A DNA stretch of 64,000 nucleotides from Acidobacteriota bacterium. Its GTDB lineage: Bacteria > Acidobacteriota > Terriglobia > UBA7540. This document shows, piece by piece, positions 1-64,000 of this stretch. Where the stretch lies: the NCBI GenBank assembly GCA_004298155.1, contig SCRD01000012.1, forward strand, positions 62,001 to 126,000. The letters are read 5' to 3'. Within the stretch, counting starts at the first letter, position 1. Every line of letters begins with the position of its first letter. The notes below the pieces were generated by a model. It saw nothing but the letters and a program-made list of their open reading frames with translations, did not search any database and was not told the DNA's origin. A program made the position numbers and the translations under genes.

Positions 1-353
1 TTGCCAACTTCACTTTCTTTGTAGGCGTGGCGTTTCTGTTTCGGCGCAGGCCCGAGGTGCATCGGCCCTTCATGATGATGGGTACGTTATCGGTTGCCGA
101 GGCGGGTATGGGGCGCATCGGGTATATCCGCAACGCGTTTTTTCAATCCAGTCACGCCGCCTTTTTTCCTACCTTCTGGGGATCGACGGTCACGGTTGCC
201 CTGGTTCTGTGGTTGGTCAAATTCGCCATGACGCGCCGTCTGGATCGACATTTTTCCACTGCCCTCGCTCTTTTCGTTGCCTCCGGACTGCTGAGCAGCT
301 ATGTCTCCACCACCGCCTGGTGGTTCCAGCTTGCGCAACGGATGACACACTAA
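1..353 (+). CDS. Membrane protein, C-terminal part (cut by window edge)
   Basis: The reading frame is open to the left edge and stops with TAA at 351-353, so only about the last 116 residues are present. Three hydrophobic stretches can be seen, near the start, in the middle (a long run around the WGSTVTVALVLWLVKFAM segment) and near the end, separated by short charged loops. The RRRPEVHRPFMMM segment resembles the R-R-P-x-x-H-x-R-x-M loop found in uncharacterised polytopic membrane proteins of soil bacteria (recollection, not searched). No catalytic motif is visible. The role is unknown; the frame and membrane nature are seen directly. Confidence 0.55.
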   Translation, partial: ANFTFFVGVAFLFRRRPEVHRPFMMMGTLSVAEAGMGRIGYIRNAFFQSSHAAFFPTFWGSTVTVALVLWLVKFAMTRRLDRHFSTALALFVASGLLSSYVSTTAWWFQLAQRMTH

Positions 354-620
354 GAAAGGCATGCAGCGTGTATGGCCGGTGTTGAAGCGCGTCGCACCTA
401 CTGCGGGACTGGCACTTGCTCGATCTCGAAAACGGCCAGGCTGAAGCGCGGCCCTACAACGGGCTCGCGCCAGTCTTCTGCACTGGGAAAGGGCACGACT
501 GCCGTCTTCCGACTTCTGGCTTCTTCCTTCTAAACCCTAGCCCCTAATCCCTGATCCCTGTGTCCACTTGCGCCAGGCATCGCCCCGGCGTTACAGGTGC
601 GCCACGTTGGCGTCCACGCG

Positions 621-1085
621 CTACTGCTTGTCGTAGTAGGACACGCTTTTCACCTTCCGGCCCTGCGCATTGGTAGCGGTGCTGGTAACAACGCGCGATT
701 TACCGTCGGGTGAAATCTCGATACGAGTCTCGATGATGACCTTGCCGTCCCTCTTGACGCGAGTGGCGAGCGTGCGGCTGTTGATCCGCCGCACCGAGCG
801 GACATCGGAAGGCGAGCCCCCGATGACCGGATAGTCCTTGCCGTCGAACTTGCCCATCCACACAATGTGGGTTGGATTGCCGGCGCCGTCGGTGCCGTCG
901 AGGGTGATCCTGACGCGGTCACCGACAGGCTCATAAATCACAGTGGAATTTTTACGCGCTCCCGCGCCCAGGTGCGACTTGGCCTCGTTCAGTTTCCAGG
1001 TTCCGGTGGAAAGGTCATCGGCAAAACACGCCGCCACCGCAACAAGGCACACCGCCAGAGTGAGTACGGCCGCTCTTGCTTTCAT
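621..1085 (-). CDS. Secreted lipocalin-like hypothetical protein
   Basis: A 154-residue protein starts with a typical signal peptide (residues 1-22, cleaved near ACFA-DD). The mature part opens with the G-T-W-K-L-N-E-A-K-S motif and continues as short alternating beta-strand segments (DRVRITLDGTD, IVWMGKFDGKDYPV), ending in YYDKQ. This layout is that of small periplasmic lipocalin-like proteins common in Acidobacteriota; ligands are not known. It stands alone, with a dispersed repeat in its upstream spacer. The 18633-19004 product is a second small secreted beta protein with a related G-T-W opening. The reading frame is secure, the function is not. Confidence 0.7.
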   Translation of the reverse strand: MKARAAVLTLAVCLVAVAACFADDLSTGTWKLNEAKSHLGAGARKNSTVIYEPVGDRVRITLDGTDGAGNPTHIVWMGKFDGKDYPVIGGSPSDVRSVRRINSRTLATRVKRDGKVIIETRIEISPDGKSRVVTSTATNAQGRKVKSVSYYDKQ

Positions 1086-1200
1086 GTCTCCTCCTGTCGC
1101 GACAAATTCTTTGGGAGTCCTTGGGTTGGCGCTATTTTACAACGGCGTAAGCGCGCAGGCGCTTTTGCCTGTGCAGGTTGGCCTGGTGTTCTGCGGGTAA

Positions 1201-1377
1201 CGCATACGTTCCGATGTCGGGAATTGCGGCAACTCAGAGAACGCCTTGCGCCGCCGCATATTATCTCAAGCCGGGCAGGGTAGAGATGTCGTTTAGCTCT
1301 GTGGTTTTTGCCAAACCGGGTGCTGGGGTACTCATGAGTCGCATACATCGCAAATGCGGCGACGTATGCGCCACCCG
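1201..1377 (+). repeat. Dispersed intergenic repeat, copy A
   Basis: This copy shares three blocks, in the same order, with 3613-3805: an ATACGTTCCG block at the left, a core of GCCGCATATTATC followed by AAGCCGGGCAGGG (about 1251-1280), and a right-hand hairpin (1341-1369). The hairpin arms GCATACATCGC and GCGACGTATGC enclose a 7-nt loop and have one mismatch. The core alone recurs at 7222-7248 and, degenerate, at 43211-43230. It lies upstream of the reverse-strand gene at 621-1085. No ORF runs through the element. Confidence 0.7.
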
Positions 1378-1499
1378 GGGGATTCCGTTGTCAGGAACGT
1401 GCGGTTTCTCAGAGAAGCGAGCCCAACAAAGTATCAGCGGTTGGTGAGTAGTGATTAGTGGCAGAGGAGCGGGGAAAACGCTGGCGGGCTCACCCTCAA

Positions 1500-1600
1500 T
1501 GGGATCTCAGATTTCAGATCGAAGATTTCAGAGGCTTTCAGATTTCAGAATCAGAACAGTCTGCGGTTGGATTGCGGATTTCACATCGAAGATTCCAGAA
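1500..1600. repeat. Short imperfect direct repeats (AGATTTCAG)
   Basis: The 9-mer AGATTTCAG or a near variant occurs four times in about 50 bp from 1506, followed by a diverged copy (GGATTTCACATCGAAGATTCC) around 1576. It sits downstream of the CocE-type gene that ends at 1616. No coding or terminator structure was seen; slipped-strand expansion is the simplest reading. Confidence 0.45.
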
Positions 1601-1615
1601 TCGCCGTGGCGCTGC

Positions 1616-3598
1616 TCAGTTCATCGGGTGAGGGTGGCGCACCACTGTGATGGTGATCTTTGACGGGTACCGGGTGGAGTGATGGACCTCATTGTGGGCC
1701 GCGACGCCTTTCACCTCGTCGTAGTTGTTGCCGCCCGTATTCAGGTTCCGGTCGAAGCGCGGAAAGTTGCTGCTGGAAACCTCGATGCGGAGCGAATGGC
1801 CGGCGGCAAAGTAGTTGCTGGTATCCATGGGCTGAAGCGCCACGCGATAGACCTTGCCCGGCTCCATCCACTCGAGCGGCTTGTCATAGCCGTTCCGATA
1901 CCGCATTCGCTGAATATTCTCATCCAGGTTATAGGCGGGACCGTGCGGGTACACGTCGAGCAGCTTCACGGTGAAATCCGTATCTTTCGCGTCCGAAGAA
2001 ACATAGAGAGTGACGTCGATCGGGCCGCTTACCTCGATGCCCTGCTTGAAAGGCTCTGTGGTGTAGACCAGAACGTCACTCCGCGTTTCCATTTGGCGCT
2101 GATCGAAGGCTCCAGGAGTAATGGCGTTGCCTTCACAGCAAAAATTGCCGCCATGCGACATGACAGGGTTCATGGGATCGTAAGTGAAACGGTCGCCCTG
2201 GTCCTGGCCGGGCGGAGCAGTGGCCAGCAATCCATCACCGAAAATGCTGTTTGCGTTGCCGGCGCTCGAGAGATAGAAAGTGATGGGCTCGGCGCCCTCG
2301 GGAGGCCAGGTGTCTGATTGCTCCCATCGGTTCGCGCCCATGACGTAATAGCGGACTTTGGGCATTTTCTCGAGAATATGGTTGTCCGCTCCTTTGAGGA
2401 AGTGGTCAAACCAGCCGTAGGTGAGCGCATCCATATCAAGCCGGGCATCTCCCATGTCGCGCTCGCCGACAATGGTCTGCTCGGTGGCTTTCGAGTAACC
2501 GCAGTGGCCGGTGGGAGCGATCACGGCGTACTGCTTGCTGGCGATATCGGGCCGGGCGGTCTTGCGCACAAAGTTATAGGCCGCCAGATTGGGCCCCGTC
2601 GCCAGGTCATACCACGACATAAACCACAGTCCCGGCACGTTGATCTTCATGCTGTCGTTCCAAAGCCCGCCTTTATACCAGGCCGGGTCGTTCGGTGTGC
2701 GTTCGATCATGGCCCCGCCAGTGGCCACGGGCATGTGGTCGGCAAAGATCCCATGCGGACCCTGCACTGCCTCGATAATGTCTTTCTCAGGCAGGTGCCA
2801 GAGCGCCTTTGACCAGTCGACGCTGGGAAATTTGGCCGCCAGGTCGAAAGCCCTGGATGCGCGGATCAGGTCAGCCTGGGAGGTGCCGGGCGGAAACATG
2901 GGCCGGACCTGGTTCTGAACTCCATAAAGCCAGACGCCAAAAAGCATCTGAACCGCCCCGCCACGGTACCAGTTTCCCTGTTCGTAATAGGGTCCGACCC
3001 GGCCTACGCCGGCGCCGAACCCCTCGGGAATAAAGGCCGCGTCCGCCGGGTTCCCCATGGCGGTGACGGCGAGCTGCCATTCGGCGGTGGAAGAGCATCC
3101 GATGGTGCCGACCTTGCCATTCGACCACGGCTGCGAGGCGATCCAGGAGAATTCCTGATATCCGTCGCTGAGGGGCGGCCCCAGAATGTCATAGTTTCCC
3201 TCAGAAAAAAATTGGCCGCGTTCGTTGATCTCAACGTAGGCATAACCGCGCTTCACGGCGTTCAATGGGGAACCCATGTCACTCGGCGCTCCGAGTGAGA
3301 TGTCCCAGTAATTGAAGTTGTAAGGAGTGCGCACAAAAATGGTGCCGTACTTCCTGGACTCGTCTTTGGGGCGGTAGATGTCGGCGGCCATGCGCTTGCC
3401 GTCACTCATGGGAATCATAACCTTGCGGTCGATGATCGCCACTTTTTCCAGCTCTTTTTCCGTTGCATTCCTCTTTTCGATCTCTGCCTCTTTGGAGTTA
3501 TCCTTCCCCTGCGCAAACGCCCCGGGGAGCAGACAAAAGGCCCCAGACATTACAGCGGCCGCAGCCAGCAGACGAATGATATTCTTTTGCATCAACAT
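1616..3598 (-). CDS. CocE/NonD family (S15-type) secreted hydrolase
   Basis: A 660-residue alpha/beta hydrolase with an N-terminal signal peptide (residues 1-30, ending GAFA-Q). The catalytic domain begins near residue 55 ([18 protein letters not shown]) and the nucleophile elbow is GCSST at 167-171, with Ser169 the likely nucleophile; the usual GxSYxG form is altered. The probable acid is Asp in WFMSWYD and the His lies in PTGHCGYS. The last 200 residues form the beta-rich jelly-roll domain expected of X-Pro dipeptidyl peptidase, CocE and glutaryl-acylase relatives ([15 protein letters not shown]-like region). Family members cleave ester or amide acyl groups; the substrate here cannot be told. 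It acts outside the cytoplasm and is apparently monocistronic. Confidence 0.85.
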
Positions 3599-3612
3599 TC
3601 CTCCGCGGTTGG

Positions 3613-3805
3613 CGAATACGTTCCGCTGCTTGGAATGTATGCAGCTTTTTCAGAAAATGCCTTGCACCATCCACCGCGCCGCCGCATATTATCACAAGCC
3701 GGGCAGGGCAGAGTTATTCTCTGATTCGGCAGCTCTTGTCCAGCGTGGCGGTGCGCTGCCAGTGGGTTGCGCACATCGCAAAAAAGGCGATGTATGCTCC
3801 ACCCA
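3613..3805 (+). repeat. Dispersed intergenic repeat, copy B
   Basis: It matches copy A over the left block (ATACGTTCCGCTG), the GCCTTGC and GCCGCATATTATCACAAG core (about 3660-3700) and the right hairpin. The hairpin is ACATCGC (3773-3779) and GCGATGT (3787-3793) with a 7-nt A-rich loop. It lies in the 512-bp spacer between the divergent CocE-type gene and the acyltransferase, directly upstream of the former. The rest of the spacer (3806-4110) shows no coding potential apart from a possible promoter at 3841. Confidence 0.7.
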
Positions 3806-3840
3806 CGTAGTGCAACCCTTACCCTTTTTTCGAAGATCTC

Positions 3841-3870
3841 TTTACATATCAGGTTATGGAAGTGTATATA
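3841..3870 (+). promoter_or_regulatory. Possible sigma-70 promoter upstream of acyltransferase
   Basis: TTTACA at 3841-3846 and TATATA at 3865-3870 are separated by 18 bp in an otherwise G+C-rich spacer. The spacing and hexamers fit a housekeeping promoter, but the 240-bp distance to the next start codon (4111) leaves a long leader, so this is only a candidate. Confidence 0.3.
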
Positions 3871-4110
3871 TATGCACCGAGGTCGCGGTGAACAGCCGCC
3901 GCGTGGACCGTAAGGAGGGCGCTCGCTGCGCAGGAAGCCATCTACCCGAATCTCCTCGGGTTTCAACGGCTTCGAGATCGGCAATATCAGCAGGCACGGC
4001 CACGGCTGTTCTGACTGTAGGTTCTTCTGGGGCCAGAGTGCTCGTGGAGAAGAAGATGGTGTCTTTGGGCGCAGGTTCTGTGCCACACCTCGGGATCGCG
4101 GTGAACAGGA

Positions 4111-5163
4111 ATGAGGAACCAGTCGCTAGACATTCTCCGGGGAATCGCGATCTTGCTGGTTATAGGGTACCACTACAGCCGCATTCCCCTTCTCTTCAAC
4201 TTCGGATGGACGGGTGTGGACCTGTTCTTTGTCCTCAGCGGGTTCTTGATCTCAGGCCTGTTATTCTCAGAATACAAACGATCTGGACGTATAGACGCAG
4301 CAAGATTTTGGATTCGTCGGGGTTTCAAGATCTACCCGTCGTTTTACGTCGTGATGGCGATCACAGCATTGTCTCTCTATGCGGCATTAGGGCACGAGCC
4401 CCCAGGGATTGCAGAAGAGTGCCTCTTTCTTCAGAATTACGGCCCGCACATTTGGGAACACACGTGGTCCCTGGCTGTGGAGGAGCACTTCTATTTAATC
4501 TTGCCGCCTCTGCTTATCATCATGACCAGATTGTCGTCCGACCGCGCGAATCCATTCTTGCGCCTTCCCTGGATATTCGCGTGTGCCGGGTTCGTTTGTC
4601 TTGGCCTCAGGCTGATCGGGCAAGCGGACGGAATGAACTGGGTCGCGCTCCATTCCAGGACGCACCTTAGGATCGACTCCCTGTTTGCCGGCGTATTCCT
4701 GGGTTACATTAAACATTTTCATCAGGAGACATTCACCTCGTTGTCACGTAGGCCTCTCTGGGTGATGGCAATACCATTCCTGGTTCCGGCAATGCTGATG
4801 CGGGACTACAGCCCGTTCATGAATACCTGGGGGCCTACAGCGCTATATATCGGCTATTCCTGTATCCTGTTATCGGTAGTCGAAAGAGGGCCGTCTAGCG
4901 GACGGCTGGCAAGGGGGGTGGCATACATTGGGAGGTATTCTTATTCCATATATTTGTGGCATGGAGTGGTGTGGCCATTACTGTTTAGAAACCATTTTGA
5001 CCTGCGCTTCCTTCTCTTGGGCGTATTCGTCTCAATCCCCTGCGGTATTGTACTTTCCAAGATGATTGAGATGCCGGCGCTGCACTTCCGAGAGAGGCTG
5101 TTCCCCTCGAGGTCATTACCAGTCGCGGCCGCTTACCCTCAGCTCGCCTTGAACCTGAAGTAA
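4111..5163 (+). CDS. Acyltransferase family 3 (OafA/YrhL-like) membrane protein
   Basis: A 350-residue polytopic membrane protein with the acyltransferase-3 layout: N-terminal LDILRGIAILLVIGYHYSR with the conserved His about residue 21, then GVDLFFVLSGFLISGLLF, the FWIRRGFKIYPSF loop, and HTWSLAVEEHFYLILP. About ten hydrophobic segments follow to a short polar tail. Such enzymes O-acetylate or acylate surface polysaccharides or lipids; the acceptor here is not evident, as no polysaccharide genes adjoin. ATG is preceded by AGGA five bases upstream. A/T-richer codons than the neighbours (by eye) hint at transfer, which is inference. Confidence 0.85.
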   Translation: MRNQSLDILRGIAILLVIGYHYSRIPLLFNFGWTGVDLFFVLSGFLISGLLFSEYKRSGRIDAARFWIRRGFKIYPSFYVVMAITALSLYAALGHEPPGIAEECLFLQNYGPHIWEHTWSLAVEEHFYLILPPLLIIMTRLSSDRANPFLRLPWIFACAGFVCLGLRLIGQADGMNWVALHSRTHLRIDSLFAGVFLGYIKHFHQETFTSLSRRPLWVMAIPFLVPAMLMRDYSPFMNTWGPTALYIGYSCILLSVVERGPSSGRLARGVAYIGRYSYSIYLWHGVVWPLLFRNHFDLRFLLLGVFVSIPCGIVLSKMIEMPALHFRERLFPSRSLPVAAAYPQLALNLK

Positions 5164-5189
5164 GAATCCACATAGCCACTTCATCCCTC

Positions 5190-5250
5190 CTAGCCATTCG
5201 GGGCCTGGCTGAAGATTTCAACCAGGCGGTCGGCGATCATTTCAGCCTCG
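5190..5250 (-). pseudogene. 3' relic of a SelA-like PLP enzyme gene
   Basis: Read on the reverse strand, this stretch encodes AEMIADRLVEIFSQAPNG followed by TAG. The C-terminus of the intact enzyme at 5603-7057 is AEMIADRLAEIFTQAPKA followed by TAG. Over 51 bp the two 3' ends differ at four positions, with a 29-bp identical block. Upstream (5250 onward) the similarity disappears, so this is a fragment left by duplication, recombination or deletion of a paralogue. Confidence 0.7.
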
Positions 5251-5307
5251 TGGCTGGCGCAGAGGCGATTTCTGTCTCTGCGACACTTCAATTTGCGAGA
5301 GCTGGTA

Positions 5308-5339
5308 GCGCAGAGTCTAGGTTGTCAGAGACTGTGCGG
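5308..5339. repeat. Small palindromic element, copy 1
   Basis: Arms CGCAGAGTCT and AGACTGTGCG enclose a 10-nt loop, with one mismatch; GGTAG precedes the left arm. It shares its arm sequence with palindromes at 5451 and 7135. The surrounding spacer 5251-5602 holds no recognisable gene. A CCCTCACCC/CCCTCTCCC stretch at about 5525-5565 is typical of simple intergenic sequence. Confidence 0.45.
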
Positions 5340-5450
5340 GTTTTCCTCGGATTCGGATATCTTTGGCCGGTACCAACGGCACCCGTAAGCACAGGCGCGA
5401 CACGCCGCCCATCATATTCGCCCCGCACCTTCGTGCACAAACCAGAAACC

Positions 5451-5479
5451 GCAGAGTCTCAAATTCACAGACTCTACGC
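5451..5479. repeat. Small palindromic element, copy 2
   Basis: Arms GCAGAGTCT (5451-5459) and AGACTCTAC (5469-5477) enclose a 9-nt loop, with one mismatch, and are followed by GCTACC. Same arm motif as the elements at 5308 and 7135. Confidence 0.45.
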
Positions 5480-5602
5480 TACCTGGCTGCAAAGCAAGCG
5501 TCTGCCTCGGCCGCAAGAAAAACACCCCTCACCCGGTCCCGCCAAGCGGAACCACCCTCTCCCCTTGGAGAGAGCAATCATTTTTCTTTGGGGGGCTACC
5601 CG

Positions 5603-7057
5603 CTATGCTTTTGGGGCCTGAGTGAAGATTTCCGCCAGGCGGTCGGCGATCATTTCAGCCTCGCCCTCCTTGAGCTGCCACACCGCAAAGCCGAAAACAT
5701 TGGGGTCGGCATTTCGCCGGTAGTGCTCGCCGTCCGGGGATTCGCCGCCATTCAGCCAGGCGGTTGGCGCTGGAGTTATCGACTGCGCCTCGGGGTTCCA
5801 CATCAGGTTGCCTTCCTGGGCATTATGCTCGATGTCGCCCTCAGGCCAGTGTCCGGACATGCCGCCTGCTTCGGCATGCAATGTGCCGATGGCAAGCGGT
5901 CGAGTGGCAGCCAACTGCTCCATCACCTCTTGCCCCGTGATCTTTACCCTGGCCGGGTCAATTCGCCAACTGTAGTACGGGGTAACATTGCCAAGGCCGT
6001 TGGGGTCATAACGCCGCGGGAGCGCGGTTACTCCAAACTTCTTGAGCGCCCTGGTGATAAGCTGGGCGTCACGGTCATAGCCCGCGACCGTTTTGTTGTA
6101 GTCCTGGTTGACGAATAGTTCCAGGGCCTTCAGGAAGGCGAAGATTTCCTCTTTGCCAACTTTGCAAGGGCGTCCGATAGTGTCCTCGTTGGGGCTCATG
6201 TTCATCTGGGCATAGTGGATCAATTGCTCTTTGCCGATCAGCAGTCCGGTGGCCTGCGGTCCCTTGATGTCCTTGCCGCCGCTAAAAACAACAAAATCCC
6301 AGCCTTCCTGCGGCATGGTCCACAGCCGCTCGACTGGCGGCACGTCGGCAGCGGCATCATTAAACGCATAAACGCCGTGCGCCTTGGCAATTTCAAGGAT
6401 TTCCTTTCCGGACACTTTTCCGCGATCTTCATTGATATGCAGGAAGTGGATGGCCAATGTTTTTGGATTGATGGCATTGATCATCTCCTCTTTCGTTTCC
6501 ACATCAACCAGCGTCGCTCCCGTCTGGCGGATCTGGTGGTCAAACGGATTGCGATGGGCTTTCTGGATGATTACCTGGGTCTTTGGGAACCCGGTCACGT
6601 TGGGGCACTGCCTGATGCGCGGCGTCAAATCTTCCGTCATCATGCCGGCGTATGCCACCAGTATTCCCGCTGCTGCCCCGCACGTTACCAGGCCAGTGTA
6701 ACCGGCGGGCCATTTGCAGAGTTTCGCCATCCATTTGCCGGCGGCCACTTCCAGGTCATTGATGCTGACGCAGTGCTCATTGCCCAGCCGGTAGAGCTCC
6801 ATGGCCTCCGCAGGAATCACCGACCCGCCAATGACGGTAAGAGTGCCGTTGATGTTGACCAGGGGCGTTACGCCAACCTCGGCCCAAATGTCGCCGGTGG
6901 AACCGAGCCCGCTCTTGATGGGCACAACCGGATGGCCGCTTACTGACGGCCTGGATTTCCCGAAAGACATTCCCGAGGGCGCCAGCAGTCCTCCGCTGGT
7001 GACGGCAAGAGCGGATAGAAATGAACGCCGGCTCGGTTTTGACTTGAAATTGATCAC
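5603..7057 (-). CDS. Tat-signal PLP-dependent enzyme, SelA/DgaE-like
   Basis: A 484-residue protein of fold-type I PLP enzymes related to selenocysteine synthase (SelA) and D-glucosaminate-6-phosphate ammonia lyase (DgaE). The Schiff-base lysine lies in FSGGKDIKGPQATG, the family signature. Unusually, the N-terminus is a twin-arginine signal: SRRSFLS at about residues 9-15 followed by a hydrophobic stretch. The start is GTG, with GGGAGG six bases upstream. Members act on amino sugars or amino acids by eliminating or exchanging beta-substituents; no selB or sugar-phosphate genes adjoin, so a selenocysteine role is unlikely. Export through Tat would fit a folded PLP holoenzyme. A relic of a second copy lies just downstream (5190-5250). 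Confidence 0.8.
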   Translation of the reverse strand: MINFKSKPSRRSFLSALAVTSGGLLAPSGMSFGKSRPSVSGHPVVPIKSGLGSTGDIWAEVGVTPLVNINGTLTVIGGSVIPAEAMELYRLGNEHCVSINDLEVAAGKWMAKLCKWPAGYTGLVTCGAAAGILVAYAGMMTEDLTPRIRQCPNVTGFPKTQVIIQKAHRNPFDHQIRQTGATLVDVETKEEMINAINPKTLAIHFLHINEDRGKVSGKEILEIAKAHGVYAFNDAAADVPPVERLWTMPQEGWDFVVFSGGKDIKGPQATGLLIGKEQLIHYAQMNMSPNEDTIGRPCKVGKEEIFAFLKALELFVNQDYNKTVAGYDRDAQLITRALKKFGVTALPRRYDPNGLGNVTPYYSWRIDPARVKITGQEVMEQLAATRPLAIGTLHAEAGGMSGHWPEGDIEHNAQEGNLMWNPEAQSITPAPTAWLNGGESPDGEHYRRNADPNVFGFAVWQLKEGEAEMIADRLAEIFTQAPKA

Positions 7058-7134
7058 TGGTTCCTCCCTTTTTGAAGCCTTTCGCGGCGCAGAGTTGTTC
7101 TGAAATCTAGGCTTTTGTTTTTATAAGATAAACG

Positions 7135-7167
7135 GCAGAGTAATCCCGCGCGGCGGGACAACTCTGC
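7135..7167. repeat. Small palindromic element, copy 3
   Basis: A near-perfect hairpin: GCAGAGT (7135-7141) pairs with ACTCTGC (7161-7167), and inside it TCCCGC pairs with GCGGGA around a 3-nt loop. GCTACC follows. It lies 78 bp upstream of the reverse-strand PLP-enzyme start, between two divergent genes. A half-arm (GCGCAGAGTT) recurs at about 7087. Confidence 0.5.
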
Positions 7168-7198
7168 GCTACCAAACTATTCGGGCGGCGCGCGGTTG

Positions 7199-7320
7199 CA
7201 CAGAAATGCCTTGCGCCACCCCTCGCGACGCCGCATATTATCATAAGCGGGGGTTTTCAGAAGCATTGTTTAACGCGGGAGTTTTCTTCAGGGCAAGGCT
7301 GCGCTGCTGCGGACCGCGGC
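7199..7320 (+). repeat. Dispersed intergenic repeat, copy C
   Basis: The block CAGAAATGCCTTGCGCCA and the core GCCGCATATTATCATAAGC (7222-7248 region) match copies A and B. The right hairpin of A and B is absent, so this copy is shorter or has decayed. It fills the spacer between the divergent PLP enzyme and the propeller gene at 7379. Confidence 0.6.
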
Positions 7321-7378
7321 TGGTGCAGAAGCGGGTCCTGCTTCTGCGAGTTCCCGCCAGCCGTCGATTGGGGAGCCA

Positions 7379-9013
7379 ATGGAAACGACGCTAGCAATAC
7401 GCCTGAAAGCCACTAAACCCATGCTGCTTGCCTTCGCTGTTCTCACGGTTGTTGCGATAACTGTGACGTCTGCGGCGGCGCAGGATGTTCTGACCTGGCA
7501 TAACGACAATGCGCGGACCGGGCAGAATTTGAATGAAACAATCCTGATCTTGCAAAACGTCAACCCGCGGACATTCGGAAAGTTGTTTGTGATTCATGCC
7601 GACGGAAAGGTGGATGCCGAACCGCTCTACGTTAAGGGAATCGAAATCCCCGGACACGGGGTGCGCAATGTGCTCTACGTGGCCACAGAGCATGACAGCG
7701 TTTACGCATTGGACGCTGATACAGGGAGCCCGTTCTGGCATGTCCGCCTGCTCAAGCCGGGAGAAACGCCGTCTGACAATCGCAGTTGCGGACAGGTGGT
7801 TCCGGAGATCGGGATCACCTCGACGCCGGCCATTGACCTGCACCGCGGCCCGCACGGAACCATCTATGTGGTGGCGATGAGCAAGGACCAGCAGGGGCGT
7901 TACTTCCAGAGGCTCCATGCGCTCGATCTCCAGAATGGAAGCGAGGAATTCGGCGGCCCAGTGGATATTCATGCGACGTTTCCGGGAAAGGGTGACATCA
8001 GCCATGAGGGCACGGACGTTTTCGATCCGAAACAATATGAAGAGCGGGCGGCCCTGCTGCTGGCGAATGGAGTGGTCTATACGAGCTGGGCGTCGCACTG
8101 TGATATCGATCCATATAACGGATGGGTGATTGGTTACAACGCCGAAACGCTGAAACAGGAGGGCGCGCTCGATTTTACTCCGAACGGCGAAAAGGGCTCG
8201 GTGTGGCAGAGCGGCGCAGGGCCTGCAGCCGACCCGCAGGGTTACATTTACCTCCTTGCGGCCAATGGAAGTTTTGATACGACCCTCAACGCCAGGGGAT
8301 TTCCGTCGCGCGGCGACTTTGGCAACTCCTTTCTAAAGATTTCCGCGCAGGGCGGCAGGCTTTCCGTGGCGGATTACTTCACCATGTATAACGTCGAGGC
8401 GGAGAACGATAACGATGATGACCTTGGTTCGGGCGGGCCGCTGGTGCTGCCTCCCATGAAGGATGCTTCCGGGAAAACCTGGAACCTTGTGGCCGGAGCG
8501 GGGAAGGACCTGAGCATTTATATCGCGAACCGGGATGACATGGGGAAATTTAATCCCAGAGGGAACCAGAGCATCTATCAGGAAGTGCCTCACGCGATCA
8601 AGCATGCCTTTGCACGTCCCATTCCGGCGTATTTTGACGGCCGCCTTTATTACGCGTCGACGGATGGCGCGCTTTATGAATATCGCTTTCAAAATGCCCG
8701 GCTGATCGCTAAACCCACCTCTGAAACAAGCTTGAACTTTAACTACCCCGGAGCAAGCCCCAGCATCTCGGCGAATGGACCACGGAACGGCATCGTCTGG
8801 GCAACTGAGAATAAAGAGCCGGCAGTGCTGCATGCGTTCGATGCAAGTAACCTGGCACGCGAATTGTACAACAGCAACACCGCGCCATCGGGAAGAGACC
8901 ACTTTGGCTCTGGAAATAAGTTCATTACTCCCATGATTGCCAATGGCAAAGTCTACGTGGGAACTACCGACGGCGTGGGAGTTTTTGGCCTGCTGAAAGA
9001 ACGTCGGCAGTGA
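7379..9013 (+). CDS. Secreted PQQ-type beta-propeller protein
   Basis: A 544-residue exported protein with a signal peptide (residues 1-35, ending SAAA-Q). The mature start DVLTWHNDNARTGQNLNET is typical of outer-surface PQQ-like propellers in Acidobacteriota. Blade motifs with the A-L-D-A-x-T-G pattern occur (YALDADTGSPFWHVRL, HALDLQNGSEEFGGP). There are no dehydrogenase calcium or cofactor residues that I can identify, so enzymatic activity is not claimed; similar proteins are annotated as PQQ-binding-like repeat proteins or pyrrolo-quinoline quinone proteins. GGGGAG precedes the ATG. The next gene (9134) also encodes a propeller fragment. Confidence 0.8.
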   Translation: METTLAIRLKATKPMLLAFAVLTVVAITVTSAAAQDVLTWHNDNARTGQNLNETILILQNVNPRTFGKLFVIHADGKVDAEPLYVKGIEIPGHGVRNVLYVATEHDSVYALDADTGSPFWHVRLLKPGETPSDNRSCGQVVPEIGITSTPAIDLHRGPHGTIYVVAMSKDQQGRYFQRLHALDLQNGSEEFGGPVDIHATFPGKGDISHEGTDVFDPKQYEERAALLLANGVVYTSWASHCDIDPYNGWVIGYNAETLKQEGALDFTPNGEKGSVWQSGAGPAADPQGYIYLLAANGSFDTTLNARGFPSRGDFGNSFLKISAQGGRLSVADYFTMYNVEAENDNDDDLGSGGPLVLPPMKDASGKTWNLVAGAGKDLSIYIANRDDMGKFNPRGNQSIYQEVPHAIKHAFARPIPAYFDGRLYYASTDGALYEYRFQNARLIAKPTSETSLNFNYPGASPSISANGPRNGIVWATENKEPAVLHAFDASNLARELYNSNTAPSGRDHFGSGNKFITPMIANGKVYVGTTDGVGVFGLLKERRQ

Positions 9014-9133
9014 ACATCAAAGGCAGCGCGGGTGGTGCAGGAGCGGTTTTGGGCTCTGCGGCTTCCTGGAAGAGACTTTTTGCCGCGACAGGCTGAGAAG
9101 GTCCGTTGGAACTCGGACCTCGCGAAGGAATCG

Positions 9134-9946
9134 ATGGAGACGCCGATGCGGAAGGTCAGCCGTCGGCTATGGTTTGCTCCGGGATTGCTCGCCTTAGGCA
9201 TGTGTGCCTGCGCCGTTTTCTACGTCAGCAATTCAGAGAAGGTCCGGTTTGTTATCATCACGCCCGGCAACCCCGTCATTGTCATTGGCGGCGTTCAGCA
9301 GTTTGCCCTCAACGTGACTTTTGTAGACGGAGTTGTCACCCAACCTGATCCCACTTCCGGGGTATGGACATCCTCAAACTCTTCTGTAGCGGTCGTTAAC
9401 TCGCAAGGCCAGGCAACCGGGGTCAAGGCTGGAACGGCGGTCATTACCGGGACATATAAGGGAGTCAGCGGATCGACTGTTCTGGCGGTTAACGCCGCAA
9501 GCAGCGTGAACTTTCGGGTGAGCGGCTCTGCCAGCACCTTGAAAGTGAGTTTTCTTAAGACCGGCCGGAACTTCTCCTACGTCCTGAATCCTGCGGATGA
9601 CACAATCGCTGTTTATGGGTCGGGTGGCCTGCAAGGCCAGGATCGGCTGGAGAGCGTGGTTTCAGTGGCACCCGGACACAGTCCGGGATGGCTGGCGATT
9701 GGCCCTTCCGGCAGGTTTCTGTACGTGGCCAATCATGGCTCAGCAAACATCTCAGTTTTTGTCATTGATCCTGCAACCGGGAGACTTGGCAGCGTGCCGG
9801 GCTCGCCGTTTGACGTTGGGGGCGGGGTATGGGCGGTTGCGGTGGAATCCAGCGGAAGGATGCTTTCCGTAATGGACTTTAACGCTTCCTCGGCAAAGGA
9901 GTTTCAGGTTGAGGCCGCGTCGGGAGCGGTCGAGCTTTGGCGGTGA
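9134..9946 (+). CDS. Exported Ig-like (BIG2) plus lactonase-type propeller, shortened
   Basis: The likely start is the ATG at 9134 (AAGGA upstream), giving 270 residues that begin with a signal-like segment (METPMRKVSRRLWFAPGLLA). A BIG2 Ig-like domain follows (GGVQQFALNVTFVDG to GVKAGTAVITGTYKG). After it come two or three blades of a YVTN/lactonase propeller (GRFLYVANHGSANISVFVID, then LGSVPGSPFDVGGG). The protein stops in mid-blade at GAVELWR; a full seven-bladed domain would need roughly 150-200 more residues. No continuation was recognised in the other frames after 9946, so this is probably a truncated gene. An upstream in-frame start at 9032 would add a charged tail without an RBS. Confidence 0.6.
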   Translation: METPMRKVSRRLWFAPGLLALGMCACAVFYVSNSEKVRFVIITPGNPVIVIGGVQQFALNVTFVDGVVTQPDPTSGVWTSSNSSVAVVNSQGQATGVKAGTAVITGTYKGVSGSTVLAVNAASSVNFRVSGSASTLKVSFLKTGRNFSYVLNPADDTIAVYGSGGLQGQDRLESVVSVAPGHSPGWLAIGPSGRFLYVANHGSANISVFVIDPATGRLGSVPGSPFDVGGGVWAVAVESSGRMLSVMDFNASSAKEFQVEAASGAVELWR

Positions 9947-10060
9947 GTGTCCTGGGGTATCCAGGCCTTTGTGCGAATTCTGGCAGGGGCAGGGCAGTGG
10001 CCGAGCCGTGGTCCGGCGGCCTCCGGTTGAAGCGCCATACCCGGGCGGTGTAAAAGAATC

Positions 10061-10090
10061 TTGCATTTGCGGCATTAAGGATTATATATT
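10061..10090 (+). promoter_or_regulatory. Possible sigma-70 promoter
   Basis: TTGCAT (10061-10066) and TATATT (10085-10090) are 18 bp apart in an A/T-rich patch. It would drive the small gene at 10214 with a 5' leader of about 115 bases. Confidence 0.35.
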
Positions 10091-10213
10091 GTACAGGTCT
10101 GCAATCGTCACCAATAGGATATCGAGCGTGAAAGGCCACACCTTGAGAGATGGCTACACGTTTCGGACTGTTGTGTTACGGGTTTTGAGAGTTAAACCGG
10201 GGGAGGGGGACAC

Positions 10214-10603
10214 ATGTCGCCTGGTATAGCTGTAGCAGTTGTTCCAGAAGAGTATTATCGCAAGGCAAATGGACTCCAGTTCAAGGCGTCCTTCCGCAGG
10301 CGGGAAGACGCCGTCAGGTACGCCGAACAGCATAGCTGCAGGTTGGTTATAGCCTGTGACGCTGAGAGCCGCTATGATGTGCTGTGCGCTCCCGGCTCGA
10401 ATCCGGGACCAAAAGTCAACTTTGAACTGATAGTAGACAGAGGCGAATGGGTGGCTGCGCCACGGCTGGCTCCGCCTGACGGTGAGTTGTCTCGATCGAG
10501 CACAGAATCCGCCCCGGACGCCGCATGGACTACGCGAAAAATAGCCAGGATCTTCATGTACAGTTGGCTCGGAGCCTGGATGGCAGCATCTCCGGCATCC
10601 TGA
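10214..10603 (+). CDS. Hypothetical protein, 129 aa
   Basis: The ATG follows a G-rich RBS (GGGGGAGGGGG, 5-8 bases upstream). The N-terminal half (IAVAVVPEEYYRKANGLQFKASFRRREDAVRYAEQHSCRLVI) looks like a compact alpha/beta fold. The C-terminal half is proline-, serine- and alanine-rich and has no secondary-structure pattern I recognise. No signal peptide. Neighbours (a truncated propeller and an XRE regulator) do not hint at a role. The spacer that follows (10604-11071, 468 bp) shows nothing I can name. Confidence 0.4.
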   Translation: MSPGIAVAVVPEEYYRKANGLQFKASFRRREDAVRYAEQHSCRLVIACDAESRYDVLCAPGSNPGPKVNFELIVDRGEWVAAPRLAPPDGELSRSSTESAPDAAWTTRKIARIFMYSWLGAWMAASPAS

Positions 10604-11071
10604 ACAAATTCTGGCTTTACAACCCGAGTTGACGGAAATCCCGCGGACCTCGAAACCCCAGCTTGCGTTACCTGCTGTTGCGCCGCGACACAGATTGGCG
10701 GTGCGCGCCTCCTATTTTGCAGTCCAGAGCCCTCGCCAGGCTGCTCCAGCAGGGTCGCAGGATCCAGTCTGCGACCGGAAAGCCGTCCGTGCCTGCATGC
10801 GATTGGTGAGCCTTCACAACGGTGGCGCAGGCCCACGAAAACATCTCCGTAAAATCACGGGGCTTGTGAGTCAGGTGTTTTGGCAGATTGACTCAGCAAA
10901 CGACTGAGCCTTCCTAACAACTTGCAATTAGCATTTACCTTTTACGGGCTTTCCCTATCTGTCTTTCAGGGAATTACCGGTCTTGTTTGAAGATTCTTCT
11001 TCGATTGACCTGAGGATGGGATGGGTCCACACTTGTCTTCACGCTATAGGTGCGATTTGAGGGGGTAGGCC

Positions 11072-11728
11072 ATGCCAACTTCACGCATGGAGATTCAGAC
11101 ACAGGTATCGGTTGGGGTGGTAGATGGTGTAACCAACTGCCATATCAGGAGGCAAATCCGGAAGCTTCGGCGCTCCAAGGGGTGGACAGAACACGACCTT
11201 GAGCAAGCCGCGGGAATATCCGCTAATTCGCTGGGTGGGCTGGAAGCGGGAATTCGGCATATTAACGTGGATACCCTGCGAAAGATCATCGAAGCTCTTG
11301 AATCGGACATCACGGATGTGTGGCCGGCGCCCGATGGGGCAGGAAACATGCACAGCACGCCTCCGCCCGGGCAGGCAGGCGATCCGCTTAATTTCGACCG
11401 GCTGACGGAGATACACTCCCTCACCGGAGCGGAAGCATCCTGCATGTTCGCGAGCGAGGACTATCGCGATCTCTCGCATCCAGCCGGAGAACCGGCGCCA
11501 AAGCCTGCGCTTCGGACCCTTTGCGCCATCAATCTGTACGACGACGAAAGGGAGCAGCTATGCCGCGAGGTCCTCCAGGGGACGGTCACGGCTAACTGGG
11601 CCACTTATCGTTACTCTGAGAACGGTCGCAGCTTGTATCTCTGTCTCAAGAATGCCCGTCTTGAGTTCTGGGCCGAGGGCTTTGTCGAGCGCTGCCTTGC
11701 CGCCTGGCTTTCTGCTCCTGCGTTCTGA
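11072..11728 (+). CDS. XRE-family transcriptional regulator
   Basis: A 218-residue protein with a helix-turn-helix of the Cro/C1 type at about residues 26-80: IRRQIRKLRRSKGWTEHDLE, then QAAGISANSLGGLEAGIRHI, then a third helix with LRKIIEALESDI. The remaining 130 residues hold no known ligand domain; the C-terminal 60 residues (CAINLYDDEREQLCREVLQG to FWAEGFVERCLAAWL) appear alpha/beta. GAGGGGG precedes the ATG. It is followed by two convergent reverse-strand genes of unknown function and could regulate them; this is proximity only. Confidence 0.75.
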   Translation: MPTSRMEIQTQVSVGVVDGVTNCHIRRQIRKLRRSKGWTEHDLEQAAGISANSLGGLEAGIRHINVDTLRKIIEALESDITDVWPAPDGAGNMHSTPPPGQAGDPLNFDRLTEIHSLTGAEASCMFASEDYRDLSHPAGEPAPKPALRTLCAINLYDDEREQLCREVLQGTVTANWATYRYSENGRSLYLCLKNARLEFWAEGFVERCLAAWLSAPAF

Positions 11729-11784
11729 GCCGGCAGCAGCGGTTAAAGTCGTGCTAAATCGCAGGGCGGAGGATCTGGGGCTGC

Positions 11785-13842
11785 TTACGCTTCGTGCGTT
11801 CTGGCCCCCAGCCCTGCAAGCACATCATTGAAGATGCGGCTCCCGAAAACCCGGCTGCCCGTGATCAAGGCTTCCATTGCTCCCACTTTGTTTTCGCTGA
11901 TCGCCTGCCGCAGGATCTCGACTGCCTCGCCATAATTGGGAGGGTCACCGCCCATGGGCACCCCCTGCGGTGATGTGCGCAGCCGGCCAATCACCAACCG
12001 GCTTGCCAGCGCGCAGGCCGCCATATCTGCATCATAGTTGTCTGCCATCTTGATCACGCAATTGGTGAAAGTCGCAAAAAGATTGTCGCTGGAAGTGAAT
12101 CCCGTAAGGCTCTGGCACTCGACCGCCACATTCACGCTGAAGTTAAATCCTCCATGTCCCGTGAGGACCAGGGTGGTAGAATCGGCAAGTACGTAATCGA
12201 CGGTTGTTGACTGCACACCCAGGCTGCCGGTGTCCTTGCCTGGCAGGTCTCCAGGCTGTGGAATAGTGGCCGGAACTTTCACGTTGAGCGTCCCGCTCGC
12301 CGCCATGAGTGGAACACCCTCGATCGTCCAATTGAACCTGGGGGCCGTACCCATCAGATGCGCCGTCGCCGAGAGCGTGATCACATCTTCATAGGTGTAC
12401 TCGACATAATGGTAATCCTTGGCCTTGCAAACCATCGAACCCGGATAATGATATACGCCACTGCCGATTTGGATCTCGTTTGTTTCTTCTTCTTTCGCGA
12501 CCTGGAGGCCCACCGATCGTTGCGCATTCTCCGAGGGTGGGGAACTCGGAACGATGCCAAAGAGCGTTAGTCTCTCGGTTAGCACTGAAACGCTCTTCAG
12601 TGCAAAAGCTGACAGTCCGACTTGTTCCGTCTGGTTAATGTTAAGGGGCTTCGTGACCAGCATCGGAGCAATCACGTTGGTTAGAAATTCCGCCACCGAA
12701 AGCAGAACAATCGTGATGGCGGCTGTAATCGGCGATGCCAGCACAGCCGCCACAAAGTAGAGCAGGATGCAGAACCAGCTCACATCCAGGTGCGCATCGA
12801 TCGTCGGGGGGTCGGGGTTCATTTTGAATTGCACCGCGCCATTGACCACGCTCAAATAGAGGTTGCTGCTGAAGTCCGCGACGGCCCGGAAACAATAGAC
12901 ATCGCCGGCAAGGCCACGCACCGCCCGGCCCGTGAGCTGTATCGAACCGTTCTGGAGCGCCGTTTGCAATTGCACGAGCTTCAGTGCCTGTTGCAGCGGC
13001 ACGTACTGTCCGCTTCCACACAGCGGAGGCATGTTGGAGTTCACCAAAGCGGCGTACTGGTCAGCCGTTTCAGTTTTGGGATCAAACTTGGACATCAAAC
13101 TCGATGCAACTCCGGGGCAGAACACCAATTGCTGAAAAGCGTTCGGCGAAAGGCTCACGCATGCTCCCGTGCCGCCGACCAATCCAGGCTCTGTGCGATT
13201 GATCGAAGCAGGCGCCTGTGTCTGCAGCAGCGCCACGCAGAAGACGCCAATCGTGTTGGCATCAATGTTCTGGACCGTTACCGAACGAAACCGCAGCCCG
13301 GATGTTCCGAGCAGTCCGTTTCGGCTGTTATCCGTGTTGAAGTTGAGATGCGCCCTCGGACTATTGCTGGCGAGTATCGAGCTGACCATCAAGGGAATGC
13401 CTGCATCAAGGCTGGCACGATCGCTTAGGCTGAGCTGCCCGAGCGCGGCCTGCGTGTATGCGCCTGAATCCCACGCCAATAAAACCCCGCTTGCCGGCAA
13501 AACCAGGCCTATGTCATTGAGATTGCTGCTGGAGTCTACCACCACTACGTCGATCGTTCCACTGAGGGTGAGCATACCCTTCAACGGCCGGATTGTCTGC
13601 GCTTTGTAATAAACGGTTGAGTCGTCAAACGCAATCGTAATCGTGATTTGGTTCGTCCCAGGCGTCAATGTGACTTGAATGGGGTCAAGGATAATCACGT
13701 CCGCGCCGAGCGACGTGTCCCCAAACTGGATTTCCGTCGGCGCGTCCAGCGCGTTGCCCCCGATCGAGATCTGTCGAATCTGGTCCAGCAGGATTCCACG
13801 GCTCAGCTCAATGACGGCATCGAAGCCCGCGAGGATGCTCAT
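11785..13842 (-). CDS. Unrecognised 685-aa beta-rich protein, possibly TULIP-like
   Basis: No signal peptide. Residues 1-250 are alternating hydrophobic strands; the opening MSILAGFDAVIELSRGILLD, then IQVTLTPGTNQITITIAFDD, recalls the start of tubular lipid-binding (TULIP/P47/BPI-like) domains, a fold guess only. Residues about 345-395 contain a strongly hydrophobic stretch (WFCILLYFVAAVLASPITAA and following) that could be one or two membrane segments. Residues 450-620 are again beta-rich with a conserved-looking Y-H-Y-V-E-Y-T-Y-E-D run. The last 60 residues are helical. It overlaps the 106-aa gene upstream by ATGA (13839-13842), so the two are translationally coupled. GAGGTGCC lies just upstream of the ATG. 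Confidence 0.6.
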   Translation of the reverse strand: MSILAGFDAVIELSRGILLDQIRQISIGGNALDAPTEIQFGDTSLGADVIILDPIQVTLTPGTNQITITIAFDDSTVYYKAQTIRPLKGMLTLSGTIDVVVVDSSSNLNDIGLVLPASGVLLAWDSGAYTQAALGQLSLSDRASLDAGIPLMVSSILASNSPRAHLNFNTDNSRNGLLGTSGLRFRSVTVQNIDANTIGVFCVALLQTQAPASINRTEPGLVGGTGACVSLSPNAFQQLVFCPGVASSLMSKFDPKTETADQYAALVNSNMPPLCGSGQYVPLQQALKLVQLQTALQNGSIQLTGRAVRGLAGDVYCFRAVADFSSNLYLSVVNGAVQFKMNPDPPTIDAHLDVSWFCILLYFVAAVLASPITAAITIVLLSVAEFLTNVIAPMLVTKPLNINQTEQVGLSAFALKSVSVLTERLTLFGIVPSSPPSENAQRSVGLQVAKEEETNEIQIGSGVYHYPGSMVCKAKDYHYVEYTYEDVITLSATAHLMGTAPRFNWTIEGVPLMAASGTLNVKVPATIPQPGDLPGKDTGSLGVQSTTVDYVLADSTTLVLTGHGGFNFSVNVAVECQSLTGFTSSDNLFATFTNCVIKMADNYDADMAACALASRLVIGRLRTSPQGVPMGGDPPNYGEAVEILRQAISENKVGAMEALITGSRVFGSRIFNDVLAGLGARTHEA

Positions 13843-14159
13843 CGTGGCACCTCATCGTTCGCACTTCTTCCTGCAGGCGGCAGGATTCCGTGGATTTTTA
13901 CCGTCAGATGGGTCCTGGCGTTCGATTCACGAAAGAGCGCAAATGCATCTCCGGGAATGCTGGGCAGGCTTCCGGCCAATTTACGCCACTCCTCGACCGC
14001 TCGTGGTGAAAGCGTGACGCCCGCCGCCTCCAGCGCGCGGACCGGGTCAATCAGAAACAAGCGCGCCAGATTCGGCCGCTCATTAAGGCGGGCGGCGGCT
14101 TCCTCCTCGAACGACCTTAACTGTTGGAGATCTTCGACGTGCAACAAGGGGACAGCCAT
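13839..14159 (-). CDS. Unrecognised 106-aa protein, partner of the 685-aa gene
   Basis: A small soluble protein with a strong RBS (GGAGGTGAACC before ATG). Residues 10-75 are helical and contain FLIDPVRALEAAGVTLSP, which resembles the helix-turn segments of leader or docking proteins; the last 30 residues include a beta segment (THLTVKIHGIL) and a basic polar tail. There are no Cys residues and no Ser/Thr-rich core, so a RiPP precursor is not indicated. It is the first gene of the pair and its stop overlaps the next start by four bases. Confidence 0.55.
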   Translation of the reverse strand: MAVPLLHVEDLQQLRSFEEEAAARLNERPNLARLFLIDPVRALEAAGVTLSPRAVEEWRKLAGSLPSIPGDAFALFRESNARTHLTVKIHGILPPAGRSANDEVPR

Positions 14160-14307
14160 GGTTCACCTCCATAACCGAACGACGTATCCGGCAGGCCAGA
14201 TCTGTGACACCATTCGCCGCTACTCTGACGGGCCATGCTCAAAAGGCCAGCATGGCGCAGATTGTAACACATGCTTCAATAGTTATCTCGTTAACTCTCC
14301 AGACTAA
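14158..14307 (+). CDS. Possible small Cys-containing peptide (doubtful)
   Basis: An ORF of 49 codons reads from the palindromic CCATGG that also carries the opposite gene's start. AAGGGG lies seven bases upstream of its ATG. The peptide has four Cys in the pattern C-x10-C-x8-C-x2-C (QICDTIRRYSDGPC, then DCNTCFNS) and no signal peptide. Divergent start codons on one palindrome are unusual, so it could be chance. The rest of the 14160-14969 spacer holds another weak ORF (14684-14920, 79 codons, with AAAGGAG upstream and no recognisable domain) and nothing else I can support. Confidence 0.2.
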   Translation: MVHLHNRTTYPAGQICDTIRRYSDGPCSKGQHGADCNTCFNSYLVNSPD

Positions 14308-14969
14308 TCAGGCACTTTTCATCGCGCTGTTGGGAACTAAGCTGCCAATTGAGCAGGAGGGTGAACCTCTTCATGCCGGCAATTGTTTGCCGTGTGGTTT
14401 CAAATGGCGGGACGGCACCAGGCACATCGCTGTATGGGCGAAATATGGCTGGCTTTAATGAGAGTAAAAGTGTAATGCGCCTCTGCTCAAATTGCGCCGA
14501 ATTCGGTCCGAACGCCACAGTCTCCCGTCTCCAACTCTTTGAAGAATGCCTTTACCGGTTCGTCAGGCTCCACGAGTAAGCTCAGCCTGGAAGTTATCGC
14601 TCCACCAGCGATATTCCGTGGGAGAGTGGTCATCAACGGAGTTGAAGTGAGCGGCTCCTAATGCGAACAAAGGAGTCATGCTAATGCTTTTTATCAAGAA
14701 CTTTAACCTATGCGTTGCATTGACTCTCTCCACGCTTCGAACTACGCTTGAGGCGATTTTTCAACACTGGGTGCAACGGGGCGAGCCGGCATTAAATTTC
14801 CAGGGCCACTGTAAGAAAAACGGGGGAAATCTACACCTGTTGTTGTGGGCCGGTAAGGCCGTCCAGATCCTGCGTCGGGTCATGCCAACATTGGATATTC
14901 TCGCTAGATGGGAAGCGTAAGTGTGCTCCGTTTGAGCGGATCCGGACGAAGAAAGGAGGCATCGCGCAG

Positions 14970-17900
14970 ATGCCGTGCAAAGCCCTGATTTCGACGTTTT
15001 CATCGCCGCCCATTCGCTGGGACCCAAAAAGGAACCGGCTGGCTCATTCCCGGGGTCTAAGGTGGTTGGTTTTGAGCGCGGCATTGGCCTTCTTGCCTGT
15101 AAACGCCCTGGCCCAGGCAAATTTTGCGTCAGTCAGCGGAGAAGTTCTTGATGCTCAAAAGGCTGCAATTCCCGGAGCTACAATAATCCTGACTTCCTCC
15201 GCCACTGGGCTCCGCCGCAGCACAGTTTCGAACGGTACCGGGTTCTATGATTTTACCGATGTGAACCCGGGCGATTACCAGCTTCGCGTGGAAGCGTCCG
15301 GTTTTCAAAGCGAGTTGCGTAACTTTGTACTGGCAGTCAATCAAGTTTTGCGGCTCGATCTCGCCCTGCAAGTTGGCAGCAAGACGCAGCAAGTTGTCGT
15401 GAAGGGGGTTCCGCCTCCGTTACGAACCACGGACGCTACTTTGGGAGAAGTCATTGATCCAACCTTGACAGGTCAGCTCCCGCTCGATGGCCGGCATGTG
15501 CTTGATCTGGCCATCATGGCCCCTGCTACTGCTCCGAACATGGGCATGGGAGTCCAGGACGGAAATCAAAACCAGCTCTATTGGCGGCCGGGACAGGGAA
15601 CTGAATTCACCGCTGCCGGAAACCGTGCGAATGCAAACTACTACCTGCTGGACGGAACGGCGGATTCAGACCCTACGTTCTGGGCCTTATCTTTAAGCCC
15701 TTCACCAGATGCCATACAGGAATTCAAGGTCCAGACCGGGAGCTATTCCGCAGAGTTTGGGGGGGCTGGAGGGGCGCAGGTCAACATGATTACGCGCTCC
15801 GGCACCAATAACTTGCACGGGACCGCCTATGAATACCTGAGAAACACAGCCCTCGATGCGCGAGTATGGAACGCGACCAACGTTCCACACCTCGTTCAAA
15901 ACCAGTTTGGCGCTTCGCTTGGAGGTCCCATCCAGAAGAACAAGACCTTCTTCTTCGCCAACTACGAAGGGTTCAGGTTCAGCAATCAGGTTTACCAGGT
16001 GGAGACCGTGCCCACAATGGCGGAGCGCTCGGGGGACTTCAGCCAGAGCGGGCAAACAATCTATGAGCCCAGCAAGTCCTCGCCGAACCCGGATTACAAC
16101 CCGGCGCTGCCGGTAAGCGCCAGCAACCCGAAAATTGTCCGCAGCCCTTTTCCAGGCAACATGATTCCAACCTCGATGATCAGCTCGGTCGCAGCAGGGG
16201 CGCTTCAGCACGTTCCGTTACCGAACATCGAGATGCCCGGCGGTTCGGGCATGAGAATGGGTATGGGTCCGGTGTCCAGCGGGCTTGACTCGAACAATTA
16301 TCTGGATGTGCGAACGGCGACACAGCCATGGGACGAGGGAACTTTCCGCCTCGACCGGAACTTTGGCGCGGGAGACGCCTTTTTCACCCGGTATACAATC
16401 GAACATGAAAGTGGATTTACGCCGGTCAATCTTCCCGGGTTTGGCCTGTTTAACGACAACATGGCTCAAAATCTGACGATCTCCTACACGCACATTTTTT
16501 CGCCGACCATGATTAATAATCTCTCGTTTGGCATGTCGCGCCTTTCCATGCACGAATATTCTGAGAACAACTTTACTCATGACTATGTTTCAGAACTCGG
16601 AGTTCAAGGGGTCTCCTGGGGGGGCAAAGGGTCTTGGGGAATGCCCTATTTTAATGTCCAGGGTTACAGCCCGATCGGCGACTCTTTCAGTGCGACGCCC
16701 GTCCACGACTGGGACACGCTCCTGCAGGTACAGGACACGTGGAACTGGCAAAAGGGGCGGCATTCGCTGAAGGCCGGCGGAGGCTACCTGCCTTTCTTCT
16801 GGCCCATGTGGGGCTTCTTTCAGACGCGCGGATATTATCAGTTCACGAATGGGTTCACCACACGCACGGCTACGAACGATGGCACGGGGTCAGGCCTGGC
16901 CAGCTTCCTGCTGGGCCTGCCGGTCGTCAAGCAGCGCCAGGCCGGCGTGCCGCAGATGAACCTGAGGCAGTGGTATGGCAACGCCTATGTCGAGGACAAT
17001 TGGCGGATCACAGACGCTACCACGCTTGACATCGGATTGCGCTACGAATATATGAGCTCACTTTCCGACCTGGATGAGCCGGGAGCAAACCTCATTTTTC
17101 GAAACGGCGGCCTCGATGCCTTTGTGGGTGGTCAGGCTGGAATGCCGAGGGGCTTGTGGTATCCCAATGGCCTGAACTTCGCTCCGCGTTTCGGCTTCGC
17201 GCACCAGATTCGCAGCCTGGGAATTGTCTTCCGCGGTGGATTTGGCATGTTCTTTACACCAGTTGACATGAACACCTGGTGCAATCAGCGGCACAATCCG
17301 CCTTACGTTTTTGCTGAGACCCGGCAGAGCGATAATTACGTTCCCAGCCTCTCAGGGTTTGACTTCGCTCCTCCCGTTTTAGGCAAAACTGTAGTCAGCT
17401 TTGCCTCACTCGATCCGCACTCTCATCCGCAGTACATCAATCAATGGAGCTTTTCCGTGCAAAAAGCGCTTCCGGGCAACATCGTTGCGGAGATCGGCTA
17501 CCAGGGTTCGCGAGGCTACCATCTACAGCGGGCCTACCTGATCAACAATGCGCCACCCGGACCAGGACCAGTCCAGCCGCGGCGGCCTTATCAGACCATT
17601 ACGTTCGTTCCCGGTACTTCGTTTGAAGGCGACAATCCGGAGAGCTTTGCCATTCAGAGCAACACGTTTCCCGTTTCGGCCATCAACTATCTGGAAAATA
17701 CTGCCAACAGTTGGTATGACGCGGGTTGGATTGATGCTCGCAGGGAGTTTCACAACGGATTGACCTTTCTTGCGAATTATACGTGGTCGAAGGGCCTCAC
17801 CGACGCGCCTGACTTCCGTTCCGCCATGATGCAAGCCGCTGTCCCGCAAAACAACTCCGACCTGGCCGCCGAGAAAGGGCCTAACGGCATGGATGTGCCG

Positions 17901-18428
17901 CATCGTTTTGTGGCCAGCGTGGTTTATAGCCCGCCAGGATGGGGAGGCGATGCCTTACTCCACCGGCTGACGTCAAGCTGGACCCTCGGGAGTATTTTTA
18001 CCACCGAGGGCGGCATGCCATTTACAGTGGGTGTTTTCGGCGACACGGCGAATGCCGGAACACTGCTTGGGCAGAACCCGATACGCGCCAACGAAACCGG
18101 ACAGCCCGTGTTTCCAACCGGGACACGCACTACCGCGCAATGGTTCAGTCGGGCGGCTTTTGCCGCTCCCGCTCCATACACGTTTGGCAATGCGGGAGTC
18201 AACACCGTCTATGGCCCCAGCTTTACAAACCTCGACCTGGCGTTGCAAAGACAGTTTTCGATCAGCGAGCGCCTCCGTTTCATTTTCCGGGCTGAGGCAT
18301 TCAACGCATTGAACCACAGCAATTGGGGTTATCCTAACAACTATGTGAACACTCCCCAGTTTGGCTCGATCACGATGGCCGAGGGCACGGGCCGGGAGAT
18401 CCAGCTCAGCGCCAGGTTCGATTTCTGA
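14970..18428 (+). CDS. TonB-dependent receptor, Oar-type with carboxypeptidase-regulatory domain
   Basis: A 1152-residue outer-membrane protein. A long n-region and hydrophobic core end near NALAQA (residue 49). Residues 50-145 form a CarboxypepD_reg-like Ig domain (SVSGEVLDAQKAAIPGATI, NGTGFYDFTDVNPGDYQLRV). The plug follows (residues about 150-280; EFKVQTGSYSAEFGGAGGAQ, VNMITRSGTNNLHGTAYEY), then a large beta-barrel ending in ...IQLSARFDF with the aromatic C-terminus needed for barrel insertion. AAAGGAGG lies 10 bases before the ATG. These receptors are greatly expanded in Acidobacteriota, and their substrates (oligosaccharides, peptides or siderophores) are mostly unknown. No SusD partner is adjacent. 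Confidence 0.9.
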   Translation: MPCKALISTFSSPPIRWDPKRNRLAHSRGLRWLVLSAALAFLPVNALAQANFASVSGEVLDAQKAAIPGATIILTSSATGLRRSTVSNGTGFYDFTDVNPGDYQLRVEASGFQSELRNFVLAVNQVLRLDLALQVGSKTQQVVVKGVPPPLRTTDATLGEVIDPTLTGQLPLDGRHVLDLAIMAPATAPNMGMGVQDGNQNQLYWRPGQGTEFTAAGNRANANYYLLDGTADSDPTFWALSLSPSPDAIQEFKVQTGSYSAEFGGAGGAQVNMITRSGTNNLHGTAYEYLRNTALDARVWNATNVPHLVQNQFGASLGGPIQKNKTFFFANYEGFRFSNQVYQVETVPTMAERSGDFSQSGQTIYEPSKSSPNPDYNPALPVSASNPKIVRSPFPGNMIPTSMISSVAAGALQHVPLPNIEMPGGSGMRMGMGPVSSGLDSNNYLDVRTATQPWDEGTFRLDRNFGAGDAFFTRYTIEHESGFTPVNLPGFGLFNDNMAQNLTISYTHIFSPTMINNLSFGMSRLSMHEYSENNFTHDYVSELGVQGVSWGGKGSWGMPYFNVQGYSPIGDSFSATPVHDWDTLLQVQDTWNWQKGRHSLKAGGGYLPFFWPMWGFFQTRGYYQFTNGFTTRTATNDGTGSGLASFLLGLPVVKQRQAGVPQMNLRQWYGNAYVEDNWRITDATTLDIGLRYEYMSSLSDLDEPGANLIFRNGGLDAFVGGQAGMPRGLWYPNGLNFAPRFGFAHQIRSLGIVFRGGFGMFFTPVDMNTWCNQRHNPPYVFAETRQSDNYVPSLSGFDFAPPVLGKTVVSFASLDPHSHPQYINQWSFSVQKALPGNIVAEIGYQGSRGYHLQRAYLINNAPPGPGPVQPRRPYQTITFVPGTSFEGDNPESFAIQSNTFPVSAINYLENTANSWYDAGWIDARREFHNGLTFLANYTWSKGLTDAPDFRSAMMQAAVPQNNSDLAAEKGPNGMDVPHRFVASVVYSPPGWGGDALLHRLTSSWTLGSIFTTEGGMPFTVGVFGDTANAGTLLGQNPIRANETGQPVFPTGTRTTAQWFSRAAFAAPAPYTFGNAGVNTVYGPSFTNLDLALQRQFSISERLRFIFRAEAFNALNHSNWGYPNNYVNTPQFGSITMAEGTGREIQLSARFDF

Positions 18429-18632
18429 CCGTTAATGCTCCGCTTCAGTGGCCGGCCACGTTCCTGACACCCCGGGCCGGGCAGAGATGTCTCGGCAATG
18501 CAGGTCTGCCCGCCACGCGGGCCTACTCCATTTTTCCTCAAGCGCACTTGACTATCTGCTCCTGTCGGGTTTTGTAGTATTCTATGGCCTCGGGGAAGAT
18601 GTGCAATTTTCCCTTCAGGACAAGGAGGTTCG

Positions 18633-19004
18633 ATGAGACGATTTGCGGTCATCCCGGCCCTGTGCGTCCTGGCTTTCTGCGTCGCCCTGAAAGCCCAGGA
18701 TAAGACAAACAACACCCCGCTGGTTGGCACGTGGAATTGCACGGCGCATGGCGGCGAAAATGGCGACGTGGCCTTCACCCTCACTTTTGCGGAAACAGAA
18801 AACGGACTAACAGGATCTGTTTCCGCCCCGCAAGGCGACGCGGACATTACCTCAGTATCCTTCAAAGACAACCAGTTAAAAGCTGAGATCAAAACCGATG
18901 ACAATGACTACGCGCTGACTGCAACCTACGCCGACGGCAAGTTGACCGCCGGTGAATGGTTCCGCGACGGCGAAAAGCAGGGAAGCTGGGAAGGCAAGAA
19001 ATAG
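18633..19004 (+). CDS. Small secreted beta-strand protein
   Basis: A 123-residue protein with a signal peptide (residues 1-21, ending LKA-QD) and a lipocalin-like opening, LVGTWNCTAHGG, followed by alternating strands (DVAFTLTFAETENGLTGSVS, LKAEIKTDDNDYALTATYAD). It ends in a charged WEGKK tail. AAGGAGG lies six bases before the ATG. It resembles the product of 621-1085 in layout and may share an uncharacterised periplasmic role. It is preceded by the TonB receptor gene, 204 bp away, so separate transcription is likely. Confidence 0.65.
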   Translation: MRRFAVIPALCVLAFCVALKAQDKTNNTPLVGTWNCTAHGGENGDVAFTLTFAETENGLTGSVSAPQGDADITSVSFKDNQLKAEIKTDDNDYALTATYADGKLTAGEWFRDGEKQGSWEGKK

Positions 19005-19578
19005 GCGCTCTGACCCGTTTTCCAAGACCACTTCTATTAACCCGCTGAGGGCTGCGCAGGCCCATTGTGCGAGGGGCGCAGCCTTCGGTGCCATCAGGCA
19101 TCATCCAGTGTGAGAACTTTACTGACATCTCTTCTTGACCATCTCCGGCAAGCGCACGATAACCTGAACTTATTTGTTGACGGTGCCTTTGGATTCCCAT
19201 CCAATGCTGCGAGAATCCTACCGTAACCAACGTGCTGATGTCCGTCCGCTCGTGTGAATCACTTATGGCGAAGATGTTGTGCGGAAGGATCTAGAAAGTA
19301 TAGGCTGGCCCATTGGCGGCGCAACTTATTTAGAAGTTAACATAACATACCTTATCAGACGTACTAAATAGGCCAAAATATCTCCTTTCGGGGTTTTGGC
19401 ACATCCTCCGGGTTGGGCATCATTTCCCTGCTACCCGACCTGAGTGTTTTACGCGGCGCTATGGCCATAAAAACGGGACCCCTTGGGGTATCCGTGCCAG
19501 AACATTTCTGTGCCAGGTCAAGCGCTTACGAAGCGTGCCGGAATTGTACAGCTGTCTGGAATGGCTTGCCTGGAAAAG
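19005..19578. other. Intergenic spacer without recognisable gene
   Basis: No ORF with a plausible RBS and domain was found. An inverted repeat at about 19471-19493 (ACGGGACCCC and GGGGTATCCGT around TT) can fold as a hairpin but lacks a T-tract. An A/T-rich patch at about 19320-19380 might hold a promoter, but no clear hexamer pair could be assigned. Confidence 0.3.
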
Positions 19579-20823
19579 CTACTGGGTCGAGGCCATAGAG
19601 AGCCCTTTGCCGCGAAGCTGATAGGCCGCGCAGGTGAACTTCCTGTGGCGGAGGAATCGGCATGCTTCAATGGCTGCTGAAGCATCCATCTCGGAAAAAC
19701 GGGCCAGGTAGCGGTCGTTGGCCAGTTTTACCACCAGCGGGTTCGCCTGTCTTAACACTTCAGGGTCTGAATGGAGAGCGCTTTTGAGAGCGCGGTGGGC
19801 ATAAATGGGGCTGCGGAAAGTCCCTCCGAGCTGCACAAACCAGCCGGCATCTGGACGCTCGGAGTCTTCCTGTTCGGTGTCATCAAGAGAAACCTTCTTG
19901 TACCTGGCGACGGGGGTCCGGGCTACGCCGGTTTCCTGGGCGCCGGCCGGAGTGGTTTCATGGAGGTTAGCGAAACCATGGTTGAGCAACACCACCATGT
20001 GGCGGTCTCGAGAGCCGGCGGTCCTGCCTCCCATGACGACCCCGAGAAGGCGGTGGTCATCGCGGACTGCCGAGGTCACGATGTTGAATCCGGAGGCAGC
20101 CGTGTAGCCGGTTTTCATACCGTCGACGCCGGGATAGCGCGCCAGCAGATGGTCGTGGCCGTAAATCGTGCGCCCGCGGAACTCGAATCTCCTCGCCTTA
20201 AAATAACGGTAATACTCCGGGAAGTCATCCAGAATTGCCACTGCAAGCTTTGACATATCACGGGCGGTGGTCATCTGGTGGGGGTCTGGCAGCCCTGATG
20301 CGTTCTGGAAGGCCGTGTGGGTCATCCCCAGCGCGTGGGCCCGCTCGTTCATCATGCGGGCAAATTGTTCCTCAGAGCCGCCGATGGCCTCTGCCAAGAC
20401 GACGGCCGCATCATTTGCGGAGCGCGTAGTGATCGCCAGAATCGCTGACTGAACGGTGATCTGCTCGCCGGGCTTCAGGTAAAGTTTGGTGGGGTGCTGA
20501 TCTGCGGCGTGCTTGGAGACCGTCAACTCCTGCCCCAGCGTCATTTTCCCCCAGTTGAGTTGCTGGAAAGTCAGGTAAAGGGTCATTAGCTTGGTCAGAG
20601 ATGCCGGGTAGCACAGGCTGTCGGGATTGTGGGCTTCCAGAATTTTTCCCGTCCCGGCGTTCAACAGAATCGAGGCCTGCACGCGCGCACTGGCCGTTGG
20701 CGTCCATGCACCGACAAGGAGTGCGGCGAGGGCCAGACACGGCCATGTTGACCGCGGACTTTTCTTTTGATTTAACGTTGAAGTGCTGGAAACTGCATCT
20801 GGACCATCCCAAACTCTCATCAA
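19579..20823 (-). CDS. D-alanyl-D-alanine carboxypeptidase (S11, PBP5-type) with C-terminal SPOR-like region
   Basis: A 414-residue periplasmic or membrane-bound penicillin-binding protein. An N-terminal hydrophobic segment (residues 26-47) serves as the signal. The three catalytic motifs are in order: SLTK at 75-78 (Ser75 nucleophile), SAN at 135-137 and KTG at 237-239. It removes the terminal D-Ala from pentapeptide side chains in the cell wall. Residues about 328-400 (WFVQLGGTFRSPIYAHRAL) have a SPOR-like pattern, which would direct it to septal peptidoglycan; this is by resemblance. Neighbours give no further clue. Confidence 0.88.
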   Translation of the reverse strand: MMRVWDGPDAVSSTSTLNQKKSPRSTWPCLALAALLVGAWTPTASARVQASILLNAGTGKILEAHNPDSLCYPASLTKLMTLYLTFQQLNWGKMTLGQELTVSKHAADQHPTKLYLKPGEQITVQSAILAITTRSANDAAVVLAEAIGGSEEQFARMMNERAHALGMTHTAFQNASGLPDPHQMTTARDMSKLAVAILDDFPEYYRYFKARRFEFRGRTIYGHDHLLARYPGVDGMKTGYTAASGFNIVTSAVRDDHRLLGVVMGGRTAGSRDRHMVVLLNHGFANLHETTPAGAQETGVARTPVARYKKVSLDDTEQEDSERPDAGWFVQLGGTFRSPIYAHRALKSALHSDPEVLRQANPLVVKLANDRYLARFSEMDASAAIEACRFLRHRKFTCAAYQLRGKGLSMASTQ

Positions 20824-21310
20824 GCCCCCTGACTCACTCGCCTTACCCGGTTTCTCCCTGAGTTACCCGCATGCCATGCTGGCCTATCCCCGCTGCGCCA
20901 CCAAGACCGCCGGCTCACAGGCTCGACAGTTTTATGGTCAACATGGGCCGCTCTTTCGTTACTATAACCTGCAGATAATACTTAACTTGTTTGGGTGGGA
21001 TGCGCTCCCGGCCACGAGAGCTCTGATGATGATTCCCCCCCCACTTGAACCTGATACCCAGGGACTTTATCTCACTTCTTCACCGACTCTCTGGCGGCGC
21101 GAGTAGCCATGCCGCCAGCGGACCCTAGTCTACCAGATTGCTCTTCGCATACAAAGGAAAAAATGAAGGATTCCAGCCAGAAATGTAGCTCACGCCATTT
21201 TTTCTCTGTCTCTATCAGGAATTGTCCTTACTCCAGTTGCTGTGATCTTTCCGGCTGGATTTTTGACAAGACGCAGTTTCAGCTCTTCGATTTTCGGGTA
21301 AAATCGTTCC
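20824..21310. other. Spacer upstream of aspartase gene
   Basis: Divergent spacer between the D-Ala carboxypeptidase and the aspartase. No gene with a credible RBS was seen. A TTGACA at about 21267 lacks a correctly spaced -10. A G/C-rich patch at about 21040 (CCCCCCCCAC) is simple sequence. Confidence 0.25.
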
Positions 21311-22729
21311 ATGCAAACACGAATTGAGCACGATTCCCTTGGAGATGTACAAGTTCCTGTGCATGCATTTTACGGTGCCCAGACGGCCCGTGCCGTTGCC
21401 AATTACCCCATCAGCGGCATCCGGGCGCACCGGGTTCTCATCAAGGCGTACGGCTTGCTGAAGGAAGCCTGCGCGGAGACCAACCTTCAACTGAAAATGA
21501 TTCCGCAAAAGGTGGGGCGGGCAGTGACCCGGGCTGCCGCAGACGTGGCTGCCAACCGGCTCGACGAGCAGTTTGTGGTGGATGTTTACCAGGCGGGCGC
21601 CGGAGTCAGTTTCCACATGAACGTTAACGAAGTGATCGCCAACCGCGCTATCTGGTACCTCACCAACAAACGCCTTCACAAGCTCGGCAATTATTCCATC
21701 GTTCATCCGAATGACCACGTCAACTTTGGCCAGTCGACCAATGACACTTTCCCGACGGCCATGCGCCTGGCTTCCCTGCTGCTTCTGGAGGAGTTTTACC
21801 CGGCGCTCAAAGAGCTCGAAATGGCTTTCCGCAGAAAGGGCCGTGAGTTTGACAAGGTCCTTAAGAGCGGCCGCACCCACTTGCAGGATGCCGTGCCCGT
21901 GCGCCTTGGCCAGGAATTCACGGCCTATGCCGTAACACTGGGACAACTGGGCGAGCACATCCGGCATAACGCCGCGCCGCTGGCCGACCTTGGCATCGGC
22001 GGCAGCGCCGTGGGAACAGGCTTGAATGTACATCCCAGGTATCCCCGCCTGGTGGTTAAGCGCCTTTCCGCACTTACCGGATTGCGCCTTCATCCGGCGG
22101 CTGACCTCCGCGCCGCCATGCAATCGCAGTTCGCGCTGGCCGCGGTTTCCGGTGCTCTGCGCAACCTGGCGCTCGAGTTGATCCGCATTGGCAACGACTT
22201 GCGCCTCCTGACCAGCGGCCCCCTGACCGGCTTCAATGAAATTGTGCTGCCGGCGCTGCAGCCGGGCTCCAGCATCATGCCGGGCAAGGTGAATCCGGTA
22301 ATGGGCGAACTGCTCGATATGGTGGCCTTCCAGGTGGTCGGGTGCGACACCGTAGTAGCGCTGGCAGTCCAGGCCGGGCAGTTGGAATTGAACGTAATGA
22401 TGCCGGCGATGATCTGGAACGTGCTTCACGCGATTGAAATCCTGAAGAATACCTGCCATGTAGTGGCCACGCGCTGCATCGATGGCATCCGGGCCAATCG
22501 CGAGGTGTGCGAGCGTTACGCGTATATTTCCCCTTCGATCGCCACGGCCCTCAATCCCGTAATTGGCTATTCGAGAGCGGCTGAGGTGGTCAAGAAATCC
22601 CTGAGAACCGGAAAGACCATACCTGAAGTGTGCCTTGAAGATAAATTGCTCAGCGAAAAGGAACTGAAGGAGATCCTCGACCCGCACCGCATGACGGAGC
22701 CGGGACTTCCGCCGCCGCGACGGAAGTAA
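21311..22729 (+). CDS. aspA: Aspartate ammonia-lyase (fumarate lyase family)
   Basis: A 472-residue cytoplasmic enzyme that reversibly deaminates L-aspartate to fumarate and ammonium. The family signature GSSIMPGKVNP is at 319-329, GAGVSFHMNVNEVIANRA at 96-113, HPNDHVNFGQSTND at 132-145 (the usual S before QSTND is G) and GRTHLQDAVPVRLGQEF at 187-203. The C-terminal part (CLEDKLLSEKELKEIL) is closer to aspartases than to class II fumarases, but fumarase cannot be excluded. It is a lone forward gene. A long antisense ORF on the other strand is a composition shadow. Confidence 0.82.
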   Translation: MQTRIEHDSLGDVQVPVHAFYGAQTARAVANYPISGIRAHRVLIKAYGLLKEACAETNLQLKMIPQKVGRAVTRAAADVAANRLDEQFVVDVYQAGAGVSFHMNVNEVIANRAIWYLTNKRLHKLGNYSIVHPNDHVNFGQSTNDTFPTAMRLASLLLLEEFYPALKELEMAFRRKGREFDKVLKSGRTHLQDAVPVRLGQEFTAYAVTLGQLGEHIRHNAAPLADLGIGGSAVGTGLNVHPRYPRLVVKRLSALTGLRLHPAADLRAAMQSQFALAAVSGALRNLALELIRIGNDLRLLTSGPLTGFNEIVLPALQPGSSIMPGKVNPVMGELLDMVAFQVVGCDTVVALAVQAGQLELNVMMPAMIWNVLHAIEILKNTCHVVATRCIDGIRANREVCERYAYISPSIATALNPVIGYSRAAEVVKKSLRTGKTIPEVCLEDKLLSEKELKEILDPHRMTEPGLPPPRRK

Positions 22730-22989
22730 ACGGCAGCGCTGCAAGTACGAGTTTCGGTTTCGGCATAGCGTCTTCACCAGGCGGCGCGGCGATTTCAACG
22801 CCCTTGCCGGGAGACCGCAGGCGGATGCTCGGCCAAAGCGCGACTCTCGAAGGGTCAAAGCTGGGGGTGATGCAGGCGGATTTTAAGGAGACGCCAGTTG
22901 CCGAGGCCGTCCTGGTTACGCTGAGAGATACCGGAAGGCAGCCACCAGTTCCCTGCCCGATGGATGATTTGTAAATTTCGAGCCTGTGC

Positions 22990-23250
22990 GTCTAGCCCCG
23001 CGAATCTTCCGGTTCGCTTCCACTTCGTTTTTTTCGCCGCCCTGTATTTTCAGCGACATGGCTAGCTTCGTTTCAGCTTCGTTTTCGGTTCGTTTTTTCA
23101 GCGGGTACGTGTTTTCAACAACTTCTCCGCTTCGTTTTCCGGTTCGTTTCGGTTCGTTTTTTGGACCCGATCCTGTGTTTTCAATAACTTCTCCGGTTCG
23201 TTTTTTAAAAAACGAATTTTTTTGTCCCATTCGTCCCATTTGTCTCGCTA
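22990..23250 (-). repeat. Degenerate tandem repeats, (GAA)ACGAA-rich
   Basis: Read on the + strand, TTCGTTTTTT occurs four times (near 23023, 23090, 23153 and 23199), alternating with TGTTTTCAAYAACTTCTCC blocks; spacing is roughly 45-67 bp. The reverse strand therefore encodes a Lys/Glu/Asn/Thr-rich low-complexity run (KKRTGEVIENT and KNEPKRTGK repeats) of 122 codons (22916-23284) that resembles the short NEPK-type peptides often seen between genes of environmental bacteria. I treat it as repeat DNA, not as a gene. The flanking spacer 22730-22989 and 23285-23783 holds no recognisable gene; a GCGGGC-type inverted repeat lies at about 23387-23407 and a TATAAT box at about 23634. Confidence 0.6.
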
Positions 23251-23783
23251 AAACACCGCCCTCAGGCGCTTTGAAGACTACCATGCTAGCCGACAGCAGT
23301 CAAGCAAAATCGAGGGCACCGGCCCTGACGTAATTCCCCGTGCGCCTTCCCTACCGCGAAAAAACACAACGACTAAGCCTGATCTGTGGCACGGGCGTCC
23401 CGCCCATGCACAGGTGAAAGTACATGGCCAGGCCCGCCCTGAGCGGAGCGAACGGGATGAGCGTGCAGCAAGGCAGGAACAATGCTGGGTCACGCCGAAA
23501 AAACGGGGAATTGTGGCGCGTGGGTCCGGGAGGGAACAGTGCAGACCAGCCTTGTTGCGATCTGCTGCATTCAAATTGGCCGGGGACAAGGACTCAAGTG
23601 CCGGGGACCGCTCCTCCTTGTTGCCTTAGTCTTTTATAATTGGTAAGTTGTGAAGTACGCAGTTCAGGTCTGGGTCTTGCGATGATCGGCGGCCCCACAG
23701 ATCTCACCTGCGAGTCAGGCGCGGGCGGCGCCGGCGCATCAGCGGTTGATCAGTAATCCTCAAGCAAATCAGGAGAATCATTC

Positions 23784-24527
23784 ATGGCAACAACGGCAAA
23801 AGACCCAACTCACGTGACAGTGAAACTGGCAGGTCGTGACGAAATAGCAGAACGCACTTCTTCTTTTCGGTTCGAAAAGCCTCCGGGTTGGACGTTTAAA
23901 TCAGGCCAGACTGTCGACATAACATTACTGGACCCGCCGGACACCGATGCAGAAGGTAATACGCGAACTTTCTCGATTGCCAGCGTGCCTGATGACAATA
24001 CGCTGATGATTGCGACACGAATGCGCGACACCGCCTTCAAGCGCACGCTCGGAACCATGCCGTTAGGAACGGTGGTGAAAATCGATGGTCCATTCGGCAA
24101 CTTCGTTCTTCATAATAATCCGGCAAAAACAGCCGTGCTGCTGGCAGGCGGCATCGGCATCACGCCTTTTCGGAGCATGGTTTTCCGGGCGGCAAACGAG
24201 AAGCTGCCGCACCGGATTTTCCTATTCCTCGCAAACCGGCGTCCCGAGGATGCTGCATTCCTCAATGAGCTGGAGCTGCTGGAGAAGGAAAATCCGAATT
24301 ACAAGCTGATTGCCACCATGACCGGAATGGAGAAGTCCAGCCGCGCCTGGCATGGAGAAAAGGGATACATCGACAAGGAAATGCTCTCCAGATACGTTAA
24401 GGACTCCCCTTCTCCGATCTATTACATTGCCGGGCCGCCGGGAATGGTAGCGGGCCTGCGGGAGATGCTCAAGCAGGCAGGGGTGGACGAGGATGATATC
24501 CGGGCGGAAGATTTTCCGGGTTACTGA
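23784..24527 (+). CDS. FAD-dependent oxidoreductase, ferredoxin-NADP reductase family
   Basis: A 247-residue flavoprotein with two domains. The FAD-binding barrel (residues 1-110) has RTFSIAS at 61-67, and the NAD(P)-binding domain (115-240) has GGIGITPF at 122-129 and AGPPGMV near 215-221. There is no C-terminal [2Fe-2S] domain, so it resembles the reductase part of phenol hydroxylase or the flavodoxin reductase group, shuttling electrons between NAD(P)H and a separate partner. The start ATG lies after AGGAG (AATCAGGAGAATC). Its 3' end overlaps the convergent 24521-24814 gene by 7 bp. The electron partner is not in the window. Confidence 0.85.
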   Translation: MATTAKDPTHVTVKLAGRDEIAERTSSFRFEKPPGWTFKSGQTVDITLLDPPDTDAEGNTRTFSIASVPDDNTLMIATRMRDTAFKRTLGTMPLGTVVKIDGPFGNFVLHNNPAKTAVLLAGGIGITPFRSMVFRAANEKLPHRIFLFLANRRPEDAAFLNELELLEKENPNYKLIATMTGMEKSSRAWHGEKGYIDKEMLSRYVKDSPSPIYYIAGPPGMVAGLREMLKQAGVDEDDIRAEDFPGY

Positions 24528-24814
24528 GGAGCGCCATACTTCCGCCGGGCTTCCTCCACAGTCAGGCATCTCAACTCAGGGGGGCCTCCACCATGCAGTC
24601 CACCTTGCGGATAGGTGCGCTCCCAATATCGGCCGTCTTCCGGGTCCCTGTAGAGTGTATCCCAGCCACCCGATTGGATACTGTGAGTGATTTTCCGCAA
24701 GTGATTGGACACAAGCCAAGCGATCCGCTCGCATGTGGTGTCCCCTATGACTTTGCCGTCCTGGACAATCCACGCGCCGGTTAGTAGTTGCTCGTTGGGT
24801 TGCAGTTTCGCCAT
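24521..24814 (-). CDS. Imm27-family orphan immunity protein
   Basis: A 97-residue soluble protein with the pattern L-x-P-N-E-x-L-x-G-x-W-x-x-x-x-G-K-V-x-G-D-x-x-C-x-R-I-x-W-L (LQPNEQLLTGAWIVQDG, then VIGDTTCERIAWLVSNHL). Near the C-terminus is YRDPEDGRYWERTYPQ, followed by HGGGPPELRCL. This matches my recollection of the Imm27 family, which protects cells against secreted polymorphic toxins. No toxin or secretion gene is adjacent, so it would be an orphan. It converges with the FNR-type reductase gene with a 7-bp overlap. Confidence 0.7.
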   Translation of the reverse strand: MAKLQPNEQLLTGAWIVQDGKVIGDTTCERIAWLVSNHLRKITHSIQSGGWDTLYRDPEDGRYWERTYPQGGLHGGGPPELRCLTVEEARRKYGAPQ

Positions 24815-24946
24815 TGGGCGGCACCCATGAGTGAAAATTGTATCAGCAGATCCCTCTCCCGCTCTGCGGTATCGGAATGACGGGCTAGCTGTTTCGCGGG
24901 CCGGCGGGCGCGATCAGCATTTACCAATCGCAATCACATATGAATT

Positions 24947-25924
24947 TTAAAACCAGAAGTGCCAGGCGGTATCGACGAGCGCGTGGGTGAAGGCTGAGGC
25001 GGAGGTGCGCTTCTGGATGCGCCAAGCGTTGCCATAAAAGATTCCCGCCAGCGTGGCCATGATGGCGTAGCGCCAGTTGGGCACGGGAGCGTGATGCAGG
25101 TGCGAAAGCCCGAAGATGACTGAGGCTACCAGCAGTCCGTTCCGCGCGTGATGAGGAGGCTTGAAGGTCTTCACCAGCAGGTTCTGCAGAAGTCCCCGGA
25201 ACAGGAATTCTTCCGGAATGGCCACTGTCAAGTAGATACCCACAAAGTTGGCGACAAAAGCAAACACGTTGATGTCACGGGTGTGTGGGTGAATGAAATG
25301 GAGCGCCAGCCCAAGCGGTATGGCCAGGAGAATAAAAGCAATGAAATTGAGGCTGCCCTCGGTGAGGTCGCCGGTTTTAAAGACCAATTTGTATCCCACG
25401 TCTTTAAGGTTGCGGACAACGAGGAAAGCATAGGCGCCAACGCACACGCAGAAAATGGGACGAAAGATGTAAATATCTTCCGGCCAGATCCAGATGCCCC
25501 TCAGCCATCCAGCGCTGACCGGCAGAGCCAGGCTGAGCATGGCCGCAAAATCGCGCCAGCTTGCGCTCTCGGAATAGTAAACGCGATTGGGAAGCAGCAG
25601 GAACGTAGGAATGGCAATGTAGGCGCAGAGCTTTGCAAGCGCCGGATATGAAAATGTGCCTGTGGCGCGGGCCAGGATGAAATAAGGGATAAGCAGCGTA
25701 AACGGCATCAGGATGGCGAGCAAGAGCGAGTCATGCGCCCACTTCCTGAGATGATGAATAAAATCCGTGTAGGTAAAGGCTACGAAGACGCCCAGAAGAA
25801 GCGCCAGCGACTCCATCAGGGCTGCCAGCCGCCACGGGTCCAGTTGAATCCTCAGCAGAAGAACGCCCTCAGCAACGGCGGCCACGAGCGTCAGGCCAAG
25901 AATGCTGAGGATGGCATTTTTCAT
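24947..25924 (-). CDS. CPBP family intramembrane protease
   Basis: A 325-residue polytopic membrane protein of the CPBP/Abi (PF02517, Rce1-like) group. About eight hydrophobic segments are seen. The catalytic motifs lie in the last third: EEFLFRG at 238-244, FGLSHL at 271-276 and HALVD at 314-318, the glutamate, histidine and asparagine-like set of the family. Members may cleave prenylated or bacteriocin-type substrates or act in immunity; the substrate is unknown. Its start lies four bases after the stop of the M16 peptidase upstream, so it is the third gene of a protease operon. Confidence 0.85.
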   Translation of the reverse strand: MKNAILSILGLTLVAAVAEGVLLLRIQLDPWRLAALMESLALLLGVFVAFTYTDFIHHLRKWAHDSLLLAILMPFTLLIPYFILARATGTFSYPALAKLCAYIAIPTFLLLPNRVYYSESASWRDFAAMLSLALPVSAGWLRGIWIWPEDIYIFRPIFCVCVGAYAFLVVRNLKDVGYKLVFKTGDLTEGSLNFIAFILLAIPLGLALHFIHPHTRDINVFAFVANFVGIYLTVAIPEEFLFRGLLQNLLVKTFKPPHHARNGLLVASVIFGLSHLHHAPVPNWRYAIMATLAGIFYGNAWRIQKRTSASAFTHALVDTAWHFWF

Positions 25925-25928
25925 TCAA

Positions 25929-27422
25929 TTACTTTCCCTGAACAGGACGGTCCGCCGTGGTTTTCTGCGGCTCCGTGAAAGCTCGGCTTACGTCAGCAAT
26001 GGGAATCACGCGCGCAGCCCCAAGCTTGCCCAGGCTGTCTTTGAAGGCGGCAACATTGCCGACCAGAACGATGACATCATCGTCCGGATTAAGATACTTC
26101 CGCGTTGCCGCCAGCACTTCATTGGCGGTGAGTGCGCGAACCCGCTGTTGAAACCGGCTCCAATAATCCGGCGGGAGGCGATAGAGCATCATCTCCAGCG
26201 CCTGGTTGGCCACCTGGCTGGCGGATTCAAACTGCAACGCCTCGTGCCCCACCAGGTAATCGCGAGCGTTCTCGATTTCCCACGGCTGCATGGGCCGCTC
26301 GCGCAGGCGCGAAATTTCATCAAGGACCATTTCAGTTGCCTTGATGGTTTCCACAGAGCGCGTGGAAGTCTTGGCCACCCAGGCGCCCAGGGTGGAATAG
26401 CAGTCAAGGTCGCTCGATGCGCCATAGACCAGTCCGTGCTGCGTGCGAAGAACGTCAAAAAGCCTGTTCGCGGCAGGCCCGCCCAGCACCTGGTTAGCAA
26501 TCTCCAGCGCGAAATAGTCCGGGCTTGCACGCGGCACGCCAAGATTGGCCACGCGGATCTCCGTCTGCACCGCGTCCGGCTTATTGACCACAATCACCTG
26601 CCGCTCGTGAGGCGTGCGGGGTTCGCTGTCTGGCCGGGGCGTGACGCCTGGCGCATCCTTCCAATCACCCAGGAAGCGGTTTGCCATGGCGAGGCACTCG
26701 GATTCGGTAATGTCACCAACCACAGCCAGAATGGTGCGCGAGGGAATGTAGTACTGGCGGTGAAAATCGGCAAGCTGTTTGCGGGTCACACTCTCGATGG
26801 AGCCGCGTGTGCCATCTTCCGAATGGGCATAATCCGTTCCGGCAAACAGCGCCCTTCTCAATACTAAGTCGGCTACGTAACCTGGGTCCTGGGTGACGAC
26901 GTCCAGCGCCGAGAGAGTCTGTTTCCGGATGCGCTCGACTTCATCGGGCGCGAATGCCGGATGGACCAGCAGGTCGGCCATTAAGTCGAACGCGAGATCC
27001 TTGTGGCTCGAAAGAACGCTCACGTTGGCGTAGGACTGGTCCCAGCCAGCGCCGGTATCAATTGATCCTCCGGCATGGTCAATGGCTTGCGCAATCTGGT
27101 ATGCAGTCCTGTGCTTTGTGCCCTCGGGAAGAAGTCCTGCCACCATGGTGGCTGTTCCAGAAAGGCCAGGCGGATCGGCCTCCGCGCCAGCCTGGACGAG
27201 CGCGTAAAGCCGTATGATTGGCGCATCGTGGCGCTCGATCACAATTACGCGCAGACCATTGGCCAGTTGATGGATTGCGGGCATGTGGAAGCTGACGGCC
27301 TCAGGCGGCGGAACGGCTGGGGGCAGCTCGCGCGCGCTGAGGGGCGCGAGCGCCAGGCAGGTTGCAAACACGGCCAGGCCGCAAAGCACCGCTCTGCTCC
27401 AGTTGTGAGCCCTCAAGATCAA
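25929..27422 (-). CDS. M16-family peptidase homologue lacking the zinc motif
   Basis: A 497-residue secreted protein (signal peptide residues 10-30) with two M16 repeats: an N-terminal domain (HQLANGLRVIVIERHDAPI) and a C-terminal inactive domain from about residue 260. At the place of the HxxEH zinc-binding motif it reads GLSGTATMVAGLLPEGT (about 86-102), so the metal ligands are absent. Such non-catalytic subunits pair with an active M16 protein, as in mitochondrial processing peptidase and the bacterial SPH2681/SPH2682 pair. Its start overlaps the stop of the upstream catalytic gene by four bases (ATGA), supporting a heterodimer. The cleaved substrate is unknown. Confidence 0.88.
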   Translation of the reverse strand: MILRAHNWSRAVLCGLAVFATCLALAPLSARELPPAVPPPEAVSFHMPAIHQLANGLRVIVIERHDAPIIRLYALVQAGAEADPPGLSGTATMVAGLLPEGTKHRTAYQIAQAIDHAGGSIDTGAGWDQSYANVSVLSSHKDLAFDLMADLLVHPAFAPDEVERIRKQTLSALDVVTQDPGYVADLVLRRALFAGTDYAHSEDGTRGSIESVTRKQLADFHRQYYIPSRTILAVVGDITESECLAMANRFLGDWKDAPGVTPRPDSEPRTPHERQVIVVNKPDAVQTEIRVANLGVPRASPDYFALEIANQVLGGPAANRLFDVLRTQHGLVYGASSDLDCYSTLGAWVAKTSTRSVETIKATEMVLDEISRLRERPMQPWEIENARDYLVGHEALQFESASQVANQALEMMLYRLPPDYWSRFQQRVRALTANEVLAATRKYLNPDDDVIVLVGNVAAFKDSLGKLGAARVIPIADVSRAFTEPQKTTADRPVQGK

Positions 27423-28804
27423 TGCCCACCTGCATGCAAGGTTGCAGCGACCGGACCGTTCTGGTGGGGACTTACTTCCAGAATCGTCCTGTTGCTGTGC
27501 ACGAAATATTTGCGGGCCACCGCCTGCACCTGCTCCGCAGTGACCGCCAGAAAACGTTCGGCAGCCGAATTGATCAAATCAGGGTCGTTGAGCACGACCG
27601 AATCGTAGCCCAACTGCTCGGCCAGGTCCTTGGAATTTTCACGCCCGGAGGCAAGCTCAAAAAGCACCTGGTTCTTTGCCTTCTCGATCTCCGCTGGAGA
27701 AAGGGGTTCGTCCTGCAGCCGCTTGATAATTGCGTCAACCGCAGCCTCGCCCTCAGCGAGTGTGTGTCCGGAGTTCATTACCGCAAAAACAAAAAACAAG
27801 TTCGGGTCTTCACTGAAACCGGCTGAAGTCTGCGCCTCCAGCGCAAGCTGCTGTTCATACACAAGTTGGTGATAAACCATGCCGCTGTCGCCCGCAGAGA
27901 GGATTCTGGAAGCAAGCTCGAGCGGGTAGGAATCCGGGCTGCCGTCGGCCGGAATGTGGTACGCCGCCACAAATGCCGGCAGAGCAACATTGCGCGCCAT
28001 GCCCACGACGCGATCGGCCGTCTGCGGCGGCTCCACTGGGATGCTGGCGGTAGCTGGCAACATTCCGGCCGGTATCGACTCGAAGTATTTAAGGATGGAT
28101 TTCACGGCGTCTTCCAGGGAAAATCTGCCGACAATCACGATGGTCGCATTATTGGGCACATAATACGTGTTGTAAAAATCACGAATCTCATCCGCCGTCG
28201 CCCGGCTGACATCGTCCGTGCTGCCGATGGGCAGATGGCGATATGGGCTTACCGTAAAGGCATTTTCATAAAGCGCCGGGATAACAGTGCCGTATGGCGG
28301 GTTCTCATACCGCCGCCGGCGCTCCTCTTCCACCACGGCCCTTTCCTTGTCAACTGTGGTCTGGTTGATCTCAAGGTTGCGCATTCTGTCAGCCTCAAGC
28401 CAGAGCGCCGCGGGGAGATTTGAAGCCGGCATCGTCTCCCAGAAAACGGTGGCGTCGTTGGTGGTATAGGCGTTATCAACCCCTCCCACTCGAACAATGT
28501 AATCAGAGAAGTGCCGGCCAAGGGTGCGAGTGCCATCAAACATCAGGTGCTCAAGAAGGTGGGCGTATCCCGTCTTTCCCGGAGTTTCGTTGCGCGACCC
28601 AACGTGATACCACACTTCAACCGTGATCACCGGCGCCTCGCCGCGATTGACCATAACGACACGCAGGCCGTTGAGCAATTTCAGCGTATGGATCTGAATG
28701 GGCGGGATGTTTACGTCTGCCGCGGCGGCGCGTAGCGCAAACAAGGCCAGCAGGACGAGGATCCCGATCAGGCGTGCAGACAATCGAATGGAGCGGCTTT
28801 CCAA
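27419..28804 (-). CDS. M16-family zinc metallopeptidase, catalytic subunit
   Basis: A 461-residue exported peptidase (signal peptide residues 5-29, AAAAD). The zinc site is HLLEH at 82-86 with the downstream glutamate in the acidic stretch DKERAVVEEERRR (about 135-147). It has the two-domain M16 fold, the second domain being structural. It cleaves short peptides or processes leader sequences outside the cytoplasm. Together with the following inactive homologue (overlap ATGA) and the CPBP protease (4-bp gap) it makes a three-gene protease operon. Confidence 0.9.
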   Translation of the reverse strand: MESRSIRLSARLIGILVLLALFALRAAAADVNIPPIQIHTLKLLNGLRVVMVNRGEAPVITVEVWYHVGSRNETPGKTGYAHLLEHLMFDGTRTLGRHFSDYIVRVGGVDNAYTTNDATVFWETMPASNLPAALWLEADRMRNLEINQTTVDKERAVVEEERRRRYENPPYGTVIPALYENAFTVSPYRHLPIGSTDDVSRATADEIRDFYNTYYVPNNATIVIVGRFSLEDAVKSILKYFESIPAGMLPATASIPVEPPQTADRVVGMARNVALPAFVAAYHIPADGSPDSYPLELASRILSAGDSGMVYHQLVYEQQLALEAQTSAGFSEDPNLFFVFAVMNSGHTLAEGEAAVDAIIKRLQDEPLSPAEIEKAKNQVLFELASGRENSKDLAEQLGYDSVVLNDPDLINSAAERFLAVTAEQVQAVARKYFVHSNRTILEVSPHQNGPVAATLHAGGH

Positions 28805-28927
28805 TCTGCCTCGATTATGAGTTCAAACAGTAAGGCCAGGAGCAACCTGCTTTCCCGGCTTCTTGAAGGGTGGCTTCCCTGCCTTTTCTCTGTGCCGTCT
28901 ACGGGGCCAGTACCAGTTTAGTGACAG

Positions 28928-28952
28928 GCCGGGCCCAGCATTGGGACCCGGC
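28928..28952. terminator. Strong hairpin after nadE (no T-tract)
   Basis: GCCGGGCCCA pairs with TGGG-A-CCCGGC around a GCAT loop, a 10-bp stem with one bulge, starting at the TAG stop codon of nadE. No T-run follows on the reverse strand, so it may act with Rho or protect the 3' end; it separates nadE from the M16 operon. Confidence 0.35.
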
Positions 28953-30592
28953 TAGCCTATGAATTTCTGGGCGATCGGATAACGTCTGCCCATTCCAAAA
29001 GCCTTTGCCGTCACTTTGAGCGCGGGCGCGGCCTGCTGGCGCTTGTATTCAGCGCGCATCACTCGCTCCATGACGTCCTTTACCAGCGCCAGATCAACCT
29101 TGTATTTTGCTGCAATGTCTCTGGTGGACAGCCGATCTTCGATGACGCTCTTCAGGATAGTGTCCAGGACGTCGTAAGGCGGCAGGGTATCCTGGTCTGT
29201 CTGATTTGCTCTCAGTTCGGCCGACGGCGGCTTCTCGAGAATAGATCGTGGAATGCGCTCTTTTTCGCGGTTTAAATAACCCGCCAGCGTGTATACCATC
29301 GTCTTGGGCAGGTCGGCGATCACCGATAAGCCACCGGCCATGTCGCCGTAGAGCGTGCAGTAGCCGACGGCCAGTTCGGACTTGTTGCCAGTGCTCAGCA
29401 CCATGGCGCCCAGTTTGTTCGAGAGCGCCATCAGAATGTTCCCTCGAACGCGCGCCTGGATATTCTCTTCCGTCACATCAACGGCGAGCCCCTTGAAAGA
29501 GGGTTCCAGGGTTTGAAGATAGCCGCCATAGATGGAGGTGATGGGGATGACGCGGAAATCGATGCCCAGCCGCCTGGCCAGCTCTTCTGCATCGGTTACG
29601 CTGCCGCGCGAAGAATATGGCCCGGGCATGGCAATCGCGTGAACATTATCCGGACCCAGGGCGTCGGCCGCCAACGTTACAACTACGGACGAGTCAATTC
29701 CACCACTTAGCCCGACAATGGCCTTCTTGAAGCCGCACTTGCTCATGTAATCGCGCGTGCCCAGCAGTAGTGCCTTGTAGATGGCTTCAATGTCGGATGC
29801 AGGACCGTCGTGTATGTCGGCCTGGGTCCCGGCAGGATCGAATACAAGCAGATCTTCCTCGAAGGACTTGGCGCGAGCAATCAGCGTGCCACCGGCGCTG
29901 AAAGCCAGGCTTGATCCATCAAGGATAAGCTGGTCGTTGCCGCCTACGTGGTTGACGTAAGCCACCGGAATGTGATGCTCGGTCGCGATGGTCCGAAGCA
30001 TGTCGTGCCGCAGTTTCAGTTTCTCGATGCTGTAAGGAGATGACGCGATGTTCAGCAGGAGCCTGGCGCCTGCCCGTGATATCTCCTCGACCGGGTCACG
30101 CGTATAAAGCCGCTTCCGCCAGAAGTTCTTGTCATTCCAGATGTCCTCGCAAATCGTGACTCCGATCCGCATGCCCTGGAGGTCATAAATACCCAGGGCG
30201 CTTCCCGGCTCGAAATAGCGAGACTCATCGAAAACGTCATAAAACGGCAGCAGAATTTTGACGTAATCCAGGAGAATTTTTCCCCTGTAGACGAGCGCCG
30301 CAGCATTTGACACCGCTTTTCCCTGCTGCACTCGTGAGGCGCGAACGTAGCCGATGAGGGCCGGGATTTCCGGAAGCAGCTGGCTCAGACGCGAAAGTTC
30401 TGATTCAGACTGCTCAATAAAGTCCGGCCTTTCCACCATATCTCGTGGCGGGTAGCCGCAAACAGCCATTTCAGGAAAAATCACCAGGTCCGCTTTGCGC
30501 TCCACAGCCATCCTGGCATAGTGGAGGATTTTTGTGACGTTCCCCTCAAAATCCCCAACCGTGGTATTGATCTGAGCCAGAGCGATCTTCAT
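28952..30592 (-). CDS. nadE: Glutamine-dependent NAD+ synthetase
   Basis: A 546-residue two-domain enzyme. The N-terminal nitrilase-type glutaminase domain (1-275) has the Glu41-Lys112-Cys148 triad in FPEMAVCGYPP, KILLPFYDVFDE and GVTICEDIWND. The C-terminal synthetase domain has the P-loop GLSGGIDSSVV at 294-304. It amidates nicotinic-acid adenine dinucleotide to NAD+ with ammonia taken from glutamine and channelled between the domains. The length is that of bacterial two-domain NadE. It lies 72 bp downstream of the methyltransferase gene. Confidence 0.95.
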   Translation of the reverse strand: MKIALAQINTTVGDFEGNVTKILHYARMAVERKADLVIFPEMAVCGYPPRDMVERPDFIEQSESELSRLSQLLPEIPALIGYVRASRVQQGKAVSNAAALVYRGKILLDYVKILLPFYDVFDESRYFEPGSALGIYDLQGMRIGVTICEDIWNDKNFWRKRLYTRDPVEEISRAGARLLLNIASSPYSIEKLKLRHDMLRTIATEHHIPVAYVNHVGGNDQLILDGSSLAFSAGGTLIARAKSFEEDLLVFDPAGTQADIHDGPASDIEAIYKALLLGTRDYMSKCGFKKAIVGLSGGIDSSVVVTLAADALGPDNVHAIAMPGPYSSRGSVTDAEELARRLGIDFRVIPITSIYGGYLQTLEPSFKGLAVDVTEENIQARVRGNILMALSNKLGAMVLSTGNKSELAVGYCTLYGDMAGGLSVIADLPKTMVYTLAGYLNREKERIPRSILEKPPSAELRANQTDQDTLPPYDVLDTILKSVIEDRLSTRDIAAKYKVDLALVKDVMERVMRAEYKRQQAAPALKVTAKAFGMGRRYPIAQKFIG

Positions 30593-30664
30593 AAGTCAAA
30601 TGTGGACGGAGCCATACGGCTTTCCAGGATAAAACGCCAATTATACTGGAGCTGATAAGCAGAA

Positions 30665-31246
30665 TCAGCTATGCCCGACGCATCCAGGTTTCCGCGCCAC
30701 GAGTGACGCGGCGCCGCGCCCCCTCCACACCTCCCGATAAAAGATAATCTCCCAATCTCCAAATGCCTGCAGCAGCTCATTCCGTTCCAGCAGGTGCGCA
30801 GAGTCAAGCGGCTTGCGACCAAACTGGCGGTGCTCCGCTGTGTAAGTTTCATAAATCAGCAATCCGCCGGGGCGGAGGGTCGCGCGAATGGAAGGATACA
30901 GATTGCGGTCGCGGTACTTGAAGCAGATCACAACTGAAAAGGCGTTTGGCGGGAGAGCGAACCGGGTGAGATCAGCTTGAATAAACAAAGTTTTCAGGTT
31001 TGAACGGCTGGCGGATTCCCTTCCCTCCATCAGTGCTTGCAATGAACGGTCAACGCCGATAGCGACCTGCCCCCGCCGTGCCATGTATAGCGTGTTCCGA
31101 CCGTACCCGCAAGCGAGATCCAGCGCAAGCCCGTTGCGCGGCAGAAAGCCGGAAAAACGGACCAGGAGTGCGCTTGGCTCTGCAGACGCGCACTTGCAAC
31201 CTCTTCCATCGGGCGAAACAGTTCCAGAGTTGGGGAATGAAGACAT
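30665..31246 (-). CDS. Class I SAM-dependent methyltransferase
   Basis: A 193-residue protein with the Rossmann-type motif LDLACGYGRNTLYMARRG (about residues 41-59), the acidic loop GVDRS, then FALPPNAFSVVICFKYRDRN and the post-II strand LRPGGLLIYETYT. The sequence resembles TehB/UbiE-like small-molecule methyltransferases; the acceptor is not evident. It is co-oriented with erpA (60-bp gap) and nadE (72-bp gap). The N-terminal 25 residues are non-conserved and basic or polar, so the true start could be internal. Confidence 0.7.
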   Translation of the reverse strand: MSSFPNSGTVSPDGRGCKCASAEPSALLVRFSGFLPRNGLALDLACGYGRNTLYMARRGQVAIGVDRSLQALMEGRESASRSNLKTLFIQADLTRFALPPNAFSVVICFKYRDRNLYPSIRATLRPGGLLIYETYTAEHRQFGRKPLDSAHLLERNELLQAFGDWEIIFYREVWRGRGAASLVARKPGCVGHS

Positions 31247-31306
31247 GGGGGAGCGAAACCGCCTGCCGCTCAGGTTGAGCAGGCAGGCGTCCGCCGAAAG
31301 TGTCAG

Positions 31307-31633
31307 TTATGTGCTAAAGGAGCTTCCGCAACCGCAAGTTGTTTTGACGTTGGGGTTCTCGAACTTGAAGCCCGAGCCCTCCAGGCTCTCAACAAAATCG
31401 ATTTTGGTCCCATTCAGATACATCAGGGATGCCTGGTCGACAAAGACTTTCAACCCATCAAATTCATAAATCTTGTCAATTGTATTGGTCTGGGTCTCAA
31501 AGTTCATCTGGTAGGAGAATCCGGAACAGCCTCCACCCACAACGGAGAGACGAAGTCCCGCTGGCGACGGTGTCTGCTGCGCCAAAATCTCCTTTACCTT
31601 GTCGACTGCGTGCGACGTCAATTCAATAGGCAT
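31307..31633 (-). CDS. erpA: Iron-sulfur cluster insertion protein ErpA/IscA-type
   Basis: A 108-residue A-type carrier. The three invariant cysteines are Cys36 (GGGCSGF) and Cys100 and Cys102 (TTCGCGSSF). It receives [Fe-S] clusters and passes them to apo-proteins. In this window nothing encodes a scaffold (IscU) or desulfurase, so the partner genes are elsewhere. The length is standard for the family, and the next gene on the strand is a methyltransferase. Confidence 0.92.
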   Translation of the reverse strand: MPIELTSHAVDKVKEILAQQTPSPAGLRLSVVGGGCSGFSYQMNFETQTNTIDKIYEFDGLKVFVDQASLMYLNGTKIDFVESLEGSGFKFENPNVKTTCGCGSSFST

Positions 31634-32033
31634 TCTTTACTCCTTTAGCTCGTCAATTGCTTAATTTCTGAGCAACCACTCTCTACTGGCTAAATTAGCA
31701 AATCAATCCGGAAAAAGCAAGTTTGGCATTGCCTCTTTGGCACACCAAAATTGGATAGCGGCTTAGTTTCACTAGCGGTGTGATCGTTCTTGCCGGCGCT
31801 GCGGCCAAAAGACGCCACCAGGATGGCCGTGGGGCAATATAAGAACCAAACTGAATTACCATATGGAATTGCTCAAGGTGGACTGATATTCGGATACCAG
31901 CGATAATAGAACGGTCGGAGGCGGCAGGGTGCACGGCGGAGCAGGACGGGGCGCGCCCTGGAGAAAACCAAAAAAGAGTCTCCAGCGGTCGCCAATCTGT
32001 TATTTAAATTGTTTCATCTTCCGGGGGTGCAGG
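31634..32033. other. Divergent spacer erpA / secreted protein
   Basis: About 400 bp with no supported gene. There is an A/T-rich patch near 31660-31690. No promoter hexamers of good spacing were assigned. Confidence 0.2.
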
Positions 32034-33029
32034 TTGAAAATCACACGGCTGGCGGTTTTAAGGATGAGCTTCGGCGCCTTTTTTCTGTGCTGCATTATTT
32101 TTTGTCCTCTCCTGCTTCACGCGCAATACGCCGGTCAGGACGCTTTGGCCAGTTTCCCTGTTGATACGCAGCAGATTGCTTATACCAACCTGGCGACTCT
32201 TCGCAGCGTGCCGCAATATCCGCTGATCCAGGCCCACCTGATGAGTCCGCAGCTTCGCAACCTTGAAACTCTGCTGCAAAGTGCCGGCGTCGATCCCGAC
32301 CAGCAGGTTAACGAACTGGTTATGGGCTGGCGGGGAGATGTGCAGGATACCACACGTTTTTTTGGCCTCGCCGAGGGCAATTTTGATCCCAACCAGGTCC
32401 ACGACTATTTTGTGAACAACAAGATGATGATCCAGCGATATTCGGGCTACGAACTATACGGGTTTGGCGCCGGCAACGCCCGGACAGATATGTTCTTCAC
32501 ATTCATCGACAGTTCGAAAGCCGAATTTGGCCGCCTTGGCGACCTGAAAGCCTTGATTGACGTGCGCAACGCCAGCCGTCCCCCTTTGAATAGCAACACG
32601 GATTTCCGCCGCTGGGAAGGTGACCTGGACGGTGTGGCCCCGCAATGGGGAATTTCAACGGGACAGGCAGCGGCTAACCAGGCCATTCCGTGGCTGACGC
32701 AGGGCAAGAAAATTCAGGTGGATACCAGCGCGCTTTTCGGCTCGGTCAGGGCTGTGCTTTACCGGGTGGACTGGAGCAGCCAGGTCATGGCCCATCTCTC
32801 CATCCTCTGCCAGAATGTCGAAGCGGCGAACGGATTCAGCCAGCTACTTGGCCTGTTGCGGAGCGCCCAGCCCGCCGTTGCCCATAATGTGTCTCCGGCC
32901 TTATCGCAAATCCTCCAGAATTTAAACGTCCAGGTCGATGGCTCCCAACTGAACCTGGATGCCTCGGCTTCCATCAGCGACCTGGCCCAACTGCTGAACG
33001 CTCCGGCGTCAAATCAGGGCAGCCAGTAG
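32034..33029 (+). CDS. Secreted protein of unknown function
   Basis: I place the start at TTG 32034 (GGGGGTGCAGG upstream), giving a signal peptide with a basic n-region (LKITRLAVLRMSFG), a hydrophobic core and a cleavage near LLHAQ. An ATG at 32064 is an alternative. The mature part of about 300 residues (starting near QYAGQDALASFPVDTQQIAY) has no domain I recognise; it alternates short helices and strands, with GWRGDVQDTTRFFGLAEG and GISTGQAAANQAIPWLTQG as conspicuous glycine-containing segments, and ends in a Ser/Gln tail. It is followed by an isocitrate-dehydrogenase-type gene 46 bp on, which may be co-transcribed. Confidence 0.65.
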   Translation: MKITRLAVLRMSFGAFFLCCIIFCPLLLHAQYAGQDALASFPVDTQQIAYTNLATLRSVPQYPLIQAHLMSPQLRNLETLLQSAGVDPDQQVNELVMGWRGDVQDTTRFFGLAEGNFDPNQVHDYFVNNKMMIQRYSGYELYGFGAGNARTDMFFTFIDSSKAEFGRLGDLKALIDVRNASRPPLNSNTDFRRWEGDLDGVAPQWGISTGQAAANQAIPWLTQGKKIQVDTSALFGSVRAVLYRVDWSSQVMAHLSILCQNVEAANGFSQLLGLLRSAQPAVAHNVSPALSQILQNLNVQVDGSQLNLDASASISDLAQLLNAPASNQGSQ

Positions 33030-33075
33030 ATTTGCATTTCCTGATTTTAATCGGATCCGCCCCAAAGGAAAAACC

Positions 33076-34077
<1,002 letters not shown>

Positions 34078-34212
34078 TTTTGGGCTTTGTGTCTCGTTTT
34101 ACTCGCACTGATACTTATCATTATCGTAGTTCCCCGTCCCCGAGCAGCACGACCGAGACTAGAGTTGGAGGTTCTGTCTTGGTAGATATTGACGCAAGTG
34201 ATGGAGAGTATG

Positions 34213-34929
34213 TTACACCTTTAGAGTTGTTTCGCCATCGCGCACGGGCCTATACCAGCAGGCGAGACGCTCAGCCGGAACGCCCAATGAATAGAGGGTT
34301 TGAATCCACACCCAACTGAAGAGCGTTCGAAAGAGTCCGTGGACGCGCCAACGGCGGTCAGAAACGAGCATGGGCGGGGTCAGGCATACCGTTCGTCCGG
34401 CGCGTTCGAGACGGCGAATGAATTCGTAGTCGTCCATAATGGGGATGGGCTTGAATCCGCCCAGCCGATCAAAGACGCTGCGTCGCACAAACACCCCGGA
34501 GTCTCCGTAGTAAATCCCGAAAGGCCTCCGCACGCGGTAGCACCAGGTAAAGAAGCGTTCGACGAACCTATTGCCCTCGAAGACAATCTGGAAGTTTCCG
34601 CCGACCACGGAAGCGTCTCGCAGGCTTCGCTCGATGGCCTCAACGGTTTCGCGTGGGACCAGCATGTCTGCGTGGAGAAACAGGAAAGCGTCGCCACAGG
34701 CCTGGCGTGCGGCATCATTCAACTGCGTGGCGCGGTTGCGAATACATTCGACCAGTCGCAGCCGGCGCGGGTACACAGCGGCTGCCTCGCGCACAAGCTG
34801 GCGCGTCCGGTCAGTGCTGCCGCCGTCGGCAACCAGAACTTCAAAATCGCCTTGAACGTCCTTCAGCCGTTCAAGCACCGCAGGGATAGAGGCCGCTTCG
34901 TTGTATGTCGGAATAACGATGCTGACCAT
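34213..34929 (-). CDS. Family 2 glycosyltransferase, TIGR04283-like
   Basis: A 238-residue GT-A enzyme: VSIVIPTYNEAASIPAVLER at the N-terminus, the VADGGSTDRT nucleotide-binding segment, LFLHADMLVPRETVEAI with the D-x-D-like metal site, and GDSGVFVRRSVFDRLGGF then IMDDYEFIRRLERAG at the acceptor site. The order and the last motif match TIGR04283 glycosyltransferases, associated with arsenosugar synthesis elsewhere. No arsenic genes are nearby, so that role is inference only. It is the last gene of the dnaE-accA group, 49 bp after accA. Confidence 0.78.
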   Translation of the reverse strand: MVSIVIPTYNEAASIPAVLERLKDVQGDFEVLVADGGSTDRTRQLVREAAAVYPRRLRLVECIRNRATQLNDAARQACGDAFLFLHADMLVPRETVEAIERSLRDASVVGGNFQIVFEGNRFVERFFTWCYRVRRPFGIYYGDSGVFVRRSVFDRLGGFKPIPIMDDYEFIRRLERAGRTVCLTPPMLVSDRRWRVHGLFRTLFSWVWIQTLYSLGVPAERLACWYRPVRDGETTLKV

Positions 34930-34978
34930 AGGCTGAATGGATGATCAGAAAGGCGTAAGGATACAACCGGGATGACGA

Positions 34979-35932
34979 TCAGGATTCTTCGACAAAGGTG
35001 GCCAGGGTCCGCAGCCTCTCCATCCGCCGGCGATGAAGTTCCTCAGGAGAATACGCCCCAAGCTCCGCGAGGCTTCGCTCGAGCGCCATTCGGATTGCCG
35101 CCGCAGCTGCTTGCGGATCGGCATGGGCGCCGTGTAGAGGTTCAGGAATGATTTCGTCGATGATCTTGAGGGCCAGAAGGTCGTCCGCCGTCATCTTCAG
35201 AATGCGCGCAGCCTCCTCCTTATGGTCCCAATCGCGCCACAAGATGGATGAGCAACTTTCCGGAGCAATGACTGAGTAGATCGCATTTTCCAGCATCAAC
35301 AAGCGGTCACCCACAGCGATGGCCAACGCGCCGCCGCTGCCCCCTTCGCCGTGTATCACGGGCACAATAGCAACGCGCAGCTTAGGGATCTCCTTCAGGT
35401 TGAAGGCAATGGCTTCCGCCTGGCCTCGTTCTTCGGCCCCGATGCCGGGATACGCCCCCGGCGTATCTACAAACGTGATAATGGGCAGCTTGAACTTCGC
35501 GCCGAGCTCCATAAGTCGAAGCGCCTTGCGGTAACCTTCCGGATTGGTCATGCCAAAGTTGCGGTGCAGCTTCTGCTTGGTATCACGACCCTTCTGGTGG
35601 CCCACCACCATCACGGCCTGGCCGTTAAAGCGGGCAAAGCCACCCACGATCGCAGCATCGTCGCCGAAGCGACGGTCCCCGTGAAGCTCAGTAAACTCCG
35701 TGAAGAGCATCTGGATGTAGTCCAGGGTGTAGGGGCGCCGTGGGTGTCGCGCCAGAAGAACGCGCGTCCACGCATCCTTGTTGCCTGCTTCGGCCCCTCT
35801 TTGCAGCAAGTCAAGTTGTTCCTGGAGGCGGGTGACTTCTTCGCGGGGCACAGAACCCGGCTGTAGCTTCAGCTCCGCAATCTGCTTTTCCAGGTCCTGT
35901 ACAATAGCTTTTTGTTCTCTTAACTTTGGCAT
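34979..35932 (-). CDS. accA: Acetyl-CoA carboxylase carboxyltransferase subunit alpha
   Basis: A 317-residue protein. An N-terminal coiled stretch ([20 protein letters not shown]) is followed by [20 protein letters not shown] and the crotonase-fold core with [20 protein letters not shown], and [20 protein letters not shown] for biotin-carboxyl/CoA binding. It transfers the carboxyl group to acetyl-CoA in the first committed step of fatty acid synthesis together with AccD, not encoded here. It lies 48 bp after dnaE, an arrangement common in many bacteria. Confidence 0.96.
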
Positions 35933-35980
35933 AGGAAACAGTCTTATTCTCTGCCGGCTTTCGCGTGTCCTGACTGTATC

Positions 35981-38900
35981 TTACATCTTGAGGTCGGCGC
36001 CGTTGCGCTTCTCTACGGTAACAGCCTGTTCGCCCAGGAGTCCACGCAGCCCGGCCAGCAATCCTTCAGTTGTGTCCACCACCTTCGGGTTTTGGGGCTT
36101 CATCAGCGCGAGAAAGTCTCCAGGCTTTTCCACTTCAAAAAGCACGGGATTTTGCCCCGGATGGGCGCACAGCAGCCCCTCTAATTCTTCAAGCATGCGG
36201 TCGGACACATCGGTCGCATTGATTCGAATGTGCAGCGCAGGCTTGTTGCCGTTAACGGCCGCGGCGAGAGATTTTGCTTCGCTCACCACCACCTTGGCAC
36301 GCGCGTTCTCATCGTGTCGCACCCTGCCTTTGATCAGCAATGCCGCGTCTTGCTTCAGCACACCCTTAAGCTGCTCCAGCGCCTGGGGAAAGATCAGTAA
36401 GTCCGCCGTACCGCGCAAATCCTCCAGAACTCCGGCGCCCCAAAGCGCTCCCTTCCTGCTAGGGCGGATGCGCAAGTTGGTCAAAATCCCACCCAGCGTG
36501 ACGGGAGCGTCATTCGCCAGGTCCTCGATCATGGAGGTGTTCGTCTGCGTTAACTCGCGCAACTGGGACAGATACTTTTCGAGAGGGTGGCCGGTGACAT
36601 AAAAACCCAGCAAATCTTTTTCACCCGCCAGGCGTTCTACTTCTGAAAGCTCCTCGATGTCGGGCAGGCCGGTAGGCGCGGCAGAGGCGGATTCGCTGCC
36701 GCCCTGGAAAAGCCCGTGCTGCCCGCTTTCGGCAACGCGCTGCTGGCGCTGGCCCCATTCCATGGCGCGGTCCAGCACCGCCAGAAGCTGCGACCGCCGG
36801 ACACCCAGCGAATCCGCAGCGCCTGCCTTAATAAGGCTTTCAACCACCCGCTTGTTCAGCAGGCGGAGGTCAACGTGCTCACAAAATTGGAACAGATTGT
36901 CAAAACGACCCAGCTCATTGCGAGCCCCCACCACGGAGACGATAGCAGCGTCACCCACATTCTTGATGGCCGTCAAGCCAAAACGGACCTGGCCGTTATG
37001 GGGTGTAAAAGTCCGCTCGCTGGAATTGATGTCCGGCGGCAGAATATCAATGCCCATGTCGCGGCATTCATTCAGATAGTTCGTCAGCTTATCGGGATTG
37101 CCGATTTCAGAGGTGAGCAAAGCGGCCATGAATTCAACCGAATAATGTGTTTTCAGATAGGCCGTGTGATAGGCCACCAGGGCGTAAGCAGCCGAATGCG
37201 ACTTGTTGAATCCATAACCAGCAAACTGCGCCATAAGGTCAAACAGCTTTTCTGCTTTGGCCGCAGGCACATCCTTTGTCTTTGCGCCCTCCAGGAACTT
37301 CTCCTGCATCGCAACCATCACTTCATGTTTCTTCTTGCCCATAGCACGGCGCAAAACGTCAGCTTCACCCAAGCTGAACCCGGCAACGGCAGCGGCAATC
37401 TGCATCACCTGTTCCTGATAAACAATCACACCATAAGTCTCGTCAAGAATTTCTCTGAGTTGCGGCAGGTCGTAGGTGACACGCTTTTTCCCGGTCTTAC
37501 GGGCAATAAAGTCGTCAATCATGCCGCCCTGGATGGGGCCGGGCCGGTAAAGAGCGTTCAAAGCTGTCAGGTCAGCCAGGCGGCTGGGCTTGACGCGCCG
37601 CAATATCTCCGTCATACCGCGGCTTTCAAACTGGAAGATGCCCGCCGTCAACCCCTTGCTCAAGAGTTCATAAGTCTCGGCATCGTCTTTTGGCAAGGTA
37701 TCGAGGTCGAGTTTTTCGCCCCGCGTAGCCTCAATGAGCTTCAGGCAATCGTCGAGCACGGTAAGAGTGGTCAGCCCCAGAAAATCCATCTTGAGCAGGC
37801 CGATTTTCTCAAGATCGTCCATGGCATACTGCGTGGTAATTTCGTCCTTGCTGCTCTTGTAGAGCGGAACGATTTCCTGCAGCGGCTGCGGCGAGATCAC
37901 AACGCCCGCTGCGTGGGTCGAAGCGTGCCGCGCGAATCCCTCCAGCCGACCGGCGATTTCCAGCAAATCGAACACACGCTGGTCCGCTGCCTTCAACTGG
38001 CGAAGCTCGGCTGACTGCTTCTGCGCCTCATCGAGCGTGATGTTAAGGACCTGGGGTACCAGCTTGGCAATTTTGTCCACGTCTGCAAAGGGCACATCCA
38101 GCACGCGGCCGGCGTCACGAATAACGGCCCTGGCGCCCATCGTCCCGAAGGTGATGATCTGGCTGACGTTCTCACGGCCGTATTTTTCGGTGACGTAGTT
38201 AATCACCTCGCCGCGCCTGCGCATGCAGAAGTCGATGTCGATATCCGGAAAGGAGATTCGCTCGGGATTCAGGAAGCGCTCAAACAGCAAGTCGTGTTGC
38301 AACGGGTCGACGTCCGTAATGTGCAGCGCATAGGAAACCAGACTGCCGGCCGCCGATCCGCGCCCCGGGCCAACCGGGATGCATCGCTCGCGCGCGTAAC
38401 GGATAAAGTCCCACACGATCAGGAAATACCCCGAGAAATGCATCTGCTTGATGAGATCCAGCTCGAGCTCCAGGCGGTCATTGTAGGCTTCAAGCGGTTG
38501 GCGCAGTTTCCCCGAGGCGTGCAGACGCTGAAGCCGTTCAAGCCGTTTGGCAAAGCCCTCCCGCGCGACGCGCTCGAAGAAACTGTCCAGGGATTCGCCG
38601 GCTGGAACCTCAAAGTGCGGAAAAACGTGTTCCTTCTGCTCAAGCTTGACGTTGCACCGCTCGGCAATTCCCAGCGTGCGCGTCACGGCGTCAGGAATTT
38701 CACTGAAAACCGCGGACATTTCCTCGTAAGTCTTGAAATAGAACTGGTCCGTCGGGAACTTCATCCGGCTGGGGTCGCTCAGCGTTTTCCCAGTCTGGAT
38801 GCAGACCAGGACTTCCTGAGCCCGTGCGTCATCCCGCGTCAGGTAGTGGCAGTCATTGGTAGCTACTAGAGGAATACCGCTTTGGCGCGACAAACGGACC

Positions 38901-39472
38901 AGATCGGGGTTGATCTTGTGTTCTTCAGGCATCCCCTGGTCCTGAATTTCCAGAAAGAAATTCCCTTTCCCGAAAATCTCCTGCAACTCATGGGCGGATT
39001 GGAGCGCTGATTCATAGCGCTCGGCTGACAAAGCCACCGCAACTTCCCCGCGCAGGCACGCCGAGAGAGCGATCAGGCCTTCTGAGTGACGTGAAAGCAG
39101 ATCCTTATCGATCCGGGGCTTATAGTAGTAGCCTTCCGTATAGGCTGCGGAAACCAGCTTTACCAGGTTCTGATAGCCACGCTCGTTTTCGCAAAGCAGA
39201 ACAAAATGATAGGGACGGTCGGAGTCCGGTGAACGGTCAAACCGGTTGGTGCCTGCCACGTAGACTTCGCACCCTATGATGGGCTTGATGCCATGCTTGC
39301 GGGCCGCTTCGTAGAACTTAATGGCGCCAAAAAGATTCCCGTGGTCGGTTACTGCCACTGCGGGCAACTCTCTTTCGGCGGCCAGTTCCATCAGCCGCCC
39401 AATCCCGCAGGCGCCGTCCAGCAGGCTATAGTCCGTATGTAGATGAAGATGAACAAAGTTATCGGATGCCAT
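35981..39472 (-). CDS. dnaE: DNA polymerase III subunit alpha
   Basis: A 1163-residue replicative polymerase. Domains in order: PHP domain from residue 5 (HLHLHTDYSLLDG, the typical opening), palm with the catalytic aspartates in FPDIDIDFC, fingers, helix-hairpin-helix elements, and a C-terminal OB-fold with the tau-binding region. The length is that of DnaE1. It copies DNA as the core of the holoenzyme. It is in the same orientation and close to accA (48-bp gap); the upstream spacer of 261 bp (39473-39733) shows no gene I can support. Confidence 0.97.
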   Translation of the reverse strand: MASDNFVHLHLHTDYSLLDGACGIGRLMELAAERELPAVAVTDHGNLFGAIKFYEAARKHGIKPIIGCEVYVAGTNRFDRSPDSDRPYHFVLLCENERGYQNLVKLVSAAYTEGYYYKPRIDKDLLSRHSEGLIALSACLRGEVAVALSAERYESALQSAHELQEIFGKGNFFLEIQDQGMPEEHKINPDLVRLSRQSGIPLVATNDCHYLTRDDARAQEVLVCIQTGKTLSDPSRMKFPTDQFYFKTYEEMSAVFSEIPDAVTRTLGIAERCNVKLEQKEHVFPHFEVPAGESLDSFFERVAREGFAKRLERLQRLHASGKLRQPLEAYNDRLELELDLIKQMHFSGYFLIVWDFIRYARERCIPVGPGRGSAAGSLVSYALHITDVDPLQHDLLFERFLNPERISFPDIDIDFCMRRRGEVINYVTEKYGRENVSQIITFGTMGARAVIRDAGRVLDVPFADVDKIAKLVPQVLNITLDEAQKQSAELRQLKAADQRVFDLLEIAGRLEGFARHASTHAAGVVISPQPLQEIVPLYKSSKDEITTQYAMDDLEKIGLLKMDFLGLTTLTVLDDCLKLIEATRGEKLDLDTLPKDDAETYELLSKGLTAGIFQFESRGMTEILRRVKPSRLADLTALNALYRPGPIQGGMIDDFIARKTGKKRVTYDLPQLREILDETYGVIVYQEQVMQIAAAVAGFSLGEADVLRRAMGKKKHEVMVAMQEKFLEGAKTKDVPAAKAEKLFDLMAQFAGYGFNKSHSAAYALVAYHTAYLKTHYSVEFMAALLTSEIGNPDKLTNYLNECRDMGIDILPPDINSSERTFTPHNGQVRFGLTAIKNVGDAAIVSVVGARNELGRFDNLFQFCEHVDLRLLNKRVVESLIKAGAADSLGVRRSQLLAVLDRAMEWGQRQQRVAESGQHGLFQGGSESASAAPTGLPDIEELSEVERLAGEKDLLGFYVTGHPLEKYLSQLRELTQTNTSMIEDLANDAPVTLGGILTNLRIRPSRKGALWGAGVLEDLRGTADLLIFPQALEQLKGVLKQDAALLIKGRVRHDENARAKVVVSEAKSLAAAVNGNKPALHIRINATDVSDRMLEELEGLLCAHPGQNPVLFEVEKPGDFLALMKPQNPKVVDTTEGLLAGLRGLLGEQAVTVEKRNGADLKM

Positions 39473-39733
39473 TCCGAGTCATTCTATCAAAAATCGGTTG
39501 CGAGGTGTTACGGGCGAGTCTAAATTCTTATCACGAACAGGACGTGCGCGCTGTTGCCGTGTTTTGTTGGACACGCGGCAAGCAGTGGATCTCAGTGGGG
39601 CTATGTGCTGCACCCTGAGGATTTAGCGTTTCCCTGCCCGTTCAGGTATTCAAGACAGGCCACCGCGTATGAAGTGACATTAAAGGGTATTGTGCGCAAG
39701 CGAGCAGGCGATCGGATTTCAGGTTGGAGCACG

Positions 39734-40309
39734 CTATTTGTGCTCCTGCTTGGGCTGGGTTGCTGTTTTTTCCTGTCCTTTGGTTGGCGGAAGTATCTGA
39801 GGCGGCGCCGAAAGAGCTTGCTCGACTGATGGCGGCAGCTTATCGGCATTCGCCAGCAGCAAGCTGACAGTCCAAATCTGCTCGTCCGTCAGCAAGCCTG
39901 TGAAGCCGGGCATGCCCGTCAGGCGGATGCCGTGCTTGACTTTCCAGTAGCTCTCGCCGACCGGATCGTCCGTCACCATATGCCCGGATTCAAAAAGCTG
40001 AGGCGGACGAGGAAACATGCCCTTTGCAACATTGGATGCCGGCTTTCCCGGGAGACCATGGCATCCCGCGCAGTTGTGCCGGTATACGTCGATGCCCGCC
40101 ACCAACTCCCCCTCAGAGGCTTGGGTGGACTTGGTTTTTGGTGCCTGGCGGTCGATGGCCGCATGCAAGGCGGTCCTGGAAAAGAATTTCTCAAGCAGCA
40201 TCGGTGGGGCAGCGGTCGCAACGGGCGCGAGTCCCGACCTGCAATAAAAGTAAAAAGCAGCAGGCACGATAAAAATTCCGATAATAACTCCCAAAACGAA
40301 TTTAGCCAT
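39734..40309 (-). CDS. Membrane-anchored mono-haem cytochrome c
   Basis: A 191-residue protein with an uncleaved or signal-like N-terminal hydrophobic segment (residues 5-22). The haem-binding motif CAGCH is near residues 80-84, and GMPGFTGLLTDEQIWTVSLL near 130-150 provides the distal methionine ligand in the usual M-P-x-F context. The C-terminal tail is proline- and lysine-rich. It acts as an electron carrier on the periplasmic side; no oxidase or dehydrogenase adjoins, so the partner is unknown. It lies 88 bp from the CCA/poly(A) transferase. Confidence 0.85.
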   Translation of the reverse strand: MAKFVLGVIIGIFIVPAAFYFYCRSGLAPVATAAPPMLLEKFFSRTALHAAIDRQAPKTKSTQASEGELVAGIDVYRHNCAGCHGLPGKPASNVAKGMFPRPPQLFESGHMVTDDPVGESYWKVKHGIRLTGMPGFTGLLTDEQIWTVSLLLANADKLPPSVEQALSAPPQILPPTKGQEKTATQPKQEHK

Positions 40310-40397
40310 GATCTTTTGCCATCCCCCTGTATGAATTAGGTTGCGCTGGTGCCATTCTAATCTGGCACTCGGTAGCCCTCAAAGTATACAGGGTATT

Positions 40398-41963
40398 TCA
40401 GGCCCTGCCTCGTTTCTTCTTCCCGACTGTGGTACGAGCAGTCCTGGCAGATATTCCAGGTTGATTGCCGCGCACAGATTTGTCTTCTTTTTCAGGTTGA
40501 ACGACCTTGAGAGGCTTCGCGGATTTGGCAGTTGTGGTAACAACCTTGGCAGCTTTAGCCGCCCCGACGGTCTTAAGGCTCTTCTCGGCCGGGCCCGATT
40601 TGGGGCTCTTGGTAGGTTTGACAGGCTGGATTGGCGGTGCGGGAGGTTCCTTGATGCCTGCCAACGACCTAAGCTCCTGGGCCAGTTGCTGGTGTGTCTT
40701 GATCTTCCCATCCAACTGGTCAAAGAAGATGCGTTCGAGAATCTTGTCAAACTTCGGACCGGGCTTGACACCGAGCACCAGAAGTTCGCTTTCCGGCAGA
40801 CGAGATCGAATTTGAGGAACTCTCACCATATAATCCTTGATCCGGCTTTGAATCTTGGCTTGTGGATAATACGCCAGCAGGTAAAGCAATAACGGCCTGG
40901 GCTGCTGCGAAAGCACCTTGTAAGCCTGACTCGGTTTGCCACATTTGGCACTGGAGAGGAGGCGGGCAATCTTTTTCGCGCCATGGTCCATGCTGAGGGC
41001 AAGTTTTATGCGCCCGGGATCTGGTATCACCTTCTTTGCCAGGCGCTGCCGTTGGGAAGTGTTGAGCTTCGTGGCAAGACAGTCAAAATTCAGCAGGAAC
41101 ATGTCCTCGCCGGGAGATTTTTTGGCCAGAGCGCTGATTATGCGAAAACGCTCAAAGGCAACTCGGGTGAGACTTCGGTCAAGGCCCACTAGGATGCCAC
41201 GGTCCTGATACAATTTGAGCACCCGTTCCGGATTATCCTCGTGCAGCACAGCTTCAAGCTCGCCAGCCTGCTTGGCCGGCGGGAGCTCAGCCCAGGTCCG
41301 CTCCTCGAGAGCGGCATCCAGCCACCGCTGTGTTTTCTCTTCGGGTTTGAATCCGAAGCGCAGTCCCAGCCGCAACAGCCGGTAAATGCGAACGGGATCG
41401 TCCCAGAAGCTTCGCGAATGGAGCACACGAATCTCCTGCCTTTCGATGTCACCGGCTCCGTTCTTCGGGTCCAAAAGAAGTCCACGCGAATTGGGGTGCA
41501 GGGAGATGGCCATTGCGTTAAAAGCAAAATCCCGGCACTTCAAGTCCTCAAAAATCATCGCGGGCCTGATCTCTGGCGGGTGCCCCGGCTTCGAGGCAAT
41601 TTCCTGGTGGCATTGCGCAATTTCTGCACGAACCCCGTTGCTGAGCCACACTTCCGCGGAACCGCGGCGATCATCAATCCTGGAACTGACGACTTCAACT
41701 GGACCCATCGCCCACGCCGATCCGACCTTGTGGGATACTTTGCCCTTGCCAGGTAGCAAATGCCGCAAAATCTTATGAATGTTGCCTTCGGCGGCAAAGT
41801 CGAGGTCACGCACAACCGCCTGGCCGAAAGTCATGTCGCGAACAGCGCCCCCAACAAGATAAAGATTGATCCCCTCGCCATAAGCAATGCGGGCAAGCTC
41901 ATTAACAAGCTGGAACTGGGCGGGCGAAAGCCTGCTCTCCATCAGAAAGTTATAATCGGTCAT
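40398..41963 (-). CDS. tRNA nucleotidyltransferase / poly(A) polymerase family protein
   Basis: A 521-residue class II nucleotidyltransferase. It contains LYLVGGAVRDMTFGQ and VVRDLDFAAEGN at residues about 33-60 with the catalytic aspartates, then RDFAFNAMAI, DPKNGAGDIE and the RYLRLGLRFGF-like (YRLLRLGLRFGFKPEE) motif that binds nucleotide or tRNA. It adds CCA to tRNA 3' ends or A to RNA. Residues from about 435 to the end form a Lys/Pro/Ala-rich low-complexity tail (KPTKSPKSGPAEKSLK, then AKVVTTTAKSAKPLK), uncommon in CCA enzymes and possibly an RNA-binding extension. It lies 36 bp after xerD. Confidence 0.85.
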   Translation of the reverse strand: MTDYNFLMESRLSPAQFQLVNELARIAYGEGINLYLVGGAVRDMTFGQAVVRDLDFAAEGNIHKILRHLLPGKGKVSHKVGSAWAMGPVEVVSSRIDDRRGSAEVWLSNGVRAEIAQCHQEIASKPGHPPEIRPAMIFEDLKCRDFAFNAMAISLHPNSRGLLLDPKNGAGDIERQEIRVLHSRSFWDDPVRIYRLLRLGLRFGFKPEEKTQRWLDAALEERTWAELPPAKQAGELEAVLHEDNPERVLKLYQDRGILVGLDRSLTRVAFERFRIISALAKKSPGEDMFLLNFDCLATKLNTSQRQRLAKKVIPDPGRIKLALSMDHGAKKIARLLSSAKCGKPSQAYKVLSQQPRPLLLYLLAYYPQAKIQSRIKDYMVRVPQIRSRLPESELLVLGVKPGPKFDKILERIFFDQLDGKIKTHQQLAQELRSLAGIKEPPAPPIQPVKPTKSPKSGPAEKSLKTVGAAKAAKVVTTTAKSAKPLKVVQPEKEDKSVRGNQPGISARTARTTVGKKKRGRA

Positions 41964-41999
41964 GTTTTCCTACTCGCGAACCACTAACGTATGCGCTCT

Positions 42000-42929
42000 T
42001 CAGGCCCGCGGGTGATGAGTTTGATAAACCTGGCGTAATCGTTCTTTTACCACATGGGTATAAATCTGGGTCGTCGAAATGTCACTGTGGCCCAGCATCG
42101 TTTGGATCGACCGCAAATCCGCGCCCCTTTCGAGCAGGTGTGTGGCAAAGGAGTGTCGTACCATGTGAGGAGTCAATGAGACGCGGATTCCCGCCTGGCG
42201 CCCGTACGCTGACAAAATCTTCCAGAATCCAACACGTGAAAGCAGTCCGCCTCGCTGGTTGAGAAATAGGTACGGGACCTCTGACCGCTTCGCCAGGAAG
42301 CTCCGTCCATTGTGAAGATAGGTTTCGACAGCCCGCAATGCGGCTTTCCCGACAGGAATCAGTCGTTCCTTGTTTCCCTTGCCAACACAACGGACGATGC
42401 CCATATTGGGCTCGAAATCCTCCCAACGTACGCTCAAAAGCTCCGAGACTCGCATACCCGTCGCATATAAGAGCTCCAGCATAGCGCGATCGCGAAGGCC
42501 TATGGGCGTGGAAGGGTCCGGCTGTGAAAGCAAAGACTCAACCTCCTGAAAATTTAAGTATTTGGGCAAAGAATGGGAAAGACGAGGAGTCTCCACCTCA
42601 TGGGCCGGGTCAGCCGATAGCATCCCCTGCTTCACCAAGAATTGAAAGAAATGGCGTAGAGCTGCCAAATGCCTTGCCACAGACCGTGCACTCAGACCTT
42701 TCCGGTAAAGTGCCTCAAGAAACTTGCGAATATGTTCGTGCCTAACCTGGTGGACTGCCAGTTTTGAATTTTGGAGGAACAAACCGAACTTTTGCAAATC
42801 ACGCCCGTAGCCCGCAATGCTGTTGGGTGCCAGGCCCTTTTCAACCGTAGCATAGTCCAGAAAGCTGGCAACCTCTGTCGAAATGTTGAAAAGCGGATCC
42901 GGCATTCGTCCTGCCTGGCGTGCCTCCAT
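42000..42929 (-). CDS. xerD: Tyrosine recombinase XerD/XerC-type
   Basis: A 309-residue site-specific recombinase with a SAM-like N-terminal DNA-binding domain (residues 12-105) and the catalytic domain. The catalytic set is Arg160 (ATGMRVSELLS), Lys184 (GKGNKERL), His255 and Arg258 (HMVRHSFATHLL), His281 (MLGHSDI) and Tyr290 (TTQIYTHV), all at the spacing expected of XerC/D. The chromosome-dimer-resolving role follows from this. No partner xer gene or dif site was seen here. Start codon could be at 42929 or 42905 (AGGACGA upstream). It begins the reverse cluster leading to the CCA enzyme. Confidence 0.92.
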   Translation of the reverse strand: MEARQAGRMPDPLFNISTEVASFLDYATVEKGLAPNSIAGYGRDLQKFGLFLQNSKLAVHQVRHEHIRKFLEALYRKGLSARSVARHLAALRHFFQFLVKQGMLSADPAHEVETPRLSHSLPKYLNFQEVESLLSQPDPSTPIGLRDRAMLELLYATGMRVSELLSVRWEDFEPNMGIVRCVGKGNKERLIPVGKAALRAVETYLHNGRSFLAKRSEVPYLFLNQRGGLLSRVGFWKILSAYGRQAGIRVSLTPHMVRHSFATHLLERGADLRSIQTMLGHSDISTTQIYTHVVKERLRQVYQTHHPRA

Positions 42930-43364
42930 CTGCCTGCTTTAGACTCAAAACATTTTACGCATTAAAATAGCGGCATAAACCTAAATATATGATAATAAAT
43001 GTCATGCCGTTGCATCATCGATCGGGCTGTATGAAAGCCGAATATCACCATCAATCGTTGGTTCCAAGACCTGAACTTCTTTGTAAACAGCTTTGATCAT
43101 CTAAAACTAGCCTCACTTTGTCAATAGCAAGTGCCTTGAGGTCAATAAACTAGCGAAGATATCGGCCGATTTCTGCCAGAACCAGTCTGGCCCGCGAGAA
43201 ATAAATCGAACCGCATATTAGCACAGGCCGTTTTGTAAGACCAAGGTGGTTTTTCGATTGGTGTCCGGACTGGATGTTTTCGCCAAGCATAGTTGAGCAC
43301 ACTACGGCGCCAACAAGTCGCGATCCTGGTCAGCAATGTGACCAGGGCAAATCTGTAGGCATGT
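42930..43364. other. Spacer with a degenerate dispersed-repeat core
   Basis: The 20-bp core of the dispersed repeat recurs at 43211-43230 with two mismatches relative to copy B (CCGCATATTA-GCACAGGCCG). It lies 282 bp upstream of the XerD start. No other supported gene or element was seen; an ORF at 43142-43429 lacks an RBS and known domain. Confidence 0.4.
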
Positions 43365-44054
43365 TTAGTTGAATGGACTAACAGGTGGCAACTCAAGCCG
43401 GCGGTGGATGGCGTAAAGCACAAGTTCAAGCCGGTCTGAAACTCCTACTTTGTCATAAATCGATCTGAGATGGTTCTTGACAGTTTGCTCGGTAATTCGA
43501 AGGTGTGCCGCGATGTCTCGATTTCGCCAACCCTGTGTAAGACAACTGATAATTGATTTTTCTCTGGGAGTGAGTGTATCAACTGGCCGCTGATGGTCGC
43601 CGTTGAGCAGATTCACGTCCTCCGAGCCGCTTTCCACCGGCGAAAACTCCTTGTGATCGTCGTCAAGAACCCTGCGCACGACTTCCACGAAATATTCGGG
43701 CTGTGCTGACCTTGAAACCATCCCTGATACCCCATTGCGAAACAGCTTTTCTTTCTGCTTATCACCAAGATGCGAATAGCTAACGAGCACCCTGCAATTG
43801 GGAGAGTCGGAACGGAGTCGATCAACAAACCGGTCGAACCCCGTAAGGGCTATCTCTTCCTGAACAAGAATCAAGTCGGGCCGAAAAGATCTGTTCATCG
43901 CCACCATTTGGACGGAATTTTCGGCCTGAGCGACCACGCGGAGATCATCCTCGACGCTGAACAGCTTCTTAAGGCCCAGCCTGAAGACGCCTTCGCCGTC
44001 CGCAATCAGGATTTTCGCTCTGCCTCTGTTATTCAGCTGCTTTCTTGGCTGCAT
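43365..44054 (-). CDS. LuxR-type regulator with a pseudo-receiver domain
   Basis: A 229-residue protein: an N-terminal receiver-like domain (12-130) and a GerE-type HTH at about 160-218 (LTPREKSIISCLTQGWRN, then LRITEQTVKNHLRSIYDKVG). In the receiver, the acidic pair is IADG (one Asp lost), the phospho-acceptor position in RPDLILVQEE is Gln65 instead of Asp, and the conserved Lys is Arg115 (MVSRSAQPE). It is therefore unlikely to be phosphorylated in the usual way; stand-alone regulation by ligands or protein contacts is more likely. It lies 118 bp downstream of the PilZ gene, same orientation. No sensor kinase is near. Confidence 0.85.
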   Translation of the reverse strand: MQPRKQLNNRGRAKILIADGEGVFRLGLKKLFSVEDDLRVVAQAENSVQMVAMNRSFRPDLILVQEEIALTGFDRFVDRLRSDSPNCRVLVSYSHLGDKQKEKLFRNGVSGMVSRSAQPEYFVEVVRRVLDDDHKEFSPVESGSEDVNLLNGDHQRPVDTLTPREKSIISCLTQGWRNRDIAAHLRITEQTVKNHLRSIYDKVGVSDRLELVLYAIHRRLELPPVSPFN

Positions 44055-44172
44055 TCTTGATATCGGGAAAACCGGGCCATCCAGAAATAACTAGCTGTTG
44101 GCGATGGTAGCGAGAATGTAACCGCTGGCCGCCTGCGGCGACCGGTCATCAGGGCCAGTTTCCTACACACGG

Positions 44173-44547
44173 TCACTCGTTGCGCTTGCCAGCGGCCAAT
44201 TGATAGTCGTCGATAACAATGCCAAGCCCCGCTGAGTCCCCAGCCTGATTCTGCCGAATCACCCGTCCTATGCACTGCAACTGCATAGGCGTTTTGGTAA
44301 CCTCAGTTGGAAGTGAAACCGTAAACTGGATCGGTGTGTTGTGACGAAGCCGGATCGGGGCCAGAATGAACAGGCCGTTGCCACTCATACTCTCCGTTTT
44401 TCCTTGAGCGAAACGCTCCCTCCCTGCCCTTGTCTTCCAACAAATCTGGACTGGAAGTTCGACGGGGATCCTCGTGCCCCCGCGAATCCCTTTCCTTCGG
44501 AAAGTCATATTTTCCCTCACCATTTCAACTATCGGAATTCCACTCAT
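44173..44547 (-). CDS. PilZ-domain protein
   Basis: A 124-residue protein. The c-di-GMP-binding elements are RGGTR (RxxxR, about residues 22-26) and SMSGNGLF (xxSxxG, with Glu in place of the usual D/N). The remainder is beta-barrel (PIQFTVSLPTEV, QLQCIGRVIRQ). It may act as a c-di-GMP effector for motility, polysaccharide or other surface traits. The adjacent pseudo-receiver LuxR regulator suggests a joint regulatory role; both are inferred from proximity only. A polar tail ends AGKRNE. Confidence 0.8.
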   Translation of the reverse strand: MSGIPIVEMVRENMTFRRKGIRGGTRIPVELPVQICWKTRAGRERFAQGKTESMSGNGLFILAPIRLRHNTPIQFTVSLPTEVTKTPMQLQCIGRVIRQNQAGDSAGLGIVIDDYQLAAGKRNE

Positions 44548-44728
44548 GTCTCTTTACACTTCCATTCGAGGGCTGCCTGGCTTTTCTGCCTCATAATCGC
44601 ACCGGATACGCCTGCAAAGGATTGACCGTGCTGAAATTTCCAGCCCAGACAAACGCAGCCAGGCAAAGGGAGGGCTGACTATTGTCACCCGATACTGCCG
44701 CTGATAATCTTTCACGTGGAGGCATGAA

Positions 44729-44800
44729 TTGCAGACGCTGAAGAAAGAATGTGACGAAATGGCGCTCACGCCTTTTCTTAAAAAGGAGTTTGACACATGA
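44729..44800 (+). CDS. 23-aa upstream ORF coupled to lpxD
   Basis: TTG at 44729 follows GGAGG with six bases between, and the frame ends in TGA at 44798-44800, overlapping the lpxD ATG as ATGA. The peptide is MQTLKKECDEMALTPFL followed by KKEFDT, charged and without a signal peptide. Translational coupling would place lpxD under the control of this leader; an AAAAAGGAG lies between the two, so lpxD also has its own RBS. It could be a chance ORF, but the RBS, length and overlap fit together. Confidence 0.4.
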   Translation: MQTLKKECDEMALTPFLKKEFDT

Positions 44801-45819
44801 GGCTTGGTGAGATTGCTGAGAAGCTGGGTTGTAAGCTTGAAGGCCCAGAAGAACTCGAAATTACTGCCGTCGCTGGCTTGGAAGAAGCCGGGCCCTCGGA
44901 TTTGACGTTTCTATCAAATCCCAAGTACCGGCGTAAGCTCCGGACAACACGGGCGGCCGCAATCATTCTCTCGCCGGAAGAGCCTGATCCTGGCCGTCCG
45001 GCGCTGAGATCCGCAAACCCCTATCTGGATTTTGCGCGGGCGCTGGAATATTTTTACCCTCCCGTCCGGCCTGAGCCGGCGATCCACCCCACTGCCATCA
45101 TAGCTCCCAGCTCAAAAATCGGCCGAAGCCCGTCAATTGGCCCCTACGTGGTGATTGAAAGAGGAGTCGAAATCGGCGATGACTGCGTTATTAAGGGCCA
45201 TGTGGTGATTTATGAAGGCGCAAAGATAGGCCACCGCTTCTTAGCCCACTCCCACGTGGTCGTCCGCGAAAACGTGCAGATCGGCAACGACGTGGTTCTC
45301 CAAAACGGTGCAGTCATCGGAAGCGACGGCTTCGGCTTTGCACGTCAGACCGACGGTTCTTACTACAAGATCGTCCAGGCTGGCAGCGTTGTGATTGAGG
45401 ACAACGTTGAAGTCCAGGCGAACTCTTGCATTGACCGTGCTACGGTGGGCGTCACTCACCTCCGTAAGGGCGCAAAGGTTGATAACCTCGTCCAGGTGGG
45501 CCACGCCTGCGACATTGGTGAGAATACGCTGCTCTGCGGACAGTCAGGGCTTGCGGGCAGTTGCGAGATTGGAAAGAACGTGGTCCTTGCAGGGCAGGTT
45601 GGCGTGGCCGGCCACCTGACGATTGGTGACAATGTGATTGCAACTGCACAGACGGGAATACCCTCTGATATCGAATCTAACAACATCATTTCCGGATATC
45701 CGGCCATGGATAATTCGCGCTGGCTGAAATGTTCGGCGGCGTTCGCCCGCCTTCCAGAGATCTATGCAGCGGTGCGCGGGCAAATAAACCGGCCGCTGGC
45801 CTCGGAAAAAAACGAGTAA
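44797..45819 (+). CDS. lpxD: UDP-3-O-acylglucosamine N-acyltransferase
   Basis: A 340-residue enzyme of lipid A synthesis. The N-terminal domain (1-100) includes VAGLEEAGPSDLTFLSNPKY, which binds UDP-GlcNAc. The left-handed beta-helix follows from about residue 105 with hexapeptide repeats (IGRSPSIGPYVVIERGVEIG, IGSDGFGFARQTDGSY), the catalytic His in VQVGHACDIG and a helical C-terminus. AAAAAGGAG precedes ATG. It adds the second 3-hydroxyacyl chain and shows that the organism makes lipopolysaccharide. Other lpx genes are not in the window. Confidence 0.96.
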   Translation: MRLGEIAEKLGCKLEGPEELEITAVAGLEEAGPSDLTFLSNPKYRRKLRTTRAAAIILSPEEPDPGRPALRSANPYLDFARALEYFYPPVRPEPAIHPTAIIAPSSKIGRSPSIGPYVVIERGVEIGDDCVIKGHVVIYEGAKIGHRFLAHSHVVVRENVQIGNDVVLQNGAVIGSDGFGFARQTDGSYYKIVQAGSVVIEDNVEVQANSCIDRATVGVTHLRKGAKVDNLVQVGHACDIGENTLLCGQSGLAGSCEIGKNVVLAGQVGVAGHLTIGDNVIATAQTGIPSDIESNNIISGYPAMDNSRWLKCSAAFARLPEIYAAVRGQINRPLASEKNE

Positions 45820-45876
45820 ACGAAGCCAGCCTGGCAGTGTCATTGACCTTGCAGAAGCTGTATTTTGAAGATGAAT

Positions 45877-46605
45877 TCAATCGCTGTGCAGCGCAAGGGG
45901 ACGTTCCTCTGGCAAAAGGCCTTCTATCATTGCCCGTCGGACCTGCTCGGCCAGGCTCGTGCAGTCTGCAATGCTGCAACACGCCGTAGGGATAGGATCG
46001 TGGATCGTAATTCTCACTGGCCCTGGGCGGATTCTGAAATCGCCGCGAGGCATGATCTTGTATGCTCCTGACAGGGAAATCGGAACGATTGGCGCACCGG
46101 CCTTGATTGCCATGACAAAAATCCCCTTCTTGAAAGCCTGTAGCCGCCCTGTTCTGCTCCGGGTCCCCTCTGGAAAAGCCAAAAAAGAATGACCTGCTCT
46201 TAAGGAAGCTACGCCTTTGTCCACTGCTGCGTAGGCTTGCTCACGATTGCTTCGGTCCACGGGAATGAATCCCCGCATACGCATAGCGGTACCCATAATT
46301 GGAACCCGGAAAAATTCTCTTTTCGCCATGATCAGTATGGGAGGAAGGACCGCAGCCACGGCTGGAGGATCACAGTTACTCTGGTGATTCGGCATAAAGA
46401 CCACAGCCTTCCCCGCGGGAATCTTCTCTCTGCCCGTGACTCTTAGACTGACTCCGGCCAGGCGAAGAGCGGCCCTTGCACTGAAAACTCCGACGCGGTA
46501 AAAGGTGTCCGTGTTTCCTTTGATGGCGGACCACAGGATCAAGGGAGGACCCAGAATCACCAGGAAGAGGATTAAGACGACATAAACCAGCAGCGTTCTG
46601 AGCAT
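45877..46605 (-). CDS. plsC: 1-acyl-sn-glycerol-3-phosphate acyltransferase
   Basis: A 242-residue membrane-associated acyltransferase. A hydrophobic N-terminal segment (residues 5-27) precedes the conserved NHQSNCDP (HX4D) near residue 75 and FPEGTRSRTGRL near residue 145, with the VPISLSGAYKIMP motif following. It makes phosphatidic acid from lysophosphatidic acid. It follows the M61 peptidase gene with a one-base overlap (TGATG), so it is translated with it. Confidence 0.9.
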   Translation of the reverse strand: MLRTLLVYVVLILFLVILGPPLILWSAIKGNTDTFYRVGVFSARAALRLAGVSLRVTGREKIPAGKAVVFMPNHQSNCDPPAVAAVLPPILIMAKREFFRVPIMGTAMRMRGFIPVDRSNREQAYAAVDKGVASLRAGHSFLAFPEGTRSRTGRLQAFKKGIFVMAIKAGAPIVPISLSGAYKIMPRGDFRIRPGPVRITIHDPIPTACCSIADCTSLAEQVRRAMIEGLLPEERPLALHSD

Positions 46606-48449
46606 CAGTTTCCCGCCGTGGACCCTCTTTTAGCCCCACCCATCAGCCAGCCCCTGCGCAGGGTGAGTTGGGCCGAGGTGGCGTTGGGCATTTCCTCCAC
46701 GTGGTAGACCTTTACACCCTTCGACCCCAGTAGATACGCGACCTCAAGAACCCTCGTCCCGCGTTGCACTGTGAAAACAACTTTCTGCCCTGGCTTGAAG
46801 TAAACCAATTCGCGGTCGGGAGTAACGGGAAGCTCGACGCCGTCCATTTTAAGAAGAATGTCGCCGGCCTGGAGTCCGGCTTTGTCCGCATTACTTCCCT
46901 GGACCACGGATTCCACCTGAATGGGACCGACGAAGGCTTGGAGAGAATCAAACCCAAGGTCAGGCTCTTCTTTCATTTTGATCTTCAGAGCTAATCCCGC
47001 ATAACCAAGGTATTTTCCATAGTTGAGATCACCGGCCCCACTGATATTCCTGCTGAAGAATTCCCGAGCCGCGAATGCAGGCGCAAGCTGAGTCATTATG
47101 TTTTCAAGGTCGCTATCGCTGAAGAATCGGCCGCGCCGGGCAAACTCCCGGTTAAGCCACTGCATCACATCGTCCAGGCTGTAACGATTTTCACTCTCGT
47201 GACGGATGGCAAGGTCGAGCAGATAGCCAAGCAGTTCCCCCTTGTTGTAATAAGAGATGCTTCGCTCGGGTCGAAAGTAGTCGAGATATTTCTCAAGCCA
47301 GGCCTCCCGCCCAGATTCCTCTACACTCAGGAAATTTCTTGCCGGCCGTGAGTTGAGTTGGCCGATCTCCGCGGCCAGGTGGTTGTAAAATTGGCTGCTG
47401 TTGATCAATCCCGCGCGAAGCAAAGTAAGCTGTGCGTAAGTGTTGGTAACTCCTTCTGAGAACCAAAGGTCGCTCGTATCGTTTCCATGGATATAGTCGA
47501 TGGGTTCCAGCCCCTGCGGACGAATGCGCTTAACATTCCAGAGGTGGAAAAATTCGTGTGCAGCAATATCTTCGAGGCTTTCGAATCCCGTGTGGATCTG
47601 GTCGGCCGGAATGCTGATAGCAGTGCCAGCCCGGTGTTCCATTCCGCCTCCACCCTTCTCCGGGAAAAAGAACATGAAGGTGTAACGCTTGAACGGAACG
47701 CCCTGCATCAGAGTTGTTTCAGTGGAGGTAATTTTCTCGAGCACTTCAAGCAGGCGCTTTGACGAATAGAGACCCTGGTCACCGTCAACAACAATGCGAT
47801 ACTCTGCGCCCTCCTGGACATAGTCGTATTCCTGGAACTTTCCTGCCTCGGCGGGACTATCTGCCAAGCGATCGTAGTCCGGCGCCTGGTACTCGCCGGG
47901 CCCGGGTCCATCATCCAACATCGTAATCAGCTTCCAGTCTTCCGGCAGAAGGAATTTAACCCGTACGGGACGCTGACGCTCATGCGGTAAGTACAGGAGC
48001 AACAGCGCAAAGTTCAGGAATGCGTGGCGGCCGTCCAGAATTGCAGAGAAGACGCTTTCCTGGTTAGCATAGACCTCGTAATGGATCTTCAGATCTGCAC
48101 ACGATTCCACGCTTGCCCACGTATTGATATCTTCTCGGCGGAGGGACACGGGTCGACCCTGGCACTCCGCTCGAACGTCCTGTAAATTGCGAACAAAGTC
48201 ACGAATCTGGTAGAGGTTGCTCCATGCAGGAATCTGGAGCTCAGTTCCATCGCCGGCCTGCGGGATATGCATGGTGACATCCACCAGATGCGATGCCGGA
48301 TTTCGCAAATCGAGCAGGTATAGAACAGGAGGATTCTGCGATCGTCCATCTGCAGATCCGGCGACGAACAGACAATACGCGGCGACAATGGCAGGAACGG
48401 TTTGCCGCCATCGGAACGCTGCAACAACTGTGTTGAACGAGTTTCTCAT
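46605..48449 (-). CDS. M61-family (glycyl aminopeptidase-like) peptidase with PDZ domain
   Basis: A 614-residue exported protein with a signal or membrane-anchor segment at residues 15-36. The zinc site is HEFFHLWNVKRIRP (HExxH) with the downstream glutamate in SEGVTNTYAQLT. A PDZ domain near residues 480-575 (VVQGSNADKAGLQAGDILLK) is typical of the family. Such peptidases remove N-terminal residues (often Gly or Ala) from peptides in the periplasm. It is transcribed after the APC permease (45-bp gap) and ahead of plsC (1-bp overlap). Confidence 0.85.
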   Translation of the reverse strand: MRNSFNTVVAAFRWRQTVPAIVAAYCLFVAGSADGRSQNPPVLYLLDLRNPASHLVDVTMHIPQAGDGTELQIPAWSNLYQIRDFVRNLQDVRAECQGRPVSLRREDINTWASVESCADLKIHYEVYANQESVFSAILDGRHAFLNFALLLLYLPHERQRPVRVKFLLPEDWKLITMLDDGPGPGEYQAPDYDRLADSPAEAGKFQEYDYVQEGAEYRIVVDGDQGLYSSKRLLEVLEKITSTETTLMQGVPFKRYTFMFFFPEKGGGGMEHRAGTAISIPADQIHTGFESLEDIAAHEFFHLWNVKRIRPQGLEPIDYIHGNDTSDLWFSEGVTNTYAQLTLLRAGLINSSQFYNHLAAEIGQLNSRPARNFLSVEESGREAWLEKYLDYFRPERSISYYNKGELLGYLLDLAIRHESENRYSLDDVMQWLNREFARRGRFFSDSDLENIMTQLAPAFAAREFFSRNISGAGDLNYGKYLGYAGLALKIKMKEEPDLGFDSLQAFVGPIQVESVVQGSNADKAGLQAGDILLKMDGVELPVTPDRELVYFKPGQKVVFTVQRGTRVLEVAYLLGSKGVKVYHVEEMPNATSAQLTLRRGWLMGGAKRGSTAGN

Positions 48450-48494
48450 CCGCCGGGTTTGGATCTGCCACAGCGCAATTCGACTGTGCGAGCT

Positions 48495-49874
48495 TTATAC
48501 TCTACGCCGATTCTGGTTTCGAAGGGAAGTCCACCAGTATAAGCCCGCACCAAAGCAAACCGTCAGCAGCCCAAAAAACGATTCCATAGGACGAAGCCGG
48601 ACGGTCGAAATCAGCATGCCGCAACTGGCCACCAGAAAAACCCCGGGCACCAAAGGGAATAGACGGTCAACCGCAGGAAGCTTTTGCCAGTTCGGGCGTT
48701 TCCGCAGCCGAAAGATTCCGGCCGTCGCCAGTGCAGCAAAGAGGACCAGCATGAATCCGATATAGTAAATCAGCGCCTCGAAGCTTCCCGTAATGATCAT
48801 GACAACCGTAGCCAACCCCTGGAACAAGATCGCAACAGCCGGGGTCTGGAACTTAGTGTGGACGCGCCCGGCCGAGGGAAAGAAGCACCCGTCCCGAGCC
48901 ATCGCATAGTACACACGAGGCCCTACAATCACCATGGCGCTGATGCACGAAAGTAAGGCCGCGGCCATCATGCCGCTGAAAATGGCGCCACCGCGCCCAG
49001 TAAGCAGCGCTTTTGCCGCCTCCGACCCAACCGGCAGAACCCCTTTCAGCTTCTCAAGCGGAAGCGCGTAAATAAACGCCACGTTGCAAGCCAGATAGAA
49101 TACGATGACGAGAAGCGTCCCGCCAACCAGGGCCAGAGGCAGCGAACGTTCGGGCGTCCGAATTTCTTCCGCTACATAGGTCGCAGCATTCCAGCCACTG
49201 TAAGCGAACATGACAAAGGTAAGTGAAACGGCAAATTGCAACGCCAGATTGTGTGAAGAAGCTCTGGGAGATGACAGCACAAAATGATGCCAATTACCGT
49301 GGCCGATGATGAAAGCAAGCGCCAGGAATGCGCTCAGCACTCCGATCTTGAGCAGCGTCAGCGTATTCTGCAGGCTGGCGGCGAACCGTAACCCCAAAAT
49401 ATTAACCACGGCAAACACGACGATGATGCCAACTGCCAGAAGTTGCCCGTTGCCCAGGTGAATCCATCCGATCCCCGAATGAAGGAATGAATCGGAAGAT
49501 GAGGGGGAAAGAGAAGGAAAGAAGTAGCTGAGGTAAGCCGCAAAGGCCAGACCGCCCGCCGCAATGGGTGCAGAAAAACCCGCAAAAAATGAGACCCACC
49601 CGCTCACAAACCCCCACACTGGCCCCCAGGCCTCCCGGAGGTAGACGTATTCCCCGCCCGACCGAGGGAGGTTGACGCTCAATTCGCCGTAGACCAGGCA
49701 ACCAGCTAAGGCCACAATCCCACCCACGATCCACACCCCGAGAACCAGCGAACTGCGGCCCAGGTCCGCGGCCAGAAATCCCGTCGTAGTGAAAATGCCG
49801 GTTCCGATCATATTCGCCACCACAAGGGCCGTGGCACTGAAAGTAGTCAACTCCCGTTTGAGCGAAGATTGCAT
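48495..49874 (-). CDS. APC-superfamily amino acid permease
   Basis: A 459-residue integral membrane protein with about twelve hydrophobic segments. The first contains FSATALVVANMIGTGIFTTT, the unwound-helix motif (G-x-G-I-F) of APC transporters, and the third to fourth loop holds LPRSGGEYVYLREAWGPVWG, with the YVYL motif of amino acid and polyamine exchangers. It imports or exchanges amino acids across the inner membrane; the substrate is not determined. It is the first gene of the permease-M61-plsC group, a plausible link between peptide cleavage and uptake. Confidence 0.85.
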   Translation of the reverse strand: MQSSLKRELTTFSATALVVANMIGTGIFTTTGFLAADLGRSSLVLGVWIVGGIVALAGCLVYGELSVNLPRSGGEYVYLREAWGPVWGFVSGWVSFFAGFSAPIAAGGLAFAAYLSYFFPSLSPSSSDSFLHSGIGWIHLGNGQLLAVGIIVVFAVVNILGLRFAASLQNTLTLLKIGVLSAFLALAFIIGHGNWHHFVLSSPRASSHNLALQFAVSLTFVMFAYSGWNAATYVAEEIRTPERSLPLALVGGTLLVIVFYLACNVAFIYALPLEKLKGVLPVGSEAAKALLTGRGGAIFSGMMAAALLSCISAMVIVGPRVYYAMARDGCFFPSAGRVHTKFQTPAVAILFQGLATVVMIITGSFEALIYYIGFMLVLFAALATAGIFRLRKRPNWQKLPAVDRLFPLVPGVFLVASCGMLISTVRLRPMESFFGLLTVCFGAGLYWWTSLRNQNRRRV

Positions 49875-50350
49875 CAGATAATCAATCCCCGGCGAAGGGG
49901 CCTTCCAGTGACATTTGGGCTGCTGGCTGCAGATGGCAATTCCGTATTATGCAGTTGGCAAGAACGATAACCCACAGGTCCTACAGGAGATCGTACTGCC
50001 AGACCATGGGAAAGCCAGCCGATTCCGCGTTGCGAATCCTCTCCGCATACAATCCGTACCACCGCAGGATAATGGAACCTCTCCAAGCCAACGGTGGCAA
50101 ACCAGGCAGGCGTTTACTGCAATTTAAGCTTCTATTACGCCGATTATACTCTTCTCCGCCTGCGCGAGGATGGGCTTTCTTCACACAATTCGACCTTCCA
50201 TCGAGGCTGGCACATTGCGGCGTGATGGTTATCACTTCAAAGCCCTGGCTCCCGCAAGGATAATTGAAATGGAAAAAGGTGAGAGCAACGCCCTGCAACA
50301 AGGGATGTTTGCGGGCCGCAGGCCGATTATCTCGTGGAGAGGCGAGAAGG
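49875..50350. other. Divergent spacer without supported gene
   Basis: About 476 bp. A reverse-strand ORF (49981-50418) ends with ILRWYGLYAERIRNAESAG, which looks protein-like, but it overlaps the Pcm signal peptide region and has no family I recognise. No RNA or repeat signal was found. Confidence 0.25.
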
Positions 50351-51112
50351 ATGCGAACAAGGTTATTCCACACATGGACAGTCTGGTTGACGTGGTGCGC
50401 TTTGTTGTTCTTGGCCACCAGCGGTTGTCAGAGACAAGTTATATCCAGTGTTGCAGTGTCTCCCGTCACCCCGGATATAGATACATCCAGCAAAGTTCGC
50501 GAATTGATGGTCCAGCGACAGATTGCCTCACGTGGAGTAAGCGACCAGCGGGTTCTGGAAGCCATGCGCAAGGTCCCGCGCCACCTTTTTGTGCCGCCCC
50601 AGATGGGACCCTACGCGTACCTGGACGCCCCGCTACCAATTGGCTACGGTCAGACGATCTCGCAGCCTTATGTCGTGGCATTTATGACGCATGCCCTTAA
50701 ACTCAAGCCGGAAGACCGCGTTCTTGAGGTCGGAACAGGATCTGGCTATCAGGCCGCTGTGCTCTCCTTGATTGTGCGGGAAGTTTATTCCATTGAGATC
50801 GTCGAGCCCCTGGCTACTGAAGCAGCCTTGCGCCTGCGCGAGCTTGGTTACGAGAATGTTAAGGTTCGCGCCGGAGACGGTTACAGGGGTTGGCCCGAAG
50901 CAGCTCCCTTCGATGCGATTATGGTGACAGCGGCTCCCCGTCATGTTCCTCAGCCGCTCGTGGATCAGCTGACATCCGATGGATATTTGGTTCTCCCTGT
51001 TGGCAAGTATTTTCAAAAGCTGGTGCGGATCCAGCGCAGTGCTCATGGATTTAAGAGAGAAGATCTTCTTCCAGTTCGATTTGTTCCAATGACAGGTGAG
51101 GCAGAAAGATAA
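50351..51112 (+). CDS. pcm: Protein-L-isoaspartate O-methyltransferase, lipoprotein form
   Basis: Start chosen at ATG 50351 with GGAGAGG upstream; it yields 253 residues that begin with a lipoprotein signal (hydrophobic run ending LFLATSGC, Cys at about residue 26). The enzyme domain has SKVRELMVQRQIASRGVSD at the N-terminus, PYAYLDAPLPIGYGQTISQP and the SAM-binding motif LEVGTGSGYQAAVLSLI. It repairs isoaspartyl residues in damaged proteins. Ordinary Pcm is cytosolic; this one is predicted to be anchored on the periplasmic face, as in some Gram-negative species. Confidence 0.88.
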   Translation: MRTRLFHTWTVWLTWCALLFLATSGCQRQVISSVAVSPVTPDIDTSSKVRELMVQRQIASRGVSDQRVLEAMRKVPRHLFVPPQMGPYAYLDAPLPIGYGQTISQPYVVAFMTHALKLKPEDRVLEVGTGSGYQAAVLSLIVREVYSIEIVEPLATEAALRLRELGYENVKVRAGDGYRGWPEAAPFDAIMVTAAPRHVPQPLVDQLTSDGYLVLPVGKYFQKLVRIQRSAHGFKREDLLPVRFVPMTGEAER

Positions 51113-51152
51113 CAAGCCTTCTGCGGGCTGATCCACACGATAATTCTTGCGC

Positions 51153-52025
51153 CTACCCTGGCGGATAGTAGACTCCGTCCGCAATCAGTCTTACAGGGCC
51201 AGCAAGCGTGACTTCCTTGTCTTCAGGCCATTTTACTTCAAGTGTGCCTGCCAGAGTTCGGACCTTGACCGATCTCTGAGTAAAGCCGTTTAGAATGCAT
51301 GCCACGACGGCTCCACAGGAACCGGTGCCGGAAGACAAGGTCTTTCCGACCCCTCGTTCCCAATAGCGAACTTCGATCTCGTTTTTTGAAAGGACATGGA
51401 CAAATTCTACATTTGTTCTATTAGGAAACAACGCGCTGCGCTCAATTTCACGGCCGATTTCCTCCCAGGGAATAATCGAAAACTCCTTGACAAATATTGA
51501 GCAGTGCGGATTGCCCATAGAGGTAACTGTCGCGCCCAGGATGCCGTGAGTCGTGAGGATCGGATAGCCAATCACAGGCGATGGATGTTTCCCTGCGACG
51601 AACGGGATTTTTTGCGGATTCAGGATGGGTTTGCCCATGTTCACTTGGAACTTCCACTTTTCCTGCTTGGCCCGGGAGCCTCCAGACATGAGTTCCAAGA
51701 CCTTGACGCCGGAGGCCGTCTCTACTCGAAGTAAGTGAAGCCTGCGTCGTTCCCGCACCAGGAAGGCCCCGGCACAACGGATGCCATTACCTGACATTTC
51801 AGCTTCGCTGCCATCTGCATTAAAGAAGCGTACACGAGCATGATTGTCTGCCGTCCGGGGTTTCTGTACGAGGAGAAGTCCGTCCGCGCCCACCCCGGTA
51901 TGCCGCTCGCAAATGGAATGCGCGAGCCTGCTGAAGTTTCCAGATATGTTGCTGCCGTTCATGACGATGAAGTCGTTGCCCAGCCCATGGAATTTTGTAA
52001 AGATAATCTTTGAATTGTCGCCCAT
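51153..52025 (-). CDS. dapF: Diaminopimelate epimerase
   Basis: A 290-residue enzyme starting at ATG 52025 (an upstream GTG at 52070 would add 15 residues without an RBS). Two catalytic cysteines are seen in SGNGIRCAGAF and GTGSCGAVV, with the KFHGLGNDF start and TNVEFV between them. It converts LL- to meso-diaminopimelate for lysine and peptidoglycan synthesis. It lies at the end of the 59038-51153 reverse gene run, 63 bp after the membrane glycosyltransferase. Confidence 0.95.
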   Translation of the reverse strand: MGDNSKIIFTKFHGLGNDFIVMNGSNISGNFSRLAHSICERHTGVGADGLLLVQKPRTADNHARVRFFNADGSEAEMSGNGIRCAGAFLVRERRRLHLLRVETASGVKVLELMSGGSRAKQEKWKFQVNMGKPILNPQKIPFVAGKHPSPVIGYPILTTHGILGATVTSMGNPHCSIFVKEFSIIPWEEIGREIERSALFPNRTNVEFVHVLSKNEIEVRYWERGVGKTLSSGTGSCGAVVACILNGFTQRSVKVRTLAGTLEVKWPEDKEVTLAGPVRLIADGVYYPPG

Positions 52026-52088
52026 GAGTTCGATTCCGCCTGTTAACCCTGCTCTTGATGCGTGAAACACTGCGCATTCAGAGGTAAA

Positions 52089-53684
52089 CTATCCACCTTT
52101 GCGCCGATAAACCGTGATGCTCTGCTGTTGCGGCAAATTCCATTGATAGATTGGTCCGAAATCCCGAAACGCTTCCGGATATGTTCGCATCAGGATGTCG
52201 ACCGGATCGTTTTCGCCGCTTACAATCCACTCCACGAATTCCTGCGCTCCGCCAGGTAGCTTCCGCCAGTACCGGCGATTATTTCCGGTCAGAATATTCC
52301 GAAAGGGAATGCCCAGCGTGGGAGCCACACACGGCCATTCGCCTGACTGCATCAATATCGTCTTACCATCGTAATGACTCCTAAAGAAAGCAATCAGCGC
52401 CTGGTCAGGTGCGGTTTTGCATGGCGTATTTAGAATGCCCTCTATAATTATCGGCAGTTTGCGTGCCCCCCCCGCCAGCATCCAGGCGTTCTGCACGGCA
52501 ACTACAGCCAGACAAGCCGTCAGAATTCCCGTCCTTAAAATCCGTGGCAGCGTTGGAGAGACAACAAACGAAGCCAAAAGCGCAATTCCCGGCAACATTT
52601 CAATCCCGTAGCGGAGATTGTAATACGAATGCGGAAAATAAGTAGGAACATAGAGCGGGACGGCAGCGCTCGCCATAGCCTGAACATAAAATGGAAGCAG
52701 TATAAGCAACAGCAAGCTCGCCGCGCGACTTCTGCGATATCGCCGCTCAAGCACCCACATCATCAGCCCAAGGACAGCCAGGACAAGAAGCCACGGGCCT
52801 AGAATAAGTCTCAGGTCCTCAAGATAGTAGCGCAAAGACGTCAGCATGCTGCCGTCCGTCGGATAACGAAAGGCCGTGGTGGCCACCTGGTGGGCATAAA
52901 TGGCCTGCGCTGATTCCGCCCCATTGTAAAATTCGATCGGATTGCCCGCTCTGATGGCGTCGTGAAGCATCCACAGCACTGGCCCAGCGCCCGCAATAAC
53001 GCAGAACAAGGCGCTTCGGCGTAGCCGAACCCTCCAGGCATCTTTTCGGGCCAGGAGAATAAACAGCGCAGCGAAGGGCAGGAGATACCATCCGGAGTAG
53101 CGAGTCAATGTGCCAAAGAAGGCCGCAATAGCAGCTCCAACCACCCAACGCGGAAGGCCGCTCATCTGGTAAAGAAACAAGGCATAAACAGAAAGGATGG
53201 CCCACATTATGGCAAGCGGTTCCGTCATGGGCGTGCTGGCCAAATAAAGCATGCTGGGGCAAAGCAGGAAGGCGCTCAGTGTTACAACGCCCGCGGCGAT
53301 GCTTCCGTTCATTTTGATTGCCAGTCGGAAGAGAAACCATGCGCTCACGGCAAAAGCTGTCGTTGCAACCAGACTGCCCGCCAAGCCCGTCCGCCATAGA
53401 TGGTCATTAATGGCCAGCGGCGCGGCCAAAAAATGGAACATGGGCAGCCAGACATTGCCTATCTCCGGAAAGCCTGGCGTCATTGAGTCAAAGAGGCGCC
53501 TGGCCCCAGCCATATGTGCGAAAGTGTCACCGTAAAGCTCAGTTAACCCGCGGGAGTAGAAAAAATGCAGACTTCCAAAGGTTACTGCGAGGATGATGGC
53601 CCCAACGGAAGCCGCTGTTCCGAGAGGCAGAACTGGATTCGACTGAAGCGATGTGGAATCGGCGTCAGGCCGGTCAAACATCAA
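52089..53684 (-). CDS. GT-C-type membrane glycosyltransferase (GT39/ArnT-like)
   Basis: A 531-residue protein with about 11 membrane segments. After the first (TAASVGAIILAVTFGSLHFF) comes the GLTELYGDTFAHMAGARRLF loop with an acidic residue as in GT-C enzymes, and later a Pro-Met-Thr-Glu-Pro loop and long luminal C-terminus (from about 420). Such enzymes use a lipid-linked sugar donor on the periplasmic side to modify lipids or proteins. The substrate is unknown. Its start overlaps the PfkB stop by 11 bases. Confidence 0.7.
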   Translation of the reverse strand: MMFDRPDADSTSLQSNPVLPLGTAASVGAIILAVTFGSLHFFYSRGLTELYGDTFAHMAGARRLFDSMTPGFPEIGNVWLPMFHFLAAPLAINDHLWRTGLAGSLVATTAFAVSAWFLFRLAIKMNGSIAAGVVTLSAFLLCPSMLYLASTPMTEPLAIMWAILSVYALFLYQMSGLPRWVVGAAIAAFFGTLTRYSGWYLLPFAALFILLARKDAWRVRLRRSALFCVIAGAGPVLWMLHDAIRAGNPIEFYNGAESAQAIYAHQVATTAFRYPTDGSMLTSLRYYLEDLRLILGPWLLVLAVLGLMMWVLERRYRRSRAASLLLLILLPFYVQAMASAAVPLYVPTYFPHSYYNLRYGIEMLPGIALLASFVVSPTLPRILRTGILTACLAVVAVQNAWMLAGGARKLPIIIEGILNTPCKTAPDQALIAFFRSHYDGKTILMQSGEWPCVAPTLGIPFRNILTGNNRRYWRKLPGGAQEFVEWIVSGENDPVDILMRTYPEAFRDFGPIYQWNLPQQQSITVYRRKGG

Positions 53685-54579
53685 ATCGGGTCAGTTGCGC
53701 AAATTCGCGCACTCGTCCTTCAATTTCCTGCGGCGTTAGCCCAAGGAGGCGTTTGAGGCCAAATTCTTCGACTGCAAAACTTGCCATGACGGAGCCATAG
53801 ACCACGGCTCGGCGCAGGTTGCTTTCGGAGAGGTCACCGGTTCGAGCAATGTGTCCCATAAATCCGCCTGCAAACGTATCTCCCGCGCCCGTGGGATCCT
53901 TAAACTCTTCCAGCATGAAGGCGGGCGCGGAAAATATGGTGCCATTGTTAAACAGGGTAACACCGTGCTCGCCGCGCTTGATCACCAGAATTTTCGGTCC
54001 CATCTTCTGGATTTCTTTTGCGGCCTTCAAAAGGTTCTGACAGCCCGACAGCATGCGGGCCTCGCCTTCATTAATCACGAGGGCGTCCACCTCGTGCAGC
54101 GTTTCCTTCAATTCGCCTGGCGTGCCTTCAATCCAATAATTCATGGAATCCAATGCCACCAATTGCGCTTTGGAAACCTGGCGCCGGACATGCAGTTGTA
54201 GTTTCGGATGAATATTGCCCAGAAAGACAAATTCCGTTGACGCGTCGGCCTCTGGAACTTTGGGATTGAAATCCTGGAAAACGTTGAGCTGGACATCGAG
54301 GGTCCTGGCGTCGTTCATGTCGCCCACGTATTCGCCCTTCCAGCGGAAGGTCTTGCCTGGGGCGCGCTCAATCCCCGCGGTTTCAATCGAGCGGAGGCGG
54401 AAAACTGCAAGGTGGTCCTCACCGAAATCGTCACCTACCACCGCGACAACCTTGACAGGACCAAACCAGCTTGCGGCCACAGAGAAGAAACTTGCCGACC
54501 CGCCCAGGATTCCTTCTACTTCCCCGTGAGGAGTCCGGATGGAATCAAATGCTACGGAACCAACGACCAAAAGCGACAT
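53674..54579 (-). CDS. PfkB-family sugar/nucleoside kinase
   Basis: A 301-residue kinase of the ribokinase/PfkB fold. It opens with VVGSVAFDSIRTPHGEVEGI, GGSASFFSVAASWFG, and has the ATP and catalytic motif DPTGAGDTFAGGFMGHI near residue 230-245 (Asp as general base). The phosphoryl acceptor is not evident. It follows mtnP by 51 bp; in several bacteria and archaea a PfkB kinase next to MTA phosphorylase suggests work on ribose or nucleoside products (inference). Its stop overlaps the next gene by 11 bases. Confidence 0.82.
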   Translation of the reverse strand: MSLLVVGSVAFDSIRTPHGEVEGILGGSASFFSVAASWFGPVKVVAVVGDDFGEDHLAVFRLRSIETAGIERAPGKTFRWKGEYVGDMNDARTLDVQLNVFQDFNPKVPEADASTEFVFLGNIHPKLQLHVRRQVSKAQLVALDSMNYWIEGTPGELKETLHEVDALVINEGEARMLSGCQNLLKAAKEIQKMGPKILVIKRGEHGVTLFNNGTIFSAPAFMLEEFKDPTGAGDTFAGGFMGHIARTGDLSESNLRRAVVYGSVMASFAVEEFGLKRLLGLTPQEIEGRVREFAQLTRFDV

Positions 54580-54630
54580 AAAGGCGTGCCTTTCATTGTT
54601 GCCTTATGAACGTGCTGTATCCAGCTCAGT

Positions 54631-55494
54631 TTACTTGAGATATTTCCCAATGAGCAAGCCTAACCGTTTCCTGGCCTGAGGAGAAATCTTGCGCCGGTCC
54701 GTGATAATCGCGTGGGCAAGGGCAGAGCCGCACTTGCAATTCCGTTCTTCGGGCAGGTTGCGAACCGCGGTTCGCAGGATCTTTTGGGCATTATTCACAT
54801 TGCGATTGAGATAATCAATGATCTGGCTGACGGTGACGGCCTCATGCTCCGAATGCCAGCAATCATAATCCGTAACCATTGCCAGCGTCCCATAACAGAT
54901 CTCGGCTTCACGCGCAAGCTTGGCCTCCTGAAGGTTTGTCATGCCGATGATATCCATGCCCCAGCTGCGGTAGGCATTTGATTCAGCTTTGGTGGAAAAC
55001 GCAGGGCCCTCCATGCAGACGTATGTTCCGCCACGGTGCACGGTAACTCTTGCATTCCCACAGGCAGCTTCCAGTGAATCTACAACCACCGGACACATAG
55101 GGTCTGAAAAACTTACGTGCGCGACGATTCCTCCCCCGAAGAAGGTCGAGATGCGGCCGCGTGTCCGGTCAAAAAATTGCAGGGGAAGGGCCATGTCCAT
55201 CGGGCGATAATCCTGCCTCAATGAGCCGACAGCACTAACAGAAAGGATGCGCTCCACGCCAAGCTTTTTCATCGCATAGATGTTGGCCCGAAAATTGATT
55301 TCCGAGGGCGTGATCAGATGGCCGCGACCGTGACGCGCAAGAAAAGCAACCTGCCGGCCTTCAAGAACACCGACTCGAAAAGCATCCGAGGGCCTGCCAA
55401 ACGGCGTCGCCACACGCACCCACTTGGCCCTACCGAGGCCCTCCATCTGATAAAGCCCACTTCCACCAATGATTCCGATCTCTGCTTGAACCAC
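54631..55494 (-). CDS. mtnP: S-methyl-5'-thioadenosine phosphorylase
   Basis: A 287-residue purine nucleoside phosphorylase family enzyme (PNP type 2). It starts GTG with GGAGG seven bases upstream and opens IGIIGGSGLYQMEGL. Motifs include FLARHGRGHLITPSEINFRA for phosphate and ribose binding, YVCMEGPAFSTKAESNAYR and NLQEAKLAREAEICY. It releases adenine and 5-methylthioribose-1-phosphate from MTA in methionine and polyamine metabolism. Its neighbours are the PfkB kinase downstream and the MBL hydrolase upstream (35-bp gap). Confidence 0.93.
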   Translation of the reverse strand: MVQAEIGIIGGSGLYQMEGLGRAKWVRVATPFGRPSDAFRVGVLEGRQVAFLARHGRGHLITPSEINFRANIYAMKKLGVERILSVSAVGSLRQDYRPMDMALPLQFFDRTRGRISTFFGGGIVAHVSFSDPMCPVVVDSLEAACGNARVTVHRGGTYVCMEGPAFSTKAESNAYRSWGMDIIGMTNLQEAKLAREAEICYGTLAMVTDYDCWHSEHEAVTVSQIIDYLNRNVNNAQKILRTAVRNLPEERNCKCGSALAHAIITDRRKISPQARKRLGLLIGKYLK

Positions 55495-55529
55495 TATTGA
55501 TCCTCCACTTTTCGTCTGTTTTGTTACCG

Positions 55530-56363
55530 TTATGTCGCCGCTACCGCCTGGAACGCCAACTTCCCCTCTACCTCCACCAACTTACCCCATGGGACATCTG
55601 CATCATGCGGGAAAACCACCAGCACTTGATCCTTCGCCAACCGCGGAAGCAGCTGCTTCTTTGAAGTCAAAGTATCCATTGGGTACAGATCGAACGCCAT
55701 AATCCATGGAAGTGGAATATGGGCGCGTGTTGGTACGAGGTCAGAAACAAAGCACACCTTCTGACCTTCTGACTCAATCCACACGCACTGCATGTCCCGC
55801 ACGTGCCCAGGTGCAAGTTCCACCCGCACTCCTGGGACAATCTCACGGGAGCCTTCAACGAATACTGATTGCGGCTCCGCGGGGGCAAACCATTCTTCCA
55901 GATAACTTGCCCGATCTCGTTCGCTGGGGTGCATAGCATGTTCCCACTCTGCGCGTTGCATGAAATAACGAGCGTTAGGGAAAGTCGGAACAATTTTTGT
56001 TCCCTCGCGCCGGGTATTCCAACCGCAGTGGTCAAAGTGGAGATGGGTATTGATCACGATGTCGATATCATCTACTCTCAGCCCGCGGCGCAAAAGCTCA
56101 TCGGGAAGGCGCGACGAGTGAGTGACGTTATAAATTTCGGCAAACTTTGCATCAAATTTGTCTCCAATACCGGTCTCGATGAGGACATTGTATTCGTCCG
56201 TCTTTACAAGGAGGCACGTGAGCCCAAGGCGTACACGGTTATGGTCATCTGCAGGCAACTTCTTATCCCACAAAGCCTTAGGAACAACTCCAAACATTTG
56301 CCCACCGTCCAGACTGAAACTTCCGTCGGACAACGCGTAGATCTCAAATGTTCCCAGCTTCAT
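55530..56363 (-). CDS. MBL-fold metallo-hydrolase, lactonase-like
   Basis: A 277-residue metallo-beta-lactamase-fold enzyme. The metal site is HLHFDHCGWN at about residue 107 (HxHxDH), with GHVRDMQCVWI and LVPTRAHIPLPWI-like downstream histidines. Its overall pattern resembles AHL-lactonase-like and other small hydrolases; the substrate is not known. The start overlaps the mce stop by four bases (ATGA), so it belongs to the acyl-CoA gene run. Confidence 0.82.
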   Translation of the reverse strand: MKLGTFEIYALSDGSFSLDGGQMFGVVPKALWDKKLPADDHNRVRLGLTCLLVKTDEYNVLIETGIGDKFDAKFAEIYNVTHSSRLPDELLRRGLRVDDIDIVINTHLHFDHCGWNTRREGTKIVPTFPNARYFMQRAEWEHAMHPSERDRASYLEEWFAPAEPQSVFVEGSREIVPGVRVELAPGHVRDMQCVWIESEGQKVCFVSDLVPTRAHIPLPWIMAFDLYPMDTLTSKKQLLPRLAKDQVLVVFPHDADVPWGKLVEVEGKLAFQAVAAT

Positions 56364-56797
56364 TTGCTTGTCGGCTCCTGATAAGAAGTGTTTTTCCTGG
56401 AGTCATGCTCTTCCAGCAGCTCGATCAGAACGTTTGCGGTGCTTGATGGGTGCAAAAAGGCAATCGACTCACCCCCCGTGCCCACGCGCGGACTGCGATC
56501 GACAAGCCTGACGCCACGCCGTTCGAGCTCCTTCAGGCTCGTCTGCAAATTGTCGACAGTCAAAGTCAAGTGGTGGATTCCGGGCCCCCGCTTTCCGATA
56601 AAACGCGCGATCGGTGAATCGGGCGAACTGGCCTCAAGCAATTCAATTCGGCTTCCTCCCACCTGGAAGCTAGCGACTCTTACTTTCTGATCATCAACTT
56701 CCTCCCGCGTGTCAGGCGGGCGGCCGAGCAGCAATTCAAACACCGCCACGGCCTTCTCAAGAGACTCGACAGCAATACCCAGATGATGAATACGCAT
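56360..56797 (-). CDS. mce: Methylmalonyl-CoA epimerase
   Basis: A 145-residue VOC-fold enzyme. The first metal-binding His-His lies in IHHLGIAVESLEKAV and the second in GIHHLTLTVDN; the Glu is in VLIELLEEH-like C-terminal EL. It interconverts (S)- and (R)-methylmalonyl-CoA in propionyl-CoA oxidation. It overlaps the MBL gene (four bases), and meaB lies 86 bp upstream. The mutase itself is not in the window. Confidence 0.88.
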   Translation of the reverse strand: MRIHHLGIAVESLEKAVAVFELLLGRPPDTREEVDDQKVRVASFQVGGSRIELLEASSPDSPIARFIGKRGPGIHHLTLTVDNLQTSLKELERRGVRLVDRSPRVGTGGESIAFLHPSSTANVLIELLEEHDSRKNTSYQEPTSK

Positions 56798-56883
56798 CGC
56801 CTTACCTTGTGTCTGAAGGTTTGTGACTTATTGGGCCGGTATTTCCAATTCTATCCCGTGTCTCAGTCCCTTGAACAGGCTGC

Positions 56884-57915
56884 TCAGCGGTGCCCGGAGC
56901 CAACTCCCGATACCGCCATCATTTCTTCCACGATGGAATGCGGATCGCGCAGGCGTGCCAGAATAGCCTCCACGTATTCGTCGATCTTTTGCTGGTCAAT
57001 CTGCTGCAATGCAACCCTCTCAAACAAGCTCTGCCGTAAAAGTTCCAGGAGTCGCCGCCGGACATTTTCCCGTAGGCGGCCCAGTCCTGCGGCGCTATCC
57101 TCAGTCGAAGCCCGGAATTTTTCCAATTCTTCACAAAGTTCGGGTATTCCCTCACCCGTAATCGCAGTTGTTTTAACAATGGGAGGCTGCCAGGCATCTG
57201 GCTGCGGGCTCACGGAAAGCAGGAGTTTCAACTCGCGTTCTAAGCGTTCAGCGCCTGGTTGGTCTGCTTTGTTAATTACGAAAAGGTCTGCTACCTCCAT
57301 TACGCCGGCCTTGAATGTTTGAACGTCATCGCCCATGCCAGGCACAACAAGCACGGCTGTCGCATCGGCAATGCGAGCCACTTCCACTTCGTCCTGGCCC
57401 ACGCCCACTGTTTCAATAAACACGACATCACAGCCTGCGGCGTCGAGGATGGTTGCAACATCGCGTGCTGCCGGTGCGACCCCACCCAGTTGTCCGCGCG
57501 TCGCCATGCTGCGGATATATGTGCCCTCGTCCGTCGCCAGCGCCTGCATACGAATGCGGTCGCCCAGAATTGCCCCTCCGGAAAAAGGACTGGTAGGATC
57601 CACCGCAATGATACCGACACGTTTACCGGATCGCCGATATTCCGCAGCAACTTTTCCAAGCAGGGTACTCTTGCCTGCACCCGGCAAACCTGTTATCCCA
57701 ATGGTGTACGCCTTGCCGCCTCTGTGAAAAAGGGCCTTCAGCAGCGCTACACTTGTGACTTCCTTCCTTTCAACTGACGAAATCGCCTGTGCCATAGCAC
57801 GGCGGTCGCCTGCGCATATCTTCTCAACCCACTGCTCGACAGAATGGCCCATCAAAATATCATGCTCATCATACACATTCGCAGGAGCCCTACCGTTGTT
57901 CGCCGAGAGATTCAC
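56884..57915 (-). CDS. meaB: Methylmalonyl-CoA mutase-associated GTPase MeaB
   Basis: A 343-residue P-loop GTPase. The Walker A is [13 protein letters not shown] at about residues 72-84, with [16 protein letters not shown] and [18 protein letters not shown] (G3 region), and NKADQPGAE (G4). It protects or loads the B12-dependent mutase. Its gene overlaps the acyl-CoA dehydrogenase by 26 bases, indicating one transcript. Confidence 0.94.
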
Positions 57916-59038
57916 GAGCGATAATCAGCCGCTGAATCTCACTGGTGCCTTCGCCTATCGTACACAGCTTGACATCCCGATAAAACTTCTCGACGGCATA
58001 GTCCTTGATAAAACCGTATCCGCCGTGAATCTGTACTGCCTCGCCTGCAACCCTTACCGCGACTTCGCTGGCGAACAATTTGGCAATGGAACTTTCGCGA
58101 GTCACCCGTTTGCCCTGTGATGCCAGAACGGCCGCCCGCCACGTCAGGAGCCTGGCGGCATCGATTTCAGTCGCCATGTCGGCCAGCTTAAAACGAATGG
58201 CCTGAAAACTGCCAATAGCCCGTCCAAATTGTTCTCGTTCCCGGGAGTGCTTGAGGGATTCTTCGAACGCGCCCTGCGCTATGCCCACAGAGAGGGCCGC
58301 AATGGAGATGCGTCCCCCATCCAGAACCCGCAGACTGTCAATAAATCCCTGTCCCTCCTCGCCGAGGCAATTTTCCCTGGGAATTCGACAATCTTCGAAG
58401 ATGATTTCTCCAGTGTTGCTGGCCCGCATACCCAGCTTGTCTTCGGTCTTGCCGGGGCGAAAGCCTGGCGTCCCCTTCTCTATGATAAATGCAGAAATGC
58501 CGTGCTTACCTTTCGCTTTGTCGGTAACAGCCATGGCCACGCAGACATCAGCGTAATGGCTGTTAGTGGTAAAGGTTTTTGAACCATTTAGTACCCATGC
58601 ATTACCTTCAATCCGCGCTGCGGTTCGGGTTCCTCCAGCGTCCGACCCCGCGCCGGGCTCGGTCAGGCTCCAGCAGCCCAGCTTGGTTCCCCCCGCCAAT
58701 GGAACAAGGTATATCTTTTTCTGCTCCTCGGTTCCGGCAAGCAGAATGTGATTGGAGCACAGCGAATTGTGCGCGGCCACCACCAAGGCTATGGAGGCGT
58801 CAACTCTTGCAAGCTCCTCAATCGCAATGACGTATGGAACGTACCCGAAGCCGGCCCCGCCATATTCTGCGGGTACGGTTACGCCCATCAACCCCAGCTG
58901 AGCAAGTCCAGGCAATAGCTCAGTCGGAAAATGTTCAGACGCGTCCCACTCTCTGACATGAGGGCGGATTTCCTGTTCCGCAAATGCCCGCACTGAATCC
59001 CGAATCTCACGTTCTTCATCGGTCAGCTCGAAATCCAG
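57890..59038 (-). CDS. Acyl-CoA dehydrogenase (start codon CTG)
   Basis: The N-terminus is taken as CTG at 59038: GGAGG lies six bases before it and the product then opens [20 protein letters not shown], the usual start of this family, giving 382 residues. A GTG at 58993 would lose 15 residues and lacks an RBS. FAD and substrate motifs: [26 protein letters not shown], and the C-terminal [18 protein letters not shown] with the catalytic-base region. It oxidises acyl-CoA to enoyl-CoA with electrons to ETF; specificity cannot be read directly, but the meaB-mce context favours branched or short-chain substrates. Confidence 0.88.
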
Positions 59039-59165
59039 CGTACACCTCCGCTGCCATCTTTCTGATCACTCAAACCACGGCTATTCTAACATGCCTGAGT
59101 CTGATGGCTTCCGTCACCGCATGCCATTTTCATGCACGTCGTAAACATATAAAGGAGGATTTTCC

Positions 59166-59192
59166 GTGCTACCATTGACTCAAAAGGGATGA
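59166..59192 (+). CDS. 8-residue leader ORF with start-stop overlap to TPR gene
   Basis: AAAGGAGG at 59151-59158 is seven bases ahead of GTG 59166. The frame reads MLPLTQKG and stops at TGA 59190-59192, overlapping the TPR gene's ATG (59189) as ATGA. The TPR gene has no other good RBS, so its translation may depend on ribosomes finishing this peptide. The arrangement is seen; regulation is inference. Confidence 0.4.
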   Translation: MLPLTQKG

Positions 59193-59950
59193 ACACCCGT
59201 TGCCAAGTCGGTCTTCTTCTCGTGCTTGTCTTGATCGACAGTGTCTACATCTCAGCCAAATGGCTTCGCCGAAATGGACACGCAAAACAAGAGGCATCGG
59301 CCACAATATCTGTCGTATCGGGAAAAGACAGGTGCAAGGTAGATCTTGATGGCGAGGGGGCGGGGGCTACCGGCAGTGACGGGATCCTGGTAGTCAAGAG
59401 CGTGGAGCCGGGCGACCATTATGTCCATGTGTTGTGCCCCGACCAACGAGAAACATCGTATTTTATTTCACCGCCTCCAGGACAGCGAATGGAGGTAGAT
59501 GCCAGGTCGGCTGCTGCCAGCTCCGGAGTGGCGGAATCCGTCTCCATCAATCCGGCGGCTTCAGAGATGCAGTTGCGAAATATAGTGTCAGAGGCAGATC
59601 AATTGCGGTCGAGCGGCCAATTCAAGGAGTCTGTCGAACTCCTGCGAAAAGCGACCCTGCTTGACCCAAAGAACGGTGATTTGCACCGGGAACTCGGGAT
59701 TACATTCCTCATGTTTCATGATTGGGAACGCGCGAGGGTGGAAATGCTGGAAGCGGTCCGGCGGGATCCTCAAAATGTTGAAGCGCATAGCGGGCTGGCT
59801 TATGCACTTGAAAAGCTAGGAGATCTGGACGGAGCGCTCAAGGAATACCGCACTTGCACTCAGATGGATCCCCACGACACTTCATACCGGGATCATTACG
59901 TCGAGGTTCTGGGGATGCTTTATAGCGAAAAAGGTGAGAAGAAGCGCTGA
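59189..59950 (+). CDS. Membrane-anchored TPR-repeat protein
   Basis: A 253-residue protein. An N-terminal hydrophobic segment (residues 6-22) acts as a signal or anchor. A beta-rich part of about 80 residues follows (KCKVDLDGEG-like, VEPGDHYVHVLCPDQRE), then TPR repeats from about 128-245: AASEMQLRNIVSEADQLRSS, LLDPKNGDLHRELGITFLMF and the two repeats ending RRDPQNVEAHSGLAYALEKLG. TPR repeats bind other proteins, often in the periplasm or cell envelope. It has weak start signals other than the leader ORF (59166-59192). Confidence 0.75.
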   Translation: MNTRCQVGLLLVLVLIDSVYISAKWLRRNGHAKQEASATISVVSGKDRCKVDLDGEGAGATGSDGILVVKSVEPGDHYVHVLCPDQRETSYFISPPPGQRMEVDARSAAASSGVAESVSINPAASEMQLRNIVSEADQLRSSGQFKESVELLRKATLLDPKNGDLHRELGITFLMFHDWERARVEMLEAVRRDPQNVEAHSGLAYALEKLGDLDGALKEYRTCTQMDPHDTSYRDHYVEVLGMLYSEKGEKKR

Positions 59951-60018
59951 TCGCACATATGGCAGGCCTCATTTTCAGACGGCAGATTGAATATCTATTT
60001 CATTTGCGTGAAAAGGGT

Positions 60019-61080
60019 TCACGCGGGTGTAGAACTCTGTGCGCCGGCAAGAGCATTCCGCAGGATCCTGAGAGCGTACTCACAACCCGCGCGATCAATG
60101 TCAGAGTGTGTCACCATGCGAATGGTTGAGGGGCCCGTTCCATTGGCCAATACGCCTTGCGCGGCCAGGCGCTTCGAGATTTCCTGAGCGGTGGATCCGC
60201 TGGCCGATACGTCGAAGAAAAGGATGTTCGTTTTGACCTTGGACGGATCAATTTTCACTGCGGGGATCCCCGCCAGGCCTTCGGCAAGAAATCTGGCATT
60301 TTCATGATCAATGTGCAGGCGCTTCGGGCCTTCTTCTAGCGCCACCAGCCCCGCGGCTGCAAGAATTCCTGCCTGACGCATTCCGCCGCCCAGCATCTTG
60401 CGGACGAGCCGTGCCTCTTCAATAAAGTTTCTGCTTCCCACCACCATCGACCCGACAGGTGCGCCTAGCCCCTTGGAGAGGCAGAACATAACGGAGTCAA
60501 ACCTCCGTGTGAGCTCAACAACCGAGCGTCCGAGCGCCACGCTGGCATTAAAGATTCGAGCACCGTCCAGGTGAACAGGAAGGCCTCGTTGATGGCTGCG
60601 GTCACAAATCTCGTCCGCCACCGCGAGTGGATAAACGGAGCCGCCCGCAATGTTTGATGTATTCTCAAGTTCAATCAAACCCGTGACGGAACAATGATCA
60701 CTGCGGCCCTGGATCAGCGGCTCAATCTGGGCCCAGCTCATAATGCCGTCCTCGGCTTGAACTGTCCGTGGAACAGTACCTGAAAAGACGCACAGCATGC
60801 CCATTTCATAATTGAAGATGTGCGCGCGTGACTCACAAATGACCTCCTGGCCGGGCCGTGTGTGGACTTTGAGCGCCGTTTGATTTCCCATGGTGCCTGA
60901 AGGAACGAAGAGAGCCGCTTCACGGTTAAATACTTCGGCAACACGCTCCTGAAGACGGTTGACAGTCGGGTCTTCGCGGTAGAAGTCGTCACCTACTGCG
61001 GCTTCCGCCATTGCACGCCGCATCGCCGGAGTCGGACGGGTCACCGTATCACTGCGCAGATCGATGATTGGTTGAGCCAT
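60019..61080 (-). CDS. ltaE: Low-specificity L-threonine aldolase
   Basis: A 353-residue PLP enzyme starting at ATG 61080 (GGAGA seven bases upstream); an N-terminal extension of 71 codons upstream is not credible. It opens [20 protein letters not shown], has [14 protein letters not shown], the YEMGMLC-like loop, [16 protein letters not shown] and the Schiff-base lysine in [13 protein letters not shown]. It cleaves threonine to glycine and acetaldehyde. It lies after hemW (22-bp gap), in the bshC group. Confidence 0.9.
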
Positions 61081-61102
61081 GTGAATATCTCCAATCTCGA
61101 TA

Positions 61103-62293
61103 TCAAACGGGCGAGGTGTCAATAAATTCCTGGAAGATTTCGTTTGAAACAAGGAGCGCTCTTTTCGCCAGGCGCAGGCGGCCATTGCAACGCTCGATCC
61201 AGCCGTCATTTGCAAGGGACTCGATCTTCTGCGTCCACCGCTCGATTGGCTCACTGCCCCAGCGCTTCTCGGCCTCGTCAAGGCTAATCCCATCCAACTG
61301 GCGAAGTCCTAGAAAGAAGAATTCCTCCAACTGTGTGTCGGCGGTCAGTCGTCGCTGCTCACAAACCGGCGAATCTCCCCGCGCCAGCCGCCTTTCGTAT
61401 TCTTCCACCGAGGTCGCGTTCTCCCAGCGGAATTGCCCGTCCGAAGAATGGGCGCCTGCTCCCAGGCCCAGGTATGGTTTCAATTGCCAATATTTCCGGT
61501 TGTGGACGGACTCGCGGCCGGGGAACGCAAAGTTCGAAATCTCGTACTGAAGGTAGCCTGCCTGGTGTAAAACCTCTCGCGCCCGGTCGTATGCGTCGGC
61601 CACAAAATCTTCGTCCGGGATTGCATCAGCGTGATACCGCCCGCCGTGGCGCAGAACTTCGCTGCCCAGACGGCTCTTCTCGTCGATTTCGAAAAGATAG
61701 ATTGAAATATGCGCTGGCTCCAGCGCGATTGCCGAATGCAACGACGCGTCCCACGATGTTTCGGTCTGGTGCGGCAGGCCGGCAATTAAATCCACACTGA
61801 TATTGGCAAACCCCTCGGTATGCGCGGCTTGAATCAAAGCACGCGTGTCGTCAGCCGAATGCAGCCTTCCGACGGGCCAGAGTTCGCCATTGTCAAAGGA
61901 CTGCGCCCCAATGCTGAGACGATTGATTCCGAGTTTCAGGGCACGCTCCAGAAACTCTTTGTCTGCTGAACCCGGCGTGACTTCCAAAGTAAATTCCGCG
62001 TTCGAAGCAAAACGAAACGGTCGGCGAAGCTCTGCTATAATCCTCTCGATACGATAGCTCCCCAGGAGCGAAGGTGTTCCCCCCCCCATATAAATAGAGC
62101 CAACGGGTGTCTCGAATATATTCGACCCCATCCCAGCCGTCTGATAAATTTTCGGGAGGCTTTCAATTTCCCGGGCCAGAGCCCGGCAATAGTTGTCGTA
62201 CACATTCGAGCGCGCTACCCGCGAACTGAAATTACAGAAACTGCACTTTGAGGCACAGAAAGGAATTTGGATGTAAAGACCAAGCGTTTCCAT
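61103..62293 (-). CDS. hemW: Radical SAM haem chaperone HemW
   Basis: A 396-residue radical SAM protein. The cluster motif is CASKCSFC near residues 13-20, followed by the [11 protein letters not shown]-binding segment at about residue 70, and the TELTVDLIAG-like region. The CxxxCxxCxF form and the absence of the extra HemN cysteine indicate HemW, which inserts haem into respiratory enzymes, rather than coproporphyrinogen oxidase. It starts two bases after the yjbQ stop. Confidence 0.88.
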
Positions 62294-62295
62294 GG

Positions 62296-62742
62296 CTAAT
62301 CTGAGACAAGCTTGACGTAGAGGTCCCGCCGTCGCGGCCCGTCAAACTCACAAAAGTATATACCCTGCCAACGTCCTAGCAGCAGGCGATGGTTTTCAAT
62401 CAAAAGGGTTCTGGTGACGCCAATGAGGGTCGCCTTCAGGTGGGAGTCGCAGTTTCCGTCATCGTGGTGATAATTAGCGCCGGGAGGGGCAAGCGTCTTG
62501 AGGAAATCCGTGATGTCCTGGCGAAGCCCAGGGTCGGAGTTCTCGTTGATGAGGATCGCCGCACTCGTGTGCGGAACAAACAAGTGGCACTGCCCGCTCG
62601 AAATTCCAGATCTTTCGATCAGTTGCTCGATCTGGCTGGTCACGTCTTTAAATTCCGCGCGCGAGTGCGTCTCAACGTGAAGAGTGTAGCGTTGATTTTT
62701 TGGCTTGTCAGGAGTTGGGACCTTAGCTGCCAGTTCAGACAC
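62296..62742 (-). CDS. yjbQ: YjbQ/UPF0047 family protein (secondary thiamine-phosphate synthase type)
   Basis: Start GTG 62742 has GAGGAGA five bases upstream; an ATG 39 bases earlier (62781) lacks an RBS. The 148-residue product has YTLHVETHSRAEFKDVT, CHLFVPHTSAAILINENSD (the conserved HTSA motif), DGNCDSHLKATLIGVTRT and LLGRWQGIYFCEFDGPRRRD. The family may act on thiamine phosphate side products; the role is debated. It lies between bshC (135-bp gap) and hemW (2-bp gap). Confidence 0.85.
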   Translation of the reverse strand: MSELAAKVPTPDKPKNQRYTLHVETHSRAEFKDVTSQIEQLIERSGISSGQCHLFVPHTSAAILINENSDPGLRQDITDFLKTLAPPGANYHHDDGNCDSHLKATLIGVTRTLLIENHRLLLGRWQGIYFCEFDGPRRRDLYVKLVSD

Positions 62743-62877
62743 TATTTTCTCCTCTGCGCACTCTGCTAGCCGTTCGAGCATCAGGAAAATACAAGTTTCA
62801 GTATATCAAAGGGATTCGGAGGCATTGCGGATTGATTAATTCAAAAAGCATGGGCCGGAGCAAGGCGTCTATGAACT

Positions 62878-64000
62878 TTATAAACTCACGATGAAGTGGC
62901 CTGAATGATCTGCAGGAATCTGATCAAATAATCGCTCAAGCAGCCCGTAACCGGCCCAACCCAGGAAGTAGGCCCCGGTCACGACACGCTCCTGCAATTC
63001 CTTTTCGGGCGTGATAGCGCGAAGAAGGGCCTGTTCGTGGCGTGCCAGGACGTCTGAACGGCTAAGCGCCGAACGCGTCAGCTTGCCCTTCAGTTTTTCG
63101 ATCTGATATTGAATCTTCTCTTCTGCGTGGCCGAGGGTATCCAGCAATGTCGGGTCGAGAATCTCGATATCTTTTCGCAATCGAGATAAAACATCCGCCA
63201 GGTCCTTCTCCGTCTGCTCAAACCGTTCGGACCAGCCTTGCGAAAATGCTGTGGAAGCAATACGCTGAGTCAGATGGTCCCGGCCGCGCCAGACGTCCTC
63301 AACACCAACCTGATATTTCTCCAGCCAGCGCTCAATGCGCCGGTCAACAAGAGTGAAGCCACACCGAGGAAAGATTGCGGGCATCGGCCGGCCAAAAGCT
63401 GGATAGAGTACATGTGACTGGCCTAGATACGCCAGTTCGGAGGGTCCGGCAACGTAAGCAATAGTTGGCAACAGCGTGTCCTGCACAAGCGGTCGAAGCA
63501 GGACATTGGCAGAGAAATTAAGCGGCCTGTCCAGTATCTCGTTTTCCAGATCCGCAATGGAGGCAGTCTCGCCGTCCCCAATGAAAAACTCTTTCCCGCT
63601 GCCGCCGGCACCGTGTATTGGCAAACGGTTTCCCTCGCGCTCGACAAAGAGGAGGGTGGAATCTTCTGCGATGTGGACCTGGGCGTGGTAGCCTGTGCGG
63701 ACCAATTCCGCGGAACGGTCCCGGAGCAAAGACCGAAATTCTTCCGACTGCTGTAAAGCCTTTTGAAATATTGGGGCGGCGAGCGTGTGGACCGTCTTGT
63801 CCATCGGGTCGAGAAGAATAACGCCCCAGTGGTCGAACAGGCGGGTTAGAAACTGCGCAAATGCTTGTGACCAAGTGGCCCCAGGATAGTATGCGGCGCG
63901 AAGGTCTGCAATCACTTGAGGACGCTCACCGGTATGCGGGAGCAGAGATTCCAGTTGGTCAAGCACCCCACCAATGCTCTCCGTTAATTTCACTCTACCG
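62878..64000 (-). CDS. bshC: Bacillithiol biosynthesis cysteine-adding enzyme BshC, C-terminal part
   Basis: The frame is open to the right edge (the GGT-AGA codons before the GTG at 63993 are coding), so the N-terminal portion lies outside; about 374 of roughly 540 residues are present. Motifs include YYPGATWSQAFAQFLTRLF, DHWGVILLDPMDKT and TVAYVAGPSELAYLGQ-like (TIAYVAGPSELAYLGQ), typical of BshC. It adds cysteine to GlcN-malate to make bacillithiol, the low-molecular-weight thiol of Firmicutes, Deinococcus and Acidobacteriota. In the window it is followed by yjbQ. Confidence 0.9.
   Translation of the reverse strand, partial: GRVKLTESIGGVLDQLESLLPHTGERPQVIADLRAAYYPGATWSQAFAQFLTRLFDHWGVILLDPMDKTVHTLAAPIFQKALQQSEEFRSLLRDRSAELVRTGYHAQVHIAEDSTLLFVEREGNRLPIHGAGGSGKEFFIGDGETASIADLENEILDRPLNFSANVLLRPLVQDTLLPTIAYVAGPSELAYLGQSHVLYPAFGRPMPAIFPRCGFTLVDRRIERWLEKYQVGVEDVWRGRDHLTQRIASTAFSQGWSERFEQTEKDLADVLSRLRKDIEILDPTLLDTLGHAEEKIQYQIEKLKGKLTRSALSRSDVLARHEQALLRAITPEKELQERVVTGAYFLGWAGYGLLERLFDQIPADHSGHFIVSL

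What the first reader, a model, noticed from the sequence alone, without database searches (positions are those of the whole stretch)
11785..14159. Unrecognised overlapping gene pair: candidate undescribed system
A 685-aa protein and a 106-aa protein overlap by ATGA. The large product opens with a strand pattern reminiscent of TULIP/P47 lipid-binding domains, has a hydrophobic segment in the middle and no signal peptide; the small one is a helical protein with an L-x-D-P-V-R-A-L-E-A-A-G segment. No family could be assigned, and an XRE regulator lies next to them.
Basis: partly seen in the sequence, partly recalled or inferred. Interest (0 to 1): 0.7.

Follow-up and report, generated by a model that had tools for sequence, protein, structure and literature searches.

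The report
Rare coupled two-gene islet, function unassigned
Two overlapping bacterial genes, a large weakly charged protein and a small helical partner, form a real but rarely found conserved pair that reached no catalogued family, and a close relative lacks exactly this segment.

Summary
The pair is real and lies on the minus strand: a 106-aa gene (14159-13839), then a 685-aa gene (13842-11785), overlapping by ATGA. Neither reaches a curated family cut-off. One homologous pair was found, in genome G157 from another class of the same unnamed phylum: same order, 8-nt overlap, both proteins about 26% identical. None of 38 other family genomes matched; in a phylum draw of 396, only the own genome and G157 gave convincing matches. 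In same-genus G038 the DNA matching the flanking XRE and Oar-type genes lies 107 bp apart instead of 2968 bp, a clean empty site. The XRE gene is convergent and present there without the pair, so it is not part of it. The TULIP/P47 idea stays open: no P47 profile match, and the only model of the large protein was unusable (pLDDT 34.8). The small protein's NHLP/Os1348 match is at noise level. Best guess: a translationally coupled, envelope-directed hydrophobic-ligand-binding protein with a small helical partner, gained as a bare two-gene islet. Gene-level facts are solid; the mechanism is inference.

The parts
13839..14159 (-). small gene, 106 aa helical protein (P0002), first gene of the pair
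   Evidence: homologue P0004 in G157; single-sequence AF2 model with five helices, mean pLDDT 68.8
11785..13842 (-). large gene, 685 aa (P0001), low-charge, no family assigned
   Evidence: homologue P0003 in G157
13839..13842 (-). ATGA stop/start overlap of the two genes
   Evidence: the G157 pair overlaps by 8 nt
12652..12777 (-). hydrophobic segment of the large protein (about residues 356-397); a hydrophobic peak lies at a like position in G157, but the sequence is not conserved
11731..14698 (.). segment missing from same-genus G038 (empty site); nothing recognised in it but the pair

Best explanation
A translationally coupled pair gained as a bare two-gene islet. The small helical protein is made first from the overlapping message and acts as a dedicated partner (chaperone or adaptor) of the large protein. 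The large protein is a multi-block, low-charge, on average hydrophobic, probably beta-rich protein that works at or beyond the cell envelope by binding a lipid or other hydrophobic ligand (works like TULIP/P47 proteins; membership not shown). Shown: gene pair, overlap, same order in two genomes, three conserved blocks, empty site. Inferred: beta-rich nature, partner role, envelope location, ligand binding, gain rather than loss.
For: Same order and overlap in G157. Both homologies beat all shuffles. Three conserved blocks, residues 1-215, 216-345 and 456-585, each 0 of 500 shuffles, with boundaries chosen after seeing the alignment. Charged residues 13.6% and 17.1% against 20-28% for the cytosolic-type genes compared (for example dnaE 26.0%, nadE 24.2%, lyase 20.4%); GRAVY +0.27 and +0.21. 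Empty site in G038 and no match in the 38 other family genomes favour gain. In G157 an Lgt-like (lipoprotein diacylglyceryl transferase family) gene starts 10 bp downstream on the same strand, a hint of lipid handling.
Against: No signal peptide seen by eye, so export is unproven. The AF2 model of the large protein is unusable. No P47 profile match. Low charge is not a clean sign of export: the peptidase-type and PQQ-type genes of the window have 19-23%, while the Oar-type protein and a permease have 14.1% and 9.8%. GC and codon use are ordinary for the window, so no recent gain is visible in composition. Only two instances of the pair; the Lgt-like neighbour is in one of them.
Confidence: 0.35

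Rival explanations
1. RiPP-like reading: the small protein is a precursor (or leader-like carrier) with an NHLP/Os1348-type leader, modified by enzymes encoded elsewhere; the large protein is its carrier or receptor.
For: Sub-threshold match of residues 34-57 to NF038399 (E 0.012, 15.7 bits) and 35-66 to PF14407 (E 0.065, 14 bits). N-terminal part better conserved (20 of 65) than the rest (6 of 36). In G157 a same-strand run of ATP-grasp, luciferase-like, nitroreductase and racemase genes lies upstream.
Against: Scores far below the cut-offs of 40 and 48 bits; P0004 matches neither. A genome search with NF038399 at E<=10 rang in 10 of 14 control genomes, none over the cut-off, so such a score is at noise level. 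No Gly-Gly and no Cys in P0002; P0004 has one Gly-Gly, ahead of the conserved motif, and one Cys near its end. No tailoring genes beside the pair among the window genes scanned. The G157 run ends 365 bp before the small gene, and its luciferase-like member scores best against SfnG, below that cut-off.
Confidence: 0.15
2. Membrane-inserting effector with a cognate small chaperone or immunity protein used against competitors; the hydrophobic hairpin inserts into membranes.
For: Hydrophobic peak at a like position in both homologues (363-381 and 370-388); coupled small-large order; patchy distribution and empty site. A pyocin S8 immunity protein is among the weak structural rows of the small protein (VIA-align Z 2.2, Foldseek E 9.0), not significant.
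Against: The hydrophobic segment is not conserved in sequence (96 of 500 shuffles reach the score) and is much less hydrophobic in P0003 (1.66 against 2.39). No secretion-system gene among the window genes scanned (not every gene was scanned). No PADLOC match.
Confidence: 0.15
3. An old vertically inherited pair lost in most lineages, with a housekeeping envelope role in the few that keep it.
For: GC 0.563 against 0.558 for the window and ordinary codon use; the two homologues are deeply diverged (26%).
Against: Would need loss in all 38 other family genomes searched, both same-genus ones included, and in nearly all of the phylum draw; several of those genomes are incomplete.
Confidence: 0.2

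Closest known systems
P47/OrfX2 and other bacterial TULIP proteins (YceB; proposed DUF4403, DUF2140, DUF2993)
   Same: Family list from passages of PMC6791001
   Different: No profile match at E<=1. Described p47 genes mostly sit in orfX-p47 clusters, near toxin genes in most cases (passages of PMC7020563); here there is only a small helical partner
NHLP / Os1348 / Franean1_4349 leader-peptide clan
   Same: Small helical protein with a P...GV..S element; weak matches NF038399 and PF14407
   Different: Below cut-offs and at noise level in controls; no Gly-Gly, no Cys; partner is a 685-aa protein with no enzyme match. The Os1348 cluster carries a gluzincin/HEXXH gene and a SagB-type gene (passages of PMC7726476 and PMC12636437)
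Small chaperone plus large exported protein gene pairs in general (recalled)
   Same: Small gene first, overlapping start, large hydrophobic product
   Different: No match to any chaperone family in the libraries scanned

Membership tests
P47/TULIP (PF06597) | match to the P47 profile | tested here: not met
   no PF06597 match for P0001 at E<=1 or P0003 at E<=5; 0 of 247 genomes, G000 included, at E<=0.001
P47/TULIP (PF06597) | tubular lipid-binding fold | tested here: inconclusive
   single-sequence AF2 model of P0001 pLDDT 34.8, not searched; no internal duplication seen by hhalign on a two-row alignment
P47/TULIP (PF06597) | lipid binding in vitro | not testable with these tools
   needs purified protein
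NHLP/Os1348 RiPP precursors (NF038399, PF14407) | score above curated cut-off | tested here: not met
   15.7 of 40 bits; 14 of 48 bits; control genomes ring at E<=10 in 10 of 14, none over the cut-off
NHLP/Os1348 RiPP precursors (NF038399, PF14407) | Gly-Gly cleavage site followed by variable core (NHLP, passages of PMC2887384) | tested here: not met
   no GG in P0002; the part after residue 66 is less conserved, 6 of 36 against 20 of 65. Os1348-type precursors may lack a typical double-Gly site, so this weighs against classical NHLP only
NHLP/Os1348 RiPP precursors (NF038399, PF14407) | adjacent modification enzymes | tested here: inconclusive
   none among the scanned genes next to the pair in the window; ATP-grasp/nitroreductase run ending 365 bp upstream in G157
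NHLP/Os1348 RiPP precursors (NF038399, PF14407) | leader fold | tested here: inconclusive
   P0002 model pLDDT 68.8; best Foldseek E 3.1, best VIA-align Z 2.8
Known anti-phage defence systems | match to a PADLOC model | tested here: not met
   0 matches for P0001-P0004 at E<=0.1

The most novel reading that the evidence does not exclude
A previously undescribed two-component family in which a small helical leader-like protein escorts a large lipid- or membrane-active protein out of the cell, spreading between distant bacteria as a minimal two-gene islet.
Probability: 0.25. Interest if true: 0.6.

Novelty: new variant of a known kind. Interest (0 to 1): 0.35.

Why it matters
If the large protein is a TULIP-type or other hydrophobic-ligand carrier, this would be a bacterial branch outside the described families with its own coupled partner, and the bare two-gene islet makes it easy to test. 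If the small protein proves related to NHLP/Os1348 leaders, it would show that fold used as a partner of a large protein instead of a natural-product precursor. At present it is an uncharacterised, rarely found gene pair with a clean comparative anatomy.

Tried and rejected
Homologue hunting: no confirmed relative in genome contigs (P0001, A1), viral contigs (A1, P0003, P0001, A2), plasmids (P0001, P0003, P0004) or phages (P0003 only). The contig scans need matching 8-9 residue words and a tblastn match at E<=1e-3, so they can hardly see relatives at 26% identity; absence there says little. Further profile searches: 1 of 41 (class of G157; G157 itself), 2 of 299 (own class; G000 and the weak G225), 0 of 193, 0 of 149, 1 of 40 (own order; own genome). 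These sets overlap each other and the phylum draw. No phylum but the own could be reached with the genome search.

Weak hits dismissed: G309 (frame is a fumarase-like ORF by eye), G315 (peptidase-like ORF by eye), G225 (MurD-like by eye), G213 (membrane transport-like stretch by eye) and G050 (citrate-synthase-like by eye). G235 was dismissed because its frame holds three stops, without further reading. The Bosea plasmid match to P0002 (E 0.8) lies antisense to annotated genes; the other two rows (E 0.3 and 1) were not opened. PDB by sequence: nothing significant for P0001, A1, P0003, A2 or P0002. Fold searches of the P0002 model only: Foldseek best E 3.1 (complex I chain), VIA-align best Z 2.8 (T4 clamp loader), and a pyocin S8 immunity protein at Z 2.2, all read as noise. 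hhalign of parts of the large protein against each other found no internal duplication (probabilities 0.1-0.2%). DUF7917 match to P0001 (E 0.019, 15.3 of 27 bits, 24 residues) read as chance. No Rfam match in 9-19 kb at gathering scores and no tRNA in the window. No sigma-70-like promoter was found and terminator-like sites were at the shuffled level; the repeats in 11.6-14.8 kb are short two-copy matches. An Ig-like fold at about residues 485-580 was suspected by eye and from a non-significant PDB row (E 1.3); not supported.

Full report
What is there. The finding's coordinates hold two minus-strand genes. The small one (14159..13839, 106 aa, P0002) has GGAGGTG upstream of its ATG. Its stop overlaps the start of the large one (13842..11785, 685 aa, P0001) as ATGA, with GAGGTG just before that start. 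Downstream, 56 bp away, the XRE-type gene (11072-11728, +) ends tail to tail with the pair. Upstream, a divergent gene (14970-18428, +) encodes a large outer-membrane protein with a carboxypeptidase-regulatory-like domain (PF25183, PF13620; called Oar-type here from recall).

Family searches. P0001 has no match in NCBIfam or PHROGs at E<=10 and one sub-threshold Pfam match at E<=1 (DUF7917, 15.3 of 27 bits, 24 residues). P0002 has only weak matches: NF038399 (15.7 of 40 bits), PF14407 (14 of 48 bits) and phrog_1173 (E 0.27). A search of the own genome with NF038399 at E<=10 found only this place (14 bits), and the same search rang in 10 of 14 control genomes, none over the cut-off, so the match is at noise level. 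The G157 homologues match nothing in Pfam at E<=5 or NCBIfam at E<=0.1. PADLOC gave nothing for the four proteins. PDB by sequence gave nothing significant.

Relatives. The own genome holds a single copy. In the family, 1 of 39 genomes matched, the own one. In an even draw of the phylum, 5 of 396 genomes had a match at E<=0.01 with the single protein: the own genome, G157 (E 3.7e-11) and three weak ones dismissed (two of the three read). With the two-sequence profile again 5 of 396: own, G157 and three weak ones dismissed. G157 belongs to another class; 1 of 41 genomes of that class matched, G157 itself. In G157 a 105-aa ORF precedes a 714-aa ORF with an 8-nt overlap, ATGAGTAG. Identities are 26% for both. 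Local scores exceed every shuffle: 65 against a maximum of 48 of 1000 (small, residues 6-51) and 245 against a maximum of 66 of 200 (large). By segment, with boundaries chosen after seeing the alignment, residues 1-215, 216-345 and 456-585 of the large protein are conserved (0 of 500 shuffles each). Residues 346-455, which contain the hydrophobic segment, and 586-685 are not (96 and 431 of 500). The small protein keeps 20 of 65 aligned residues in its first 66 and 6 of 36 in the rest.

Empty site. In the same-genus genome G038, window 10964-11730 (the XRE gene) matches L026 8586-9351 and window 14699-18429 (the Oar-type gene with its upstream region) matches L026 9459-13197, so 107 bp stand where the window has 2968 bp. 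Whether the XRE frame is intact in G038 was not checked. Nothing but the pair was recognised in the missing stretch. In G037 the two flanking genes match on different contigs, so it says nothing about the site. No match in the rest of the family makes gain more likely than loss. Against a recent gain, GC (0.563 against 0.558) and codon use are ordinary, and there is no tRNA in the window and no convincing flanking repeat.

What kind of proteins. The large proteins are acidic (pI 4.77, 4.50), hydrophobic on average (GRAVY +0.27, +0.21) and poor in charged residues (13.6%, 17.1%); the small ones have 25.5% and 23.8%. Among the window genes compared, cytosolic-type ones have 20-28%, peptidase-type and PQQ-type ones 19-23%, and the Oar-type protein, an acyltransferase-type membrane gene and a permease 14.1%, 14.3% and 9.8%. 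The small protein's single-sequence model is moderately confident (mean pLDDT 68.8; the other four models 48-52) and mainly helical, with five helices in residues 11-83. It matched nothing convincing. The large protein's single-sequence model is unusable (pLDDT 34.8). The TULIP reading therefore remains a resemblance by eye: no sequence profile supports it and no fold test was possible. Passages of PMC6791001 name P47, OrfX2 and YceB as the bacterial TULIPs known then and propose DUF4403, DUF2140 and DUF2993. Passages of PMC7020563 report the P47 superfamily in 23 orders, with most genomes carrying orfX-p47 clusters and a few orphan genes.

Neighbourhood in G157. On the same strand upstream lie genes matching RimK-like ATP-grasp (Pfam 20.6 of 21 bits), luciferase-like monooxygenase (best NCBIfam score SfnG, below its cut-off), nitroreductase and Asp/Glu racemase, ending 365 bp before the small gene. 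Downstream, 10 bp after the large gene, starts an Lgt-like membrane protein. None of these families was found among the scanned genes beside the pair in the window, so they are hints only. Os1348-type small proteins sit with a gluzincin/HEXXH gene and a SagB-type gene in Pseudomonas and are taken for RiPP precursors (passages of PMC7726476 and PMC12636437); classical NHLP leaders end in Gly-Gly (passages of PMC2887384). The resemblance of P0002 to that clan is below threshold.

Judgement. The gene pair, its order and its empty site are shown. The best mechanism, an envelope-directed hydrophobic-ligand-binding protein with a coupled helical partner, is inference at about one in three. Literature: listings showed no title that describes this pair, and (TULIP, Acidobacteriota, lipid) listed one unrelated paper. 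That the host is an acidobacterium is my guess from recalled gene content; no tool confirmed it. I did not search for other names of this family, so I do not claim that it is absent from print.

Noticed in passing
L006 7377-8552 (G157, minus strand): Lgt-like protein with an extra Cys-rich N-terminus, starting 10 bp after the large gene; it matches PF01790 only over residues 172-350 of 391.
   Followed up: partly
window about 5519-5594 and 7087-7180: Short intergenic stretches that match many places in the own and same-genus genomes at about 77-97%: they look like dispersed repeat families.
   Followed up: no
L006 11383-14904 (G157, minus strand): Compact same-strand run of ATP-grasp, SfnG-like luciferase-family, nitroreductase and Asp/Glu racemase genes, of unknown product.
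   Followed up: partly
window 10214-10603: 129-aa plus-strand ORF near the XRE gene with no Pfam match at its cut-off; no blastn row over 40 bits to this stretch in L026 of G038.
   Followed up: no
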